Below, in pieces: positions 1-64,000 of a stretch of DNA of 64,000 bases. The position numbers and the translations under genes were made by a program. The stretch spans positions 124,001 through 188,000 of the forward strand of contig CAJIYH010000003.1 of assembly GCA_905181615.1 (NCBI GenBank). Reading direction: 5' to 3'. The DNA is from an uncultured Flavobacteriaceae bacterium. Lineage in GTDB: Bacteria; Bacteroidota; Bacteroidia; Flavobacteriales; Flavobacteriaceae. The notes below the pieces were generated by a model, which was not told the origin of the DNA, ran no database searches, and saw only the letters and a list, made by a program, of their open reading frames with translations. Positions within the stretch are counted from its first letter, which is position 1. Each line of letters starts with the position of its first letter.

Positions 1-600
1 GACGTTAATGCTTTCTATATCTGAAGGGTCAACGTTAGCAAGAGATGCTCCAATTACACCATCTATAACAATCAAAGGCTGTGCATTTGATCCAACTGTA
101 GAGATACCTCTTAAGCGGATAGTAGCAGCAGCATTAGGGTTACCCCCTCTGTTGTAAACTTGTAAACCTGCAACCTTACCTTGTAAAAGTTGAGAGGCAT
201 CACTAATTGAACCTTGGTTGAAATCTTCAGCGTCTACCTTAACAACAGCAGCTGTAATTTCTTTTTGACGTTGAGAACCATAACCTGTAACAACAACTTC
301 ATCAAGTTCATTGTTCGTAGCTAGAGTAATTGTGATTTGATCTTGTCCTGCAACAGCAACTTCTTGCGTTGTAAAACCAACAAATGAAACCTCTAATACA
401 GCATCTGCAGAAGCAGCAATGCTAAAGTTTCCATCAAAATCAGTAGTAACACCGTTTGTTGTTCCTTTAACAACAACGGTTGCCCCAGGTAGGGGACCAT
501 CTTCACTCGTGACCGTACCGGATACAGACTGAGCGTACATCCCTAAACCTACAAAAAAAAGTAGGGCAGAAAGAAATGCTTTAAATTGATTTTTTTTCAT
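1..600 (-). CDS. SusC/RagA-family TonB-dependent receptor, N-terminal part (runs off the window)
   Basis: Only the first 200 codons are present; the ATG is at 600 and the gene continues past base 1. The translation starts with a signal peptide (MKKNQFKAFLSALLFFVGLG, cleavage near MYAQ). A carboxypeptidase-regulatory-like beta-sandwich follows (SVSGTVTSEDGPLPGATVVV...), then the TonB-plug region with VVVTGYGSQ, LQGKVAGLQV and IRLRGISTVG, which are hallmarks of SusC/RagA receptors. These import oligosaccharides or peptides across the outer membrane with a SusD partner, not visible here. The gene diverges from a LacI-type regulator, which suggests a sugar substrate. That is inference; the substrate cannot be read from the plug. 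Confidence 0.93.
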   Translation of the reverse strand, partial: MKKNQFKAFLSALLFFVGLGMYAQSVSGTVTSEDGPLPGATVVVKGTTNGVTTDFDGNFSIAASADAVLEVSFVGFTTQEVAVAGQDQITITLATNNELDEVVVTGYGSQRQKEITAAVVKVDAEDFNQGSISDASQLLQGKVAGLQVYNRGGNPNAAATIRLRGISTVGSNAQPLIVIDGVIGASLANVDPSDIESINV

Positions 601-702
601 TCTTAAAAGTTTAAGTTAATTTGATTTGTTTTGTATCATAGACCAAAGTACAATGCATAGCCTAATATATGGTTATTAAATGTTAAAAAAATTAACAGTT
701 AA

Positions 703-722
703 TAACGAAATCGTTTTCGAAT
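703..722. promoter_or_regulatory. Putative LacI-family operator between susC-like gene and its regulator
   Basis: The core at 706-719, CGAAATCGTTTTCG, matches its own reverse complement at 12 of 14 positions and is centred on CG at 712-713. A CG-centred palindrome is typical of LacI/GalR operators. It lies where the -33 region of the LacI gene would be (its -7 box is at 738-745), so binding would fit autorepression and control of the divergent receptor gene. Seen: the palindrome and its place. Inferred: which protein binds. Confidence 0.55.
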
Positions 723-737
723 TACAAAATTGATCTG

Positions 738-745
738 TATATTTG
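738..745 (+). promoter_or_regulatory. -7 promoter box of the LacI-type gene
   Basis: TATATTTG fits the Bacteroidota -7 consensus TAnnTTTG, 18 bases before the ATG at 764. It overlaps the alternative TTG/GTG starts at 743-748, which argues that translation begins at 764. No clear TTTG -33 box is present; the palindrome at 706-719 occupies that position. Confidence 0.55.
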
Positions 746-763
746 GTGATATTTATCATTTTA

Positions 764-1780
764 ATGAAAAACTTAACTTTAAAGGACATAGCGGCAGCAT
801 TAGATATATCAGTAACAACTGTTTCTAAGGCGCTTCAAAATTACCCAGATGTTAGCGAAAAAACAAAAGAACGCGTTAAAGCTTATGCTGAAAAAGTAAA
901 TTTCAAACCGAACTCTTTTGCAGCTTATCTTAGAACCCATGAATCTAAAACGGTTGGAATTGTTATTCCTCGTCTAAATCACTTTTTCTTTAGCAGTATT
1001 CTTAGAGGTATTATTTCAGAAGCCGAAAAACATGAATACATGACTTTTATTTTATGTTCCGATGAATCCTATGAATTAGAAAAAACCCAAATTAACAGAT
1101 TATTAAATAAAAATGTAGATGGAATTTTTCTTTCTATAGCAGATAAAACCCATAATTTAAGTCACATTCAAAACATTATGAACAAAGGAACCAATTTGGT
1201 TATTTTCGACAAATATTCAAAACTCACCACTTGTTCAAGTATCGTTATTGATGATCAAAAGGCTTCATATACCGCTGTAGAACACCTAATAAAAAAAGGG
1301 AAGAAACGGATTGCACATTTTAGAGGGCCACTACTTCCCCAGAATTCGATTGACCGCTTTTTAGGTTACAGGAAAGCGCTCGAAGATCATGGAATTGAAT
1401 ACAACAAAGACCTTGTTTTTATTTGTGATGAAATTAGTAACAGAGAAGGGTACGATCATATGCAGACAATTTTGGATAAAAAACTGGATGTTGATGCTGT
1501 TTTTGCTGTTGCTGACCTTCCGGCTATTGGAGCTATAAAGTGTTTGATAGAAAATAACATTAAAATACCCGAAGAAATTTCTGTTATGGGGTTCAGTAAT
1601 TGGTCAATCTCATCTCTTATTACTCCCACACTTAGTACAATTGATCAACCAGGAGAACTGATGGGTAGAAAAGCATTTCAAGTTTTTCTTGAAGAGCGGG
1701 ATGCCAAAAAAAGAAAAGAGCCTCTAGTTTTTAAAAAATATATTATTGAAACTACATTAATTGAAAGAAAATCTACCTAA
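764..1780 (+). CDS. LacI/GalR-family transcriptional regulator
   Basis: The 338-residue protein has a LacI helix-turn-helix at the N terminus ([20 protein letters not shown], then a hinge near [11 protein letters not shown]). A periplasmic-binding-protein-like ligand domain follows ([12 protein letters not shown] at about 55-70, then DGIFLSI and [21 protein letters not shown] near the C terminus). Length is normal for the family. The ATG at 764 was chosen over an upstream TTG because the protein then starts directly at the HTH and the promoter box stays non-coding. It diverges from a SusC-like receptor gene and probably controls it in response to a sugar; the effector is unknown. Its stop overlaps the convergent queG stop by 4 bases. 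Confidence 0.92.
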
Positions 1781-2712
1781 TTTATTTCCTTTAAGAAGTT
1801 AATGTTTCTTGACAAGCCTTCAAATTTTGTTCTTTTAACTGCACTGTCTTTAAAAACCTCCTTAAAAGTTTCAAGAGTTAATTCTTTCCAGTCGTTTGAG
1901 GTCATTTTAAGCAATTCTGGATGCGGATTAAACAATGGTTCTTCATTAGGTTTAGAGAATTTATTCCAGGGGCATACATCTTGACAAACATCACATCCAA
2001 ACATCCAATCATCCATCTTTCCTTTAAACTCATTTGGCAGTGCATCTTTAAGTTCTATTGTAAAATAGGATATACACTTACTTCCATCTACCTGATAAGG
2101 ATTTGTTATGGCCTCGGTTGGACAAGCGTCAATGCAAGCAGTGCAACTGCCGCAATGATCTGTAGCGACATGATCGGTTTCTAATTCGAGATCTAAAATC
2201 AATTCCGCAATAAAGAAAAAAGAACCCGCTTGTTTTGAAATTAAATTACTGTTTTTGCCAATCCATCCCAAACCAGATTTTGCAGCCCAAGCTTTATCCA
2301 TCACGGGAGCAGAGTCTACAAAAACACGACCATCAACCGCTCCTATTTGGTCGTTAATGAGTTCAAGTAATCGCTTGAGTTTTTCTTTGATTACTATATG
2401 GTAATCTGTACCATAGGCATATTGAGCTATTTTAGGAGCTTTAGGGTCAATTTGCTTTTCAGGGGAGTAATAGTTTAGCGTAAGAGAAATTACACTCTTT
2501 GCGCCTGGCACAAGTAAGGTCGGATTGAGGCGTTTATCGAAATGATTTTCCATATAGCCCATTTTTCCATGCTGCTTGTTGTTAAGCCATTGTTCTAATC
2601 TTGGAGCCTCATCCTCTAAAAAACCAGCTTTTGAAATTCCACAGGAAAGAAAACCCAAAGCTAGGGCTTGCTCTTTTATCCATTGTGCATTTTTAATGGC
2701 AGAATTATTCAT
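1777..2712 (-). CDS. queG: Epoxyqueuosine reductase
   Basis: QueG carries out the last step of queuosine synthesis, reducing epoxyqueuosine to queuosine in the tRNA wobble position with cobalamin and two [4Fe-4S] clusters. The 311-residue protein has the expected pieces: [10 protein letters not shown] at 131-140 with the likely catalytic Asp133, GLGWIGKN at about 148-155, and ferredoxin-like cysteine motifs [12 protein letters not shown] (187-198), Cys213 and [10 protein letters not shown] (240-249). Length matches the short flavobacterial form without a HEAT domain. It starts 2 bases after the ruvB stop, so the two are likely co-transcribed, a common pairing in Flavobacteriia. Confidence 0.96.
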
Positions 2713-2714
2713 GT

Positions 2715-3734
2715 TTAAAACAAGCCTTCTTGACTATCTTTAATTCTTCCCAAATGCTTATAAGCCAGAGCTGTTACTTCTCTACCCCTTGGAGTTCTGA
2801 CAATGAAGCCTTGTTGAATTAAAAAAGGTTCGTATACTTCTTCAATCGTTTCGCCATTCTCAGAAACAGCAGTAGCTAAAGTTGTTATTCCAACAGGACC
2901 GCCCTTAAATTTATCTATCAAAGTGGTCAAAATTTTATTGTCCATTTCGTCCAGACCATTAGCATCAACTTGTAATGCTTTTAAAGCATATTGAGTAATT
3001 TCTATGTCAATGGTTCCATTTCCTTTTATTTGAGCAAAGTCACGTACTCTTCGCAAAAGTCCATTTGAAATTCTTGGTGTACCCCTACTCCTACCTGCAA
3101 TTTCGATTGCAGCTTCATCTCCTACAGGGACTTTAAGAATGTCAGCAGAACGCTGTAAAATCGTAGAAAGTAACTCAGTACTGTAATATTGTAGGCGGCT
3201 ACTGATTCCAAATCTTGCGCGCATAGGTGCAGTTAAAAGACCTGAACGAGTTGTAGCGCCTATTAGTGTAAATGGGTTTAGATTGATTTGTACTGTCCTT
3301 GCGTTAGGACCTGTTTCAATCATGATATCAATCTTATAATCTTCCATCGCAGAATATAGATACTCCTCTACAATAGGACTTAATCGATGAATTTCATCTA
3401 TAAACAAAATATCTCTGGGCTGGAGGTTAGTTAATAAGCCTGCTAAATCTCCTGGTTTGTCTAAAACTGGCCCCGAAGTTGTTTTAATTCCTACTTCAAG
3501 TTCATTTGCCAAAATATAGGCTAGTGTAGTTTTTCCAAGCCCTGGAGGTCCATGAAACAGCGTATGATCCAAAGCTTCTTCTCTTTGATTGGCTGCTTGA
3601 ACAAAAACTTTAAGGTTATCAATGGTTGCTTCTTGCCCGGCAAAGTCATCGAAACTTAGAGGTCTTAATGCTCTATCAATATCTTCCTGTTCCGGTGTAA
3701 AATTCTCGTTACTGGGATCTAAATTTTCATTCAT
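2715..3734 (-). CDS. ruvB: Holliday junction branch migration helicase RuvB
   Basis: RuvB is the hexameric AAA+ motor that drives Holliday junction branch migration with RuvA. The 339-residue protein shows Walker [11 protein letters not shown] (61-70), Walker B FIDEIH (111-116), sensor region [10 protein letters not shown], the arginine-finger segment APMRARFG and the C-terminal winged helix ending near [12 protein letters not shown]. The reading frame extends 17 codons upstream to 3785, but the start at 3734 ([10 protein letters not shown]) is preferred. A perfect -7 box lies at 3740-3747 and the extra residues do not resemble the family. The gene follows a strong terminator behind coxA and leads into queG. 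Confidence 0.97.
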
Positions 3735-3739
3735 CTTAA

Positions 3740-3747
3740 CAAAGATA
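3740..3747 (-). promoter_or_regulatory. -7 promoter box of ruvB, nearly touching the start codon
   Basis: Read on the minus strand this is TATCTTTG, a match to TAnnTTTG. Only five bases separate it from the ATG of ruvB, so transcription would begin at or within about two bases of the start codon. This points to a leaderless or near-leaderless message and decides the ruvB start. Confidence 0.5.
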
Positions 3748-3785
3748 GTGGAAATACTGAAGTTAAAAGTGCTTAAAACAGGCAT

Positions 3786-3815
3786 AAAAAAAAGAGACGC
3801 AATTGCGTCTCTTTT
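3786..3815 (-). terminator. Rho-independent terminator after coxA
   Basis: A perfect palindrome spans 3790-3815, with arms GAGACGC and GCGTCTC flanked by A and T runs. Read leftwards it ends in eight T residues. It sits 17 bases after the coxA stop and ends the act-cox operon. Because it is symmetric it could also work in the other direction, but no rightward gene ends here. Confidence 0.85.
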
Positions 3816-3832
3816 ATATTTTATAAAAAGGA

Positions 3833-5620
3833 TTAGTGTTGTAACTCTTCTTCTCCTTCTTTTAAGGGAACAATTTGAGAAACAAAATCCTCTTCTTGTC
3901 CAGGTTTTGAATAATCATAAGCCCAACGATGAACTTCTGGAATTGCACCGGGCCAGTTTCCATGCATATGCTCTACAGGGGCAGTCCATTCCATTGTATT
4001 GGATCTCCATGGATTTTGTTCTGCTTTCTTTCCGTAAAAAATACTGTGAATAAAATTGTATAAGAAAACCAACTGAGCGGCTCCTGCAATTAATGCGAAA
4101 ATGGTGATTACTACGTTTATGTCCGCAATATCATCGAAATATGGAAATGCTGTGTTTGTATAGTATCTTCTTGGAAGACCAGCCATACCGATAAAGTGCA
4201 TTGGGAAAAATACACCATAAGCACAAACTGCAGTTACCCAGAAGTGAACATAACCCATATTCTTGTTCATCATTCTTCCAAACATTTTTGGGAACCAGTG
4301 ATATACTCCAGCAAAGAGACCATAAAGTGCAGATATACCCATTACCAAATGGAAATGCGCAACTACGAAGTAGGTGTCGTGAACATTAATATCAAGGGTA
4401 CTGTCTCCTAATATAATTCCTGTTAAACCTCCTGAAATAAATGTGGAAACTAAGCCGATTGAAAACAGCATCGCTGGATTTAATTGGAGGTTTCCTTTCC
4501 ATAAGGTGGTTATATAATTAAATGCTTTTACCGCAGATGGAATAGCAATTAATAAGGTTGTAAATGTAAATACTGATCCTAGGAATGGATTCATTCCAGA
4601 GATAAACATATGGTGACCCCAAACAATGGTAGATAAAAATGCAATTGCAATTATAGAAACTACCATGGCACGATATCCAAAAATGGGTTTTCGTGAATTG
4701 GTTGCAATAATTTCTGATGTTATACCAAGTGCTGGTAATAATACAATGTATACTTCAGGGTGACCTAAGAACCAAAATAAATGTTCGTATAAAACTGGTG
4801 ATCCTCCTTGGTAATGTAACACTTCTCCTTGAATAAAAATGTCCGACAAGAAAAATGAAGTTCCAAAACTACGATCCATAATTAAAAGCAAGGCTGCAGA
4901 AAGTAATACCGGGAACGATACAACTCCAATAATAGCAGTTACAAAAAATGCCCATATGGTTAAAGGTAATCTTGACATAGTCATCCCTTTAACACGAAGA
5001 TTAATAACCGTTACTATATAGTTTAGAGATCCTAGTAAAGAAGAAGCTACAAAAATAGCCATGGAGATTAGCCATAAAGTCATTCCCATGCCAGAACCAG
5101 GTTGTGCCTGGGGCAATGCGCTTAGTGGTGGGTAAATTGTCCAACCGGCAGCTGCAGGTCCTGCTTCAACAAACAAGGAAGCAATCATAATGACACTTGA
5201 TAAAAAGAAGAGCCAAAATGAAATCATGTTCAATAAACCAGATGCCATATCTCGAGCTCCAATTTGTAATGGAATCAAGAGGTTGCTAAAAGTTCCACTT
5301 AGTCCTGCGGTTAGAACAAAGAATACCATGATAGTTCCGTGAATCGTAACTAAAGCTAAATATACATTAGGATCCATAACGCCATCTGGCGCCCATTTAC
5401 CTAATAAAGATTCGAATATTCCAAAAGATTTTTCTGGCCAAGCCAGTTGTAAACGGAACATAAGTGACATTGCAATTCCAATGATTCCCATAAAAAGTCC
5501 GGTAATTAAATATTGTTTAGAGATCATTTTATGATCTTGACTAAAGATATATTTAGTTATAAAAGTCTCCTTATGATGCCCGTGATCCTCTTCTTCGTGA
5601 TTATGCTCTACTGCTGACAT
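3833..5620 (-). CDS. coxA: Cytochrome c oxidase subunit I
   Basis: This is the heme-copper catalytic subunit that reduces O2 to water and pumps protons. All ligands are visible in the 595-residue protein: His94 (low-spin heme) in [10 protein letters not shown], His287 and Tyr291 (CuB and the cross-linked tyrosine) in GHPEVYIVL, His336/His337 (CuB) in WGHHMF, and His422/His424 (high-spin and low-spin heme) in VAHFHLVMG. About twelve membrane helices are expected. The N terminus carries a short His/Glu-rich tract ([11 protein letters not shown]). It is the last gene of the leftward act-cox operon, 24 bases behind coxB. Subunit III is not in this window. Confidence 0.97.
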
Positions 5621-5644
5621 ATATCTATGCTTTTATTTGGTTAG

Positions 5645-6709
5645 TTATTGTATTACTTGAGCAAAAGTTTGTTGTTGAATCATCCAAGCTTCATATGCTT
5701 CAGGGGTTTCAACAATAATCTTCATTTGCATGTTATAGTGTGATGTACCACAAATTTTGTTACACAGTAAGATGTAATCAAAAATGTAAGGTTCTAAAGC
5801 TTCATCACCATCTGCAACCAACTGCTTGCTGTTTTCTGCTCTTATTTTATTTATCTTCTTAACTTTTGCGACTACATCGGGATCAAGGCGCATGTCGTCG
5901 GTTGTTGTAATTGGCGTAAATGCGAATTCCGTAATCATTCCTGGAACACAATTCATTTGTGCTCTGAAATGTGGCATATATGCTGAGTGAAGTACGTCTT
6001 GAGAACGCATTTTGAATATAACTTCTCTCCCAACAGGCAAATGAAGTTCTTGTGTAACAACATCATCTAATCCATTAGGATCTGTAGCGTCAATTCCAAT
6101 TACATTTTTCCCATCAAAATCTTGTAAAAAACGAACATTAGCATCTCCTAGAACACCATCTTGTCCAGAATATCGAGCTTTCCAATTAAATTGCTGTGCA
6201 TATAATTCTACAACCAAGGCTTCTTCATTTTCTTCCACAGTCATTATATCGTTCCAAGTATATAATCCTGAAAGAATTAATCCTGCCAAGGTAATTGCTG
6301 GAATAATGGTCCAATATGCTTCTAAGCGATTGTTGTCTGCATAAAACATAGCTCTCTTTCCTGGCTCTCCCCTGTATTTAAAAGAAAAGTAATGTAATAA
6401 AGCTTGTGTAATGGTTTGAACAAAAAATATTAATGCAAAAGAAATCCACATTAAGCTATCGTATTCTCCTCCGTGTTCTGAGGCAGCTGCTGGTAATAAA
6501 ACATCACCCCATGCCCAGAAAGAATAAAGAGTTAAAATATATAGGAATGCTAAGAAAGCAAACATCAATTTTCCTTGCGTATCATTATCGCTGTCGTTGG
6601 CTACTTGAGAATTGTTTTTTGAGGTTTGAGACATCTCAAAAATTTTAGCTACCTGCCACAGGGATATAGCAATCAAAACAAGTACCATAAGGGTTAATAT
6701 TGCCGTCAT
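5645..6709 (-). CDS. coxB: Cytochrome c oxidase subunit II
   Basis: This subunit carries the CuA centre that receives electrons from the alternative complex III cytochromes. The 354-residue protein has hydrophobic segments near 3-20, 48-68, 86-106 and 132-152, then a cupredoxin domain. CuA ligands are His241 (VLHSAYMPHF), Cys316 and Cys320, His324 and Met327 in CNKICGTSHYNM. Between the first ligand and the Cys pair there is a charged segment (about 270-305) that looks like a lineage insertion. The extra N-terminal membrane helices are also unlike the two-helix textbook form. It lies between actF and coxA in one operon. Confidence 0.95.
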   Translation of the reverse strand: MTAILTLMVLVLIAISLWQVAKIFEMSQTSKNNSQVANDSDNDTQGKLMFAFLAFLYILTLYSFWAWGDVLLPAAASEHGGEYDSLMWISFALIFFVQTITQALLHYFSFKYRGEPGKRAMFYADNNRLEAYWTIIPAITLAGLILSGLYTWNDIMTVEENEEALVVELYAQQFNWKARYSGQDGVLGDANVRFLQDFDGKNVIGIDATDPNGLDDVVTQELHLPVGREVIFKMRSQDVLHSAYMPHFRAQMNCVPGMITEFAFTPITTTDDMRLDPDVVAKVKKINKIRAENSKQLVADGDEALEPYIFDYILLCNKICGTSHYNMQMKIIVETPEAYEAWMIQQQTFAQVIQ

Positions 6710-6734
6710 TTATCTCTTTTATGTTTAATTTTTA

Positions 6735-8108
6735 TTAATAATGAAAACGTTCACTTTCTCCTATGTAAGGATCTCCTTTCGCAAGAAGTGGTGCTTTCGT
6801 TAATTCTGTAAATACTGTATATATGAATAATCCTAAGAAGAATAAAAATCCTCCTATTTCAGCTATTCCAATAAACCATTGATCACCTACCGCAGAAGGC
6901 ATAATCATATTAAAAACATCTAAGTAATGACCTAATACAATTACAATTCCTGCCATTATCATAAAATAATTAGTCCGTTTGTAATCGCTATTCATTAATA
7001 TCAATAACGGGAAAAGAAAGTTCATTGCAACCATTCCAAAGAATGTAATGTTGTAATCCTCAATTCTAGTGATAAAGTAAGTAACCTCTTCCGGAATGTT
7101 TGAATACCAAATTAACATAAATTGAGAAAACCATAAGTAGGTCCAAAATATACTAATTCCAAACATGAATTTTCCAAGATCATGTATGTGACTGTCGTTA
7201 ACAAACTCTAAATATCCTTGAGATTTCAGGTATATAGTTACAAGGGCTATCGTAGTTATTCCGGTAACAAACATACTTGCAAAAACATACCATCCAAACA
7301 ACGTACTAAACCAGTGCGGATCTATCGACATAATCCAATCCCAAGACATGATAGATTCTGTTACGATATAAAACACTAGGAAAGCTGCAGATATTCTGAA
7401 GTTCTTTTTGTGATTAGAAATGTCCGAAGATTCATCTTGAGCCAAGGAGAATTTTCTTGATAAATAACGATATAAAGACCATCCCGATAAAAAGAAAATT
7501 GCTCTTCCTAAAAAGAAAGGAACGTTTAGGTATCCTATTTTTCCTGCGATTAATTTATCATGAGCAACTACTTCAGGATCCATCCAAATAAAGAGGTGGT
7601 TAAAGTGCATTCCAGATAGTGCAAGAATTACAATTACTATAATCCCTCCAGGTAAAAGATATCCTGTGATACCTTCCATTACTCTGAATAAAACTGGAGA
7701 CCATCCTGCTTGTGCTGCTCTTTGGATTGCATAAAAAGCAAGTACTCCAAGAGGAATCATAAAGAAGAAAAAAGCTGCAACATATAGTGCTGCCCATGGC
7801 TTGTTCTGTAATTGGTGTAATAAATGTTCATCGTGAGCGCTATCGTGGGCTTCTTCTTCAACATGAGAATCCTTTTCATGAGAGACCTCTGCATGAGTAT
7901 TTGCTTCATGTGCGTCTTCAGCATGAATTTCTTCAGCATGTTCTTCAACAGCTTCACCGTGACCTTCATCATGGTGTTCTGAGGTAACCATTGCTTTTGC
8001 CTCAGCTATATTTTTAGGTGCACCTATGAAACCTAGGACCAATCCTATAAAACCTAGGATCATTAAGGCTCTGGCTATATTTTTGAGTTTATTTGGAAAA
8101 GTATACAT
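6735..8108 (-). CDS. actF: Alternative complex III membrane subunit ActF (quinol:cytochrome c oxidoreductase)
   Basis: ActF is one of two NrfD/PsrC-like integral subunits of alternative complex III, which oxidises menaquinol and passes electrons to cytochrome c and the oxidase. The 457-residue protein has one helix at about 12-30, then about nine more from residue 105 onward, with typical segments such as WSPVLFRVMEGITGYLLPGG and SMSWDWIMSIDPHWFS. Between the first and second helix (about 43-98) lies an unusual tract very rich in His, Glu and Ala. It could bind metal or act as a proton-buffering loop; no function is shown. It sits 16 bases after actE and 25 before coxB. Confidence 0.93.
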   Translation of the reverse strand: MYTFPNKLKNIARALMILGFIGLVLGFIGAPKNIAEAKAMVTSEHHDEGHGEAVEEHAEEIHAEDAHEANTHAEVSHEKDSHVEEEAHDSAHDEHLLHQLQNKPWAALYVAAFFFFMIPLGVLAFYAIQRAAQAGWSPVLFRVMEGITGYLLPGGIIVIVILALSGMHFNHLFIWMDPEVVAHDKLIAGKIGYLNVPFFLGRAIFFLSGWSLYRYLSRKFSLAQDESSDISNHKKNFRISAAFLVFYIVTESIMSWDWIMSIDPHWFSTLFGWYVFASMFVTGITTIALVTIYLKSQGYLEFVNDSHIHDLGKFMFGISIFWTYLWFSQFMLIWYSNIPEEVTYFITRIEDYNITFFGMVAMNFLFPLLILMNSDYKRTNYFMIMAGIVIVLGHYLDVFNMIMPSAVGDQWFIGIAEIGGFLFFLGLFIYTVFTELTKAPLLAKGDPYIGESERFHY

Positions 8109-8124
8109 ATATTTTATCGCTATA

Positions 8125-8676
8125 TTATTTGATAAGGTTTCCTCTTAATTCCATTACGTGCTGAGCAATTTGCCAGCGTTCGGTTGCATTTACTTGACTT
8201 GCGTGAGAGCCCATTGCATTTTTACCATACATCAATACATGATAAATACTTCCTTGATTGATCTCACGATCAGCGTAACTAGGAATTCCAAGAAACTTTT
8301 CTCGAGTCATTAAAATACCTTGTCCGTCTCCTTTCTTACCGTGACATATGGCGCAATAGATTCCGTACAATTCTTTTCCGTTTGCTTTGTGAGCTTCCGT
8401 ATTCTCAATTGGAGAACTAAGATCTGCTTTTGCAGCTTCGTAACCTTCATTAGTGTCCGGATAATCATAAGGTTGCCATCCTCTAGCAATTGAACCCTCT
8501 GCTGGAATTTGAGCTTCAATACCATTTGCAAAAGCATCAGAATCTGCATAGGCTTCATACCCCACAGGAACGTACATGTTTGGAAAGTACTGATAGTTTG
8601 GTTTGGATTTATCTTGACAAGAACTTAAACCAAGTAAAAGGACACTGCTAAGTGCTATGTAAAGTATGTTTTTCAT
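8125..8676 (-). CDS. actE: Alternative complex III monoheme cytochrome c subunit ActE (lipoprotein)
   Basis: The 183-residue protein has a lipoprotein signal (LLLGLSSC, modified Cys20) and one c-type heme site CAICH at 108-112. A likely axial Met is in YGKNAMGSH. ActE passes electrons from the pentaheme subunit toward the oxidase on the periplasmic face. The start codon overlaps the actD stop by one base, a sign of translational coupling. Length and position agree with ActE in other Bacteroidota operons. Confidence 0.94.
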   Translation of the reverse strand: MKNILYIALSSVLLLGLSSCQDKSKPNYQYFPNMYVPVGYEAYADSDAFANGIEAQIPAEGSIARGWQPYDYPDTNEGYEAAKADLSSPIENTEAHKANGKELYGIYCAICHGKKGDGQGILMTREKFLGIPSYADREINQGSIYHVLMYGKNAMGSHASQVNATERWQIAQHVMELRGNLIK

Positions 8677-9206
8677 TATTCTTCGTGGTTTTGAGGGATG
8701 GTAATCTCTATTGCACCAGTCTTTTTTAATAAAGCTGTCAATTCTTTTTCATTTCCGTTTAGCTTAACTTCCATTAGAAATTTATCGTCAGTAGTTAAGG
8801 GATTTGGATTTTCTGCTTTCTTAAAAGGCCATAATCTACTTCGCATATAAAAAGTAATTACCATTAAGTGAGCGGCAAAGAAAACTGTCATTTCAAAAAT
8901 CACAGGAACAAATGCTGGAAGATTTGCCAAAAAGGTAAAACTTGGCTTACCTCCAATGTTTTGGGGCCAGTCTTCGATCATAATGAAATTAATCATTGTG
9001 ATAGCAACACCCAAACCTATACAGCCATATATAAAAGCCATTATTGCAATTCGTGTCCCTTCTAATCCCATTGCCTTGTCTAGTCCGTGAACTGGAAAAG
9101 GTGTGTAGATTTCTTCGATGTGATGCTTATGCTCGCGAATCTCTTTAACTGCATTTAATAGCACGTCATCATCGTCGTAAAGCGCGTGTATAAATTGATT
9201 ACTCAT
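8676..9206 (-). CDS. actD: Alternative complex III subunit ActD (DUF3341)
   Basis: This 176-residue protein has an N-terminal cytoplasmic part (ALYDDDDVLLNAVKEIRE, then EIYTPFPVHGLDKAMGL) and two membrane helices (about 53-75 and 97-118). It matches the DUF3341 pattern of ActD, a small helper subunit that packs against the NrfD-like subunits of alternative complex III. Its start lies inside the end of actC (8-base overlap) and its stop overlaps the actE start, so the three are tightly coupled in translation. Confidence 0.94.
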   Translation of the reverse strand: MSNQFIHALYDDDDVLLNAVKEIREHKHHIEEIYTPFPVHGLDKAMGLEGTRIAIMAFIYGCIGLGVAITMINFIMIEDWPQNIGGKPSFTFLANLPAFVPVIFEMTVFFAAHLMVITFYMRSRLWPFKKAENPNPLTTDDKFLMEVKLNGNEKELTALLKKTGAIEITIPQNHEE

Positions 9207-10587
9207 TTCCGTCTCTTAATTTTTTATAATTTTCGCCCGAAGACTTCAAGATTGTTTTTACTTCTGCTTGTGCTATTACTGGGAACGTTCTAGCGTATAA
9301 TAAAAATAACACAAAGAAGAATCCAATAGTTCCGATGAAGATTCCTATGTCAACAAAGGTTGGTGAAAACATCGTCCAAGATGAAGGAAGATAATCACGG
9401 TGTAATGATGTTACAATAATTACGAAACGCTCAAACCACATTCCGATATTTACAACAATCGATATAATAAAAGAGAACACAATACTGGTTCTTAATTTTT
9501 TGAACCACATAAGCTGTGGTGAAAACACATTACAGCTCATCATTGCCCAGTATGCCCACCAATAAGGTCCCGTTGCGCGGTTAAGGAAAGCATATTGTTC
9601 GTATTCAACTCCTGAATACCAAGCAATAAAAAGCTCAGTAATATAGGCGACACCTACAATTGAACCTGTAATCATGATTACAATGTTCATTAATTCAATA
9701 TGTTGAACTGTGATATAATCTTCTAAATGTGAAACTTTACGCATGATAATTAACAGGGTATTTACCATGGCAAAACCTGAGAAAATCGCTCCCGCAACAA
9801 AGTAAGGAGGGAAAATTGTAGTGTGCCATCCCGGTATAACAGATGTTGCAAAGTCAAAAGATACAATCGTATGAACCGAAAGTACAAGAGGTGTAGCTAA
9901 ACCAGCTAACACTAATGATACCTCTTCAAAACGCTGCCAATCTTTTGCTCTTCCCGACCAACCAAAACTCAATAAAGAATAGATTTTCTTTTGGAAAGGG
10001 CGAACTGCTCGATCACGAATCATCGCAAAATCAGGGAGTAATCCGGTCCACCAAAATACTAATGATACAGAAAGATATGTTGAAATTGCAAATACATCCC
10101 ACAATAAAGGAGAGTTGAAGTTTACCCAAAGTGATCCAAAAGAATTCGGAATCGGTAAAACCCAATAGGCTAACCAGGGGCGACCCATGTGAATGATTGG
10201 AAATAAACCTGCTTGAATTACAGAGAAGATAGTCATGGCTTCTGCCGAACGGTTAATTGCCATTCTCCATTTCTGACGGAATAATAAAAGTACTGCAGAA
10301 ATTAAGGTTCCTGCGTGTCCAATTCCTACCCACCAAACAAAGTTTGTGATATCCCAGGCCCAACCTACTGTTTTGTTTAAACCCCAGGTTCCAATACCAG
10401 TTGAAATGGTGTATATTATACATCCTACTCCCCACAAAAAAGCGGAAAGTGCAATACCAAAAACAATCCACCATTGCGTGTTTGCTTTTCCTTCAACTGG
10501 AGCTGCAACATCTATAGTTACGTCGTGATACGACTTGTTTCCGGTTACTAAGGGTTTTCTAATAGGTGCTTCGTAATGCGAGGCCAT
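9199..10587 (-). CDS. actC: Alternative complex III membrane subunit ActC (NrfD-like)
   Basis: ActC is the NrfD/PsrC-type subunit next to ActB and carries the main quinol-binding region of alternative complex III. The 462-residue protein has about ten helices, starting with WWIVFGIALSAFLWGVGCII near 40. Conserved-looking stretches are FVWWVGIGHAGTLISA, FPIIHMGRPW and NSFGSLWVNFNSPLLWD. Length is normal. It begins 25 bases after the actB stop and overlaps actD by 8 bases. Function is by homology to the characterised flavobacterial complex, not measured here. Confidence 0.95.
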   Translation of the reverse strand: MASHYEAPIRKPLVTGNKSYHDVTIDVAAPVEGKANTQWWIVFGIALSAFLWGVGCIIYTISTGIGTWGLNKTVGWAWDITNFVWWVGIGHAGTLISAVLLLFRQKWRMAINRSAEAMTIFSVIQAGLFPIIHMGRPWLAYWVLPIPNSFGSLWVNFNSPLLWDVFAISTYLSVSLVFWWTGLLPDFAMIRDRAVRPFQKKIYSLLSFGWSGRAKDWQRFEEVSLVLAGLATPLVLSVHTIVSFDFATSVIPGWHTTIFPPYFVAGAIFSGFAMVNTLLIIMRKVSHLEDYITVQHIELMNIVIMITGSIVGVAYITELFIAWYSGVEYEQYAFLNRATGPYWWAYWAMMSCNVFSPQLMWFKKLRTSIVFSFIISIVVNIGMWFERFVIIVTSLHRDYLPSSWTMFSPTFVDIGIFIGTIGFFFVLFLLYARTFPVIAQAEVKTILKSSGENYKKLRDGNE

Positions 10588-10612
10588 ACGCTATTGATTT
10601 ATAATTTTTATA

Positions 10613-13600
10613 TTAAGTATTTCTCACTTTTGTTTGGTACATAACATTAGGTTTTGTCCCAACGCTTTCCAGAAGATGATACATACGATCGTTTTCTTTT
10701 AAGTGAGCTATTTCACTTTCTTTGTCATTGATGTCTCCAAAAGTCATTGCGCCGTTGCTACATGCGCTTGAGCAAGCTGTTTGGAATTCACCGTCTTTAA
10801 TTTGGCGCCCATCTAACTTAGCGTCCAAAATGGTTTTCTGTGTTTTTTGAATACACATAGAACATTTTTCCATTACTCCACGTGAACGAACTACAACATC
10901 TGGATTCAATACCATACGTCCCAAATCATTATTCATATGATAATCGAACTCATCGTTTTGGTTGTATAAAAACCAGTTGAAACGACGAACTTTATAAGGA
11001 CAGTTGTTTGCACAATAACGTGTTCCTACACAACGGTTATATGCCATGTGGTTTTGTCCTTGACGCCCGTGAGATGTTGCCGCTACTGGGCAAACTGTTT
11101 CACATGGTGCATGGTTACAATGCTGGCACATTACTGGCTGGAACGTTACTTGTGGATTTTCTGAAGGGTTCTCCATTTCCCCAAAAGTAGTTAACGAGTC
11201 TCCGATGCCACTAATGTTATCTTTAGTCTCGTTATCTCCTGCAAAAGTAGTCTCAGAAGAGTAATATCTGTCAATTCGCAACCAGTGCATATCTCTAGAT
11301 TTTCTTACTTCTGTTTTACCTACAACAGGCACATTATTTTCTGAATGACATGCTATTACACAAGCACCACAACCTGTACATGCATTAAGATCAATAGATA
11401 GGTTAAAGTGATGCCCAATGGAACGATCAAAATTTTGCCACATGTCTACACCTTCAGATGTAACTTCTTCTTCCATGTGGTTTTTTGAAACCATAGGAAT
11501 TGCATTCCAGTATTCTTTATCTTTTGTATTGAAAACTTCTAAGGTCGTTTCCTTTATGATGTCTCCTCTTCCCATAAGGGTGTTATGCAATTGTACACAA
11601 GCAAACTCATGAAAACCATCTGCTAAACTGATGCTTACACTTTGAACATCATTAAAGTTATTATAGAATTCAAAAGCATTAACTCCAACTTGCATTTCTT
11701 CTTGAAGACCTGCTTTTTCACCATATCCAAGTGCAAGACCAACAGATCCCTTTGCTTGTCCTGGCTGAATAATTACTGGAACCGTAAGCGTTTTTCCTCC
11801 AACAGTAACTTTAGCATAACTTCCGTTAAGTGCTCCATTGGCAACGTTTACGTTTTTCAATCCTGCTGCTTCCGCGTCTGCTGCAGCTACAGTTATATAG
11901 TTATCCCAAGATACTCTGGTAATAGGATCAGGGAATTCTTGTAACCAAGGGTTGTTGGCTTGTTGTCCATCACCCAATCCTGTTTTAGTATATAAAACTA
12001 GTTCAAGACCTTTAGAAGATGCTCCAGCTAGTGCATTGGCTTCTGAGGGTAACGCTTTTCCTTGGAAATAATTTATGTTTGAAACTTCTGATTGGAAGAA
12101 ACCGTCGTGCAAAACCGTATTCCATGACGATAATCCTTTTACTGAAAGCTTCCAGTTAGTTTGGATTGCATCGTAATATGAATCACTACTTCCTGACCAT
12201 TCTAAAAGCACATCTTGGAATTGTTTAGTGTCAAATAAAGGACGGATGGTTGGTTGTGCTAATGCAAAACTTCCTGATTTAAATTCATAATCTCCCCATG
12301 CTTCAAGATAATGAGGGACAGCCGCAGTATATTGAGATGCTAATGCTGTTTCGTCATCTTTTAAAGTGAATGCAACAGAAAGGTCAAGTTTTTTAAGTCC
12401 TGCAGCAAATTCTTTACCATCCGCTAAAGTCAGTACTGGATTAATTCCTGCAGTAATTAAACCTCCAAGTGTTCCGTTTTTAACGGCTGCAATAACAGCT
12501 GAAACTTCAGAATCATTTCCTTGACGAGTTAATCTTGGTGTGTTCGCATTCATAACCTCACTTTGAAGGAAATGGTTTATTGCTAAGACTATTTTTTGAG
12601 CTCCTACCTCTTGAATGCCAGAAAGTACAACAGCTTTTGATCCAGCAGTTTTAAGTGCTTTTACAGCTTTGTCTAGTTTTGATTTCATTCCTGGCTCTAA
12701 AGAACCTGAAATTGTTATTCCAGCAATAGCGGCATATAGATGAGCTAAGATGTTTTTTTGTTGAGATGGTGTTGCAGGAATACGAAAATCTGCTGAAGCA
12801 CCACTTAACGTCATGTTTGCTTCAAACTGAAAATGTTGAGACATATGTCCTTTTCCATGTCCCTTCTGTGGTACTCTATTCTTAGAATAACCACTATCAA
12901 ATCCTCCACCTTGCCAGTCTCCTAGAAAATCAGCTCCAACAGATACAATTGCATCTGCTTTACTGAAATCGTAATCTGCTAAAGCACGAACACCATAAGA
13001 GTCTTCAAAAGCATCTAATGCTGCTGATTCGGATATGCTGTCGTAAGTAACATGTTTTACATTTGGATAAGCAGTAATAAAATCTGCTACTATTTTTGAT
13101 GTTGTTGGACTTGCAAAAGTTTGTGTAAGTAATGCTACTTCTTTACCTCCTGCCGCAAGAGCTTTTAATTTAGCGCCTATCTGAAGATTCAAATCTTCCC
13201 AAGAAATATCAGTTCCATTTGCTTTAGGTCCTTGCAAACGGTGTTTGTCGTATAAAGACAAAACAGAAGCATGAACTCTAGCATTTGCTCCACCTAGTGT
13301 TGGAGCATCGCTGTTGTTTTCAACTTTGATGGGACGACCTTCACGAGTCTTAATAAGAACAGATCCAAAGTCAAAACCATCTCCAATTGCAGTAGCATAA
13401 TAGTTTGCTACTCCTGGACGGATTTGTTCTGGTTGAACTACATAAGGGACGGATTTAATAACAGGTCCTTCACAAGCTGCAAGGGTTGCAGCAGCTGTGG
13501 TGAATCCAACATATTTTAAGAAATCTCTTCTTGATGTACTACTGTCTTCAAGAGTTTCGGAATCTCCTAAAAATTCATTTACTGGAATATGCTCAGCAAA

Positions 13601-13684
13601 TTCTTTTTGCTCGAGTTGCTCAATAATCGGGTTTCCCTCGTTTAATTGATCAGCACTTTTCCAATAGGTTTTATTTTCTGCCAT
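10613..13684 (-). CDS. actB: Alternative complex III iron-sulfur subunit ActB
   Basis: ActB is a large periplasmic subunit made of a molybdopterin-oxidoreductase-like domain, known to lack the cofactor in this family, fused to a four-cluster ferredoxin domain. The 1023-residue protein begins with a Tat motif, SRRDFLK at 51-57, and a lipobox ending at Cys71 (AAACEGP). The ferredoxin part near residues 760-970 shows CTGCGACVIACHSENN, CQHCNHAPCETVCP, RYCANNCPYKVRRFNW and CSMCIQKTQ. The Tat signal sits about 50 residues inside the N terminus, normal for ActB. It lies between actA and actC in the operon. Confidence 0.96.
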   Translation of the reverse strand: MAENKTYWKSADQLNEGNPIIEQLEQKEFAEHIPVNEFLGDSETLEDSSTSRRDFLKYVGFTTAAATLAACEGPVIKSVPYVVQPEQIRPGVANYYATAIGDGFDFGSVLIKTREGRPIKVENNSDAPTLGGANARVHASVLSLYDKHRLQGPKANGTDISWEDLNLQIGAKLKALAAGGKEVALLTQTFASPTTSKIVADFITAYPNVKHVTYDSISESAALDAFEDSYGVRALADYDFSKADAIVSVGADFLGDWQGGGFDSGYSKNRVPQKGHGKGHMSQHFQFEANMTLSGASADFRIPATPSQQKNILAHLYAAIAGITISGSLEPGMKSKLDKAVKALKTAGSKAVVLSGIQEVGAQKIVLAINHFLQSEVMNANTPRLTRQGNDSEVSAVIAAVKNGTLGGLITAGINPVLTLADGKEFAAGLKKLDLSVAFTLKDDETALASQYTAAVPHYLEAWGDYEFKSGSFALAQPTIRPLFDTKQFQDVLLEWSGSSDSYYDAIQTNWKLSVKGLSSWNTVLHDGFFQSEVSNINYFQGKALPSEANALAGASSKGLELVLYTKTGLGDGQQANNPWLQEFPDPITRVSWDNYITVAAADAEAAGLKNVNVANGALNGSYAKVTVGGKTLTVPVIIQPGQAKGSVGLALGYGEKAGLQEEMQVGVNAFEFYNNFNDVQSVSISLADGFHEFACVQLHNTLMGRGDIIKETTLEVFNTKDKEYWNAIPMVSKNHMEEEVTSEGVDMWQNFDRSIGHHFNLSIDLNACTGCGACVIACHSENNVPVVGKTEVRKSRDMHWLRIDRYYSSETTFAGDNETKDNISGIGDSLTTFGEMENPSENPQVTFQPVMCQHCNHAPCETVCPVAATSHGRQGQNHMAYNRCVGTRYCANNCPYKVRRFNWFLYNQNDEFDYHMNNDLGRMVLNPDVVVRSRGVMEKCSMCIQKTQKTILDAKLDGRQIKDGEFQTACSSACSNGAMTFGDINDKESEIAHLKENDRMYHLLESVGTKPNVMYQTKVRNT

Positions 13685-13709
13685 AAGACAATCTTAGATT
13701 ATTCTTTTT

Positions 13710-14987
13710 TTAATAGTGACATTTTCCACATTCCAGACCACCCATTTGAGCAGCTGTAAGTTGTTCAACACCGTATTTTTTTGATAATTGTTCATGAATT
13801 TTTGCGTAATACTCATTGCCTTTAACCTGAACATTTGTTTCTCTGTGACAGTTAATACACCAGCCCATAGTTAAAGGAGCGTATTGGTACATAACTTCCA
13901 TTTCTTCAACTGGGCCATGACACTTTTGACAAGCTATTTGACCTACTTCTACGTGTTGTGCGTGATTGAAATAAGCAAAATCAGGTAGGTTGTGTATACG
14001 GACCCATTTAACCGGCTCTGTCTCTCCTGTATATTGTTGGTTTTCTTCATCCCATCCAACAGCAGCGTAAAGTTTTTTAATTTCTTTCGTGTAGAAGTCT
14101 TTGGTGTAACCGTTTTCTAAATCTTCTTCTCCGTTATATTCTGCAATGTTCTGGTGGCAGTTCATACAAACATTTAAAGAAGGAATTCCAGAATGCTTAG
14201 AAACTCTAGCAGAAGAATGGCAGTATTTACATTCTATTTCGTTTGCTCCGGCATGAATTTTATGAGAATAATGAATTGGCTGAACTGGCATATAGCCCTG
14301 ATCAACTCCTACTTGCATTAAAAAACCAAAGGCAAAGTATGCGCTTGAAAGGAGTAGGAAGATAACCGACATAAAGACTAAGAAGTGGTTCTTAGCAAAA
14401 GCATCCCACAATGGTCTTCTAGGTTCTTTAACTTCTTTGGAAACAAGTTCTACTCCACTAGCAGTTGCAATTTTCTGTAAAGTCTTATTAACTAAAAAAA
14501 GCATTACAACAAGAATAGAAAACACTAAAGCAAGAGCTCCTAGAATTAAGTCATTAGACACTCCATTTGTTGCAACTTGAGTGGCAGGTGCAGATGAGGG
14601 AGGAGGTGGTGGTGGTATAAAATCTGTATATGCAATGATGTTGTCTACATCTTCATTAGACAATTGAGGGAAAGCTGTCATTACACTTTTATTGTATTCT
14701 TCAAAAATCTCTATAGCTTGAGCGTCGCCAGACTTAATCATAGCAGAGCTATTTTTTATCCAAGCATACAACCATTCAGATTCATATTTTGAAGAAATTC
14801 CTCTTAATGCGGGTCCTACTGCTTTTTTATTCAGTTTGTGACAAGCTGCACAATTTGCGTTAAATAATTTTTTCCCGGCTGATGGGTCACTTTCTTGGGC
14901 AAATAGTTGAGGCAAGGATAGCATTGTCACTATGATTACCGCAATGAACTTACTCGTTAAAAGTGCGTAAAGGTTTGGCTTCCTCAT
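13710..14987 (-). CDS. actA: Multiheme cytochrome c subunit ActA of alternative complex III, with an extra N-terminal monoheme domain
   Basis: The 425-residue protein starts with a signal peptide (cleavage near LPQLFAQ). A monoheme domain follows (CAACH at 46-50), then a proline run, one helix near 150-170, a second helix near 200-222, and five further heme sites: CKYCH, CMNCH, CQKCH, CINCH and CGKCH. That makes six CXXCH motifs. The C-terminal five match the pentaheme ActA core that relays electrons from ActB to ActE. The extra monoheme head may be a built-in electron carrier toward the oxidase, which is inference. This is the first gene of the act-cox operon; a -7 box lies upstream at 15041-15048. 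Confidence 0.95.
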   Translation of the reverse strand: MRKPNLYALLTSKFIAVIIVTMLSLPQLFAQESDPSAGKKLFNANCAACHKLNKKAVGPALRGISSKYESEWLYAWIKNSSAMIKSGDAQAIEIFEEYNKSVMTAFPQLSNEDVDNIIAYTDFIPPPPPPSSAPATQVATNGVSNDLILGALALVFSILVVMLFLVNKTLQKIATASGVELVSKEVKEPRRPLWDAFAKNHFLVFMSVIFLLLSSAYFAFGFLMQVGVDQGYMPVQPIHYSHKIHAGANEIECKYCHSSARVSKHSGIPSLNVCMNCHQNIAEYNGEEDLENGYTKDFYTKEIKKLYAAVGWDEENQQYTGETEPVKWVRIHNLPDFAYFNHAQHVEVGQIACQKCHGPVEEMEVMYQYAPLTMGWCINCHRETNVQVKGNEYYAKIHEQLSKKYGVEQLTAAQMGGLECGKCHY

Positions 14988-15040
14988 ACTTATGTGTAAA
15001 ATTTGATTTTTATCAACTTAATTGTGTCTTTATCCGACTG

Positions 15041-15048
15041 CAAAAATA
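15041..15048 (-). promoter_or_regulatory. Candidate -7 promoter box of the act-cox operon
   Basis: On the minus strand this reads TATTTTTG, matching TAnnTTTG, 53 bases before the actA ATG. No good TTTG -33 box is seen at the usual spacing, so the promoter may depend on an activator. It would drive all eight genes down to coxA. Confidence 0.4.
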
Positions 15049-15172
15049 AGACATAGACTCGGTATGTTAAAAGGTTATCTCAAGCACTTCTATAATTTAT
15101 AATGAGTCTAAATAACCTGTTAAGTTTGTTTAACATCTTCCGTTTATTGGTAGATTTTTATTTCTTTGTAAA

Positions 15173-15562
15173 ATGAAAATAAGCAATCAAAGTGTTTTAT
15201 GCTTTTTACTGTTATGTGGTGGGTTTAGTTTACAGATATTTGGACAAGAAAATAAGGTCCAAATTATTCAGGATTCAACAATTCAAAGGTTAGTTGAGAT
15301 TAAAAAAATCATTGATTCCGAAGAGTATAACGCTCAATATTATGCTATTCAGCTTTATTATGGAAATTATACTGCAGCAAAAAATATTGTGCAAGATTTT
15401 TCTAAGAATTTTGAGGGAATAGAAACCTCTTTTGTCTTTGAAACTCCTAACTATAAAGTTCGTGTTGGGAGATTTAAAGACGTAAACAAAGCAAATATAT
15501 TTCTGGAAGAGGTTAAAAAAACCTATCCCGGAGCATTTTTACTTGAGCCTAATAACTTATAA
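15173..15562 (+). CDS. SPOR-domain protein, exported
   Basis: The 129-residue protein has a signal peptide ([15 protein letters not shown]) followed by a SPOR domain at about 55-127. The domain shows the expected pattern: [20 protein letters not shown], then [19 protein letters not shown], then [14 protein letters not shown] domains bind denuded peptidoglycan strands, often at division sites; the exact role of this short form is not known. It is transcribed away from the act-cox operon and its stop overlaps the convergent infB stop by 6 bases. Confidence 0.85.
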
Positions 15563-18406
15563 GGTTTTCTTTACCGCTACTTCTTGGAAGAATTCTATAA
15601 CATCTTCTATGCGGATGTCGTTATAGTTTTTAACTTGAAGTCCACAGTCATAACCCTTAGCAACTTCCTTAACGTCATCTTTAAATCGTTTTAAGGAACT
15701 AAGTGTACCTGTGTATTGAACAACTCCTTCACGAATAACGCGAATACCTGAGTTACGGAATATTTTACCAGAGGTTACCATACAACCTGCAATGGTTCCA
15801 ACTTTAGAGATTTTAAAGGTCTCTCTAATTTCAGCATTTCCAGTAATTTCTTCTTTCATTTCAGGAGAAAGCATTCCTTCCATGGCATCTTTTACGTCAT
15901 TAATAGCGTCGTAAATAATGGAGTATGAACGAATATCAATTTCTTCTTTTTCAGCTAGCATACGAGCATTACCCATAGGTCTAACGTTAAATCCTATAAC
16001 AATTGCGTCAGATGCAGAGGCTAATAATATATCAGATTCTGTTATTGCTCCAACACCTTTATGAATAATATTAACTTGAATTTCTTCTGTAGATAACTTT
16101 TGTAAAGAATCTGTAAGGGCTTCAACAGAACCATCAACATCACCCTTAAGGATCATGTTTAATTCTTTGAAGTCTCCTAGTGCAATTCTTCTTCCAATTT
16201 CGTCAAGAGTAATGTGTCTTTGTGTTCGAACGTTTTGCTCACGGAGTAATTGTGTTCTCTTTGCTGCAATTTGTTTCGCTTCACGTTCGTCTTCAAGTAC
16301 GTTGAAGTTGTCTCCAGCTTGAGGCGCACCGTCTAGTCCTAAAATAGATACGGGAGTAGAAGGAGGAGCAAAATCTATGGTTTTACCTCTTTCATCAAAC
16401 ATAGCTCTTACTTTACCACTGTGCTTTCCAGCAAGTAAATAATCTCCTACCTTTAATGTTCCTGTTTGAACAAGAATCGTAGAAACATATCCACGTCCTT
16501 TATCCAAATAAGCTTCAACAACTGTACCTTTTGATTTTCTGTTTGGATTAGCTTTAAGCTCTAATAGCTCTGCTTCCAATAATACTTTTTCTAGTAATTG
16601 TTTTACGCCTGTTCCTTTGAGTGCAGAAATGTCTTGCGATTGGATTTTTCCACCCCAATCTTCAACCATAAGATTCATTTGAGCTAGAGCTTCTTTTATC
16701 TTTTCTGGATTAGAGGTTTCTTTATCAACTTTGTTAATCGCAAAAATAATAGGAACGCTAGCTGCTTGAGCATGACTTATTGCTTCTTTAGTTTGAGGCA
16801 TAATGTCATCATCTGCAGCGATTACAATAATAGCTATATCGGTTACTTGAGCGCCTCGAGCACGCATTGCCGTAAAGGCTTCGTGACCTGGTGTATCCAA
16901 GAATGTTATTTTTTGCTTGTTTTTGAGAATTACAGAATATGCACCAATATGTTGGGTAATTCCACCTGATTCTCCAGCAATTACATTTTCATTTCTAATG
17001 TGATCAAGAAGAGAGGTTTTTCCATGATCTACGTGTCCCATAACGGTAACGATAGGTGCGCGGGCAATAAGATCAACTTCGTTTTCTTCAACTTCTTCTG
17101 TAAAACTTTCTTCAAGGTCACTTTTAACAAAGTCCACTTCAAAGCCAAACTCGTCTGCTACAATACTTAATGTTTCCGCATCAAGGCGTTGGTTCATAGT
17201 TACCATGATCCCAAGAGACATACAAGCAGAAATGATTTCTGTTCCACTTACCTCCATTAAAGTAGCAACTTCGCCAACTGTAATGAATTCTGTAACCTTA
17301 ATTATTTTGCTTTCTAGTTCGAGTTGAGCTAATTCTTCTTCCGTTTTTTGACGGTGTTGAACTCGCTTATCTCTTCTATATTTTGCACCTTTAGACTTGT
17401 TAGATTTACCTTGAAGTTTTTCTAGGGTTTCTCTAATTTGCTTTTGAACTTCTTCTTCTGTTGGCTCTACTTTAGGGACTGCAGCAGGACGATTAGGTCG
17501 ATTTCTGTTTTGCCCTCCAGCGCCTCTTTTGCTGTTTTGACTTTTTACTACTCCAGGTTTTGGGCTTGGCGCAGGGTCTTTACTAATTCGTTTACGCTTT
17601 TTCTTTCGAGCATCCTCTACGCTCTTTTCTTTTTTGTTAAAAGAATCAAGGTCAATTGTTTGGCCTGTTTTTTTAGGGCCAGAAAGTTTAGCATATTTGG
17701 TAGTAATTGATAAGTCAACTGCTGGATCTCCTTCTTCAGGTTTAATTTCTGCGTCTGGATTTGCTGGTGCCGTAGCAGCAACCTCATCTTTTTGCTCAAC
17801 AACAGGTTTGCTTTTTTCCTTAGACAGATCTGCAGCAGCTACTTTTACTTCTGCTTCTACTTCCTCAGGTTCTGTTTTTTTTGTTTCCTTTTTCTTAGGC
17901 TCTGGTTTAGCAACCTTAGGCTCTTCTTTAGTTTTTTCAACTTTAGCTTTAGGTGTTGCTTCAACTGGCTTTTCTTCAACAGCTTTTATTTTTGGTTCCT
18001 TAACCGCTTGAGGAGTTACTTTTGGAGTTCCAGGCTTTTCAGAATTTAAATCAATTTTACCTAAAGATTTAGGCTTATTTAGACTTGCAGATGCACGAAT
18101 GACTTCATTCTTTTCAATACGCTCTTTTTCGTGTTTTTGCTTTTCAAGTTCAAGCTCTTCTTGCCTTAAGCGTTGTGCTTCTTTTTCCTTTCGCTTTTCT
18201 TCACTTATTTCGTGAGAAGCATCTTTCTTAGATTTGTCGTTTTGGAATTCATCCAACAACACTTTGTATACCTCCTGAGATATTTTGGTAGTAGGACGTG
18301 CCTCTACCTCATGACCTTCTTGAACAAGATGTTCGACAGCTCTATCTAAAGATATATTAAGTTCCCGTAGGACTTTATTTAATCGTATTGTTGGTTGATC
18401 AGGCAT
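15557..18406 (-). CDS. infB: Translation initiation factor IF-2
   Basis: IF-2 is the GTPase that places initiator tRNA on the small ribosomal subunit. The 949-residue protein has an N-terminal IF2_N domain ([21 protein letters not shown]). A long Lys/Glu/Pro/Ala-rich low-complexity region follows (about 60-330), then the G domain with GHVDHGKTS (G1, near 455), DTPGHE (G3) and NKVD (G4). The beta-barrel and C-terminal domains complete it. The long N-terminal extension is normal for Bacteroidota. It is the last gene of rimP-nusA-infB and meets the SPOR gene tail to tail with no room for a separate terminator. Confidence 0.98.
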
Positions 18407-18453
18407 ACTTGTTTTTTCTTCAATTCAAAAATATGGAATTTAACTACTTAAAA

Positions 18454-19686
18454 CTAATCTTCGAATTCCTCTTTTAATATTTTAAACACTTCTAATATGG
18501 TTTCTTCTTCCAAGTCAGTTCGTTTGGCTAGATCAGAAACTTCTAATTCTAAGATACTTTTAGCCGTATCTAAACCAACTTTCTTAAATTCATCAATTAC
18601 CCATGATTCAATTTCATCTGTAAACTCGGTTAGCTCTACATCTTCCTCTGCTCCTTCACGATAAACATCAATTTCATATCCAGTTAATTGGCCTGCAAGG
18701 CGAATATTATGCCCTCCTTTACCAATTGCTTTAGACACTTCTTCTGGGTTTAAAAACACCTGAACTCGTTTAGCTTCTTCATTGATTTTTAATGAATTAA
18801 CTTTAGCTGGAGACAGGGAGCGTGTTATTAAAAGCTGGATGTTATTGGTGTAGTTAATTACATCAATATTCTCGTTTCCTAGTTCACGAACAATTCCATG
18901 AATCCTAGATCCTTTCATTCCTACACATGCTCCAACTGGATCAATTCGATCGTCATAAGAGTCTACTGCTACTTTAGCTTTTTCTCCTGGAATTCTAACT
19001 GCTTTTTTGATTGTTATTAATCCGTCAAATACTTCTGGGATTTCTTGTTCAAAAAGTTTTTCTAAAAACCTCGGTGATGATCTAGACAAAATGATTCTAG
19101 GTTTATTACCTCGAAGCTCTACGGATTCTATAATTCCTCGGATATTATCACCCTTACGGTAAAAATCTGAAGGAATTTGACGATCCTTAGGAAGAATTAA
19201 TTCGTTCCCGTCATCATCTAAAAGAATTACTTCTCTACTTCTTATGTGGTGAACTTCTGCAGTATATAGTTCTCCTTCAAGCTCTTTAAATTGCTTATAA
19301 ATATTATTACTGTCGTGTTCGTAAATTTTTGCAATTAAGTTCTGGCGTAAAGATAAAATGGATCTTCTGCCTAAATCAATAAGCTTTACTTCTTCCGAAA
19401 CGTCTTCACCAACTTCAAAATCTGGCTCAATTTTTTGTGCTAAGGTTAATTCAATTTCTTGGTTGTCGTCTTCTACCTCTCCATCTGCAACTACAATACG
19501 ATTTCTCCAAATCTCTAGATCTCCTTTGTCAGGATTAATAATAATGTCAAAGTTTTCATCCGACCCGAATTTACGTTTTAGCGTATTTCTAAAAACTTCT
19601 TCTAAAATAACCATCAAGGTTACTCTGTCGATTAATTTTTCATCTTTAAACTCAGAAAAGGAATCAATAAGTGCTAAATTTTCCAT
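18454..19686 (-). CDS. nusA: Transcription termination/antitermination factor NusA
   Basis: NusA binds RNA polymerase and nascent RNA and affects pausing, termination and antitermination. The 410-residue protein has the N-terminal polymerase-binding domain (to about 125), an S1 domain (GELYTAEVHHIRSREVILLD...), and two KH domains with GSRIHGIVRELGNE and AIGKGGHNIRLAGQLTG. It lacks the long C-terminal repeats of the E. coli protein, as usual in this phylum. It lies 16 bases after rimP and 47 before infB. In other bacteria NusA controls its own operon through leader terminators, which is relevant to the hairpin at 20171-20196. Confidence 0.97.
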   Translation of the reverse strand: MENLALIDSFSEFKDEKLIDRVTLMVILEEVFRNTLKRKFGSDENFDIIINPDKGDLEIWRNRIVVADGEVEDDNQEIELTLAQKIEPDFEVGEDVSEEVKLIDLGRRSILSLRQNLIAKIYEHDSNNIYKQFKELEGELYTAEVHHIRSREVILLDDDGNELILPKDRQIPSDFYRKGDNIRGIIESVELRGNKPRIILSRSSPRFLEKLFEQEIPEVFDGLITIKKAVRIPGEKAKVAVDSYDDRIDPVGACVGMKGSRIHGIVRELGNENIDVINYTNNIQLLITRSLSPAKVNSLKINEEAKRVQVFLNPEEVSKAIGKGGHNIRLAGQLTGYEIDVYREGAEEDVELTEFTDEIESWVIDEFKKVGLDTAKSILELEVSDLAKRTDLEEETILEVFKILKEEFED

Positions 19687-19702
19687 TTTAGTTAGTGCTA
19701 AT

Positions 19703-20167
19703 TTATTTAATAATCACCTTTGCGTTTTTTATTGATGCAAAAGGCAGTGTTTTTATATTTGTTACTGTTACTTTCCCTTTACCTATAGGTTTAGGTTCTC
19801 TTGCTTTCCATTCTAAGGTAATTCCTTCTTGGTCTGCTTGAGTTAAATTTCCTGTTAAAACTTCATCTTCCGCTGTTGTAACTTCTAATGATCTCCCCAC
19901 GTTTTTTTCATATTGTCTTGGCATAGTCAAGGGTGATCCAACACCAACTGAACTTACCTCTAAAGAAAAATCATGTAATTCTCTATCAATATTATGTTCA
20001 ATTTGACGACTCACCGCAATACAGGCTTCTAAGGTAACTCCTTTGTCACCATCAATTAAAATGCGAATACTGTTGTCTGAACCTATTTTTAATTCAATCA
20101 AAAACAGGCTTGGATTCTCATCCAATGCTACCTGTAATAATTCGGCTACTGTACTTTTAAAATTCAT
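19703..20167 (-). CDS. rimP: Ribosome maturation factor RimP
   Basis: RimP helps assemble the 30S ribosomal subunit. The 154-residue protein has the family's two small domains: an N-terminal alpha/beta domain (SIRILIDGDKGVTLEACIAVSRQIEHN, with the segment LEVSSVGVGSPLTMPRQYEKNVGR) and a C-terminal SH3-like barrel (GNLTQADQEGITLEW, IKTLPFASIKNAKV). It is the first gene of the conserved rimP-nusA-infB operon. A terminator-like hairpin ends only three bases upstream of its ATG. Confidence 0.95.
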   Translation of the reverse strand: MNFKSTVAELLQVALDENPSLFLIELKIGSDNSIRILIDGDKGVTLEACIAVSRQIEHNIDRELHDFSLEVSSVGVGSPLTMPRQYEKNVGRSLEVTTAEDEVLTGNLTQADQEGITLEWKAREPKPIGKGKVTVTNIKTLPFASIKNAKVIIK

Positions 20168-20170
20168 TAT

Positions 20171-20196
20171 AAAAAAAAAGGGGACTTATAGTCTCC
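20171..20196 (-). terminator. Terminator-like hairpin in the leader of the rimP-nusA-infB operon (possible attenuator)
   Basis: On the minus strand this reads GGAGACT, loop ATA, AGTCCCC, then nine T residues: a stem of seven pairs with one G-U followed directly by a T run. The T run stops three bases before the rimP ATG. No leftward gene ends upstream, since the neighbour at 20415 is divergent. If the promoter is at 20224-20231 the hairpin is inside the leader, where it could end transcription early. Confidence 0.6.
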
Positions 20197-20223
20197 TCTA
20201 TGGTATTTGTTCAGAAATTCAGG

Positions 20224-20231
20224 CAAATATA
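20224..20231 (-). promoter_or_regulatory. Candidate -7 promoter box of rimP-nusA-infB
   Basis: On the minus strand this is TATATTTG, a match to TAnnTTTG. It lies 57 bases before the rimP start, giving a leader of about 50 bases that contains the hairpin at 20171-20196. No strong -33 box is seen. Confidence 0.45.
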
Positions 20232-20414
20232 ATTATTTTTTATTAAACTAATTGATTTTTCATTAGTTGATATTATTAGACCCTATAAATTTAATCAACA
20301 CTACTGATTGCTGTGGTTTCTTAAAGTTACAGCTTCCAGATCTTTCCATCTTAATTAGAGATGAAGAAAATATTAAAAAAAATAGCTTACTTTTATTATG
20401 ATCAGACATTTTTT

Positions 20415-21689
20415 ATGAAAAAATTTATTTTTGTTATTTGTGCGTTACTAGTTATTCTCGTCCTGTGCATGTCATTTGAAAAAGAAATGCCAGAGTATAA
20501 TCCTGAGCGAAATTATGTTGATTTAGAAGATGAAATCTTAGAGGCTTTTATTTTGGCCAAAGACAGTGCAACTATTCAACTTCCTGAAGGTCACTTCTTG
20601 TTTTCTCAATCGCTGAGTATCGATGGCAAAAAACACATCACAGTAAAAGGTATGGGTATGGATAAAACCATTTTATCTTTTAAAGGGCAAACCAATGGTG
20701 CAGAAGGAATATTGGTGACAAACTGCTCTAATTTTACTATTGAAGATTTAACGATAGAAGATGCCGCTGGGGATAATCTAAAAATAAGTGAATCGAAAAA
20801 TGTAATCATTCGCAACATCCGTTCTGCGTGGACTGGAAAAGTATCTACTCAAAATGGAGCTTATGGAATTTACCCTGTGCTTACTGAAAATCTTGTCATT
20901 GAAGACTGTGTAGCAATAGGAGCATCAGACGCTGGAATTTACGTGGGGCAGTCTCAAAATGTAATTATCCGAAATAATAAAGCATTTTATAATGTAGCTG
21001 GAATTGAAAGTGAAAACAGTATAGGTGTTGAAATTTACAAAAACGACATTTATCAAAACACCGGTGGGCTTTTGATTTTTAACCTTCCTAAACTAACTCT
21101 ATATGGCAAAGGTGTAAAGGCTCACGACAACAAAGTATACGACAACAATCTAGAAAATTTTGGTGTAAAAGGGTCTATTGTTAGTGGAGTCCCTAAAGGT
21201 ACTGGAGTTATTATTATGGCCACTCAAGATGTAGACTTTTATAACAATACTGTTCAAGATCACGTAACGTCAAACCTTTCTGTCGTTAGTTATTTAGTGT
21301 TTGCTGCAGAGGATGACCCAGAAGCTGCAATTGATCAGTCCATTCAAGATCGAGGAATTAGAGCTGTAGAAGCTAACTTTGAATCCGACATTGAATACAA
21401 TGCGTACCCTGGGAATGTTTTTATAAGAGAAAATGCTTTTGAAAATAAATTTAGCTTTCCAACCCTCAGTAATGAATATGGCTGGCTCATGATATTTAAA
21501 AATAAAATGGTTATTCCTGATGTTGTTTATGATGGAATCTTACCAGATGGCGCTATAATTCAGGACGAAAACCACAAAATATGTATTGGAGATAATGGAG
21601 ATTTTAATTTTGTCTTCATGGATGCAGCCAATGACTTTGAAGCTTTCTCCAATAATTTGTCTCCCTTTATTTGTTCACTGGATCTATAA
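20415..21689 (+). CDS. Exported parallel beta-helix repeat protein
   Basis: The protein has 424 residues from the ATG at 20415, chosen because it puts the hydrophobic signal (FIFVICALLVILVLC) at the N terminus; the frame extends 18 codons further upstream. The body is a right-handed parallel beta-helix with short repeats such as NFTIEDLTIEDAAGDNLKIS, NVIIRNIRS, NLVIEDCVAIG and NVIIRNNKAF (about 85-230). The family resembles the periplasmic beta-helix proteins usually encoded next to a CXXCH-containing partner, as here: the next gene starts 2 bases later. Ligand or enzyme activity is unknown. A cysteine at about 16 could be lipidated, but the lipobox is weak. Confidence 0.82.
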   Translation: MKKFIFVICALLVILVLCMSFEKEMPEYNPERNYVDLEDEILEAFILAKDSATIQLPEGHFLFSQSLSIDGKKHITVKGMGMDKTILSFKGQTNGAEGILVTNCSNFTIEDLTIEDAAGDNLKISESKNVIIRNIRSAWTGKVSTQNGAYGIYPVLTENLVIEDCVAIGASDAGIYVGQSQNVIIRNNKAFYNVAGIESENSIGVEIYKNDIYQNTGGLLIFNLPKLTLYGKGVKAHDNKVYDNNLENFGVKGSIVSGVPKGTGVIIMATQDVDFYNNTVQDHVTSNLSVVSYLVFAAEDDPEAAIDQSIQDRGIRAVEANFESDIEYNAYPGNVFIRENAFENKFSFPTLSNEYGWLMIFKNKMVIPDVVYDGILPDGAIIQDENHKICIGDNGDFNFVFMDAANDFEAFSNNLSPFICSLDL

Positions 21690-21691
21690 TC

Positions 21692-22795
21692 ATGAAGCAG
21701 TTTAAGGGAATATGGTTTAGTTTGGTTTTCATTGGCTGTGTCTCCTGTCAAGATACAATTGACAAAAGCTTGGCGCCTAAGGCTACAAAATTCGTCTTCA
21801 ATAAGCCGTTAATTAAAAAAGAAGTGACAGAAAAAGAAAAGCTATCGGAGTATGGGTTTTTTAAGTTACCACTAGCAAACCTGGACCCCACAGAGCAGGT
21901 TGTATTATACAACCTCAACACACCCCTTTTCTCAAATTATGCATTTAAAAAGCGATTTATTTATCTTCCTGGCGATGCAAAAATGCGTTATAAAAACTCG
22001 GGGATTATGGAGTTTGAAAATGGAAGTATCCTCATAAAAAATTTTTATTATCCCGAAGACTTTAGAAACCCTGAACAAGAAAAAAAAATCTTGGAAACTC
22101 GACTATTGATTAAAAAAAATAATCAATGGAAACCTCTAAATTATATTTGGAACGAGGAACAAACCGAAGCTTCGCTCAACTACATTGGCAAAGTAAAGCT
22201 TGTTAATTGGATTGATAAAGAGGGGGAAAAACAAACCGTTTCTTACTCCATTCCAAACTTAAATCAATGTAAGAATTGTCATGCCAGAGGAAAATACGTT
22301 GTGCCCATTGGACCCACAGCAGCTCAATGGAATAAAACATACGCCATGAGTTTATCAAATAAGAATCAATTAGATTACTTTCATGAAAAAGGCATTTTAA
22401 AAGAACTTGTAGAGCCAAACTCAAGACCTAAATTACCGGGTTGGGACAATGTCTTACTGCCCATTGCTAATCGTGCAAAAGCATATCTTGATTCAAATTG
22501 CGCGCACTGTCATAATGCTGAGGGAAGCGCAAAAAATTCAGGCTTGTATTTAAGCTACAATCAGAATGATTCTCGAAAACGAGGAATTTTTAAGCCGCCT
22601 ATTGCCGCCGGAAAAGGTTCTGGTGATTTTATATACGACATTGTCCCTGGACATCCAGATCAATCCATTCTGATCTACAGAATGAAAAGTAATGACCCTT
22701 CTATTCGGATGCCAGAAATTGGCCGCTCTATTGAACATTCTGAAGCTGTTGTTTTGTTAGAACAATATATCGAAGAGCTAGCTCAAAACAACTAA
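21692..22795 (+). CDS. Diheme-type c cytochrome lipoprotein, partner of the beta-helix protein
   Basis: The protein has 367 residues from the ATG at 21692, which places a lipoprotein signal (LVFIGCVSC, modified Cys19) at the start; the frame extends 7 codons upstream. Two heme c motifs are visible: CKNCH at 193-197 and CAHCH at 270-274. Late segments GAGKGSGDFIYD-like and DPSIRMPEIGRS may supply an axial Met. It resembles the HNE_0200-type family that is found in tandem with beta-helix proteins. The process it serves is not established; an extracytoplasmic redox reaction on a ligand held by the partner is a guess. The stop of the partner is 2 bases upstream, so they form an operon. Confidence 0.8.
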   Translation: MKQFKGIWFSLVFIGCVSCQDTIDKSLAPKATKFVFNKPLIKKEVTEKEKLSEYGFFKLPLANLDPTEQVVLYNLNTPLFSNYAFKKRFIYLPGDAKMRYKNSGIMEFENGSILIKNFYYPEDFRNPEQEKKILETRLLIKKNNQWKPLNYIWNEEQTEASLNYIGKVKLVNWIDKEGEKQTVSYSIPNLNQCKNCHARGKYVVPIGPTAAQWNKTYAMSLSNKNQLDYFHEKGILKELVEPNSRPKLPGWDNVLLPIANRAKAYLDSNCAHCHNAEGSAKNSGLYLSYNQNDSRKRGIFKPPIAAGKGSGDFIYDIVPGHPDQSILIYRMKSNDPSIRMPEIGRSIEHSEAVVLLEQYIEELAQNN

Positions 22796-22836
22796 AATAT
22801 GAGGTCTCCCTATTAAGAATGTTCTCATTTTTGGAC

Positions 22837-22844
22837 TATCTTTG
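22837..22844 (+). promoter_or_regulatory. Candidate -7 promoter box of the VWA-moxR pair
   Basis: TATCTTTG matches TAnnTTTG and lies 27 bases before the ATG at 22872. It overlaps the upstream TTG that would give a longer reading frame (22842), supporting the ATG as the true start and suggesting that the VWA/MoxR pair is transcribed apart from the cytochrome gene. Confidence 0.45.
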
Positions 22845-22871
22845 GACATCACTATTAAAAATAAATCTTCC

Positions 22872-23996
22872 ATGCTTCCCCTCGATTTTAAGTCAGGCTT
22901 TGTGTTTTCTAAACATAAAAAAAAGGTTCAAACTCCTTTTGAGCGCTTATTTGAAATATTCAAAGAGTTGATTACACATACTTCTGGAGATTTTGATGAG
23001 GCAATTGATTGGCTTAGAGAGCTAGACATCGAATATAAATTGACCGATCAAGATTATACTATCGATGATTTTATAGAAGACTTATTAAAGAAATCTTTTG
23101 TACAGCCCAAAACTGGTTCTGGCGGCAAAGGAGACGGCATGCAGCTAACTGCTAAAACAGAAAAATTACTTCGTGAGCATGCTTTAAAACAAATATTTGG
23201 GAAATTAAAACGCTCGGGGTCTGGAGATCACAAGACCAGAAAACTGGGTCAAGGTGAAGATGGTACGGGCGAATTAAAAGCATATCAATTTGGAGATGGC
23301 TTAGAAAAAATAGATGTAACTGAGAGTATTAAAAATGCTCAAATACGATCGGTAGGCGAAGACTTTACTTTGCAAAATCAAGATCTAGTTGTTGAAGATT
23401 CGCTACATAAAACACAAATGAGTACTGTTTTAATGATCGACATCAGCCACAGTATGATACTTTATGGAGAAGACCGAATAACTCCTGCCAAAAAAGTAGC
23501 TATGGCATTGGCAGAATTAATTACAACCCGTTACCCTAAAGACACTTTAGATATTTTGGTTTTTGGAAACGACGCAACTCCAATTGCTTTAAAAGACATT
23601 CCTTATTTAGAGGTTGGACCCTATCACACCAATACGGTTGCTGGGCTCGAGCTCGCAATGGATCTTTTAAGGAGAAAGAAAAATACAAACAAACAGATTT
23701 TTATGATTACAGATGGGAAACCTAGTTGTCTAAAAATGCCCGACGGAACCTATTATAAAAACAGTGCCGGACTTGATGAAATGATTGTAGAAAAATGTTA
23801 CAATATGGCACGTCAAGCTAAAAAACTGCACATCCCTATAACAACTTTTATGATCGCTCAAGATCAGTATCTTCAACATTTTGTTCGGAAATTTACCGAA
23901 GCCAATCAAGGCAAAGCATTCTTTACAGGGCTTAAAGGATTGGGTGAAATGATTTTCGAAGATTATGAAAAAAATAGAAAAAAACGCTTAGAATAA
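22872..23996 (+). CDS. VWA-domain protein (CoxE-like) paired with a MoxR-type ATPase
   Basis: The 374-residue protein has an N-terminal helical region with FERLFEIFKELITH and DFDEAIDWLRELDIE, a basic Gly-rich middle (about 100-150), and a C-terminal von Willebrand A domain. The metal-site motif DISHS (DxSxS) is visible near residue 192 and a second element, ITDGKPS, further on. It is likely cytoplasmic, since no signal peptide is seen. Such proteins act with an AAA+ MoxR partner in metal insertion or complex maturation; here the partner starts 25 bases downstream. The client is unknown. Confidence 0.85.
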   Translation: MLPLDFKSGFVFSKHKKKVQTPFERLFEIFKELITHTSGDFDEAIDWLRELDIEYKLTDQDYTIDDFIEDLLKKSFVQPKTGSGGKGDGMQLTAKTEKLLREHALKQIFGKLKRSGSGDHKTRKLGQGEDGTGELKAYQFGDGLEKIDVTESIKNAQIRSVGEDFTLQNQDLVVEDSLHKTQMSTVLMIDISHSMILYGEDRITPAKKVAMALAELITTRYPKDTLDILVFGNDATPIALKDIPYLEVGPYHTNTVAGLELAMDLLRRKKNTNKQIFMITDGKPSCLKMPDGTYYKNSAGLDEMIVEKCYNMARQAKKLHIPITTFMIAQDQYLQHFVRKFTEANQGKAFFTGLKGLGEMIFEDYEKNRKKRLE

Positions 23997-24021
23997 ATTA
24001 CTTTTTGAACTACACATAACT

Positions 24022-25485
24022 ATGAAGAGAGAACATGCTACTACCCTTGGGGAATTAAAAAAAACAGATTACAAACCCAGAACCATACAAGAAGAGCTTG
24101 CTCATAACTTGAAAGAGTTCTTGCGCACTGGTAAGAAAACTTTTGAAGGTTTAATCGGTTATGAAAATACTGTAATTCCAGATGTTGAACGGGCTATTCT
24201 TTCGGGACATAACATTAATCTGTTGGGACTTAGAGGGCAAGCAAAAACCCGTTTAGCGAGACAAATGACTGAGTTGTTAGACGAGTGGATTCCGGTGGTT
24301 ACTGGATCTGAAATTAATGACGATCCACTAGAGCCTATTAGTCACGAAGCTAAAGAAATCATTGCTAAGCATGGCAATAAAACATCTATCGAATGGCTTC
24401 ATCGTTCGGATCGTTTTTTTGAAAAACTAGCTACTCCCGATGTTACCGTCGCTGACCTTATTGGGGATGTGGATCCAATAAAGGCTTCGAATCTAAAGCT
24501 TTCCTATGCGGACGAGCGTGTAATTCATTTCGGAATGATTCCGAGGGCACACCGTTGTATTTTTGTATTGAATGAATTACCCGATTTACAAGCTCGTATT
24601 CAAGTTGCTTTGTTTTCTATTTTACAAGAAAAAGAAATTCAAATAAGAGGGTTTAAATTGAGATTACCGATAGCCGCTCAATTAATTTTTACAGCAAATC
24701 CAGAAGACTACACCAACAGGGGAAGCATTGTAACTCCACTAAAGGATAGGATTGGGTCTCAAATACTAACACATTATCCACACAATCGAGATATTGCCAA
24801 AGCAATTACAAAACAAGAAGCCGTTCTTACTGAAGAGCAAGCTACACAAATACATGTTCCTGAACTTGCACGAGACATTCTCGAACAAGTTGGCTTTGAA
24901 GCTAGAAAAAGTGAATTTGTTGATTCTAAAAGTGGGGTAAGTGCTCGAATGAGTATTACCGCCTTCGAAAATTTAATAAGTACAGCTGAACGAAGAATAT
25001 TAATTTCTGGCGATACATCTACAAGTCTTAGGATGTCAGATTTTATGGGGGTAATTACTGCTATTAATGGTAAAATAGAATTGGTATACGAAGGGGAACA
25101 AGAAGGTGCGGAGCAAATTTCTTATCACCTAATTTCAGAATCCATTAAAACACTTTTCATCGATTATTTTCCTAAAATAGAAAAGCTTCAAAAAGAAGAT
25201 GAAGTAGGACCTTATGATACAATTTTAGAATGGTTTTTTAAAGACAATGAACTCTTCTTAGAAGATTCACTTGATGATCGATCTTATCAAGATTCGCTGT
25301 CTCTTATTCCCGGTATAAATGAAGTATTAGACAAGCACCTAAAAACAAGCGACAAAAAAGATCGTTACTTCATGATGGAGTTTTTACTTTGGGGATTAGA
25401 GGCTAATAAAAAACTAAATAAATACCGAACCCTAGAGGGTTTTCAATTTAAAGACTCCTTGGGGAGTTATATCAGTGGTCTATAA
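24022..25485 (+). CDS. MoxR/ChlI-type AAA+ ATPase
   Basis: This 487-residue protein has Walker A GLRGQAKT (69-76), a Walker B-like acidic stretch at FVLNELPDL with Asn-Glu in place of the usual Asp-Glu, and the sensor region IFTANPEDYTNRGSIVTPLKDR. It resembles the magnesium-chelatase subunit I/MoxR group. These ATPases work with VWA proteins to remodel or load metals into other complexes; the VWA partner is directly upstream. The C-terminal part (about 370-487) is charged and has no motif I recognise. Specific client proteins cannot be named from the neighbourhood. Confidence 0.87.
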   Translation: MKREHATTLGELKKTDYKPRTIQEELAHNLKEFLRTGKKTFEGLIGYENTVIPDVERAILSGHNINLLGLRGQAKTRLARQMTELLDEWIPVVTGSEINDDPLEPISHEAKEIIAKHGNKTSIEWLHRSDRFFEKLATPDVTVADLIGDVDPIKASNLKLSYADERVIHFGMIPRAHRCIFVLNELPDLQARIQVALFSILQEKEIQIRGFKLRLPIAAQLIFTANPEDYTNRGSIVTPLKDRIGSQILTHYPHNRDIAKAITKQEAVLTEEQATQIHVPELARDILEQVGFEARKSEFVDSKSGVSARMSITAFENLISTAERRILISGDTSTSLRMSDFMGVITAINGKIELVYEGEQEGAEQISYHLISESIKTLFIDYFPKIEKLQKEDEVGPYDTILEWFFKDNELFLEDSLDDRSYQDSLSLIPGINEVLDKHLKTSDKKDRYFMMEFLLWGLEANKKLNKYRTLEGFQFKDSLGSYISGL

Positions 25486-25532
25486 AAGCTTTTGACGCAT
25501 TATCTCAATAGTAGTAACATTTAAAATTTTTA

Positions 25533-26098
25533 GTGTGTGATCCCGAACACCTTCAAAACAGGTTTGATTTGACAGGTTTTTTCATCACATTCTTCGCAGT
25601 TTGCATAGTAATTTTGAGATACACAGTGAAGTATATCAATAGGCCCATCATAATGGCTGCCCCTTCTAATAGAAAAAATACATTAGAATTTGTAGCCGAT
25701 AAAAGTAATTTTCTGTTGATTAATAGAAATTTTTCTTCTTATTTTTTAAAAGGAAAGCATGTTGTAATTGCGACTACCGATGACCCAGTGGTAAATGAAA
25801 AATACATTATTTTTGTAAAAAAAAGAGAATATTAGTTAATGTAGCGGATACTCCCGACCTTTGTGACTTCTATATAGGAGGAATCGTTACCAAGGGGAAT
25901 TTAAAGATTGGCATTTCAACTAATGGAAATTCGCCGACCTTAGCCAAAAGAATTCGGCAATTTTTAGAAGAATTGTTACCCGAGGAAATCAATGATTTGA
26001 TTAATACATTGCAGAACTATAGAAAAACTTTAGATGGAAATTTTGAATTTAAAGTAAACGAAATGAATAAAATGACTAAATCGATTTTAGAAAAATGA
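25533..26098 (+). pseudogene. Decayed siroheme synthase (CysG N-domain type: precorrin-2 dehydrogenase/ferrochelatase)
   Basis: The second half reads LVNVADTPDLCDFYIGGIVT, then KGNLKIGISTNGNSPTLAKR, in the frame ending with the TGA at 26096-26098, clearly from a precorrin-2 dehydrogenase/sirohydrochlorin ferrochelatase. The first half, in another frame, reads YFLKGKHVVIATTDDPVVNE. Adding one A to the A-run at 25798-25802 joins them (VNEKIHYFCKKKRILVNVAD). The N-terminal glycine-rich NAD-binding motif is missing; the segment there reads TGFFITFFAVCIVIL and no GxGxxG is seen in any frame. Its stop overlaps the next gene's start (ATGA), so the two were once an operon. A sequencing slip could explain the frameshift but not the lost N terminus. 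Confidence 0.78.
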
Positions 26099-27114
26099 TA
26101 CAAACAGATATACTCATAATTGGAGCAGGACCTGTTGGTCTGTTTACTGTTTTTGAAGCTGGCTTAATGAAGCTAAGATGCCATATAATTGATGCTATTC
26201 CACAAGCTGGAGGGCAACTCACAGAAATTTATCCTAAAAAACCGATCTATGACATTCCTGGTTTTCCAACGGTTTTGGCAGGAGAGCTGGTCGAAAATTT
26301 ACTGGAACAAGCTGCACCATTTAAACCTGGTTTTACATTAGGTGAGCGAGCAGAGGCAATTGACAAACAAAAAGACGGGAGTTTTATTGTTACAACAAGC
26401 GAAGGAACTAAGCACAAATCCCCTGTTGTAATGATTGCAGGTGGACTGGGTAGCTTCGAGCCCCGAAAGCCAAAGATTGAAAACTTACAACAGTTTGAGA
26501 AAAAAGGTGTTGAATATATGGTTCGTGAACCGGAATCATTCTTAGGGAAAAAAATATTCATTTCAGGGGGTGGAGATTCCGCTTTGGATTGGGCAATATA
26601 TTTTGCGGAAAATCATGATGTTCCGGTTGGGTTGGTACACCGAACGGATATGTTTAGAGGGCATAAAGATTCTGTAGAAAAAATTTACAAACTGCAAAAA
26701 CAAGGCAGAATAGAACTCTATACACATGCCGAAGTTCTTGGTTTGTCCGGGTCAGACAAGCTAGACCAGATTGAGTTAAAACAAAAAGATAAAGACCTAA
26801 TAAAAAAAGATGTTAATTATTGGCTTCCCTTGTTTGGTTTATCTCCAAAACTTGGACCAATTGCAGATTGGGGCCTTCAAATTGAAAAGAATGCAATCAA
26901 GGTAGACAATACGCTTGACTACCAAACAAACATTCCGGGGGTTTTTGCCATTGGTGACGTAAACACTTATCCAGGAAAGCTTAAATTAATACTGTGTGGC
27001 TTTCATGAAGCAACCCTTGCAGTTCAAACGGCTTATAAAATTATAAATCCAGACAAAAGGTTTACAATGAAATATACAACTGTTCAGGGTATTCAAGGTT
27101 TTGATAATGAATAA
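26095..27114 (+). CDS. Thioredoxin-reductase-like ferredoxin/flavodoxin--NADP+ reductase
   Basis: The 339-residue protein has an FAD-binding Rossmann start (ILIIGAGPVGLFTVFEA, GAGPVG at 10-15), GGQLTEIYP, a second nucleotide-binding motif ISGGGDSALDWAIYF near 155-170, and the C-terminal IPGVFAIGDVNTYPGKLKLI. It lacks the redox CXXC of true thioredoxin reductases, so it fits the YumC-type ferredoxin-NADP reductase group. The start overlaps the stop of the decayed siroheme gene, pointing to a former role in feeding sulfite or nitrite reduction. A ferredoxin gene often found next to it is absent here. It remains open and may serve other ferredoxins. Confidence 0.85.
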   Translation: MIQTDILIIGAGPVGLFTVFEAGLMKLRCHIIDAIPQAGGQLTEIYPKKPIYDIPGFPTVLAGELVENLLEQAAPFKPGFTLGERAEAIDKQKDGSFIVTTSEGTKHKSPVVMIAGGLGSFEPRKPKIENLQQFEKKGVEYMVREPESFLGKKIFISGGGDSALDWAIYFAENHDVPVGLVHRTDMFRGHKDSVEKIYKLQKQGRIELYTHAEVLGLSGSDKLDQIELKQKDKDLIKKDVNYWLPLFGLSPKLGPIADWGLQIEKNAIKVDNTLDYQTNIPGVFAIGDVNTYPGKLKLILCGFHEATLAVQTAYKIINPDKRFTMKYTTVQGIQGFDNE

Positions 27115-27265
27115 GCTAGTAAACAACATCTTTTATTTTTTTAGAAAGAATTTTAACATACTTTTTAGAAAATATTACAAAGGTCTTAACAGCTATATGG
27201 TAAATATCTAGATACATTTACTTAATAGTTTTCATATATTAGTTTATAATTTTTTTAAATACTCC

Positions 27266-27298
27266 TCAATACTCTCCGTGTTGGGGAGTATTGATTTT
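27266..27298 (+). terminator. Rho-independent terminator after the reductase gene
   Basis: Arms TCAATACTCTCC (27266-27277) and GGGGAGTATTGA (27283-27294) pair over 12 positions with one G-U, around a five-base loop, followed by four T residues. It lies about 150 bases after the reductase stop and 15 before the next ATG. Confidence 0.8.
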
Positions 27299-27312
27299 AT
27301 ACCTTTAACCCA

Positions 27313-27564
27313 ATGAAAAAAAAGAAAGACAAAATCTTGAGTATTGACCTTCATGGTATTCGACATAAGCAAGCGCTTGAGTTAGTTCATTCGACGTTAA
27401 AAGATTGTGTTTCTGCAGGAAATTTTTCTCTAACAATAATTACAGGTAACTCAAAGGTACTTCAAGATCGTATTTTTAATGAATGTCTTGAATCAACCAA
27501 TTTCACCTACTTCATTCCTTCTTGGAATATGGGTCAAATTATTGTTGAGTATGTTCAGCTATAA
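27313..27564 (+). CDS. Small Smr-like domain protein
   Basis: This 83-residue protein shows the Smr pattern: LSIDLHGIRHKQALELV near the start (DLHG) and LTIITGNSKVLQDRI in the middle, where the family usually has a glycine-containing turn after a hydrophobic strand. Smr domains are nucleic-acid binding or nicking modules; this short stand-alone form has no assigned role. It begins 15 bases after a strong terminator, so it needs its own start of transcription, not obvious in the sequence. The Smr assignment rests on short motifs only. Confidence 0.6.
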   Translation: MKKKKDKILSIDLHGIRHKQALELVHSTLKDCVSAGNFSLTIITGNSKVLQDRIFNECLESTNFTYFIPSWNMGQIIVEYVQL

Positions 27565-27580
27565 TGTGCTTATATTCTTT

Positions 27581-27971
27581 CTAAGCTTTACTTAGTAATC
27601 TTAATCCAACAATCCCTATTTTAGTTAGCGCTGCTGTTAAAAGTCCGAAAGTAGAGGTTAATAAAGCTACCTTAAGGCCTCCTGAAAAACAGCAGGATCA
27701 ACATTTCCCATTGCTTCTAGAGCGTCAAAAGTTGTTATTAAACCTAACATAGACCCTAAAAACTGGAGTATTAAGCTAAGATAACTAAAGTCCTTTGCTA
27801 GCTCGATCATCTTTTCAGTATGACTATTATCTGTACCGGCTTTAAAAAAACCTTTAACTACAAAAAAATAGAAAGTAAAAAACTTGTAAGAATAAGAGAC
27901 ATGAATAGGGTCACTCCGTCTTCAAATATATTAACTAAAGTTGTCGTTAGAATTGTAATGATAATTTATTT
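27581..27971 (-). pseudogene. Broken MotA/TolQ/ExbB-family proton channel gene
   Basis: No frame is open across this stretch, but the minus strand encodes a recognisable protein in three pieces: NIFEDGVTLFMSLILTSFLL, then FFKAGTDNSHTEKMIELAK and LILQFLGSMLGLITTFDALE, then LKVALLTSTFGLLTAALTK ending at the TAG at 27581-27583. Adding one T in the T-run at 27862-27868 and one G near 27676-27678 restores a single frame. No ATG is found at the N terminus in the right frame. The full protein would have about 125 residues with three helices, like small flavobacterial TolQ/ExbB-like proteins. The missing start supports true decay rather than two sequencing slips. Confidence 0.72.
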
Positions 27972-28095
27972 TTAAATTATAAAATGTTATGTTTAACTAG
28001 ATATAATATTTAGAAGAAGCTAAATGACCTTAGTTTTGAAGCTAAGGCTATACCTGTTTGAAATACAAAAAATATGAGCTCTATAAAATATTTTA

Positions 28096-28470
28096 TTGTC
28101 AAAAAAACGATTTTCATTTTTAAAAAGAATACTTTGGGTTATCATACTCGGATCAACTTCTCTAGTTGCTCAAGTGGAATCATTTTATAAAATGGTAGAT
28201 CATTTAACTTCAAAATCTGTACCCAGGATTAATTCAGAAGAACTTATTTCTAAAAACAAGTTTAGCTATTTGGGTATGATAGGTTCAGCTATAAAAGGAA
28301 AGAAATTTAGAGATAGATTTATTAATAAAGGATATCAGCAGGAAGTGGTCGATAAATTCACATGTCCAATTGGAGAGAAACAAAAATTCTTAAAATCACC
28401 TACATCGATTGCTGTCACTATCGAACATGATTTCAATAAATTTTTTGAAGATATAATCATTGAGTTTTGA
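28096..28470 (+). CDS. Small exported protein of unknown function, possibly a gene remnant
   Basis: The open frame begins with TTG at 28096; no in-frame ATG fits. It gives 124 residues with a good signal peptide (FLKRILWVIILGSTSLVAQ). The next segment, VESFYKMVDHLTSKSVPRIN, is loosely like the N terminus of exported flavobacterial rhodanese proteins, but the catalytic part does not follow: no Asp-Ala-Arg or active-site Cys loop is visible. The remainder (KGYQQEVVDKFTCPIGEKQ, EHDFNKFFEDI) is unrecognised. With a broken gene just upstream, this may be a remnant; equally it may be a small real gene. Low confidence either way. Confidence 0.35.
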   Translation: MSKKRFSFLKRILWVIILGSTSLVAQVESFYKMVDHLTSKSVPRINSEELISKNKFSYLGMIGSAIKGKKFRDRFINKGYQQEVVDKFTCPIGEKQKFLKSPTSIAVTIEHDFNKFFEDIIIEF

Positions 28471-28678
28471 TATAATCTATTTAAATTCTTAACAATCTAA
28501 TCTAAAACTTGTATTATTTACAAAATAACCGTTTTTGTTGAAGAATCATGGTTCTTAATTATGCTCTTAAATTAAAAGTTTGATGATAATTAATAATTAC
28601 TTCGTAGAATAATTTTATGTTTCAAAATATATCAGAGCTTTATAAATTTTATTGTACTTTCATAGAAACTAGATTATT

Positions 28679-28852
28679 ATGAATGAAATTGCTATTGTTG
28701 TTATTTCTATCGTTGTTCTAATTGTTGGAGTAATTGTGTATGGTGTAGTTAGTACAACCATGGGTTCTGAAGAGGATGTTAATGAAAATTACATTCCAGA
28801 TAGATTTGAACGAATGGTTGGAAAAAACCCTAAGAAAAAAGAGGAGAAGTGA
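28679..28852 (+). CDS. Small single-helix membrane protein
   Basis: A 57-residue frame starts with ATG at 28679: one hydrophobic helix (IAIVVISIVVLIVGVIVYGV), then an acidic stretch (SEEDVNENYIPDRFER) and a strongly basic tail (KNPKKKEEK). The amino-acid pattern is that of a real small membrane protein with a cytoplasmic tail, not of random AT-rich sequence. It is followed by a terminator hairpin at 28957-28984. Function is unknown; the 208 bases upstream hold no clear promoter box. Confidence 0.5.
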   Translation: MNEIAIVVISIVVLIVGVIVYGVVSTTMGSEEDVNENYIPDRFERMVGKNPKKKEEK

Positions 28853-28956
28853 TTTTCTGAAAATCAAAATTCCAATAATAATTTGTTAATTTGAACTTAC
28901 TTTATGAGTTCTAAATTGACAAAAATCAGTATGTTCATTTATTTTGTTTTTTACAT

Positions 28957-28984
28957 AAAAAACCTGAATAACAGGCTTTTTTAA
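28957..28984. terminator. Bidirectional terminator between the small membrane gene and aconitase
   Basis: Arms AAAAACCTG and CAGGCTTTT flank loop AATAA, with an A run on one side and T run on the other. It can end the rightward small gene and, read leftwards, the aconitase message, whose stop is about 20 bases away. Confidence 0.65.
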
Positions 28985-29005
28985 TTGTTAGAAAATTTAA
29001 AAAAT

Positions 29006-31270
29006 TTAAGCTCGATTTTCCTTTTTTATTAAGTTCAAGGCAGAGCCTTCTCTAAACCATTCAATTTGTTGATCGTTATAGGTGTGGTTTGCTAAAATTA
29101 TATCCTTAGAACCATCTGTATGCACAACCTCAACAGTAATTTGTTTTCCTGGATTAAAATCTTTTAAATCAGTAAAGTTGAATGTATCATCTTCTTGAAT
29201 TAAATCATAATCTGCTTCGTTAGCAAAAGTAATTCCCAACATCCCTTGCTTCTTAAGGTTTGTTTCGTGGATACGTGCAAAGGACTTAACCAAAACTACT
29301 TTAACACCTAAGAAGCGAGGCTCCATAGCTGCATGTTCACGTGAAGAACCTTCTCCATAGTTGTGATCACCTATAACTACTGTTTCTAGACCCGAGGCTT
29401 TATATTGACGCTGAACGTCTGGTACTCCACCATATTCACCTGTCAATTGGTTTTTAACAAAATTTGTCTTTTGGTTGTAGGCATTAATCGCTCCTATAAG
29501 ACAGTTATTAGAAATATTATCTAAATGTCCACGGAAACGTAACCAAGGTCCTGCCATTGATATATGGTCGGTAGTACATTTGCCATGTGCTTTAATTAAT
29601 AATTTGGCACCCATTAGGTTTTTATTATCCCAAGGCTTAAAAGGTGTAAGTAACTGTAAACGTTCCGAAGATTCGCTAACGGATACATTCACAGTAGAGC
29701 CATCTTCTTGAGGGGCTAAATACCCATTATCCTTCACGTCAAATCCTAATGGAGGTAATTCCATTCCTGTTGGTGGATCTAACTTTACTTCTTCTCCGTC
29801 CTGGTTTATCAAAGTATCGTTAACTGGATCAAAATCTAAACGACCCGAAATTGCAACTGCTGCGACCATTTCTGGAGAGGCAACAAATGCATGGGTATTT
29901 GGGTTTCCATCAGCACGTTTAGAAAAGTTTCTATTAAACGAATGAATAATTGAGTTTTTTTCTTGTTTATCTGCTCCTTCTCGAGCCCATTGACCTATGC
30001 AGGGTCCACAAGCGTTTGTAAATATTTTTGCGTTTAATTCTTCAAAAGGGACTAAAAGTCCATCACGTTCTGCTGTAAAGCGAACTTGCTCAGAACCTGG
30101 GTTAATTCCAAATTCTGCTTTTGTAGTTAATTTTTTATCAACAGCTTGTTTCGCAATTGATGCAGCTCGAGCTAAATCTTCGTAAGAAGAGTTTGTACAC
30201 GAGCCTATTAATCCCCACTCTACCTGTAAAGGCCACTCGTTTGCTTTTGCTACTTTACTCATCTCAGATACAGGAGTAGCTAGGTCTGGCGTAAAAGGCC
30301 CATTAATATGCGGGCGAAGGGTGTTTAAATCCAATTCTATTACTTGGTCAAAATAAAGTTCTGGATTAGCGTATACTTCTGAATCTGCTGTTAGATGTTC
30401 ACGAACTTCATTGGCTGCATCTGCAACATCGTCTCGATCTGTTGAGCGTAAATAGCGCTCCATAGATTCGTCGTAACCAAATGTTGACGTGGTTGCTCCA
30501 ACCTCGGCTCCCATATTACAAATAGTACCTTTTCCTGTACAAGACATGGATTCGGCACCAGATCCAAAATATTCTATAATTGCTCCTGTTCCACCCTTAA
30601 CAGTAAGAATTCCAGCTACTTTTAAAATCACATCTTTAGGTGCAGTCCAACCGTTAAGTTTACCTGTTAATTTTACACCTATAAGTTTTGGGAATTTCAA
30701 TTCCCAAGGCATATCTGCCATAACATCTACTGCATCTGCTCCACCAACTCCAATGGCAAGCATTCCTAGGCCTCCTGCGTTTACAGTATGTGAATCTGTT
30801 CCAATCATCATTCCGCCTGGAAAAGCATAATTTTCTAAAACTACTTGGTGAATAATTCCAGCACCCGGTTTCCAAAAACCAATGCCGTATTTGTTTGATA
30901 CAGATTCCAGAAAATCAAATACCTCTGCAGAAGAATTATTTGCAGATTTTAAATCTACTGTAGCTCCTGATTTTGCCTGAATTAAATGGTCACAATGAAC
31001 AGTTGTTGGAACAGCAACCTGTGCTTTTCCAGCTTGCATGAATTGCAACAGAGCCATCTGAGCTGTTGCATCTTGACAAGCAATTCTATCGGGCGCAAAG
31101 TCCACATAATCAGCTCCTCTATTAAAAGAACGATCCGATTGATTCCAAAGATGAGAATAAAGGATTTTTTCTGATGCAGTCAAAGGCTTTCCTGTTAACT
31201 GACGTGCTTTCTTTACGCTTTCGCTTAATCCAGCATATACTTGCTTTATCATCTCAATGTCAAATGCCAT
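29006..31270 (-). CDS. acn: Aconitate hydratase (mitochondrial-type)
   Basis: Aconitase interconverts citrate and isocitrate in the TCA cycle using a [4Fe-4S] cluster. The 754-residue protein is of the mitochondrial-like length. Motifs are TVHCDHLI near 105, [25 protein letters not shown], the cluster cysteines in SCTNSSYED and [10 protein letters not shown], and the C-terminal swivel-domain [19 protein letters not shown]. It appears to be a single-gene unit with a -7 box at 31300-31307 and a terminator beyond its stop. Confidence 0.97.
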
Positions 31271-31299
31271 AGTGCTTTATTTAATTTTGCGTAAAACTA

Positions 31300-31307
31300 C
31301 AAAATTA
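31300..31307 (-). promoter_or_regulatory. -7 promoter box of aconitase
   Basis: On the minus strand this reads TAATTTTG, matching TAnnTTTG, 29 bases before the aconitase ATG. No clear -33 box is found at the usual spacing. Confidence 0.42.
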
Positions 31308-31442
31308 AGACAACAGATTTAAATCTAAATTAGAATTAATTCTTTTCAAATTCTTAAAAGAACAGACTCCAAGAGCAATGAATTTTAATGAGGATTTGGT
31401 AAAGATGCGAAAATATGGAAATAGAATTCTATAAAAAACAAA

Positions 31443-31466
31443 AAGCCCTCATAAAAATGAGGGCTT
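31443..31466 (-). terminator. Terminator of the tRNA-Gln gene
   Basis: Perfect ten-base arms AAGCCCTCAT and ATGAGGGCTT around an AAAA loop; read leftwards, the direction of the tRNA, they are followed by a T-rich run. The hairpin starts three bases past the tRNA 3' end. Confidence 0.85.
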
Positions 31467-31469
31467 CGT

Positions 31470-31541
31470 TGGCCTACTAGGGCTCGAACCTAGACTCTTC
31501 TGGACCAAAACCAGACGTGTTGCCAGTTACACCATAGGCCA
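31470..31541 (-). tRNA. tRNA-Gln (anticodon TTG)
   Basis: On the minus strand a 72-base cloverleaf is visible: acceptor arms TGGCCTA and TAGGCCA, D arm with GTGTAACTGGCAAC, anticodon stem TCTGG/CCAGA with loop TTTTGGT (anticodon TTG, reading CAA/CAG), and T arm CTAGG-TTCGAGC-CCTAG. CCA is not encoded, except that the last base pair ends in A. A terminator follows at once. Confidence 0.95.
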
Positions 31542-31688
31542 TTGGAGGTGCAAATTTAATAGAAATATTTGCTCCTACAAGTCATTTCTAAAAAATAATT
31601 AAATCTTAAGAAATAAAAGTTTCGATTCTGTTAAATTTGATTATGTTAGTTCAAATATTCTTACATTCGTTTTCATAAAAATAGATCT

Positions 31689-34600
31689 ATGGACGCCAGT
31701 CAATTCAAATTTTGGAATCGTACTCTTGGATGGAGTGTTTTTGCTATAGCATTGCTGACTTTTGGGCTTACAGTCGAGCCTACCGCTAGCTTTTGGGATG
31801 CAAGCGAATATATTGCTACCTCTGCAAAATTACAGGTTGGACATCCTCCTGGAGCACCTTTTTATCAAATGATGGGAGCCTTTTTCGCTCTATTTGCAAA
31901 TGGTCCTGAGCAAATTGCTTTGATGATTAATCTGATGTCCGTTTTTTCTAGTGCCTTCACAATTCTATTTTTATTTTGGACTTTAACTCTTTTACTAAAA
32001 AAATTACCTGCATTTACTACTCTTGAAACCAAAAACGATGCATTTGGGTTTTTTGGAAGTGCTACAATTGGTGCACTGGCCTTCTGTTTTTCTGATAGCT
32101 TCTGGTTCAATGCTGTTGAAGCAGAGGTTTATGCAATGGCAACCTGTATACTTTCCTTATTATTCTGGCTCAGTCTGCGATGGGAACAAGAAATGAATAC
32201 CCCTAGAGGAGATCGTTGGTTGTTGCTTATTGCATTTGTAATTGGTCTTTCTTTTGGGGTTCACTTTATGGGACTCCTAACAATTCCTGCAATTGGAATG
32301 CTTTACTATTTCAAGAACTATGAGACCGTAACTTTTAAAGGATTTATTCTAGCAAATGTTATTTCTGTAGCTATTTTGCTTTTTATTTTCAAACTATTAC
32401 TCCCACTAACATTAGCTTTATTTGGTAAAATGGAGGTCTATTTTGTTAACGACTTTAATTTACCTTTCAATAGTGGAACTATAATAACGGCTATCCTACT
32501 CATTTTATTTTTTGTTTACTCTTTACGATTTACACGCGAAAAAAAATATGTGAATCTAAACACAGGAATACTATGCATTCTTTTTGTGTTTCTTGGGTTT
32601 TCTTCATGGGTAATGCTACCGATTAGAGCAAATGCAAATACTGTTATTAATGAAAATTCTCCCTCGGATGCTAGGCAATTATTAGCCTATTACAACTTAG
32701 AGCAGTACCCCGAGACTAAACTATTCTATGGCAAGATGTTTTCGGACATGTATGCCGGGCAAGACGAGCAAGAGCCCTATATTGATGATAAACCTAAATA
32801 TGAGCGTGATGAAAATACTGGTCGCTACATAATCGTTAATAATTGGGAAGGCTCTAGAATTAATGCCAATTCAAATCACAAAGGGTTACTGCCCAGACTT
32901 CACAGCTCAGAACATGCTGCCAACTACATGAATTTTACCGAGGCTTTGAATTTTGAAATAAAGTCTGAGTATCGAAGAAGTACAGAGCTGAAAAATGATG
33001 TAGATGCTTTTAGAAGAGAAGTCTCAGAAGGTGGAGTTTCTGGAGAAGACTACCATGCTTTTTTTAAGAAAATGGCACCTTATTTAACAATTGAAAAGCC
33101 TACTTTTTTGAGTAATATGAGGTATTTGTTTGAATACCAAATTGGGTATATGTATGTGCGTTATTTTATGTGGAATTTTACTGGGCGTCAAAATGATGTT
33201 CAGGGAAGATATGATATCCTCAATGGAAATTGGATTAGCGGAATTCCTTTTATTGATTCAATTCGTTTAGGAAATCAAAGTGAATTAAGTGATGATATTT
33301 TAAATAACAAAGCCCGTAATAAGTACTTTTTCTTGCCTTTATTCCTAGGTTTAATTGGCTTGTTCTTTTTATATGGTGAAGACAAAAAGAAGTTTTGGGT
33401 ACTGATGTTGTTCTTCCTTTTTACAGGATTGGCACTCAAAATATACCTCAACGAAAGACCTTTTGAACCAAGAGAGCGGGATTATGCGCTTGTAGGATCG
33501 TTTTATGTGTTTGCAATATGGATTGGAATGGGAGCTTTTGCTTTGATTCAGAATATAAAAAATAGGGTTTCAAACAAATTGGCAGTTCCAGCATCAGTAC
33601 TTCTATTGTTATTGGCAGTGCCTGTGTTAATGGGGGTTCAAAATTGGGACGATCATGATCGATCGGGTCGCTATACAGCGCAATCCATTTCTAAGTCCTA
33701 TCTGACTTCTATTCAAGAGGACGTTGGTGCTATTATTTTTACAATTGGAGACAACGACACATTTGCTCTTTGGTATGCTCAGGATATTGAAGAATACCGT
33801 CAGGATGTTCGCCCAATTAATACCAGCTTAATCGCTACAGATTGGTATATCGATCAAATGAAACGTAAAACCTATACCAGTGAGGCTATTGACATACAGC
33901 TGGAGCATTCTCAATATGCTTACGGAGTTCGTGATTATATTAAACATGAATCTCTTATTGATAGCACGCGTTTGGATATAAAAGAATTTATAAATTGGAT
34001 TGCACGAGATGATTCTAGAAACAAGTACAAACAGATTATACAGAAATCTGGAGGTGATCCAAACTTGTACCCAAAGGGAACTCAAGAAATGGTTTTTTAC
34101 CCTACAAATAAAATTCGTGTAAATGTTAATGTAGAAAATGTAATTAACAGTGGCTTAGTCAAAGAAAAAGATCGTGATTTAATCGTTCCTTTCATTGATA
34201 TTGATTTGCCTAAAAGTGGGTTATATAAAAATCAGTTAATAATGTTGGATATTCTTGCCAACAACGACTGGAAAAGGCCTCTTTATTTTACAGGAGGTAG
34301 CTTCGAAGACTCTGAATATCTCTGGATGAAAGAATACCTGCAACTAGAAGGCTTAGTCTACAAGCTTGTTCCTATAAAAACTCCGAAAAATAAGAATAAC
34401 CCATATCTCTTGGGAAGAGTAGATGCTGATCTGATGTATGAAATTGTTAAAAAATGGAAATGGGGGAATTCAGATAGCCCAGAAATATATCACGACCCTG
34501 AAACACGAAAAAATAGTATTTCTTACCGTAGTAATATGGCACGCTTGGCAGAACTGCTTATTAATGAAGGGAAATTAGAAAAAGCAAAAGAAATTATCGA

Positions 34601-35237
34601 CCTCAGCCTGGAGAAAATGCCTGTAGATTATTTCGGTTACTATAGTCTTTTAACCCCATTTATTGAAGGATATTATAGGGTTGAAGCTACTGCAGATGCT
34701 CAAAATCTTTTTGAGCAAATTGCAGAAAAACACCGCGATCAATTGGAGTATTATGAAAGTCTTTCCTTAAATCTTCAATACGACTTAGGAGAAGATATAT
34801 TAACGGAGATTGAACGGTATAGAACGTTGATTGAAGTAATTATCGATAATAAGGATGTGGAGTTTATGGCTTCTAAGATTGTTGCTTTTCAACAAGAGAC
34901 TGCTCCTTTTGAATTTATCTACGGATCATATGATTTCTTTACTTCTCAAGAAGATTTTATTGAAGGCCTTTATCTAGGTAGTGATAGTCTAAATGCTCGC
35001 TCTTTAATAGAAAATATTGCAGCTGTTTATGAAAAACGCTTATCTCAGTTGAGCGATATGTCTCCCGAGGAACAAAATGTTTATGAAAATATTATAATGA
35101 ATGAGGTAAATGGATACAGAAGACTAATGCTTTATGTTAGTCTTCATGAAGAAGATGCTTATAAGGTTAAAATGGAAAAAAGAATATTCCAAGCTATTAA
35201 GTCATTAGCTATGTTTGACACTATGTTCGAGGATTAG
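31689..35237 (+). CDS. DUF2723 multi-pass membrane protein, possible protein O-glycosyltransferase
   Basis: The 1182-residue protein has about ten to twelve helices in its first 300 and again at about 545-650 residues, with the DUF2723 signature near the start (TVEPTASFWDASEYIATSAK, LQVGHPPGAPFYQMMGAFFA). A long extracytoplasmic part follows with FTIGDNDTFALWYAQDIEEYR and RPLYFTGG. The C terminus (about 940-1180) is helical and TPR-like. The human protein TMEM260, an O-mannosyltransferase, contains DUF2723, so a glycosyltransferase role using a lipid-linked sugar is a fair inference, possibly for Bacteroidota protein O-glycosylation. It stands alone on the plus strand between tRNA-Gln and a convergent operon. 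Confidence 0.82.
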   Translation: MDASQFKFWNRTLGWSVFAIALLTFGLTVEPTASFWDASEYIATSAKLQVGHPPGAPFYQMMGAFFALFANGPEQIALMINLMSVFSSAFTILFLFWTLTLLLKKLPAFTTLETKNDAFGFFGSATIGALAFCFSDSFWFNAVEAEVYAMATCILSLLFWLSLRWEQEMNTPRGDRWLLLIAFVIGLSFGVHFMGLLTIPAIGMLYYFKNYETVTFKGFILANVISVAILLFIFKLLLPLTLALFGKMEVYFVNDFNLPFNSGTIITAILLILFFVYSLRFTREKKYVNLNTGILCILFVFLGFSSWVMLPIRANANTVINENSPSDARQLLAYYNLEQYPETKLFYGKMFSDMYAGQDEQEPYIDDKPKYERDENTGRYIIVNNWEGSRINANSNHKGLLPRLHSSEHAANYMNFTEALNFEIKSEYRRSTELKNDVDAFRREVSEGGVSGEDYHAFFKKMAPYLTIEKPTFLSNMRYLFEYQIGYMYVRYFMWNFTGRQNDVQGRYDILNGNWISGIPFIDSIRLGNQSELSDDILNNKARNKYFFLPLFLGLIGLFFLYGEDKKKFWVLMLFFLFTGLALKIYLNERPFEPRERDYALVGSFYVFAIWIGMGAFALIQNIKNRVSNKLAVPASVLLLLLAVPVLMGVQNWDDHDRSGRYTAQSISKSYLTSIQEDVGAIIFTIGDNDTFALWYAQDIEEYRQDVRPINTSLIATDWYIDQMKRKTYTSEAIDIQLEHSQYAYGVRDYIKHESLIDSTRLDIKEFINWIARDDSRNKYKQIIQKSGGDPNLYPKGTQEMVFYPTNKIRVNVNVENVINSGLVKEKDRDLIVPFIDIDLPKSGLYKNQLIMLDILANNDWKRPLYFTGGSFEDSEYLWMKEYLQLEGLVYKLVPIKTPKNKNNPYLLGRVDADLMYEIVKKWKWGNSDSPEIYHDPETRKNSISYRSNMARLAELLINEGKLEKAKEIIDLSLEKMPVDYFGYYSLLTPFIEGYYRVEATADAQNLFEQIAEKHRDQLEYYESLSLNLQYDLGEDILTEIERYRTLIEVIIDNKDVEFMASKIVAFQQETAPFEFIYGSYDFFTSQEDFIEGLYLGSDSLNARSLIENIAAVYEKRLSQLSDMSPEEQNVYENIIMNEVNGYRRLMLYVSLHEEDAYKVKMEKRIFQAIKSLAMFDTMFED

Positions 35238-35243
35238 TAGATC

Positions 35244-35543
35244 TTAATCTACATAGTCATTCATCATGCTAATCAAAGTGTTTGCATTTTGCTCACCACT
35301 TTGTCTCCAAACCATTTCTCCGTCTTTATAGATCATAAGAGTAGGGATGGCCTTAACCCGAAGTGCATCGGTTAGCTTAGTGTTTTTTGTAGTTTCGATC
35401 TTAATTACTTTTCCTTGATCTCCAATAGCTGCAGCTACATCACGAAGTGTAGGATGAAACTCGTCGGAAGGTTTTAAGTCTTCTTGAAAGAAAACAAGAA
35501 GCAGTGGGTGCTTATCGTCTATTAATTGACCAAATTTTGACAC
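35244..35543 (-). CDS. Thioredoxin-fold protein without the CXXC active site
   Basis: The 99-residue protein follows the thioredoxin fold: LLLVFFQEDLKPSDEFHP where WCGPC would be, then VIKIETTKNTKLTDALRVKA, and the cis-Pro loop IPTLMIYKDGEMVWRQSG. It has no cysteine at all, so it cannot do thiol exchange. It may be a structural or chaperone-like adaptor; the role is unknown. It is the last gene of a leftward group (dgt, phosphoesterase, this gene) and meets the DUF2723 gene tail to tail, 6 bases apart. Confidence 0.75.
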   Translation of the reverse strand: MSKFGQLIDDKHPLLLVFFQEDLKPSDEFHPTLRDVAAAIGDQGKVIKIETTKNTKLTDALRVKAIPTLMIYKDGEMVWRQSGEQNANTLISMMNDYVD

Positions 35544-35587
35544 GGTAATAGTGTTTAAAAAGTTTTATGCAATTTATGGTTTTTTTA

Positions 35588-36820
35588 TTAAACTACTTTA
35601 TCAGAGCATTTTAAGGTAATTACGGTTATTTCAGGCCAAATCCCGACTCTTCCCGGGTAGGCTAAAAAACCAAAACCACGGTTTACATTGAGGTATTGTT
35701 TGGCTTGATTATAAACGCCTGCCCATTGCTTATACCTCCATTTTACTGGACTCCACTTGAACCAGCCGGGTATCTCAATTCCAAATTGCATACCGTGAGT
35801 ATGACCACTTAAGGTGATTTCAAATGGGAAAGGATGCTCGATTACCTCTGCCTCCCAATGAGAAGGGTCGTGTGACATTAAAATCTTAAAATCAGTTTCC
35901 TTAACCTCAGAAACCGCAAGATTGAGGTCTCCTGACTTTTTAAAGCCACCTTTTCCCCAATTTTCAACCCCTATTAATGCAATTCGTTCTCCGTCTTTTT
36001 CAAGATATTCTGAGTCATTAAGCAGCATCTTAAAACCCATTTTTTCTTGGGCGTTAATTAAATCAGAAAAATTTTTCTTTTTATCTTCTTCTGTTTCCCA
36101 TTGAACATAATCTCCATAATCGTGGTTACCCAAGACAGAGTATTTTCCATGTGTTGCTTTTAGTGAAGTTAATAAATCCATCCAAGGATAAACCTCAGAA
36201 GCTTTATTGTTTACCATGTCACCTGTAAAAAGGATTACGTCTGATTGCTGCTCATTAATCAAATCAATTCCATAAGATACTTTTTCTCTGTTGTCAAAGC
36301 TACCGCTATGAATGTCTGAAATCTGAGTTAGAGTAAATCCGTCAAATGCCTTAGGTAAGTTGTCAAATTCTAACGTATATTTTAAAACTTTATAATTATA
36401 CTTGCCCTTATACATGCCAAATAAAAGGGATGCTAAAGGAACAGCAGCAATACCTAATGCTATTTGTGAAATGAATTTTCTTCGGTCAGGAAAATAATTT
36501 CTGCCTGATTCTCCTTGAGTGAAAAAACGATATATTGCCTGCGGAATTCTAACAACATCTTCAAAGAATAGGAAAAGAACAACCAAGGTTTGAAAAATGA
36601 AAAGAGAAAGAAAAAGTCCTAAAGCCAAACTCATTCCGGGATTGAAAGTATCATCCCTACTATAAGAAATGCTTTGATATGTAAAATTACCCATAACAAG
36701 CACTACAATAACCCAATACAAAATCAAAATACTGCGTTGTTGAGTGAGTGTTTTGATTGCTTGAAAAGCATAGGTTCCAAATAAAGAAAAAAAAAGAAAA
36801 ATTATAATCCAGCGAAGCAT
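35588..36820 (-). CDS. Membrane-anchored metallophosphoesterase
   Basis: The 410-residue protein has about four to five N-terminal helices (1-23, 30-50, 65-90, 118-135) and a calcineurin-like domain after about 150. All metal motifs are visible: DIHSG, GDMVNN, GNHDYGDY, a later SHDPSH and SGHTHGMQFG. This is the YaeI/YkuE type, often linked to UDP-sugar lipid or phospholipid turnover, but the substrate cannot be told. The catalytic domain is expected on the outer face of the inner membrane or in the cytoplasm; the topology was not resolved. It starts 21 bases after the dgt stop. Confidence 0.87.
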   Translation of the reverse strand: MLRWIIIFLFFSLFGTYAFQAIKTLTQQRSILILYWVIVVLVMGNFTYQSISYSRDDTFNPGMSLALGLFLSLFIFQTLVVLFLFFEDVVRIPQAIYRFFTQGESGRNYFPDRRKFISQIALGIAAVPLASLLFGMYKGKYNYKVLKYTLEFDNLPKAFDGFTLTQISDIHSGSFDNREKVSYGIDLINEQQSDVILFTGDMVNNKASEVYPWMDLLTSLKATHGKYSVLGNHDYGDYVQWETEEDKKKNFSDLINAQEKMGFKMLLNDSEYLEKDGERIALIGVENWGKGGFKKSGDLNLAVSEVKETDFKILMSHDPSHWEAEVIEHPFPFEITLSGHTHGMQFGIEIPGWFKWSPVKWRYKQWAGVYNQAKQYLNVNRGFGFLAYPGRVGIWPEITVITLKCSDKVV

Positions 36821-36841
36821 ATTAAGAATTGAGTTGAAAGG

Positions 36842-38161
36842 TTATTTTATTTTTTTAGAAAGCTCCATAGCCTTTCCGTCCGAAAGGCTAGCAACGTAAC
36901 AAGTGGCATTGAGTAGCGTCGAATATAAGGTTCTTGAAACAAAAGGAGTGCCTGCCGGAACCAAACGCAATATAAGTTGATCATAAGCGTCTGCTATGCC
37001 TTTAAACTCATGAACAGCTGCAGTGGTAAACGCTTCTAGTAAGGTAGTAATTACTTTATATCCCACAATTTCTTTTTGAAGAACCTCTGGGGAGTGATAT
37101 ACTTTTTCAATACTTAAAGAGATAATATCGTCGATTTGCGCTACATATTTACTTTTATCCAATAAGGCAAAGGGGAAACTACCCGAAAGGATAGCTTCTT
37201 CATTTTCAATGAATATTGCAACAGCATCCTGAATAAGACTATTAATTGCTAGTGCTCTGAGATAGCTCATCCTTTGAGGGGTATGTTTTAAGGAAGCATA
37301 AGTTTTTTTATCTATGGCATCTTTTACAAGGTTAATTAGATACTCTAATGCATACGATTCAGAAATCCAGCCTAAATTAATTCCATCTTCAAAATCAATT
37401 ATAGTATAACAAATATCGTCAGCTGCTTCTACCAAGTAAGCCAATGGATGCCTATAAAAAGTATCTCCTTTTTTATGTAACCCTAAGTCTTTTGCAAGTG
37501 TATTAAACCCAGATTCTTCGGTTTGAAAGAACCCGAATTTTTTGTCAGCAACGTGTTTTGTTGGTTTATGAGGTAATGATGCCTTTGGATATTTCATATA
37601 GGCTCCTAAGGTAGCTGCGCTAAGTCTTAAACCCCCTGGCGCTCCATCCATCGATTGAGAAACAATTTTAAAACCATTTGCATTTCCTTCGAACATACAC
37701 AAGTCTTGATATTGGAGTGCACTCAATTCCGGTTTATGTATCGCACCTGGTCCATCAGAAAAAAAATGTCCTATGGCTTTTTCGCCACTATGCCCAAAAG
37801 GTGGATTTCCAATGTCATGAGCAAGCGCTGCTGCAGCTACAATAGCTCCAAAATCATTGGATTGATATCCATGAATTTCCGACAAGTAAGGATGCTTTTC
37901 AAGAATTGCCTTTCCTGCTAATCTTCCGATACTTCTAGCTACTACTGATACCTCGAGGCTGTGAGTAAGTCGTGTGTGAACAAAGTCTGTTTTGGAAAAA
38001 GGGATCACTTGGGTCTTATCCTGTAAGCTCCTAAAGGCTGCTGAAAAAACAATGCGATCATAATCTACTTCAAATCCCAGACGGGTTTCGTCCTGCTCCT
38101 TTCTCAGTCTTTTGGTTTTATCTCCTTGTCTCTGCAAGGATAAAAGCTGCTCCCAATTCAT
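36842..38161 (-). CDS. dgt: dGTP triphosphohydrolase
   Basis: The enzyme hydrolyses dGTP (or other dNTPs) to the nucleoside and triphosphate, helping to set nucleotide pools. The 439-residue HD-domain protein has RTRLTH-like HTRLTHSLEVSVVARSIGRL near 62-81, ALAHDIGNPPFGHSGE (HD motif, about 112-127), YLVEAADDICYTIIDFEDG near 250 and a C-terminal helical part. Length is normal for Bacteroidota. It is the first gene of a leftward group with the phosphoesterase and thioredoxin-fold genes and is divergent from the phosphate-cluster lipoprotein. Confidence 0.93.
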   Translation of the reverse strand: MNWEQLLSLQRQGDKTKRLRKEQDETRLGFEVDYDRIVFSAAFRSLQDKTQVIPFSKTDFVHTRLTHSLEVSVVARSIGRLAGKAILEKHPYLSEIHGYQSNDFGAIVAAAALAHDIGNPPFGHSGEKAIGHFFSDGPGAIHKPELSALQYQDLCMFEGNANGFKIVSQSMDGAPGGLRLSAATLGAYMKYPKASLPHKPTKHVADKKFGFFQTEESGFNTLAKDLGLHKKGDTFYRHPLAYLVEAADDICYTIIDFEDGINLGWISESYALEYLINLVKDAIDKKTYASLKHTPQRMSYLRALAINSLIQDAVAIFIENEEAILSGSFPFALLDKSKYVAQIDDIISLSIEKVYHSPEVLQKEIVGYKVITTLLEAFTTAAVHEFKGIADAYDQLILRLVPAGTPFVSRTLYSTLLNATCYVASLSDGKAMELSKKIK

Positions 38162-38237
38162 AAATTCATTTTATGTAAAAATAAGAAGATTTAAGGAGTA
38201 ATTAAATTAAAGTTTAATTGCTTTTGAAAATAAATTA

Positions 38238-38276
38238 TTAACAGTTTAGTCACATTTTGATAACCTTGTATTAACA
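38238..38276 (+). promoter_or_regulatory. Pho-box-like array: four direct repeats in exact 11-bp phase
   Basis: TAACA at 38239, TCACA at 38250, TAACC at 38261 and TAACA at 38272 start exactly 11 bases apart; the first and last are preceded by T, giving TTAACA. PhoB/PhoP-type regulators bind direct repeats at 11-bp spacing, and the B. subtilis PhoP unit is TTAACA-like. The array ends 20 bases before a -7 box (38297-38304), where an activator replacing the -33 contact should sit. The downstream genes include a phosphate porin and PiT transporter. Confidence 0.7.
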
Positions 38277-38296
38277 TGAAAGTTCTGAAGTTGAAA

Positions 38297-38304
38297 TATG
38301 TTTG
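38297..38304 (+). promoter_or_regulatory. -7 promoter box of the phosphate-cluster lipoprotein gene
   Basis: TATGTTTG matches TAnnTTTG, 28 bases before the ATG at 38333, and follows the 11-bp repeat array at the spacing expected of an activator-dependent promoter with no -33 box of its own. Confidence 0.6.
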
Positions 38305-38332
38305 TGGAGCAATTAAAAATTAAATTATTCTT

Positions 38333-39619
38333 ATGAAAAATTCAACAAATAAATCTAGCCTTTTAACTTTAATGATGTTTAGTTTTTCGCTGATTTCTTG
38401 TAGTTCTGATCCAGAAACTATTATTGAAACTGTGACCATAACAGAAACTGTAACTGTAACAACAGTTATTCCAACTCCAGACACAGAAACTGTTGGTTCA
38501 GGAGGTATTACTTTTATTGATGACTCTCAAACTTGGTCAAGTGATCGTGTATGGATTATGAATGGAAAAATTGTAGTACGTTCAGGGGGATCTTTAACGA
38601 TAGAATCGGGGACAATTGTTAAGGCTCAAAACGGTCAGGGAGTAAATGCTACTGCTTTAGTTATAGCCGCAGGAGCTACAATTAATGCTGTTGGAACTTC
38701 TGATGCTCCAATTATATTTACTGACATCGAAGACAGCATTTCTTATGGTGATGGTGTTATTAGCCCAAATCGTGAACCAACCGATACAGGAAAATGGGGT
38801 GGAGTTATCGTCTTGGGAAATGCAATTGTTGGCGAAGACGGTGGTTCTGATGATATTGAAGGAATTGCTGAAGGTTTTGACTGGACAACTTACGGAGGAG
38901 ATAATGACTCGGATTCTTCTGGCTCTATATCTTACGTGTCTATTCGTCACAGTGGAACACAGTTAGCTGGAGGCGATGAGATTCAGGGTCTTACTTTAGG
39001 GGGAGTTGGTTCTGGAACTGAACTTAATAATATCGAGGTAGTAGGAAGTAATGATGATGGAATTGAAATTTTTGGGGGTGCAGCTGTACTTACCAACATA
39101 TTAATTTTAAACCAGAGAGATGATGCTATCGATTTAGATGAAGGATATAGAGGGTCTATTACTAATGTCTTGATTCAGATGCGTTCAAATTCTGATAACC
39201 CTTTTGAAATCGATGGAACTGAAGACAGTACAGGAGTAATTGGAGGGTCATTTACAGTTAATAATGTAACTATTTACGGAAATGCTTCGCCTGAATCCGG
39301 AAAGAATAATTTAGGGGACTGGAAAAGTGATGCTACTGGTTTAACTAATAATGTTGTGTATAAGAATGTTGATGATCTTACTATCAAGGGAATCGATGCT
39401 GATACTTACAGCGGTATTGCTACTGAAAAAAGCTCAGACAATCTTAACTTCAATAACTTTTATTTTATGTCCGCAAAGTCAACTTTAGATGAAATATTTG
39501 CTAAAACAACAGTGACTGATTACGCTGACTGGGCTAAAGTATCAACTTCACAGGTTGAAACTACAGGTGCAGATGAATCTTTGTTTCCTTGGACTCTTTG
39601 GAGTGCTTTACAAAATTAA
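38333..39619 (+). CDS. Surface lipoprotein with beta-helix-like repeats, phosphate cluster
   Basis: The 428-residue protein has a clear lipobox (FSLISC, modified Cys23) followed by acidic residues and a Thr/Val/Glu-rich linker (ETIIETVTITETVTVTT). The body reads as a beta-helix: GKIVVRSGGSLTIESGTIVK, APIIFTDIED, GKWGGVIVLGNAIVGEDGG, DIEGIAEGFDWTTYGGDNDS, NNIEVVGSNDDGIEIFGGAA and DDAIDLDEGYRGSITNVLI. No enzyme motif is recognised. It precedes a TonB-dependent receptor and is preceded by a Pho-box-like array, so a role in binding a phosphate-containing ligand at the cell surface is a reasonable inference, but untested. Confidence 0.8.
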   Translation: MKNSTNKSSLLTLMMFSFSLISCSSDPETIIETVTITETVTVTTVIPTPDTETVGSGGITFIDDSQTWSSDRVWIMNGKIVVRSGGSLTIESGTIVKAQNGQGVNATALVIAAGATINAVGTSDAPIIFTDIEDSISYGDGVISPNREPTDTGKWGGVIVLGNAIVGEDGGSDDIEGIAEGFDWTTYGGDNDSDSSGSISYVSIRHSGTQLAGGDEIQGLTLGGVGSGTELNNIEVVGSNDDGIEIFGGAAVLTNILILNQRDDAIDLDEGYRGSITNVLIQMRSNSDNPFEIDGTEDSTGVIGGSFTVNNVTIYGNASPESGKNNLGDWKSDATGLTNNVVYKNVDDLTIKGIDADTYSGIATEKSSDNLNFNNFYFMSAKSTLDEIFAKTTVTDYADWAKVSTSQVETTGADESLFPWTLWSALQN

Positions 39620-39649
39620 TGAATCAATAAAACATAATTCTTTATTAAA

Positions 39650-39679
39650 GTCTCCCCAAATCATATGATTTGGGGAGAC
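39650..39679 (+). terminator. Perfect 30-bp palindrome between lipoprotein and receptor genes (terminator or attenuator)
   Basis: The arm GTCTCCCCAAATCAT is followed at once by its exact reverse complement, 15 pairs with no spacer; a T-rich stretch (CATTTATATTTATT) follows. It lies 30 bases after the lipoprotein stop and 17 before the receptor ATG at 39697. It may reduce read-through so the lipoprotein is made in excess of the receptor, or protect the 3' end of the lipoprotein message. Confidence 0.7.
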
Positions 39680-39696
39680 CCATTTATATTTATTAC

Positions 39697-42507
39697 ATGA
39701 AAAAAACACTCTCAATACTTCTAATTTTAATTACAACTCTTAGTTTTTCACAAACAATAATTACGGGTAAGATAATAGATACTGAATTTAATGATGTACT
39801 TCCTTTTGCAAATATTATTCTAAAAAAGAACTCTGATGATAGTTTCATTCAAGGATTAATTTCTGATTTTGACGGAAAATTTCGATTCGATGTAATTAAT
39901 GGAGAATATTCATTAGAAATTTCTTTTGTAGGTTATGAAACAAAAAAAATAACAGGAATTCAAATTACAGATGTTAAAGAATATGTAGTAGATATATATT
40001 TAAGCCCTTTGGCGAATTCACTTGAAGAAGTTATAGTAACTACTTCACAACGGAAAAATTCTGAAGTTGCAGTTTTATTAATTCAAAAGAAATCAATTAA
40101 TTTAATTGATGGACTATCCTCACAATCAATAAAAAGGACAGGAGACAATAATTTAGCTTCTGCAATAAAGCGAGTGCCTGGAGTATCGGTTCAGGATGGA
40201 AAATTTGTATACGTTAGAGGATTAGGTGATAGATATTCGAAAACACTTTTGGGAGGGCTTGAAATCCCGGGTTTAGATCCTGACAAAAACACTTTGCAAT
40301 TAGATGTATTTCCAACCAACATTCTAGATAACATTATCATTAATAAGTCTGCAAGTGCGGATTTAAATGCGGATTTCAGTGGGGGAATTGTAAACATAAT
40401 TCTAAAAGATTTCTCAAACTTGCCTCAATACAGTTTTTCCGTGTCTGGAAGCTACAATCCAGAAATGAATTTTGTTAATCAAGCAATCAGAAATAATCAA
40501 AACGGGGTTAATTTCTTGGGATTCAACAACGGATACTTCGATCGACCTATTGGAGCGCAACAAGTAATTCCTCTTCCAGAACAAAATGCTTTGGGAAACT
40601 CAGGAGTGCTTAACAAAATCACAAGTTTATTTGAACAACAAATGGCTGTTAATAGATACCGAAGTGGAGGTGATTTTAGTGTTGGAGCTACAGCGTCTAA
40701 TCAGTTTAGAATGAAAAATGAAACAACAATTGGATATATTGCTGCTTTTGGGTTTCGATCTGACACAGACTACTTTGAAGACTATCAAACAGGAACTATT
40801 GCAAAAGAAACTTCTGGCATAGAAAATAATACTTCTCAAAGAGGAGAGTTGGGAGTTATAAAAAAACTAGCCAGTGCGCTTATTGGAATATCCTTCAAAA
40901 CTAAAAACTCCAAGTACAATCTAAATTTATTAAATTTAAGAAGTGCAGAATCAAATGCTATTTTTGCCCAATATGCAGATTACTTAGAAAATCCCTACAC
41001 CGGGGTAGCAAATATTTTAACATACACAGAGCGAAATATTGTTTCTATTCCTTTTAGTGCAAAGCATATCTTAAGAGAAGGAAAATCTATTATTGAATGG
41101 AAAGTGGCGCCTTCTTTTGCTGAAGTTTTTGATAAAGATTTCAAGAAGACCGTTTTTGAAACAGATTCAAACCTTTCTTATTTTACAATTTCTCCCTCTA
41201 CAACACAACTACCACAAAGACTTTGGAGAACATTAAAAGAGGATGCTATCGCAAGTAAGATTCTGTATACTCATAAAATAGAGGAGGGAAAGATTAAAGG
41301 AAAAATAAAAACTGGAGTTGCTTTTTCTTCAAAAAACAGAAGTTTTAGAACATCTAATTACGCTATAGATTTTATTGGACGAAGTGATGAATTATTAGGT
41401 AACCCTGATAATCTTTTGGATCCTTCTAATCTTTGGACTGCACAAAATAATAGAGGTTCTCATGTTATAGGAAGTTATCAAAGAACAAATCAGTATGATG
41501 CCGAAAGTAAAAACATTGCTGGATTTCTTTCAGCAGAATTAAAACTCTCCAAAAAATGGAAATCAACTCTTGGCATACGATTTGAAAACTACAACATGAC
41601 TTATACTGGAGAAACAATAGATCAAATAGTTTATGATAATTCTAAATTAATTGATGTTAAAGATTTTTTTCCTTCAATTAATATTATTAATTCTCTAAAT
41701 GAACAGACTAATCTTCGTTTATCATATTCCAGAACTACTGCCCGTCCTAGTTTTAAAGAGAACTCATCGGCTCAAGTTTTTGATCCCATTACAGAAAGAT
41801 ACTTCATTGGCAATCCTGAACTAAAACCAAGCTATATTAATAATTTAGATTTAAGGTTTGAAAAATATGGTGAAGGAAATCAGTTTTATGCTCTGAGTGG
41901 GTTTTACAAAAACTTTAATGATCCAATAGAGATAGTTGCATTAGGGTTAAATTCTCCAAATCAGCTAATTGGAAGAAATAACACTCGAGCAACAGTAGTT
42001 GGATTGGAATTAGAATACCGGAAAAATGTTTTGGAAACTGACACAAAAAAGTTCTCAATTAATATAAACACTTCTTTAATTTACTCCCAACAGAAAATGA
42101 GTGATTCGGAATATCAGGGTAGAGTTTTAACTGAACCCAATCGTTTAATTAGTAAAAACAGAGAGCTTCAAGGGCAGTCTCCATTCATACTAAACGCTGG
42201 ATTAACTTATTCTAAAATTAATAAAAATATAGAATATGGATTGTTTTACAATGTTCAAGGAAAAACTCTTGAGGTTGTTGGAGTTGGAAACATTCCTGAT
42301 GTTTACACGGACCCCTTTAATAACTTAGACATTGTCATAACCAAAAAATTGGGAGAAACCCAAAATCAAACCATAACATTCAAGATTCAGAATATTCTTG
42401 GAGATTATAAAGAGAGTTATTACGATTACTATGGTGAGGAGCAAAGATTGTTTTCTCTATTTAAAGTTGGTAGATCCATTAGTTTAGGTTACAGTATGAA
42501 ATTCTAG
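39697..42507 (+). CDS. TonB-dependent outer-membrane receptor, phosphate cluster
   Basis: The protein has 936 residues from the ATG at 39697, chosen because it gives the signal peptide (TLSILLILITTLSFSQ) and leaves the palindrome non-coding; the frame extends 9 codons further. After the signal comes a carboxypeptidase-regulatory-like domain (ITGKIIDTEFNDVLPFANII), then the plug (GVSVQDGKFVYVRGLGDRYS, LLGGLEIPGLDPD) and a long beta-barrel ending in an aromatic residue (LGYSMKF). It imports a ligand using TonB energy. It is not SusC-like: no SusD gene follows. The position between a Pho-box lipoprotein and a phosphate porin suggests uptake of a phosphate-containing compound. Confidence 0.88.
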   Translation: MKKTLSILLILITTLSFSQTIITGKIIDTEFNDVLPFANIILKKNSDDSFIQGLISDFDGKFRFDVINGEYSLEISFVGYETKKITGIQITDVKEYVVDIYLSPLANSLEEVIVTTSQRKNSEVAVLLIQKKSINLIDGLSSQSIKRTGDNNLASAIKRVPGVSVQDGKFVYVRGLGDRYSKTLLGGLEIPGLDPDKNTLQLDVFPTNILDNIIINKSASADLNADFSGGIVNIILKDFSNLPQYSFSVSGSYNPEMNFVNQAIRNNQNGVNFLGFNNGYFDRPIGAQQVIPLPEQNALGNSGVLNKITSLFEQQMAVNRYRSGGDFSVGATASNQFRMKNETTIGYIAAFGFRSDTDYFEDYQTGTIAKETSGIENNTSQRGELGVIKKLASALIGISFKTKNSKYNLNLLNLRSAESNAIFAQYADYLENPYTGVANILTYTERNIVSIPFSAKHILREGKSIIEWKVAPSFAEVFDKDFKKTVFETDSNLSYFTISPSTTQLPQRLWRTLKEDAIASKILYTHKIEEGKIKGKIKTGVAFSSKNRSFRTSNYAIDFIGRSDELLGNPDNLLDPSNLWTAQNNRGSHVIGSYQRTNQYDAESKNIAGFLSAELKLSKKWKSTLGIRFENYNMTYTGETIDQIVYDNSKLIDVKDFFPSINIINSLNEQTNLRLSYSRTTARPSFKENSSAQVFDPITERYFIGNPELKPSYINNLDLRFEKYGEGNQFYALSGFYKNFNDPIEIVALGLNSPNQLIGRNNTRATVVGLELEYRKNVLETDTKKFSININTSLIYSQQKMSDSEYQGRVLTEPNRLISKNRELQGQSPFILNAGLTYSKINKNIEYGLFYNVQGKTLEVVGVGNIPDVYTDPFNNLDIVITKKLGETQNQTITFKIQNILGDYKESYYDYYGEEQRLFSLFKVGRSISLGYSMKF

Positions 42508-42529
42508 ATGTTTAGAAAAAAATAATATC

Positions 42530-42568
42530 ATAACATTAAGTTAACATTAAAGTAATGATTAATTAACA
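42530..42568 (+). promoter_or_regulatory. Second Pho-box-like array, upstream of the porin gene
   Basis: TAACA at 42531, TAACA at 42542, TAATG at 42553 and TAACA at 42564 begin exactly 11 bases apart; the second and fourth are preceded by T, giving TTAACA. It is the same pattern as at 38238-38276 and lies 30 bases before the porin ATG, in the gap behind the receptor gene. No TAnnTTTG -7 box is found at the expected distance, so the exact start of transcription is unclear. Confidence 0.65.
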
Positions 42569-42597
42569 ATTTCGCGTTAATTAATTAAAAATCCTAT

Positions 42598-43794
42598 ATG
42601 TGGTATTTTAAAAAAGTCTCTTTGATATTAATTTTATCGATATCATGTGCATTTGCACAGGAAGTAACTACTTCTAAGTTTGGTAAAGGATTGCTTGATA
42701 TCACAGGTAAAGACAGTACATTTTATATGAATTTTAGTGCCCGAATGCAATACCTTAGCTCTACTAGTTGGAATGAAGGCGACTTTGAAGGTCGAGAATC
42801 TAACTTTTTGGTTAGACGTGCACGTCTAAAATTCAGTGGTTTTGCATACAATCCAAAACTTACTTATAAATTAGAGTTAGGGTTATCTAATAGAGACATA
42901 TCGGGAGCTTCTGCTTTTACGAGTAATGCTCCTCGTTATATTCTTGATGCTTATGTGCGTTGGAATTTTTATAAGAATTTTATTCTTCAAGCAGGTCAAG
43001 GAAAACTACCTGGTAATATTGAGCGTGTAATTTCTTCTGGTAATTTAGCATTGGTTGATCGATCTTTATTAAACAGCAAGTTTAATATTGACCGTGATTT
43101 GGGAATTCAGTTTCGTCATCATTTCAAACTTTCAGAAAACTTTATTGTAAAAGAGATTTTTGCTGTTTCTCAAGGTGAAGGAAGAAACATAACCAAAGGA
43201 AATTTAGGGGGCCACCAATACACAAGTCGTATAGAAGTTCTTCCTTTTGGAAATTTCAAAAGTAAAGGTGATTATAAAGGAGCAGATTTAGATCGCGAAC
43301 AAAAACCTAAACTTTTAGTTGGAGTTGTCTATGATGTAAATAATGATGCAGTAAAAACTAGAAGTAATATGGGTTCTTATCTCGAAACTAAAGAAGGTTT
43401 ATATCAAACTGATATTAACACGCTATTTTTTGACACACACTTTAAGTACAAAGGGTTTTCGTTAATGGCAGAATATGCAGATCGTGATGCAGATGAGCCA
43501 GTTGCAAGAAATGAGGACAATAGCCTCACAGGTGATGTAGTTAATATTGGAAATGCTACAAACATTCAAATGGGATATGTAATGCCTTCAAATTTAGCAA
43601 TTACAGGCCGTTATACTAATATTAACTTTGACTCTATAGTTTCTTCAAATAATAAGATTACACAATATACATTAGGTTTATCTAAGTATGTCGCAAAGCA
43701 TAAATTAAAAGTACAAACAGACATAACATACGAAGATTCAGTATCTTCAACAAACAAAATCGTATACCGTTTACAATTTGACATTCACTTCTAA
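42598..43794 (+). CDS. Phosphate-selective porin (OprO/OprP family)
   Basis: The 398-residue protein has a signal peptide (VSLILILSISCAFAQ) and the pattern of an OprP-type barrel: FYMNFSARMQYLSSTSWNEG, FLVRRARLKFSGFAYNPKLT, YVRWNFYKNFILQAGQGKLP, a loop with the arginine- and lysine-rich stretches typical of anion channels, and a C-terminal strand ending in Phe (VYRLQFDIHF). It lets phosphate or polyphosphate through the outer membrane when phosphate is scarce. It is followed after 11 bases by the PiT transporter gene and preceded by a Pho-box-like array. Confidence 0.88.
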   Translation: MWYFKKVSLILILSISCAFAQEVTTSKFGKGLLDITGKDSTFYMNFSARMQYLSSTSWNEGDFEGRESNFLVRRARLKFSGFAYNPKLTYKLELGLSNRDISGASAFTSNAPRYILDAYVRWNFYKNFILQAGQGKLPGNIERVISSGNLALVDRSLLNSKFNIDRDLGIQFRHHFKLSENFIVKEIFAVSQGEGRNITKGNLGGHQYTSRIEVLPFGNFKSKGDYKGADLDREQKPKLLVGVVYDVNNDAVKTRSNMGSYLETKEGLYQTDINTLFFDTHFKYKGFSLMAEYADRDADEPVARNEDNSLTGDVVNIGNATNIQMGYVMPSNLAITGRYTNINFDSIVSSNNKITQYTLGLSKYVAKHKLKVQTDITYEDSVSSTNKIVYRLQFDIHF

Positions 43795-43805
43795 AAAATA
43801 AAAAA

Positions 43806-46079
43806 ATGGATAATATTTATTTCATACTAGTTTCGATTCTTGCAGTTTTAGCAATCGGTGATCTTATTGTCGGAGTTAGTAATGATGCTGTCAATTTTTT
43901 GAATTCTGCAGTAGGGTCTAAAGCAATTCCCTTTAAAACCATTATGATTTTGGCTTCTTTAGGGGTTGCCTGTGGAGCATTATTTTCCAGTGGATTGATG
44001 GAGGTTGCTCGAAAAGGAATTTTTAATCCTGGAGAATTTTACTTCGATGAAATTATTTTGATTTTCACGGCAGTAATGTTAACTGATATTCTGCTTTTAG
44101 ACTTTTTCAACACACTCGGCATGCCAACCTCAACAACGGTTTCTATCGTTTTTACTTTATTGGGGGCAGCTGTATTTATGTCTATTATTAAAATAAGTGA
44201 AACCACCGGAGATTTTAGTGAAATAGTTAATTATATAAATACAGCTAAGGCAATACAGATCATTTCAGGTATTTTACTCTCCGTAGTTGTTGCGCTTACT
44301 GTAGGTGCAATCGTTCAATGGTTTTCTAGACTATTCCTAACCTATAAGTTTGAGGGAAAAGCAATATGGGTAAGTGCACTTTTTGGAGGTATTGCACTTT
44401 CTGCAATTACTTATTTCATTTTAATGAAAGGTATTAAAGGAACTCCTTTTGCAAACATAAAATATGATTTATTAGGAGGTGTGAAAATCAAAGACTTATT
44501 AGAACAAGAAGTTTTTAAAGTAGTTCTAGCAAATTTCTTAGTTTGGATTGGAGTTTCATTTGTGTTAATAAAGTTCTTGAAAGCAAACATATATAAAATT
44601 ATTATTGGAATTGGAACATTTGCACTTGCATTGGCATTTGCCGGGAACGACCTGGTTAATTTCATTGGTGTTCCAATTGCAGCATATCAGTCATACGAAG
44701 CTTGGGTTATCTCTGGGGTTACTGCCACTGAATTCAGCATGGGGGTACTTTCTTCTAAAGTGGCTACACCTACAGTTTTATTGGTGATTTCTGGAGGAAT
44801 TATGGTTCTAACTTTATGGATATCCACCAAAGCAAAAAAGGTAATGAAAACAGAGCTAGATTTGTCTGATCAGAATTCTATTAAGGAACGCTTTCAGCCC
44901 AATTTTATTTCCAAAGGAATTGTAAAATCATTTCAATTAGTAGGTAGTGGTTTTAATGCATTACTTCCCTCTTCTCTAAAAGAAAAGATAGAAATTCAAT
45001 TTTCAGATGCTGATCTTGTATTAAAAAATCAAAACGACAAAGATGCTCCTTCTTTTGACATGTTACGTGCATGTATCAACCTGGTTGTTGCTTCTATTTT
45101 AATATCTATTGCAACTTCTTATAAACTTCCTTTATCTACTACTTATGTGACCTTTATGGTTGCTATGGGTACATCACTTGCAGACAGGGCTTGGAAGAGA
45201 GACAGTGCGGTTTATCGTGTTGCCGGGGTTCTTAGTGTTATTGGAGGTTGGTTTTTAACCGCTTTCGCTGCCTTTATTGTGTCTGGAATTATAGTCACTA
45301 TAATTTACTTAGGAGGCCCTCAAGCAATTGCAATTATTCTTTTTATAATCTTATTAATAATAGGTAAAAACTATTTGAAGCACAAAAACGAAAATTCGGA
45401 TCTTATTGATCTAGATGGCTTAGTAAAATCAGAAAGCAACTCCATTAAAGGTGTGATGGACGAGAGTACTAAAAATGTGATTAAAGTATTTAAACGTGTG
45501 GATAAAATTTACGCGATTCTTTCAGAAGGTCTTGCAAAGCATGACAAGAAAATCCTTAAAAAGGCAAGAAAAAATATCAATCGTTTGACCGAAGATGTTG
45601 AAAACCTTAGAGAAAATATTTTTTACTTCATTAAGAATTTAGAAGAATCTAGTTTGTCTGCAAGTAACTTCTATATTGTAATTCTAAGCCTTATTCAAGA
45701 CATAACAGATGATCTAGAATATATTGTAAAGAAGAGTTATAAACACGTAAATAACGATCACTCGAAGTTAAAATTAAGTCAAGTTCGTGATTTACAAAAT
45801 GTTTATGAACTAACAGAAGCTGTGTTTCATGAGGCTATGGAGGCATACAACAACAACTCTGAAGCTAAGATTAATCTAGTTTTAGAAAATCGTGAGGATA
45901 TCTTAAAACAACTTGACGAGAAAATTAACAATCAAATTGCACTTACACGAAATGAGGAAACCAGTCCAAAAAACACAACATTGTATTTTAATATTCTTTT
46001 AAAGTCTAAAGATTTATACCTCCATAAATTAAGTATCATGGAAACATTTTTAGACAATATTCGCAAGATTGAATCCTAG
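43806..46079 (+). CDS. PiT-family inorganic phosphate transporter with a PhoU-like C-terminal domain
   Basis: The 757-residue protein has two PiT halves, each with the signature aspartate-asparagine stretch (IGVSNDAVNFLNSAVGS near 20-36; FAGNDLVNFIGVPIAA near 278-293). There are about eleven to twelve helices, and then a soluble tail from about 540 with heptad-like, charged segments (IKVFKRVDKIYAILSEGLAK; RKNINRLTEDVENLRENIFY). The tail resembles a PhoU domain, which links phosphate uptake to signalling. It moves phosphate with a cation across the inner membrane. It starts 11 bases after the porin gene, so the two form an operon ended by the hairpin at 46101-46139. Confidence 0.9.
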   Translation: MDNIYFILVSILAVLAIGDLIVGVSNDAVNFLNSAVGSKAIPFKTIMILASLGVACGALFSSGLMEVARKGIFNPGEFYFDEIILIFTAVMLTDILLLDFFNTLGMPTSTTVSIVFTLLGAAVFMSIIKISETTGDFSEIVNYINTAKAIQIISGILLSVVVALTVGAIVQWFSRLFLTYKFEGKAIWVSALFGGIALSAITYFILMKGIKGTPFANIKYDLLGGVKIKDLLEQEVFKVVLANFLVWIGVSFVLIKFLKANIYKIIIGIGTFALALAFAGNDLVNFIGVPIAAYQSYEAWVISGVTATEFSMGVLSSKVATPTVLLVISGGIMVLTLWISTKAKKVMKTELDLSDQNSIKERFQPNFISKGIVKSFQLVGSGFNALLPSSLKEKIEIQFSDADLVLKNQNDKDAPSFDMLRACINLVVASILISIATSYKLPLSTTYVTFMVAMGTSLADRAWKRDSAVYRVAGVLSVIGGWFLTAFAAFIVSGIIVTIIYLGGPQAIAIILFIILLIIGKNYLKHKNENSDLIDLDGLVKSESNSIKGVMDESTKNVIKVFKRVDKIYAILSEGLAKHDKKILKKARKNINRLTEDVENLRENIFYFIKNLEESSLSASNFYIVILSLIQDITDDLEYIVKKSYKHVNNDHSKLKLSQVRDLQNVYELTEAVFHEAMEAYNNNSEAKINLVLENREDILKQLDEKINNQIALTRNEETSPKNTTLYFNILLKSKDLYLHKLSIMETFLDNIRKIES

Positions 46080-46100
46080 ATTTAGAAACTGTCTTAAATC

Positions 46101-46139
46101 AAAAAACTCCTTGTAATAATTTACATGGAGTTTTTTTTT
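46101..46139. terminator. Bidirectional terminator between PiT and nrdA
   Basis: Arms AAAAACTCCTTGTAA and TTACATGGAGTTTTT pair with one mismatch around TAAT, with A and T runs on either side. It ends the rightward phosphate operon and probably also the leftward nrdBA operon, whose last stop is at 46158. Confidence 0.82.
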
Positions 46140-46157
46140 AAAAAATCTAAAAAAATA

Positions 46158-48617
46158 TTATGACCCACACATCAAGCAATCGTCTCCTTCATTCTCTTTA
46201 GATTGCTGTAACATTGCTTTTAATTCTGCAGGAGTTAAGGGTTCTACAGGAATAGGTGCAGGTGTGCCTTTATTTGCCTTAGCTTTTGCTGCCTTTGGAG
46301 CGTCTCCAACTTCAGCAGCAACCAATGCAGGTTTTTCTTCTTTTTTGACTTCGTTTGTCAACGTAAATTTAATTGCATCAACGGCAGACTTTGTTCTTAA
46401 GTAATACATTCCTGTCTTAAGACCTGACTTCCATGCGTAGAAATGCATTGAAGTTAATTTAGGCATGGTTGCACCCTCCATAAAGAGGTTCAGCGATTGG
46501 GATTGATCAATAAAGTATCCGCGTTGACGTGACATGTCGATGATGTCTTTCATGCTCATTTCCCAAACAGTTTTATAGAGTTCTTTAAGGTCGGCTGGAA
46601 TACCTTCTATTTTCTGAACAGATCCATTAGCACGCATCAATTCTTGTTTCATGTCTTCAGTCCATATGCCGAGTTCCACAAGATCTTCTAATAGATGTTT
46701 GTTTACAACAATAAATTCTCCAGACAATACGCGTCGCGTATAAATATTAGAAGTATAAGGTTCAAAACATTCATTGTTTCCAAGAATTTGTGACGTTGAT
46801 GCCGTTGGCATTGGAGCAACTAATAACGAGTTACGAACACCGTGCTTTTTTACTTGTTTTCTTAAAGAAGCCCAATCCCAGCGACCGCTAAGTTCTTCGT
46901 CTTTAATGCCCCACATGTTGTGCTGAAATTCTCCTTTAGACATTGGAGAACCTTTGTATGATTGATAAGGTCCTTCTTTTTCTGCTTCTTCCATTGAGGC
47001 AGTTACAGCTGCAAAATAAAGCGTTTCGAAAATGTCTTGATTCAATTGCTTTGCCTTATCTGAAGTAAAAGGCAAGCGAAGCATTATAAACGCATCTGCA
47101 AGACCTTGAACTCCTAATCCAACAGGACGGTGACGCATATTTGAATTTTCTGCTTCAGGAACTGGGTAGTAATTTCTATCAATTACACGGTTTAAGTTTA
47201 CAGTAACTTGTTTTGTTACTCTAAATAATTCTTCGTGATCAAATTCACCATTTTTAATAAACATCGGCAAAGCAATAGAAGCTAGATTACAAACAGCAAC
47301 TTCATCTGGAGCTGTGTATTCCATAATTTCTGTACAAAGGTTTGAAGAACGAATAGTTCCCAAATTTTTCTGATTTGATTTGCGGTTGGCTGCATCCTTA
47401 TAAAGCATATATGGAGTTCCTGTCTCGATCTGAGATTCTAGAATTTTTTCCCAAAGCTCACGTGCCCGGATGGTTTTTCTTCCCTTACCTGCTTCTTCGT
47501 ACTTAATGTATAGCGCATCAAATTCTTCACTATGACAGTTAAATAAATCTGGACATTCATTTGGACACATAAGGGTCCAGGTACTATCCTGTTCTACCCT
47601 TTTCATAAATAAATCTGGTGTCCACATCGCAAAGAAAAGATCACGAGCACGCATCTCTTCTTTTCCGTGGTTTTTCTTAAGGTCTAAGAAATCAAAAATA
47701 TCCGCATGCCAAGGTTCAATGTAAATCGCAAAAGACCCTTTTCGCTTTCCTCCTCCTTGATCTACATATCGAGCTGTATCGTTAAATACGCGTAACATTG
47801 GAACAATTCCGTTAGAAGTTCCGTTAGTTCCAGCAATATAAGATCCGGTAGCACGAACGTTATGGATAGATAACCCAATACCTCCTGCTGACTGAGAGAT
47901 TTTAGCGGTTTGCTTCAATGTGTCGTATATACCATCGATACTGTCGTCCTTCATGGTTAAAAGAAAGCAAGAAGACATCTGTGGTTTTGGAGTACCTGAA
48001 TTGAATAAAGTTGGTGTAGCATGTGTAAAGAAACGCTTAGACATCATCTCATAGGTCTCTATTGCTGCATCTAAGTCATCGATGTGAATTCCGATAGAAA
48101 CACGCATAAGCATGTGCTGAGGGCGTTCTGCTATCGCACCATTTAATTTTAGAAGGTAAGAGCGTTCTAGGGTTTTGAAACCAAAGAAGTCATATCCAAA
48201 GTCACGGTTATAAATTAAACTTGAATCTAATTTTTCGGCGTTATCTTGAATCACTTTGAAAACCTCATCAGATAATAATGGTGCTTTTTTGCCTGTTCTG
48301 GGATTTACATATTCGTATAAATCCTTCATGGTTTCAGAAAATGATTTTTTCGTGTTTTTATGTAAGTTAGAAACAGAAATACGTGCTGCCAATTTAGCAT
48401 AATCAGGATGTGATGTAGTCATTGTAGCGGCTACTTCCGAAGCTAAGTTGTCTAGTTCTGAAGTAGTAACTCCATCATATAGTCCTTCAATTACTCGCAT
48501 TGCAACACGAACTGGATCAACTAATGGGTTTAACTCATAACAAAGTTTCTTTACCCTAGAGGTAATTTTGTCGAACATTATTGGCTCTCTGTGACCGTCT
48601 CTTTTTACTACAAACAT
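46158..48617 (-). CDS. nrdA: Class I ribonucleoside-diphosphate reductase, alpha subunit
   Basis: The alpha subunit reduces ribonucleoside diphosphates to deoxy forms. The 819-residue protein begins with an ATP-cone ([20 protein letters not shown]), has the active-site regions [47 protein letters not shown] and NECPD, and ends in the redox pair CLMCGS. Just before the end there is a low-complexity Ala/Lys linker ([19 protein letters not shown]). The ATP-cone implies allosteric control by dATP. It lies 111 bases after nrdB, same strand. Confidence 0.96.
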
Positions 48618-48728
48618 GATTGTATAGCTATTATTTTAATTTTATATAGTAAGGCCTTATGAAGGACCCTTGAAAATGTTGTTTTGCTTTTTTATGAAAA
48701 ACAAAAAATAGATGAAGTGCTTCTACTC

Positions 48729-49709
48729 CTAGAAATCAGCATCAAAACTAATCTGAGTTTCTTTGTCATCTGTTATAAGCACTCCTGCTTTTTGATACTC
48801 AGAAACACGCTTTTCAAAGAAGTTAGTTTTTCCTTGAAGAGAAATCATGTCCATAAAATCAAATGGATTGGTAACGTTAAATTGTTTTTCACACTCTAAT
48901 TCTTGGAGCAAGCGATCGGTAACGAACTCTAAATACTGAGTCATCAATTTTGCATTCATTCCAATTAAACTAACGGGAAGAGATTCTGTTACAAACTCTC
49001 TTTCAATATTTAAAGCGTCTAAAATGATTTCTTGAATGCGTTCCTTAGGTACTTTATTTACCAGGTGATTGTTGTGAAGGTGAACTGCAAAGTCACAGTG
49101 AACTCCTTCGTCTCTCGAGATGAGCTCATTCGAGAAAGTAAGTCCTGGCATAAGACCTCTTTTCTTTAACCAATAGATTGAACAAAAAGCACCAGAGAAG
49201 AAAATACCTTCAACTGCTGCAAATGCTATTAAACGTTCTGCAAAAGAATCAGAATCTATCCATTTCAATGCCCATTTGGCTTTCTTTTGGATGGCAGGAA
49301 AAACATCAATAGCCTGAAACAATTGATTTTTTTCGTCCTCATCCTTTACATAGGTGTCAATTAATAAAGAATAGGTTTCTGAATGAATATTCTCCATCAT
49401 TATCTGAAAACCATAAAAGAATTTAGCCTCAGAGTATTGTACTTCGTTGACAAAATTTTCAGCTAAATTTTCATTTACAATTCCATCTGATGCCGCAAAA
49501 AATGCCAAAATATGCTTAATAAAGTATTGCTCATCTTTGCTTAATTTGTTGTTCCAGTCAGATAAATCTTGGTGTAAATCAATTTCTTCAGCCGTCCAAA
49601 AGCTAGCTTCCATCTTCTTATACCACTCCCAAATATCATGATGTTCAATAGGGAAAATTACAAATCGGTTTTTATTTTCTTGAAGAATGGGTTCTACTGC
49701 TTTTGTCAT
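48729..49709 (-). CDS. nrdB: Class I ribonucleoside-diphosphate reductase, beta subunit
   Basis: The beta subunit houses the di-iron/tyrosyl radical cofactor. The iron-tyrosine pattern E-x2-H-x3-Y is visible in MENIHSETY, with the later ligands in [15 protein letters not shown]. The frame opens at an ATG at 49787, but the family's typical start ([20 protein letters not shown]) is the internal ATG at 49709, giving 326 residues. The 26-residue extension ([16 protein letters not shown]...) does not look like the family, though it cannot be excluded. It precedes nrdA, so they form nrdBA. Confidence 0.93.
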
Positions 49710-49845
49710 GTCGTCATTAATGAAATTAGTACTGATTGTTTTTGTCTCATACAAAGATTCAAAATTGTTACCATAAATGAAAGCCATAATTATTCACAAT
49801 GTAGCTTAGTTTTTAACAAAAAAGACAAAAAAAGACAAAAGAAGG

Positions 49846-49882
49846 AAAAAGACTGTTTTTTCAATACACTGAAAGACAGTCT
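49846..49882 (-). terminator. Terminator-like hairpin between the DUF3109 gene and nrdB
   Basis: Read leftwards, arms AGACTGT (49882-49876) and ACAGTCT (49856-49850) enclose a smaller TTTCA/TGAAA inner stem, followed by a T run. It lies about 40 bases after the DUF3109 stop and upstream of nrdB, so it probably ends the first message and separates it from nrdBA. Confidence 0.6.
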
Positions 49883-49923
49883 ATTGTGGCCAAAAAACTG
49901 AGGCAGCCCTTATAAACATTGAA

Positions 49924-50496
49924 TTACTCAGAAAGGTGCTTTTGAGCAACTCGATCCAATTCGTTATACCAAGGGGTACCAAATTTTCTTATTAGTGCAT
50001 CTTTCACAAACTTATAAACGGGAACTTTGAGTTGAGCTCCTAAGGAACAAGCTGTTTCACAAATTTGCCAATGGTGGTAATTAATTGCTGTAAATTCTGA
50101 GTATTCTTGAACTCGAATCGGATAGAGGTGACAAGAGATTGGTTTCTTCCAATCTAGTTTTCCATCCTTATGAGCATTTTCAATTCCACATTGGGCAACT
50201 CCTTGATTGGTAAAAACGGCATAAGCACATTCTTTACCATTAACTAAAGGTGTTTCGAATTCGCCATCAGAAGTTTCAATAAATTTTCCTTGCTTTTTAA
50301 TTGCCACTTTTCCAGACTCGTTTAGATAAGGAGCAATTGCGGAATAATTTTTTTCTAAGATTTTCAGTTCCTTTTCCTCTAAAGGTGCGCCCGCCTCTCC
50401 CTCTACACAACAAGCACCTTTACATTGGGTGATGTTGCACACAAAATCAAGGTCCAATAAATCTTCTGAAACTAAGGTGTTTCCTATGTTTAGCAT
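49924..50496 (-). CDS. DUF3109 cysteine-rich protein
   Basis: The 190-residue protein carries clustered cysteines: VCNITQCKGACCVEG near 19-33, GKECAYAVF, QCGIENAHKDG, ISCHLYPIRV and CETACSLG. Such CxxxCxxxCC patterns are typical of YkgJ/DUF3109 proteins that may bind an Fe-S cluster or Zn. The biochemical role is not known. It is a single gene on the minus strand with a -7 box four bases from its ATG, a possible leaderless message. Confidence 0.85.
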   Translation of the reverse strand: MLNIGNTLVSEDLLDLDFVCNITQCKGACCVEGEAGAPLEEKELKILEKNYSAIAPYLNESGKVAIKKQGKFIETSDGEFETPLVNGKECAYAVFTNQGVAQCGIENAHKDGKLDWKKPISCHLYPIRVQEYSEFTAINYHHWQICETACSLGAQLKVPVYKFVKDALIRKFGTPWYNELDRVAQKHLSE

Positions 50497-50500
50497 GATT

Positions 50501-50508
50501 CAAATATA
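50501..50508 (-). promoter_or_regulatory. -7 promoter box of the DUF3109 gene, adjoining its start codon
   Basis: On the minus strand TATATTTG matches TAnnTTTG and only four bases separate it from the ATG. Transcription would start at about the ATG itself. Confidence 0.48.
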
Positions 50509-50564
50509 CGAAGGATCTGAATAAAAAAGAAGCAGGTTGAGGGCTAATTATTATTAAAATAAAG

Positions 50565-50572
50565 TACTTTTG
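50565..50572 (+). promoter_or_regulatory. -7 promoter box of the MarC-like gene
   Basis: TACTTTTG matches TAnnTTTG and lies 12 bases before the ATG at 50585. It overlaps the upstream in-frame start at 50570, which supports the shorter protein. Confidence 0.5.
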
Positions 50573-50584
50573 CAAAAAAATATC

Positions 50585-51163
50585 ATGAAAATAAATCCTA
50601 AAGAAATTATCACTGCCGGGATGATCCTTTTTGCTGTGATCGACATCGTTGGAAGCATACCTATTATTATTTCACTTAGAAAAAAATCTGGACATATTCA
50701 GTCTGGAAAAGCTTCTGTTGTTTCTTGTTTAATTATGATTGGGTTTTTGTTTTTAGGAGAAGAAATTCTAAATCTAATCGGTATCGACATCAACTCTTTT
50801 GCTGTTGCAGGGGCCTTTATTATTTTCTTTATGGCAATAGAGATGGTTCTGGGGATTGATCTTTACAAACAAGATGATAGCCCAGCTACAACATCCATAG
50901 TTCCCCTTGCTTTTCCCCTGATAGCTGGAGCAGGAACAATGACAACGTTGCTTTCTTTACGTGCCGAATTTGAAGTAATTAATATCATCATCGCAATCGT
51001 GATTAATATTATTTTTGTTTATGCTATTTTAAAATCATCTAAAAAAATAGAAGCTATTTTGGGTTCTTCAGGAATAAGTATTATTCGTAAGGTTTTTGGA
51101 GTTATACTTTTAGCGATTGCTGTAAAGTTATTTGCAACAAACATCAGTCAAATGATAAGATAA
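50585..51163 (+). CDS. MarC-family (UPF0056) membrane protein
   Basis: The protein has 192 residues from the ATG at 50585 (MKINPKEIITAGMILFAVID). Six helices are expected. The MarC signature is visible in AVIDIVGSIPIIISLRKKSG near 15-34 and in FPLIAGAGTMTTLLSL near 115. The family's function is unclear despite its name; it was once linked to antibiotic resistance. It diverges from the DUF3109 gene and is followed by a small two-helix protein gene. Confidence 0.88.
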   Translation: MKINPKEIITAGMILFAVIDIVGSIPIIISLRKKSGHIQSGKASVVSCLIMIGFLFLGEEILNLIGIDINSFAVAGAFIIFFMAIEMVLGIDLYKQDDSPATTSIVPLAFPLIAGAGTMTTLLSLRAEFEVINIIIAIVINIIFVYAILKSSKKIEAILGSSGISIIRKVFGVILLAIAVKLFATNISQMIR

Positions 51164-51235
51164 AAAGTGATTTGCTTTTTCCATCACATATAGATGCTTA
51201 AATTTACAGAAAGAAAAACCTTTTGATTCAATTGT

Positions 51236-51433
51236 ATGAAAATTTTTATAAAAGTACTCATGATTTTGGCCCTATTAATGGCAGTTTTCAATGCGACAAA
51301 AATAGATTACGATGCTCCGCTTCAAGGGGATAGTAGTGTAGCTGTTATTGGTGTCTTAGCGTCAACTTGTGCGTTTTTACTTCTATTTATTTTACTTCTC
51401 TCGAAGAAAATAGCTGAAAAGGTCAATAAATAG
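51236..51433 (+). CDS. Small two-helix membrane protein
   Basis: This 65-residue protein has a first hydrophobic helix (FIKVLMILALLMAVFNAT), a short polar loop (KIDYDAPLQGDSS) and a second helix (VAVIGVLASTCAFLLLFILL) followed by a basic tail. The pattern is common among unnamed flavobacterial small membrane proteins. No function is known. It follows the MarC gene by 72 bases and meets the S41 peptidase gene tail to tail, 5 bases apart. Confidence 0.7.
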   Translation: MKIFIKVLMILALLMAVFNATKIDYDAPLQGDSSVAVIGVLASTCAFLLLFILLLSKKIAEKVNK

Positions 51434-51438
51434 AAGTA

Positions 51439-53025
51439 TTAATCGAGTAAATCTTCTTCCAAAAGTGTTTTTACTTTTGTAATAAAGGGGTCTTGTTTAT
51501 GGGTGATTTCTAAAAAAGCTTCTTGCCCATATAACTGAAAGGCTATAAATGCCTTAATTGAGTTTTCTATTAAGGCTACGTTTTCCATGCCTATTGGAAC
51601 TCCTTGATCAGCAAAATAAGCTTTGAATGATTCTAAAAGGATTTCTTTATTGGGTAAAGGTTTTTCGATTAGTTCTTCTAAAGAATTAAAAACATAAAAC
51701 TTTCGATTTTTATCTATTTCTAAAAACACGAATCTGTTGACAAGGTTAGATCCTAATACATAATTATCCCACTCTTGGTCTAAATTTAGGGTTCCTCCCA
51801 CATATTTGTCTGGAATTATTCCTCCACCTCCATAAACAGTTCTGCCTCCTGGTGTTGAGAATTTTAAAGAGTCATTTACAGGTACGCTGTCTCTTTCTTG
51901 GATTTCACCCGTTTGATATCGAGCCTCTATTTCGTTGTAATAGGAGTCTTTTCCGTCTTCGTACGGACGCTGAATTGAACGCCCTGTAGGGGTATAATAA
52001 CGAGCTGTTGTTAGCCGTATTGCATCACCCGCACCTAGAGGCATTTGTTGTTGCACCAACCCTTTTCCAAAAGAGCGTTGCCCAACAATCCAGCCGCGAT
52101 CGTTATCCTGAAGAGCACCTGCCACAACCTCACTAGCAGAGGCTGACTGTCCATTGATTAAAACATATACTTGTCCTTTTTCGAAAAGTCCAAATTCTGT
52201 AGCAACTGCAATTTTTTTCTTTCCCTGATTACTTTGAGTAATAACAATTACATCATCTTTAGGTAAAAATGCATCTGAAATTTCTTCTGCTATGTGAAGA
52301 TAACCTCCTGGATTGTCTCGAAGATCAAGCACCAATTGGTCTGCACCCTGTTCCTTTAGATTGGTTAATAGTTTCCTAAACTCATTCCCAGTTGATTGAG
52401 CAAAACGATTGATCTGAATAAAACCAACTCCTTCTGATAGCATATACCCATGAACGGATTGGATTGGAACTTCTCCTCGTTCAAGTGTTAAACTAAGTAA
52501 TTGATTTGTAGTTTTTCTATATACCTTTAATGCGACCTCCGTATTTGGCTTTCCTTTTAGAGATCTAATAACGGAAGCACTGCTTCTGTTTTTTCCGAAT
52601 AATGTGTCTTTTCCAGAAATTAAAATTCGATCTCCAGGAAGAATACCTGCGGCTTTACTTGGCCCATTATCTAAAACACGAACTACGCTAACCGTATCTT
52701 GTTCCATAAAAAAACTAACCCCAATACCCACAAATGAGCCTTGCATGTTTTCTGCAATTTGCTGCATTTCTTCTTTTGGAATATACACAGAATGTGGATC
52801 AAGTTGTTCCACCACATCCTCAATGATTGTGTTTACAAGGCTGTCCGTATCAATGTCGTCAACATAATTCGTCTCAATGTATTTAATAAACTGTTTTAGC
52901 TTTTGACTGCTGCTGATTTCTATATTAGTAGCGTTGAATATAATATGTTGATTGCTTCCAAAAGTGAAACCCAATAGAACAGATAGAATAATAATAATCC
53001 ATAAATAGAGATTGTTGCTTTTCAT
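51439..53025 (-). CDS. S41-family carboxy-terminal processing peptidase
   Basis: The 528-residue protein has an N-terminal signal or anchor (LWIIIILSVLLGFTFGS), a PDZ domain (GIGVSFFMEQDTVSVVRVLD, AAGILPGDRILISG) and the serine-lysine catalytic part. The catalytic Ser lies in NGQSASASEVVAGALQD and the Lys in GQRSFGKGLVQQ. Such proteases trim or degrade exported proteins in the periplasm. It follows the dCMP deaminase gene by 8 bases on the same strand, so the two are co-transcribed. Confidence 0.93.
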   Translation of the reverse strand: MKSNNLYLWIIIILSVLLGFTFGSNQHIIFNATNIEISSSQKLKQFIKYIETNYVDDIDTDSLVNTIIEDVVEQLDPHSVYIPKEEMQQIAENMQGSFVGIGVSFFMEQDTVSVVRVLDNGPSKAAGILPGDRILISGKDTLFGKNRSSASVIRSLKGKPNTEVALKVYRKTTNQLLSLTLERGEVPIQSVHGYMLSEGVGFIQINRFAQSTGNEFRKLLTNLKEQGADQLVLDLRDNPGGYLHIAEEISDAFLPKDDVIVITQSNQGKKKIAVATEFGLFEKGQVYVLINGQSASASEVVAGALQDNDRGWIVGQRSFGKGLVQQQMPLGAGDAIRLTTARYYTPTGRSIQRPYEDGKDSYYNEIEARYQTGEIQERDSVPVNDSLKFSTPGGRTVYGGGGIIPDKYVGGTLNLDQEWDNYVLGSNLVNRFVFLEIDKNRKFYVFNSLEELIEKPLPNKEILLESFKAYFADQGVPIGMENVALIENSIKAFIAFQLYGQEAFLEITHKQDPFITKVKTLLEEDLLD

Positions 53026-53033
53026 TGAGTGTT

Positions 53034-53450
53034 TTATTTATGTAAATGGGTTAACTCTATTCCGGCTTTTTCTAAAAATTCAATTCCAGAAGTATCTTTA
53101 TACGCAGTAGCATAAACTACTCTTGTGATTCCAGATTGGTGGATTAATTTAGAGCACTCTTTACAAGGAGAAAGGGTGATATAGAGGGTTGCCCCTTTAC
53201 AAGACTGAGTTGAAGCTGCAACTTTAAGTATGGCATTTGCTTCGGCGTGAAGAACATACCACTTGGTATAATGCTCTTCGTCTTCACATACGTTTTCGAA
53301 ACCAGAGGGAGTTCCGTTATAACCATCCGATATAATCATGCGACCTTTTACAATTAAAGCGCCTACTTTTTTACGTTCACAATAAGAAAGTTCTCCCCAA
53401 GTTGCTGCCATTTGCAGATATGCCTGATCATATTTTGTTTGTTTGTTCAT
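53034..53450 (-). CDS. dCMP deaminase (ComEB-type cytidine/deoxycytidylate deaminase)
   Basis: The enzyme converts dCMP to dUMP for dTMP synthesis. The 138-residue protein has the zinc motif HAEANAILK near 68-76 and PCKECSKLI near 94-102, plus SYCERKKVGALIVKG and ISDGYNGTPSGFENVCED near the N terminus. Length is normal. A near-consensus -7 box (one mismatch) lies about 7 bases upstream. It precedes the S41 peptidase gene. Confidence 0.92.
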   Translation of the reverse strand: MNKQTKYDQAYLQMAATWGELSYCERKKVGALIVKGRMIISDGYNGTPSGFENVCEDEEHYTKWYVLHAEANAILKVAASTQSCKGATLYITLSPCKECSKLIHQSGITRVVYATAYKDTSGIEFLEKAGIELTHLHK

Positions 53451-53654
53451 TATTTACGAAGATACGTGAAATCAGACGTTGAATATAATTTTTATATTTG
53501 ATAAATGAAAGTCCCTCTTTTAGACTCATAAATAATTCTCAAAAACGGTCTAATTATTTTATCCCAAAAGGCTATTGAAAAGCAAATATGATGTTTGTCA
53601 TAGAATCATTAAAGAAGAATGGAATCGAATTAAGTCAACCCTTTGTCTTGAATT

Positions 53655-54875
53655 CTAATTTTTAATAAAAGACTTGATGAATATGTTTTTAAGGCTAAAT
53701 ATAAATGCGCTTGTTCCGCTCATATTATTTTTAGGTCTTTTCCCCTTTCCTAAACGGTGAATTTGTAACTCATACCAGGGCAATTCCACCCCTCCTGTTT
53801 TATCTATAAATGCGATCCCTGATTTTGGTATTATAATTTCAAACGTAGTTCTTTTGCCTGTAAAAATATCTTGGGCTATTTCAGGATAAATACAAAAAGG
53901 TCGGGCTAAACCAACAACATCTAATTTACCATCGGTTAAAGCTTTTTCCATCAATGCGGCGGTTCTGAAACCTCCAGTGAGCATCAAGGGTTTTTGAGTT
54001 AGCTTTCTTACTTTTTCGATATAATCTAAAAAATATGCTTCTCTTTCCTGGGTACTTTTCTTTTGCTTATGACCAACCATCGCGGGTTTTTCATAAGTTC
54101 CACCTGAAATTTCGATCAGGTCAATTCCTTCTTTTGAAAGTAACTGAACCACTTCCATAGACTCTTCTTCTGAAAAACCTCCACGCTGAAAATCGGCAGA
54201 ATTTATTTTAATCCCAATGGGGTAATCTGTACCTACTCGTGCTCGTATTTCTCTATATATTTCAACAACAAAACGAGCTCTATTTTCTAAAGAACCGCCC
54301 CATTTGTCTTGACGAATATTACTTAAAGGAGACAGAAACTGACTAACCAAATACCCATGTGCTCCATGAATTTGACAACCCGAAAAGCCAGCGTCTTGCA
54401 ATATTTTAGCCGTATTTCCAAAGCGCTTTATTATATCCCAAATCTCTTCTTCCATTAAAGGAGTTGGCTCCATGAACATAGAGGTTAGACCTCCCATTTT
54501 TAAGGAGATTGCAGAAGGTGCAACAACTTTTTTGTTAATGGATGCAAAAGCTTGTCGTCCAGGATGGTTTATTTGTGGCCAAATATGAGTCCCCGTACCT
54601 TCAACTGTTTTTGCCCAAACTTGGAGAAGTTCAAAATTAGATCGATCCTCAACTACAACATTACGAGACTCCCCTATAGCGCGCGAATCAATCATAACAT
54701 TCCCTGTTATTAAAAGACCTGCTTCGCCCTTAGCCCAAACTTCGTAGGCTTTAATTAAGTTTTTTGTTGGGGCATTTTTAAACGTTCCCATATTTTCACT
54801 CATTGCAGACTTGGCAATTCTATTTTGTAGAACAGAACCATTTGGTAGTGTGTAAGGAGATTTTAAAAGCTTCAT
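53655..54875 (-). CDS. Old-yellow-enzyme-type NADH:flavin oxidoreductase
   Basis: The 406-residue FMN TIM-barrel protein has IAKSAMSENMGTFKNAPTKN near the start, IWPQINHPGRQAF, GFSGCQIHGAHGYLVSQFLS with the substrate-binding His pair and the segment SPLSNIRQDKWGGSLENRAR typical of OYE proteins, and LTGGFRTAALMEKAL with ARPFCIYPE. It reduces activated double bonds with NAD(P)H. The physiological substrate is unknown. It lies alone or with the HupE-like gene 24 bases upstream on the same strand. Confidence 0.9.
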   Translation of the reverse strand: MKLLKSPYTLPNGSVLQNRIAKSAMSENMGTFKNAPTKNLIKAYEVWAKGEAGLLITGNVMIDSRAIGESRNVVVEDRSNFELLQVWAKTVEGTGTHIWPQINHPGRQAFASINKKVVAPSAISLKMGGLTSMFMEPTPLMEEEIWDIIKRFGNTAKILQDAGFSGCQIHGAHGYLVSQFLSPLSNIRQDKWGGSLENRARFVVEIYREIRARVGTDYPIGIKINSADFQRGGFSEEESMEVVQLLSKEGIDLIEISGGTYEKPAMVGHKQKKSTQEREAYFLDYIEKVRKLTQKPLMLTGGFRTAALMEKALTDGKLDVVGLARPFCIYPEIAQDIFTGKRTTFEIIIPKSGIAFIDKTGGVELPWYELQIHRLGKGKRPKNNMSGTSAFIFSLKNIFIKSFIKN

Positions 54876-54899
54876 AAATTAAATTTAGTTATGCCAATA

Positions 54900-55472
54900 C
54901 TATAAAGGGTTTTTCTCGACCATCATTAAAATAGCCTGTGAAAGAATCATTGCACCTATTATCAAGTCCCATTTAGACTTGTTTGTTTTTAAAACATTTA
55001 AAGCGAAAAAACTGATGATTAAAACTCCTAAAACGATCGCTATTTGAGCTGCTTCTACGCCAAGAGCGAAAGAAAATAACTGATACAAAGCCTCATCTTC
55101 AGAAGCAATAAGCGAAAAGTATCGTCCAAATCCAAATCCATGTATTAGCCCAAAAACTAAAGTTATTATAGGGATAAAAATAGTTTTATGATTAATTTCT
55201 TGAGTAATTAACAACGGAATACAACTTAGAGTTATGGTAACTGGAATAAGAAATTCTATCCATTCAGTGGGTAAACTTAATTCAAAATAATAATTTCCAA
55301 AAAGAGAAAGCGTGTGTCCTAAGGTAAAAATAGAAACCCACAAAAGAAGTTTTTTAAATTCACGAAAGCCAAATGGAATTGCTAAGGCAATTATGAAATA
55401 AAAATGATCTAAACCTTGAAAGTCAAGTACGTGTTTAAATCCTAGTTGAGCATAAAACCAAATTGTTTCCAT
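54900..55472 (-). CDS. HupE/UreJ-like membrane protein
   Basis: The 190-residue protein has about six to seven helices and the pattern of the HupE/UreJ_2 group: FKHVLDFQGLDHFYFIIALA near the start (with the typical His-Asp-His arrangement), FTLGHTLSLFGNYYFELSLP, FGLIHGFGFGRYFS and FALGVEAAQIAIVLGVL. The histidines may bind a metal; some relatives have been linked to nickel. Here no hydrogenase or urease gene is near, so the substrate is unknown. It is close to the DjlA-like gene (12 bases) on the same strand. Confidence 0.82.
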   Translation of the reverse strand: METIWFYAQLGFKHVLDFQGLDHFYFIIALAIPFGFREFKKLLLWVSIFTLGHTLSLFGNYYFELSLPTEWIEFLIPVTITLSCIPLLITQEINHKTIFIPIITLVFGLIHGFGFGRYFSLIASEDEALYQLFSFALGVEAAQIAIVLGVLIISFFALNVLKTNKSKWDLIIGAMILSQAILMMVEKNPL

Positions 55473-55484
55473 AATTCTACTTTT

Positions 55485-56213
55485 TTATAATCCGCGGTCA
55501 TTTTGAATTTTCTCGTAAGCTGCTTGAATTTGTTGAAATTTTTCTTTTGCGCCTTTTTGCATTGCAGGTTCAGCACTACTTAGTTTATCGGGATGATACT
55601 TTTTAGCCATTGTACGGTACGCTTTTTTAATCTCAGCATTTGTTGCACTCGAGTCTATTTCAAGAATTTTATATGCATTATCTGCTTGTTGAACAAACAT
55701 CGCTTTTATGCTTTCAAAATTAGAATGCCTAATTCCCAAAGATGCTGCTATTTGGTCTATTTTTTTAATTTCTGAAAGCGAAATACTTCCATCTGCATTT
55801 GCAATTCCAAATAAAAAATGAATAATTTGTAATCGGGTGTTATAGGGAACCCTATTGACAAATAAATGGGCGATTTCGACCAAGTTTTGGGTTTCTTTTT
55901 TTATTTCAGAATTGAATCTAGAAAAAATAGTTGAAGCATAGTCAGCACCATAATTTGAAATGAAATAATTACGCACAAAACGCAGTTCTTTTTCTTCTAC
56001 TTTTCCGTCAGCTTTAATAACCAATGCGGCTAAGGCCAGTAAGTTTAATTCAAATTGACTGGACCCCATAGAGCGAAAACTCCCAGTTGCATATGACTTT
56101 CGAGAGCTTGTTTTTATTAACCTCTCTACTGCACTACCAATAAAATACCCTAAAATTGCACCACCAAAACGGAGGTATGTATATCCCAGAATAGCGCCAA
56201 TCCATTTTATCAT
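55485..56213 (-). CDS. DjlA-like membrane co-chaperone (TerB and J domains)
   Basis: The protein has 242 residues from the ATG at 56213; the frame extends 6 codons but a -7 box overlaps that extension. It has an N-terminal helix pair (WIGAILGYTYLRFGGAILGY), a TerB-like helical domain (about 55-165; LLALAALVIKADGKVEEKEL, IANADGSISLSEIKKIDQIA) and a C-terminal J domain with the HPD tripeptide (TMAKKYHPDKLSS). It would stimulate DnaK at the membrane. The order matches DjlA of proteobacteria. Confidence 0.88.
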   Translation of the reverse strand: MIKWIGAILGYTYLRFGGAILGYFIGSAVERLIKTSSRKSYATGSFRSMGSSQFELNLLALAALVIKADGKVEEKELRFVRNYFISNYGADYASTIFSRFNSEIKKETQNLVEIAHLFVNRVPYNTRLQIIHFLFGIANADGSISLSEIKKIDQIAASLGIRHSNFESIKAMFVQQADNAYKILEIDSSATNAEIKKAYRTMAKKYHPDKLSSAEPAMQKGAKEKFQQIQAAYEKIQNDRGL

Positions 56214-56228
56214 ATAAAAAATTTGAAC

Positions 56229-56236
56229 CAAAGATA
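56229..56236 (-). promoter_or_regulatory. -7 promoter box of the DjlA-HupE-OYE group
   Basis: On the minus strand TATCTTTG matches TAnnTTTG, 15 bases before the ATG at 56213. It decides the start by overlapping the longer reading frame. Confidence 0.5.
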
Positions 56237-56299
56237 GTTTTTACTTTAAAAAATAAAGTGAACATTATCTTAAAATCAATGAAAATGAAAGAAACTTTT

Positions 56300-56307
56300 T
56301 ATCTTTG
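56300..56307 (+). promoter_or_regulatory. -7 promoter box of the bacilliredoxin gene
   Basis: TATCTTTG matches TAnnTTTG, 21 bases before the ATG at 56329, and overlaps the upstream start at 56305. Confidence 0.52.
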
Positions 56308-56328
56308 TATAAATTAAAAAAACAGTCT

Positions 56329-56739
56329 ATGTATCCAGCAGAATTTGTACAACCCATGCGTGATGAATTAACCGCATTAGGATTTAAACAATTAAGTGAA
56401 GTGGCTCAAGTCGAGGAAGCAATTAATGCAGAAGGAACTACTCTAGTTGTAGTTAATTCAGTTTGTGGTTGTGCTGCAGCGAATGCAAGACCTGGAGTTC
56501 GTATTTCATTAGCCAATGAAAAAAGCCCGAGTAATTTAGTTACTGTTTTTGCTGGCGTTGATTTTGAAGCAACGGATCGCGCTCGAGAAATGATGGTTCC
56601 TTTCCCTCCTTCGTCTCCTAGTATGGCACTATTTAGAAATGGTGAATTGGTTCACATGTTAGAGCGTCATCATATCGAAGGTCGACCTGCCGAGATGATT
56701 GCAGAAAACTTAAAGCAAGCATACGAAGAGTTTTGTTAA
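56329..56739 (+). CDS. BrxA/BrxB-family bacilliredoxin
   Basis: The protein has 136 residues from the ATG at 56329 (MYPAEFVQPMRDELTALGFK). It carries the family's Cys-Gly-Cys active site in NSVCGCAAANARPGV near 44-58 and the C-terminal pattern RHHIEGRPAEMIAENL. Members remove bacillithiol from oxidised proteins in Bacillus and occur widely in Flavobacteriia. Whether this organism makes bacillithiol cannot be seen here. The upstream 8 codons of the frame are rejected because they overlap a promoter box. Confidence 0.92.
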   Translation: MYPAEFVQPMRDELTALGFKQLSEVAQVEEAINAEGTTLVVVNSVCGCAAANARPGVRISLANEKSPSNLVTVFAGVDFEATDRAREMMVPFPPSSPSMALFRNGELVHMLERHHIEGRPAEMIAENLKQAYEEFC

Positions 56740-56784
56740 TCTTCTTTTAAAGGCTTGTTTCTATGATCTAAACTCGTTGTCATA

Positions 56785-57522
56785 ATGTATAAATTTATTG
56801 CAAGCATTTTCTCCGTTATTTTTTATCTTGGGTTTGGTTTCTTTTTGTTTTTATTCCACGGAATTCAAGTAGTTCTTAGGAACTTTTTTGGCTACCAAGC
56901 CCATAAAGTTTCTGTTGATGTTCTCAATTTTTTCTTGGTGCAATGCTATTCCCTTTTGGGAGCTCGAGTTCAATTTATCAACACCTTTGAACTACCTACT
57001 AATCGCCCATTAATTATTGTTGCAAACCACCAAAATACTTTTGATATTCCTCCTTTAATCTGGTATTTAAGAAAGCATCATTTAAAATTTGTAAGTAAAA
57101 AAGAACTTGGAAAAGGAATTCCTAGTGTTTCTTATCATCTACGAAATGGTGGGTCAGCTTTAATTGACCGGAAAGAACCTAAACAAGCAGTTGCAGAAAT
57201 TAATCGCCACGCCGATCTTTTATTTAAAAATAACTGGTCTACTCTTATTTTTCCTGAGGGAACTAGATCTAAAACTGGGGTCCCGAAGAAGTTTAAATCA
57301 AGAGGCGTTAAAGCCTTAATTGAAAAAATTCCTAATGTTTTAATTGTTCCTATTACAATCAATAATTCCTATAAATTTAATCGTTGGGGGAATTTTCCTT
57401 TACCGCTAGGAGTTAGATTAAAGTTTTATGTACACGCTCCAATAGAACCTTCTGAAGATCTTTCGTCAGAGTTCTTTGATCAGATTGAGAAAACTATAAC
57501 CGACGCTATAGTTTTGGATTAA
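56785..57522 (+). CDS. 1-acyl-sn-glycerol-3-phosphate acyltransferase (PlsC-like)
   Basis: The 245-residue protein has a membrane-anchoring N terminus (FIASIFSVIFYLGFGFFLFL), the catalytic NHQNTFD (HX4D) near 83-89, GGSALIDRKEP in block II-like position and FPEGTRSKTG near 153-162. It adds the second acyl chain in phospholipid synthesis, at the inner membrane. It overlaps the end of the convergent enoyl-CoA hydratase gene by 4 bases. Transcription may continue from the bacilliredoxin gene 45 bases upstream. Confidence 0.92.
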   Translation: MYKFIASIFSVIFYLGFGFFLFLFHGIQVVLRNFFGYQAHKVSVDVLNFFLVQCYSLLGARVQFINTFELPTNRPLIIVANHQNTFDIPPLIWYLRKHHLKFVSKKELGKGIPSVSYHLRNGGSALIDRKEPKQAVAEINRHADLLFKNNWSTLIFPEGTRSKTGVPKKFKSRGVKALIEKIPNVLIVPITINNSYKFNRWGNFPLPLGVRLKFYVHAPIEPSEDLSSEFFDQIEKTITDAIVLD

Positions 57523-58301
57523 TTTCCTGTAAAATTTGCTTTTCTTTTTTCTAAAAAAGCCACTGTTCCTTCCTTAAAATCTTCCGAGCCAAAGCAAGTG
57601 CCAAAAGCATTGATTTCAATATCATAACCGTTCTGATTTTCATCATAGGCTGCATTAACTGCTTGAATAGCTTGATTTATAGCAAAAGGAGAGTTGTTTA
57701 ATATTTTTTGTGCTACAGATGCTGCAGTAGACAATAATTCTTCTTGGGGAACAGCTTGGGTAATTAGACCAAATTCTAAAGCCTGATCTGCAGTAATCAT
57801 TTGACAAGTAAGAATCAATTCCATGGCCCTCCCTTTCCCTATAATATGAGCAAGGCGTTGTGTTCCTCCATATCCTGGAATTACCCCTAAAGAAGTTTCA
57901 GGTAAACCCATTCGAGCATTATTAGATGCTATTCTGATATGGCAAGACATTGCCAATTCAAGTCCACCACCTAGCGCAAATCCGTTTATAGCAGCGATTA
58001 CAGGTTTGTTCATTTGCTCTATATAAGCAAAAACCTGGTCTTGACCAGTTTGAGAAAGTGCTTTCCCTTGATTGGGGCTGAATTTTGAAAACTCCGAAAT
58101 GTCTGCGCCCGCAACAAAAGCTTTTTCTCCGCTTCCTGTCAATACAATTACGCGTACACTTACGTCATTTCTTAGTTCTGAAAAAACTTGATGAAGATCC
58201 TCTAAAACTTCTTTATTGAGTGCATTTAACTTGGTAGGTCTATCAATTTGTACCCATGCAACTTGGTCGTGTATTCTTAGTTGAAGATTGGCTTTGTTCA
58301 T
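57519..58301 (-). CDS. Enoyl-CoA hydratase/isomerase family protein
   Basis: The 260-residue crotonase-fold protein has the oxyanion-hole stretch AFVAGADISEFSKF and both catalytic glutamates, in NGFALGGGLELAMSCHIRIA and GLPETSLGVIPGYGGTQRL. It most likely hydrates 2-enoyl-CoA in fatty-acid or amino-acid breakdown. The start overlaps the stop of the histidine kinase gene by 4 bases (ATGA), so it is translated after it in the operon. The true substrate is unknown. Confidence 0.93.
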   Translation of the reverse strand: MNKANLQLRIHDQVAWVQIDRPTKLNALNKEVLEDLHQVFSELRNDVSVRVIVLTGSGEKAFVAGADISEFSKFSPNQGKALSQTGQDQVFAYIEQMNKPVIAAINGFALGGGLELAMSCHIRIASNNARMGLPETSLGVIPGYGGTQRLAHIIGKGRAMELILTCQMITADQALEFGLITQAVPQEELLSTAASVAQKILNNSPFAINQAIQAVNAAYDENQNGYDIEINAFGTCFGSEDFKEGTVAFLEKRKANFTGN

Positions 58302-59752
58302 TTTTGTTTCTTTAGTTGGATAGTGAATATTGTACCTTTATTTTCCTCAGTTTCATAAGTTATAGTTCCCTCTAAAGAATTTATGCTGTTTTTTACAATT
58401 GCCAAGCCAAGACCCATGCCTCCTGTTTTAGTGGTGAATTTGGGTTCAAATATTTTAGTAATATTCTCTTCCGATATTCCAGAACCATTGTCTTGAATTT
58501 CTATCTTAAGGAATTCCGTATGCTTTTCAATATGTACCCGAATAATCGGCTCACGATCTTGTGGAACTGCCTGAATTGCATTTTGGAGTAAGTTAGTCAT
58601 AATTCGTATCCACTGTGTTCGATCTATATTCCAAATAATTTCTTTTTCTGAGCTACTGAATTGAATTATTTTAGGCTCAAAAATATCAATCGATAAGCCT
58701 GTTATTTCTACAACATCTTCTGCTTCAATTTTAAGTTTGGGTAAGGTGGCAAAATTAGAAAAAGCAGTAGCGACCTCACTCATCGTATCAATTTGTTCGA
58801 TCATTATTTTTGAAAAGTCTATTACTTTTTGATTAATTTTCGGGTCATTTGGATCAAATCGCTGTTGAAAGCTTTGAATGGTTAAGCGCATGGGAGTCAA
58901 TGGGTTTTTAATTTCATGTGCAACCTGCTTTGCCATTTCTTGCCATGCTTGCTCTCGTTCAGAACGAGCTAATTTGGCTATACTTTCCTCCAGAGCATCA
59001 AGCATACTGTTATATGAATTAACTAGACTGTCTACTTCTTTACTTGCATTAGAAATATATATTTTTTCGTTTCCTTTTAACAAGCCTGTTCTGTCGATTC
59101 GCGCACGAATGGTTTCCAAAGGACGTGTCATATAGCTCGATATAAAATAAGCAATGATAATTGCTACAATTAACATGAAAAAGTAAATTTGAAATAGTCT
59201 AATCAAAAAGGTATTGAGCTCTGTAGAGCTAAAAGAGACATCTTCAAAATATGGGAAATAAAGAATTGCATAAGGCTGTCCTTGGTCATCAAACAAAACG
59301 CTATACGAGGACTGAAATCTTCCTCGTTCTTCCTCGTTTTGTACTACTATTCTTTTTCGATTACTTTCCAATAACTTATCCCTAATGTTCGAGTCCAGCT
59401 TTTGGTCCTGGTCAAAGTTTTTGGACTTTACGTAGGAATAAAAATAAGGTGTACCCTCCATATTAAAAAGCGCATATTCTACCTTATGAATTAAAGCAAT
59501 GGACTCAAAGGTTTCATAAAAACTGGGTTGGTTTTCTTCAATCGAATTGAACGCATTTTCGCGATCAAGTATATAGGATAAATGATTTTTAACCTGAGTT
59601 TCTTTTCGCTCAAGACGCCTTAAATTATAATCATCGGATTGAGAGTAGTACTGATAAAAAGTGGCTCCGAGAATTAATATTGAAGTCATTACAACCAAAA
59701 GAATCATAGAGTAAAAAACACGAAATCTAAGAGAAAATTTACGATTAGCCAT
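58298..59752 (-). CDS. Membrane sensor histidine kinase (NtrY-like core), no adjacent response regulator
   Basis: The 484-residue protein has a first helix (about 12-33), an extracytoplasmic sensor region (35-185), a second helix (about 187-207), HAMP region, then the phosphoacceptor motif VAHEIKNPLTPMRLTIQSF near 278. ATP-binding boxes follow: NLLQNAIQAVP, DNGSGIS and GGMGLGLAIVKNS. The NPLTP pattern is like NtrY-type kinases. The partner regulator is not next to it. The gene sits between hemJ-like and enoyl-CoA hydratase genes with overlapping starts and stops, an unusual operon for a kinase. The signal sensed is unknown. Confidence 0.9.
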   Translation of the reverse strand: MANRKFSLRFRVFYSMILLVVMTSILILGATFYQYYSQSDDYNLRRLERKETQVKNHLSYILDRENAFNSIEENQPSFYETFESIALIHKVEYALFNMEGTPYFYSYVKSKNFDQDQKLDSNIRDKLLESNRKRIVVQNEEERGRFQSSYSVLFDDQGQPYAILYFPYFEDVSFSSTELNTFLIRLFQIYFFMLIVAIIIAYFISSYMTRPLETIRARIDRTGLLKGNEKIYISNASKEVDSLVNSYNSMLDALEESIAKLARSEREQAWQEMAKQVAHEIKNPLTPMRLTIQSFQQRFDPNDPKINQKVIDFSKIMIEQIDTMSEVATAFSNFATLPKLKIEAEDVVEITGLSIDIFEPKIIQFSSSEKEIIWNIDRTQWIRIMTNLLQNAIQAVPQDREPIIRVHIEKHTEFLKIEIQDNGSGISEENITKIFEPKFTTKTGGMGLGLAIVKNSINSLEGTITYETEENKGTIFTIQLKKQK

Positions 59753-60339
59753 TACTCATCATCTTTTCTTAAACGTTTATAAATTCGGATTCCTAGCATT
59801 AATAAGACTACTAATCCCAGGATTGACAAGACTCCAAAAATCCAATGGAAACTACTTTTTAGAAGTACTAAAAAGATAATCGAAAAAAGGATGATTGTTG
59901 CTCCTTCGTTCCAAATTCGCATAAAAAAAGAGGTGAATCTGAACTGGTCTTGCTGTAGTTCTTTAAAAATTCGATGTGTTTTATAATGATACAAAAACAA
60001 AAGCCCTACGAAGAATAGTTTTACCAACATCCATTCTTCTTCTAATAAAACAGGCCTGAGAAACAACAAAATAAAGGCAAAAAAAGTTGCTAAAATTGCT
60101 GAGGGCCATGTGATAATATACCACAGGCGTTTTGCCATTAACTTCAATTGCTTGCTTAATATGTCGCGCTCAACATCTATTTTTTCTTGTGCTTCGATGT
60201 GATAGATGAAAATTCGAGGAATATAGAATAGGCCCGCAAACCAAGTGATTACAAAAATTAGATGAAGGGATTTTATGTAGTTATAATATTCTTGCAAAAT
60301 GACTTTTTTATAAGTTCTAAAGTACAAAAAGAAAGCCAA
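59752..60339 (-). CDS. hemJ: HemJ-like protoporphyrinogen IX oxidase
   Basis: The protein is a multi-helix membrane enzyme that oxidises protoporphyrinogen IX to protoporphyrin IX. It has about four to five helices, the His in YYNYIKSLHLIFVITWFAGL and the basic stretch LKLMAKRLWYIITWP, which fit the conserved His and Lys of the family. The ATG at 60339 gives 195 residues; a TTG at 60297 would give 181, nearer the usual length, so the start is uncertain. It shares one base with the kinase gene start. It lies two genes downstream of the ferrochelatase gene. Confidence 0.82.
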   Translation of the reverse strand: MAFFLYFRTYKKVILQEYYNYIKSLHLIFVITWFAGLFYIPRIFIYHIEAQEKIDVERDILSKQLKLMAKRLWYIITWPSAILATFFAFILLFLRPVLLEEEWMLVKLFFVGLLFLYHYKTHRIFKELQQDQFRFTSFFMRIWNEGATIILFSIIFLVLLKSSFHWIFGVLSILGLVVLLMLGIRIYKRLRKDDE

Positions 60340-60352
60340 ATCTAGGCTGCCT

Positions 60353-61690
60353 CTAACTATTGTATCGTTTCAATTCTTTTCTCAAGAAAAATGCAGTAAC
60401 TATTGTAGAAATAACTTCTGCAATCGGGAATGACATCCAAATACCTAACTCTCCCCAATATTTAGGTAATATTAATATCAACGGAATAAAAAAGAATCCT
60501 TGCCTGGTAAGGGTTAATAAAAGGGCTGGAACTGCTTTTCCTATCGCTTGAAAATATGCGGAACCTATTAATTGAATTCCAATGATTGGAGTTGATAGAA
60601 ACACCCATTTAAGCACATCTTTTGTTTTTTCAATAACTGCTTGGTCTTTTGTAAAAGCACTCGCTATAGTCTCGGAAAAAAGAATAATCATTAGGAAAAC
60701 AAAAGTTGCTAAAAGCGTAGCATAAATTAATGATTTCCGAATAACTTCAAGTACACGCTCTTTTTTATTTGCGCCATAATTAAATCCTGCAATCGGAACA
60801 AAACCTTGCGTAATTCCTAGAATCGGGAAGAGTGCAAACATTAGCATTCTGCTGATAATTGCATAAACAGCAACAGTGGATTCTCCAGACAATTCGTATA
60901 GAATATTATTAACCATAAGAACTGTAACACTCACTACTGCTTGTCTTGCAAGAGTAACAAATCCTAGGGATCCTATTTCTTTTACAATAGATAAATCAAA
61001 AAATAAATCCGACACCCTTAATAGTAAATCTGACTTTCCAGATAAGAAAAAATATAAAATGTAGGAAGTACATATTCCGTAAGATAAGGTTGTAGCCCAT
61101 GCAGCGCCTTCCATGCCCCAATCGAAAACATAAATAAATAGATAGTCTAAAATCAAATTAGATAACGAAGGAAGCATCATAGCATACATTGCATATTTTG
61201 GCTTCCCTTCAGAACGGATAACATTGTTTCCCATCATAGCAAGTCCCAAAATTGGAACCCCATACAAAACAACGGTATAGTAAACTTTAGCAGGTTCATA
61301 AAGAGCTCCTTTTCCTCCAAATGCAGGAATAATAGACTCCATAAAAACCAACCCTAAAGTCATAAAACTTAGAGTGAAAAGTAAGGTTAATGTAAGTTGG
61401 TTTCCAAAAGTTTTATTTGCTTTTGTTTTATCATTACTTCCTAGGGCTCTTGAGATTATCGAACCTCCTCCCATTCCAATAGACATTCCTAGGGCTGCAA
61501 TAAAAAAGGAGACCGGGAGTACTACATTAATTGCGGCAATGGCATTTGTTCCTATCCATTGACCTACAAAAATAGTGTCTATTAGAATATTAAGGGACAT
61601 GACCAAGATCCCAATAGAAGCTGGAACTGATTGCCTAAAGAGGAGTTTCCCGATGGGGTCTGTTCCCATTTGAACAGCTTTTTGAGTCAT
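60353..61690 (-). CDS. MATE-family efflux transporter
   Basis: The 445-residue protein has twelve predicted helices in two matching halves, with family patterns LFRQSVPASIGILVMSLNIL, FVGQWIGTNAIAAINVVLP, GMGGGSIISRALGSND and the second half IAGFNYGANKKERVLEVI. It exports cationic compounds in exchange for Na+ or H+. The substrate is unknown; its place between hemH and hemJ may hint at porphyrin or other heme-related export, but that is speculation. It begins 5 bases after hemH. Confidence 0.9.
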   Translation of the reverse strand: MTQKAVQMGTDPIGKLLFRQSVPASIGILVMSLNILIDTIFVGQWIGTNAIAAINVVLPVSFFIAALGMSIGMGGGSIISRALGSNDKTKANKTFGNQLTLTLLFTLSFMTLGLVFMESIIPAFGGKGALYEPAKVYYTVVLYGVPILGLAMMGNNVIRSEGKPKYAMYAMMLPSLSNLILDYLFIYVFDWGMEGAAWATTLSYGICTSYILYFFLSGKSDLLLRVSDLFFDLSIVKEIGSLGFVTLARQAVVSVTVLMVNNILYELSGESTVAVYAIISRMLMFALFPILGITQGFVPIAGFNYGANKKERVLEVIRKSLIYATLLATFVFLMIILFSETIASAFTKDQAVIEKTKDVLKWVFLSTPIIGIQLIGSAYFQAIGKAVPALLLTLTRQGFFFIPLILILPKYWGELGIWMSFPIAEVISTIVTAFFLRKELKRYNS

Positions 61691-61695
61691 TGTTT

Positions 61696-62718
61696 TTATG
61701 TTTCAGATAAGGCCCATTCGTCAATCCATCGGCTCATTACATTAACCCATTCTTCTCTATCGTTTATACAAGGAAGTACCTGTAAATGTTGACCGCCTTT
61801 TTCTTCAAAGTCTTCTGCTGCTTCCATTCCAATTTCTTCTAATGTTTCTAAGCAATCGGATACAAACGCAGGGGTAGCAATGGCCAATTGTTTTGTTCCG
61901 TTCTTAGCGAAATTAGCGACAGTTCTATCGGTATAAGGCTGTAGCCAGGGATCAACTCCTAAACGGGATTGGAAAGAAGTAGAAAAAGTTCCTTCTTTTA
62001 ATTCTAAATATTCTGACACTAGTCGCGTTGTTTCAAAGCATTGATGACGATAACAAAACTCGTGTGCTTTGGAAGCAGTAACGCAGCATTCACCGTTTAT
62101 TTTACAGTGGGATTTAGTAATATCTGACTTGCGTATATGACGTTCCGGAACACCATGATAAGAAAACAATAAATGTTCCCAATTTTTTCCTTGCAGTCCT
62201 TCGGCAATTGAATTTGATAGCACACGAATGTAATCCGGATGATTATAAAATGCAGGTAATGATGTGAAAATTATATTTGGAAAAAACTCATCTCGTAGTT
62301 TTTCAGCAAGAACCAAAATGGTCTCTGTAGTAGCCATGGCAAATTGTGGATAAAGAGGGATAATGAAAATGTCATCTACCCCTTGATCAGCTAATTCTTG
62401 GAGGCCTTTTTTAATGGACATAGATCCATATCTCATAGCCAAACTGACTGGTGTTGAAACTTTTTCTGAGACCTTCCCTTTAAGACGCTCAGAAAGCACA
62501 ATTAATGGAGATCCTTCTTTCCACCAGATTTTTTTATAAGCTCTTGCAGACTGCTTGGGTCTTGTGTTTAAAATTATACCTTTTACTAAAATGGTTCGGA
62601 AAATTTTAGGTAAGTCTACAACCCGTTCGTCCATTAAAAATTCACCTAAATATCTTTTTACATCCTTAGGACTTGGACTTTCTGGTGACCCTAAATTTAC
62701 TAACAATACTCCTTTCAT
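61696..62718 (-). CDS. hemH: Ferrochelatase
   Basis: The enzyme inserts Fe2+ into protoporphyrin IX to make heme. The 340-residue protein starts KGVLLVNLGSPESPSPKDVK and has the catalytic His in LLFSYHGVPERHIRKSD, the cysteine-rich loop KSHCKINGECC with FCYRHQC, and the conserved SRLGVDPWLQPYTD and ATPAFVSDCLETLEEIGME. Length is normal. It is followed by the MATE and hemJ-like genes on the same strand, which suggests a heme operon. Confidence 0.96.
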   Translation of the reverse strand: MKGVLLVNLGSPESPSPKDVKRYLGEFLMDERVVDLPKIFRTILVKGIILNTRPKQSARAYKKIWWKEGSPLIVLSERLKGKVSEKVSTPVSLAMRYGSMSIKKGLQELADQGVDDIFIIPLYPQFAMATTETILVLAEKLRDEFFPNIIFTSLPAFYNHPDYIRVLSNSIAEGLQGKNWEHLLFSYHGVPERHIRKSDITKSHCKINGECCVTASKAHEFCYRHQCFETTRLVSEYLELKEGTFSTSFQSRLGVDPWLQPYTDRTVANFAKNGTKQLAIATPAFVSDCLETLEEIGMEAAEDFEEKGGQHLQVLPCINDREEWVNVMSRWIDEWALSET

Positions 62719-62763
62719 AAGCTTTCTTTCATTACAGCATGATACTTCTGCTATTTCATAATC

Positions 62764-63651
62764 TTACTGCGAAGATAATGACATTAAGTATTTTTTTGGA
62801 GTAGTTCCATATTTCTTTTTGAAAGCCGCTATAAAATGACTTGAAGTGCTGTAGCCAATTTTCAAGCCTACCTCATTTACGTTGTAATTATTTGAGGCCA
62901 ACATACTTCTTGCTTCTTCCATCTTGTGATCTAATAGATAGCCAAAAACAGTATCGCCGTATAACTGCTTGAAGCCTTCCTTTAGTTTATTTAAACTTAA
63001 ACCAATTTCTTCTGAAAGCTCATGCAATGATGGCGGTTCAGATATGTTTCTAAGTATTATGTCTTTTGCCAATCTAATTTTACGAACATTATCCTCGTCA
63101 ATTAAAAAAGGGCATTGCTCAATGTCAGTATCTTCGTTTTTATTAAAATACAGACTCAACAATTCATAAACCTTACCTTTTAAATAAAGTGCTTTCATAC
63201 TCTCATGAATATTGGAGCTTAGGATTTGACTTAATACAACTGCCATACTTGGGTTAATTACACCATTGTCATAATATTTTTTAGTGCTGTTTTCTGGACT
63301 CAAAAAATGTATGTGGTCTGCATCTAAAGAAAATAAACTGTGAAATTTTTTAATAGAAATTATCACGCCAATAATCCAAGTGTTAGGCTGAAGTCTAAGG
63401 TCTATGGGTAAATCTCGCTGAGGGTTATAAAGTAAAATAGAATGTTCTTCTTTTACATTAAAAACATAGTTGCCATCATTAAAAACAAAATCACCTTGCC
63501 CTTTAACACAAAAGTGGAATTGAATAAAACTTGAGTTAATTTCTCTAACTTCAGTAGCAACCTCGGTTGTATCGTTTTGAAATCGTAGTACGTAAAAGCC
63601 ATCTTCTATCGTTATCCTAGAGCCCATACTTTCATCGTTATTTTTTAACAT
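62764..63651 (-). CDS. AraC-family transcriptional regulator divergent from hemA
   Basis: The 295-residue protein has an N-terminal cupin-like ligand domain (about 10-140; EEHSILLYNPQRDLPIDLRL) and a C-terminal double helix-turn-helix (about 195-293; SLHELSEEIGLSLNKLKEGF, EVGLKIGYSTSSHFIAAFKK, KYGTTPKKYL). It diverges from hemA and lies upstream of hemH, so it probably controls heme synthesis in response to iron, heme or a redox signal. This is inference from position, which is widely conserved in Flavobacteriia. A second ATG at codon 9 (MGSRITIEDGF) is possible. Confidence 0.88.
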   Translation of the reverse strand: MLKNNDESMGSRITIEDGFYVLRFQNDTTEVATEVREINSSFIQFHFCVKGQGDFVFNDGNYVFNVKEEHSILLYNPQRDLPIDLRLQPNTWIIGVIISIKKFHSLFSLDADHIHFLSPENSTKKYYDNGVINPSMAVVLSQILSSNIHESMKALYLKGKVYELLSLYFNKNEDTDIEQCPFLIDEDNVRKIRLAKDIILRNISEPPSLHELSEEIGLSLNKLKEGFKQLYGDTVFGYLLDHKMEEARSMLASNNYNVNEVGLKIGYSTSSHFIAAFKKKYGTTPKKYLMSLSSQ

Positions 63652-63744
63652 AAATTATAGTCATTAATTTAGATTCACTCTAAACAACACAAGAGAACAA
63701 GGGATACTAAGACCTTGTTTCATTGAAATAAAGTGATATTAATA

Positions 63745-63752
63745 CAAAAATA
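63745..63752 (-). promoter_or_regulatory. Candidate -7 promoter box of the AraC gene
   Basis: On the minus strand TATTTTTG matches TAnnTTTG, 93 bases before the AraC ATG. It adjoins the inverted repeat at 63753-63786. Confidence 0.35.
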
Positions 63753-63808
63753 AACGCTTTCCGTTATTAATAATGCTTTTAGCGTTACTTTTTTTAATAC
63801 TAGCCTCT

Positions 63809-63816
63809 TATTTTTG
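63809..63816 (+). promoter_or_regulatory. -7 promoter box of hemA
   Basis: TATTTTTG matches TAnnTTTG, 18 bases before the hemA ATG at 63835. The arm AGCGTT of an inverted repeat lies at 63781-63786, near the -33 position. Confidence 0.48.
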
Positions 63817-63834
63817 TCTTCGATTAGTAAAACA

Positions 63835-64000
63835 ATGGAAGTTTCGAAGAATAAGAAACATTTTTACGCCATAGGAGTTAGCTATAAAAATGCTGACCTT
63901 AAAACAAGAGGGCATTTCAGCTTGAACTCGACTCAAAAAGACGCCCTATCGATAGAGGCACAGAGAGAAGGTATAGAAGAAATTCTTGTCAATTCTACCT
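63835..64000 (+). CDS. hemA: Glutamyl-tRNA reductase, N-terminal part (runs off the window)
   Basis: The first 55 codons are present: MEVSKNKKHFYAIGVSYKNA, then RGHFSLN and EEILVNST. These match the start of glutamyl-tRNA reductase, the first step of the C5 pathway to 5-aminolevulinate; the catalytic Cys region, which usually follows in the NSTCNRTE motif, is just beyond the window, and its beginning (NST) is the last thing visible. The gene diverges from the AraC regulator. Confidence 0.9.
   Translation, partial: MEVSKNKKHFYAIGVSYKNADLKTRGHFSLNSTQKDALSIEAQREGIEEILVNST

Follow-up and report, generated by a model that had tools for sequence, protein, structure and literature searches.

The surface lipoprotein gene that begins at position 38333 of the window (the whole 64,000-nt stretch of DNA from a marine flavobacterium analysed here) is preceded by a run of TTAACA-like repeats. 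This raises the question of whether the repeats form the site of a PhoB/PhoP-type activator. An earlier note on this DNA had placed TAACA at 38239, TCACA at 38250, TAACC at 38261 and TAACA at 38272, each 11 bases apart, with a perfect –7 box 20 bases past the last repeat. All of these positions hold, the box lying at 38297–38304. The repeats occupy the + strand of a 171-bp gap between a leftward dGTPase-like gene and the rightward lipoprotein gene, as follows.

36842–38161, leftward: dGTPase-like gene (NCBIfam)
38238–38276, + strand: array 1, predicted PhoB-box array of four TTAACA-like units with 11-bp steps (22.3 bits with a matrix built from relatives only)
38282–38287, + strand: GTTCTG, putative degenerate unit at the next in-phase position after array 1, inferred from the register
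38297–38304, + strand: –7 box TATGTTTG, a perfect match to the consensus TAnnTTTG
38333–39619, + strand: surface lipoprotein of 428 aa, ATG start at 38333 (beta-rich model)

The four hexamers of array 1 (TTAACA at 38238–38243, GTCACA at 38249–38254, ATAACC at 38260–38265 and TTAACA at 38271–38276) agree with TTAACA at 20 of 24 letters. In the same gap, periods of 6–10 and 12–19 gave at most 16/24. Agreement of 20/24 at period 11 was reached in none of 5000 first-order Markov versions of the gap, and the matrix score of array 1 was equalled in none of 20000. Nor was that score matched in 60 window-sized Markov sequences read on one strand, the best of which gave 18.3. The pattern stands far above shuffled rates, a comparison that the earlier note had proposed as a check.

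The usual –33 element lies about 17–23 nt from the –7 box. No TTG is found at that distance from TATGTTTG; those 5' of it are at 38291–38293 (3 nt off) and 38267–38269 (27 nt off). The –7 box begins 20 nt past the last repeat of array 1, and its TTTG starts 24 nt (13 + 11) after the last good unit. With no TTG at –33 distance and 24 nt to TTTG, the geometry is consistent with the claim that an activator site may replace the –33 element. The consensus TAnnTTTG is that given in the relevant part of PMC9723704. Among 16 aligned relatives, the last unit is mostly TTTACA, at the position where the window has the degenerate GTTCTG. The layout first described stands for this locus; the usual layout in relatives has one more unit nearer the –7 box.

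To score such sites, we trained a matrix with an 11-column repeat unit by expectation maximization (EM), seeded with TTAACA. Its loci were drawn from lipoprotein homologues, which are present in 133/149 family genomes. Of 30 loci, that of the window and that of a congener (L006) were held out because a site should not judge itself, leaving the lipoprotein upstreams (up to 220 bp) of 28 relatives. At period 11 the EM log-likelihood came to 165.6 for three units and to 202.7 for four, compared with at most 105.0 and 114.4, respectively, at periods 8–10 and 12–14. Seeding from the sequences themselves gave 165.6 again at period 11 (three units), and less than 120 at periods 9, 10, 12 and 13. The learned unit begins T-T-A-A-C-A and continues with five less constrained letters, the final one most often G, with frequencies of 0.96 for T2, 0.95 for A4 and 0.63 for C5.

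When both strands of the window were scanned with the four-unit matrix, the top score fell at position 38238 (22.3 bits) and the next at 42530 (20.8). Outside both arrays, no site scored above 9.1 bits. Array 1 ranks second highest among the 30 lipoprotein upstreams. The earlier note had described a single box before the cluster; this does not hold, since a second array at 42530–42568 had been overlooked. The remainder of the cluster is listed here.

39650–39679, + strand: 13-bp hairpin between the lipoprotein and TonB receptor genes (RNA fold z –4.3 over 91 nt)
39700–42507, + strand: TonB-dependent receptor (Pfam), from an ATG start (the open reading frame list has an upstream TTG at 39670)
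42530–42568, + strand: array 2, predicted PhoB-box array with ATAACA at 42530, TTAACA at 42541, GTAATG at 42552 and TTAACA at 42563 (20.8 bits)
42598–43794, + strand: phosphate-selective porin (Porin_O_P, Pfam)
43806–46079, + strand: PiT phosphate transporter (PHO4, Pfam)
45801–46013 (G000:C3:169801–170013), + strand: PhoU-like match in the C-terminal part of the PiT protein (23.7 bits at a cut-off of 23.5, marginal)

The Pfam matches bear out the description of a cluster ending in a phosphate porin and a PiT transporter. PiT homologues occur in 58/60 family genomes, mostly aligned over nearly the whole length. Array 2 precedes the porin start codon at 42598; it lacks both a consensus –7 box and a TTTG at a distance of 13 or 24 nt. 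In the sister genome (L227) an array precedes the porin too (16.6 bits), with TTTG after 13 nt as judged by eye. Features expected of a Pho box include at least three direct repeats with an 11-bp step, a fixed register in place of the –35/–33 element, a position before phosphate-scavenging genes with rarity elsewhere, and frequent presence at phoBR itself. Array 1 has the repeats as well as the register, the latter being absent from array 2.

We also tried a covariance model, sequence-only and built from the 16 aligned arrays. It gave 16 weak matches in the window's own genome, neither array 1 nor array 2 among them. In the window, the same model placed an AT-rich stretch first and gave parts of both arrays only 4–6 bits. 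Re-scoring of the 16 loci by the repeat matrix found only array 1, within one of them. The model is uninformative because position-specific columns and local alignment are unsuited to a repeat.

The genome (2.19 Mb in 7 contigs, 95.5% complete) was scanned over 1,720,121 of its 2,187,630 bases (79%), comprising the window and stretches of 856,121, 400,000 and 400,000 bases. On both strands of the 1,656,121 bases beyond the window, no site reached 16 bits, and the best scored 14.5. When three units and a TTTG at a distance of 13 or 24 nt were both required, seven sites of at least 9 bits remained in the scanned 79%, with array 1 at the top (17.2) and the next at 12.0. Array 1 is nearly unique in this portion of the genome. 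The sole other strong site precedes the porin of the same cluster, in line with the expectation that matches would favour phosphate genes.

Could the array act merely through phased AT-richness or curvature of the DNA, aiding sigma-A promoters generally with no specific regulator? The gap has only 20% G+C, and 11-bp phasing could bend DNA. Yet the unit is specific in its letters, as at T2, A4 and C5, and no Markov sequence of like composition matched array 1. Moreover, 0/30 aconitase upstreams reach 12 bits on either strand, and array 2 is the only other strong site in the scanned 79%. On these grounds we find this explanation barely credible.

Similar arrays recur in relatives. Among 79 of 80 loci from named records (L269 was left out, its upstream being too short), 22 of the 250-bp lipoprotein upstreams reach 15 bits, 36 reach 12 and 43 stay below 12. 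Of 1486 windows of 250 bp taken at random from these loci, 0 reach 15 bits and 7 reach 12. High-scoring records include some from Taibaiella, Cytophagales, Saprospiraceae and Bacteroidales, besides Flavobacteriales. When one 60-mer per training locus was looked up on the + strand, none recurred in the named loci. Near-identical relatives do occur, however: L283 and training locus L021 have arrays that are alike in all but a few letters, so the named set is not wholly separate from the training set.

Other phosphate genes were scanned in the same way. In the 1.5 kb upstream of PiT genes, which usually includes the porin promoter, 9/30 loci reach 15 bits and 13/30 reach 12, the window's own included. 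For PF12849, 15 of 30 fetched loci were scanned, ten of them clear PstS and five weaker; six reach 13 bits, all among the clear PstS, and the five weaker ones show nothing above 6 bits. PhoX-family loci behaved differently, with 0/21 at 15 bits and 1/21 at 12, and the full-length PhoX loci L086–L088 have no array; since most matches start deep inside the profile, 1.5 kb of upstream sequence may miss the promoter in this family. A PF05787 gene of Flavobacterium johnsoniae, in contrast to these array-less loci, is induced by low phosphate in the part of PMC8115612 that treats it. In many relatives, arrays stand before lipoprotein, porin/PiT or PstS genes, and in some before phoB; they were absent from the PhoX-family genes tested at 15 bits. 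With that exception, the sites stand before phosphate-scavenging genes and are rare elsewhere.

The arrays keep a preferred distance to the –7 box. For sites of 15 bits (three units), we measured from the last good unit to TTTG. It lies at exactly 13 nt in 15/19 lipoprotein training sites, 8/13 PiT sites and 7/7 PstS sites, and in 21/69 sites over whole named loci on both strands; random positions meet a distance of 12, 13 or 14 nt at 0.6–0.8% each, with about 0.6% expected at 13. One step further, at 24 nt, the corresponding counts are 1/19, 3/13, 0/7 and 5/69. Array 1, at 24 nt, therefore looks like the usual register with the unit at 38282–38287 worn out. Another 21 of the 69 strong sites over whole named loci lack any TTTG within 60 nt, so some arrays are not plain promoters when read in this orientation. 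Just 3' of the porin-side –7 box, a stretch GACAAAAACTA is shared by eye among L059, L060, L062, L068, L069, L070, L076, L078 and L081; it also appears in L183 and L184 of the PstS set.

A census of 247 loci, scored with three units, found 114 sites that reach 15 bits, a count biased toward phosphate genes because most loci were fetched for them; the own-genome scan and the random windows supply the unbiased counts. TTTG follows 62 of the 114 sites at a distance of 13 or 24 nt; 36 of these 62 precede lipoprotein genes, 14 porin, three PiT, three PstS, three TonB receptor and three other genes. The 52 sites lacking TTTG at these distances comprise 22 with no downstream open reading frame, 11 before lipoprotein genes, 11 before other genes, four before TonB receptor, two before PiT and two before phoB genes.

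At the lipoprotein promoter itself, the closest relatives score low: –0.3 bits for the congener L006, and –1.5, 2.2, 10.9 and –3.2 bits for the four closest named relatives (L227, L228, L235 and L229, respectively), whose lipoproteins are 58–75% identical to that of the window. The fifth closest, L230, has 17.0 bits, and a further Arcticimaribacter locus, L270, whose lipoprotein is 42% identical, has –6.6. In-phase pieces can be read by eye at this promoter in some of the low-scoring close relatives, and L227, L228, L235 and L270 each carry a strong array elsewhere in the locus. Three of these strong arrays lie well 3' of the lipoprotein gene (L228 at 14902, L235 at 14240 and L270 at 9398). 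The one in L235 lies past the PiT gene and is directed away from the nearest start codon; this locus has no porin gene between the TonB receptor and PiT.

These low scores, together with the degenerate promoter-proximal unit at 38282–38287, are what would be expected if array 1 were a PhoB box by descent that has become a relic or weak site in its own lineage. Against this, array 1 retains four good units and 22.3 bits, the second highest of 30 upstreams, and its TTTG is displaced by exactly one 11-bp step, to a spacing of 24 nt that is found in other species too. We therefore judge a relic improbable.

If array 1 is a PhoB box, which regulator would bind it? Two proteins of the window's own genome match the PhoB model over its full length. 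For the first, G000:C2:91728–92432, the two best NCBIfam matches are both PhoB models, at 207 bits (cut-off 296.2, TIGR02154) and 202.1 bits (cut-off 270, NF053854). As both fall below the curated cut-offs, although the best matches are PhoB and the orthologues are linked to lipoprotein homologues, we call this protein PhoB-like. The histidine kinase gene that follows has PnpS, WalK and PhoR as its best NCBIfam matches, all below cut-off. One strong match to the PhoB-like protein exists in 57/60 family genomes, and in at least 11 of these 57 the gene lies no more than 3.5 kb from a lipoprotein homologue (those listed are G001, G011, G018, G025, G030, G031, G033, G037, G053, G056 and G057). Upstream of phoB, within about 400 bp, 12/30 loci (own included in the 30) have an array of at least 13 bits on the strand opposite phoB. 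These are L310, L312, L314, L317, L319, L321, L322, L326, L327, L329, L332 and L333, where the arrays may serve either a divergently read gene or phoB; the window genome's own phoB (L307) has no array upstream.

The second PhoB-model match, G000:C2:513172, is nearest to RprY (289 bits at a cut-off of 370), so another OmpR-family regulator such as this RprY-like one might bind the array in response to some non-phosphate signal. Binding to tandem 10–11-bp repeats is within the general capacity of OmpR/PhoB-type regulators. The authors of a Riemerella study also remark, where they discuss the motif, that it resembles that of ArcA and that it has a role beyond phosphate (PMC9603813). The genes behind the arrays are nonetheless mostly phosphate genes, in a census whose loci were mostly fetched for such genes. 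Furthermore, it is the PhoB-like gene that is linked to the lipoprotein gene and is itself often preceded by arrays, a comparison made for the PhoB-like gene only. Control by such a different regulator appears quite unlikely to us.

The preferred reading, a PhoB box, has close parallels in well-studied bacteria. The PhoP box of Bacillus subtilis consists of TT(A/T/C)ACA repeats with gaps of about 5 bp; it resembles array 1 in its near-identical unit, its 11-bp step and its several units 5' of the core promoter, and differs in that it belongs to another phylum and another core promoter (here, –7 TAnnTTTG). In the PhoB box of Escherichia coli, TGTCA units with an 11-bp step replace the –35 element. 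The likeness there is that 11-bp direct repeats take the place of the upstream promoter element of phosphate genes; the differences are the unit (TGTCA versus TTAACA), the length of some relatives' arrays, in which six or seven units can be counted by eye, and the genes, which here encode a lipoprotein, TonB receptor, porin and PiT transporter.

Within the phylum, the nearest counterpart is the PhoP motif of Riemerella anatipestifer. According to the parts of PMC9603813 that cover it, the motif was obtained by DAP-seq with TTTAACA as its most conserved letters, nearly the same core word as TTAACA, and binding of eight promoter regions was seen by EMSA. It is bound by a PhoB/PhoP-type regulator and occurs upstream of phoPR, where a 35-nt region was bound. 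This motif fits the findings on the PhoB-like regulator here. Those parts of the text, the logo figure aside, describe no 11-bp array, –7 register or phosphate-gene regulon, and the emphasis of the study is on virulence and aerotolerance. The literature searched, with subscription journals and preprints mostly outside it, yielded low-phosphate genes and one DAP-seq motif, and nothing that describes this array or its register. As a Pho box, the array is a known kind of site, and its array form and register in Bacteroidota are without earlier description in that literature.

The genes served by array 1 also have counterparts. The lipoprotein has an invariant Cys23 across 27 aligned sequences and matches nothing in Pfam or NCBIfam at E 0.001; a sequence comparison with solved structures gave nothing convincing, with one match at E 0.13. 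Its predicted structure is beta-rich (mean pLDDT 80), and the best PDB matches of the model are beta-helix proteins, at E 0.01 at best and with low TM-scores. The fold is probably a beta-helix, judging from this model. Its closest named relatives are in Candidatus Arcticimaribacter (Flavobacteriaceae). The protein is likely related to the low-phosphate lipoproteins FI, FII and FIII of F. johnsoniae, beside which it is set by description only. In the sections of PMC8115612 on these clusters, PUSIII and PUSIV pair a low-phosphate lipoprotein (with a suspected pectin-lyase fold) with a TonB receptor, as here, and PUSIV has phoBR and OprP nearby. In the phoBR cluster, phoB and the neighbouring genes for a TonB receptor and lipoprotein FII are induced by low phosphate, and the OprP gene is not (PMC8115612, same sections). 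This phoB/TonB receptor/FII neighbourhood fits the linkage of regulator and lipoprotein seen here, although phoBR lies inside the F. johnsoniae cluster (PMC8115612), whereas in the window genome the PhoB-like gene is on another contig than the lipoprotein cluster. The sections on the clusters report no binding motif (PMC8115612).

From the array and its period, its near-uniqueness in the scanned 79% of the genome, the preferred register to the –7 box, the recurrence before phosphate genes in relatives and the gene linkage of the regulator, we conclude that 38238–38276 is very probably a Bacteroidota-form PhoB box standing in for the –33 element. When phosphate is scarce, a sensor kinase would phosphorylate the PhoB-like regulator, for which the product of G000:C2:91728–92432 is the likeliest candidate. 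PhoB molecules would then line up head to tail on a single helix face, one per 11-bp TTAACA unit, and the last would sit where the –33 element would be. From there it would recruit RNA polymerase with the housekeeping sigma factor to TATGTTTG, switching on the lipoprotein gene and, by read-through, the TonB receptor. Array 2 would act likewise for the porin and PiT transporter. The 11-bp steps, the 13/24-nt register and the missing –33 element fit such a line-up. The model follows what E. coli PhoB and B. subtilis PhoP do; binding, polymerase recruitment, activation rather than repression, and the signal are inferred.

Expression within the cluster may be adjusted further. The hairpin at 39650–39679 suggests a possible attenuator that would hold the receptor below the lipoprotein. 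Inspection by eye shows that L227 and L235 have hairpins here too, but different ones. An Rfam search of 36000–47000 in the window returned 0 matches.

How the kinase would sense phosphate is a related question. PstS, PstC, PhoX and free-standing PhoU were searched for in the window's own genome and none was found, nor does any of its ATPases score above the PstB cut-off; as the assembly is 95.5% complete, the absence of Pst, PhoX and PhoU genes could be an assembly gap. What the genome has is a PhoB-like/PhoR-like pair and two predicted Pho boxes, one of them before a PiT gene with a weakly PhoU-like C-terminal part. Because PstS, PstC, PhoX and free-standing PhoU were not found, the PiT protein, whose match to PhoU is marginal, becomes a candidate sensor. 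It might report phosphate to the kinase and, being itself expressed from a Pho box, close a feedback loop that needs no Pst, a tentative idea that we consider rather doubtful.

More broadly, the data provide a form of phosphate box that can be scored: TTAACA repeated every 11 bp, with the last unit 13 or 24 nt away from TTTG. Such a box would allow genes that respond to phosphate shortage to be predicted in genomes of the Bacteroidota, a phylum important for polymer degradation in the sea and in soil. Its spacing in 11-bp steps also amounts to a testable statement on how PhoB may contact the Bacteroidota polymerase.
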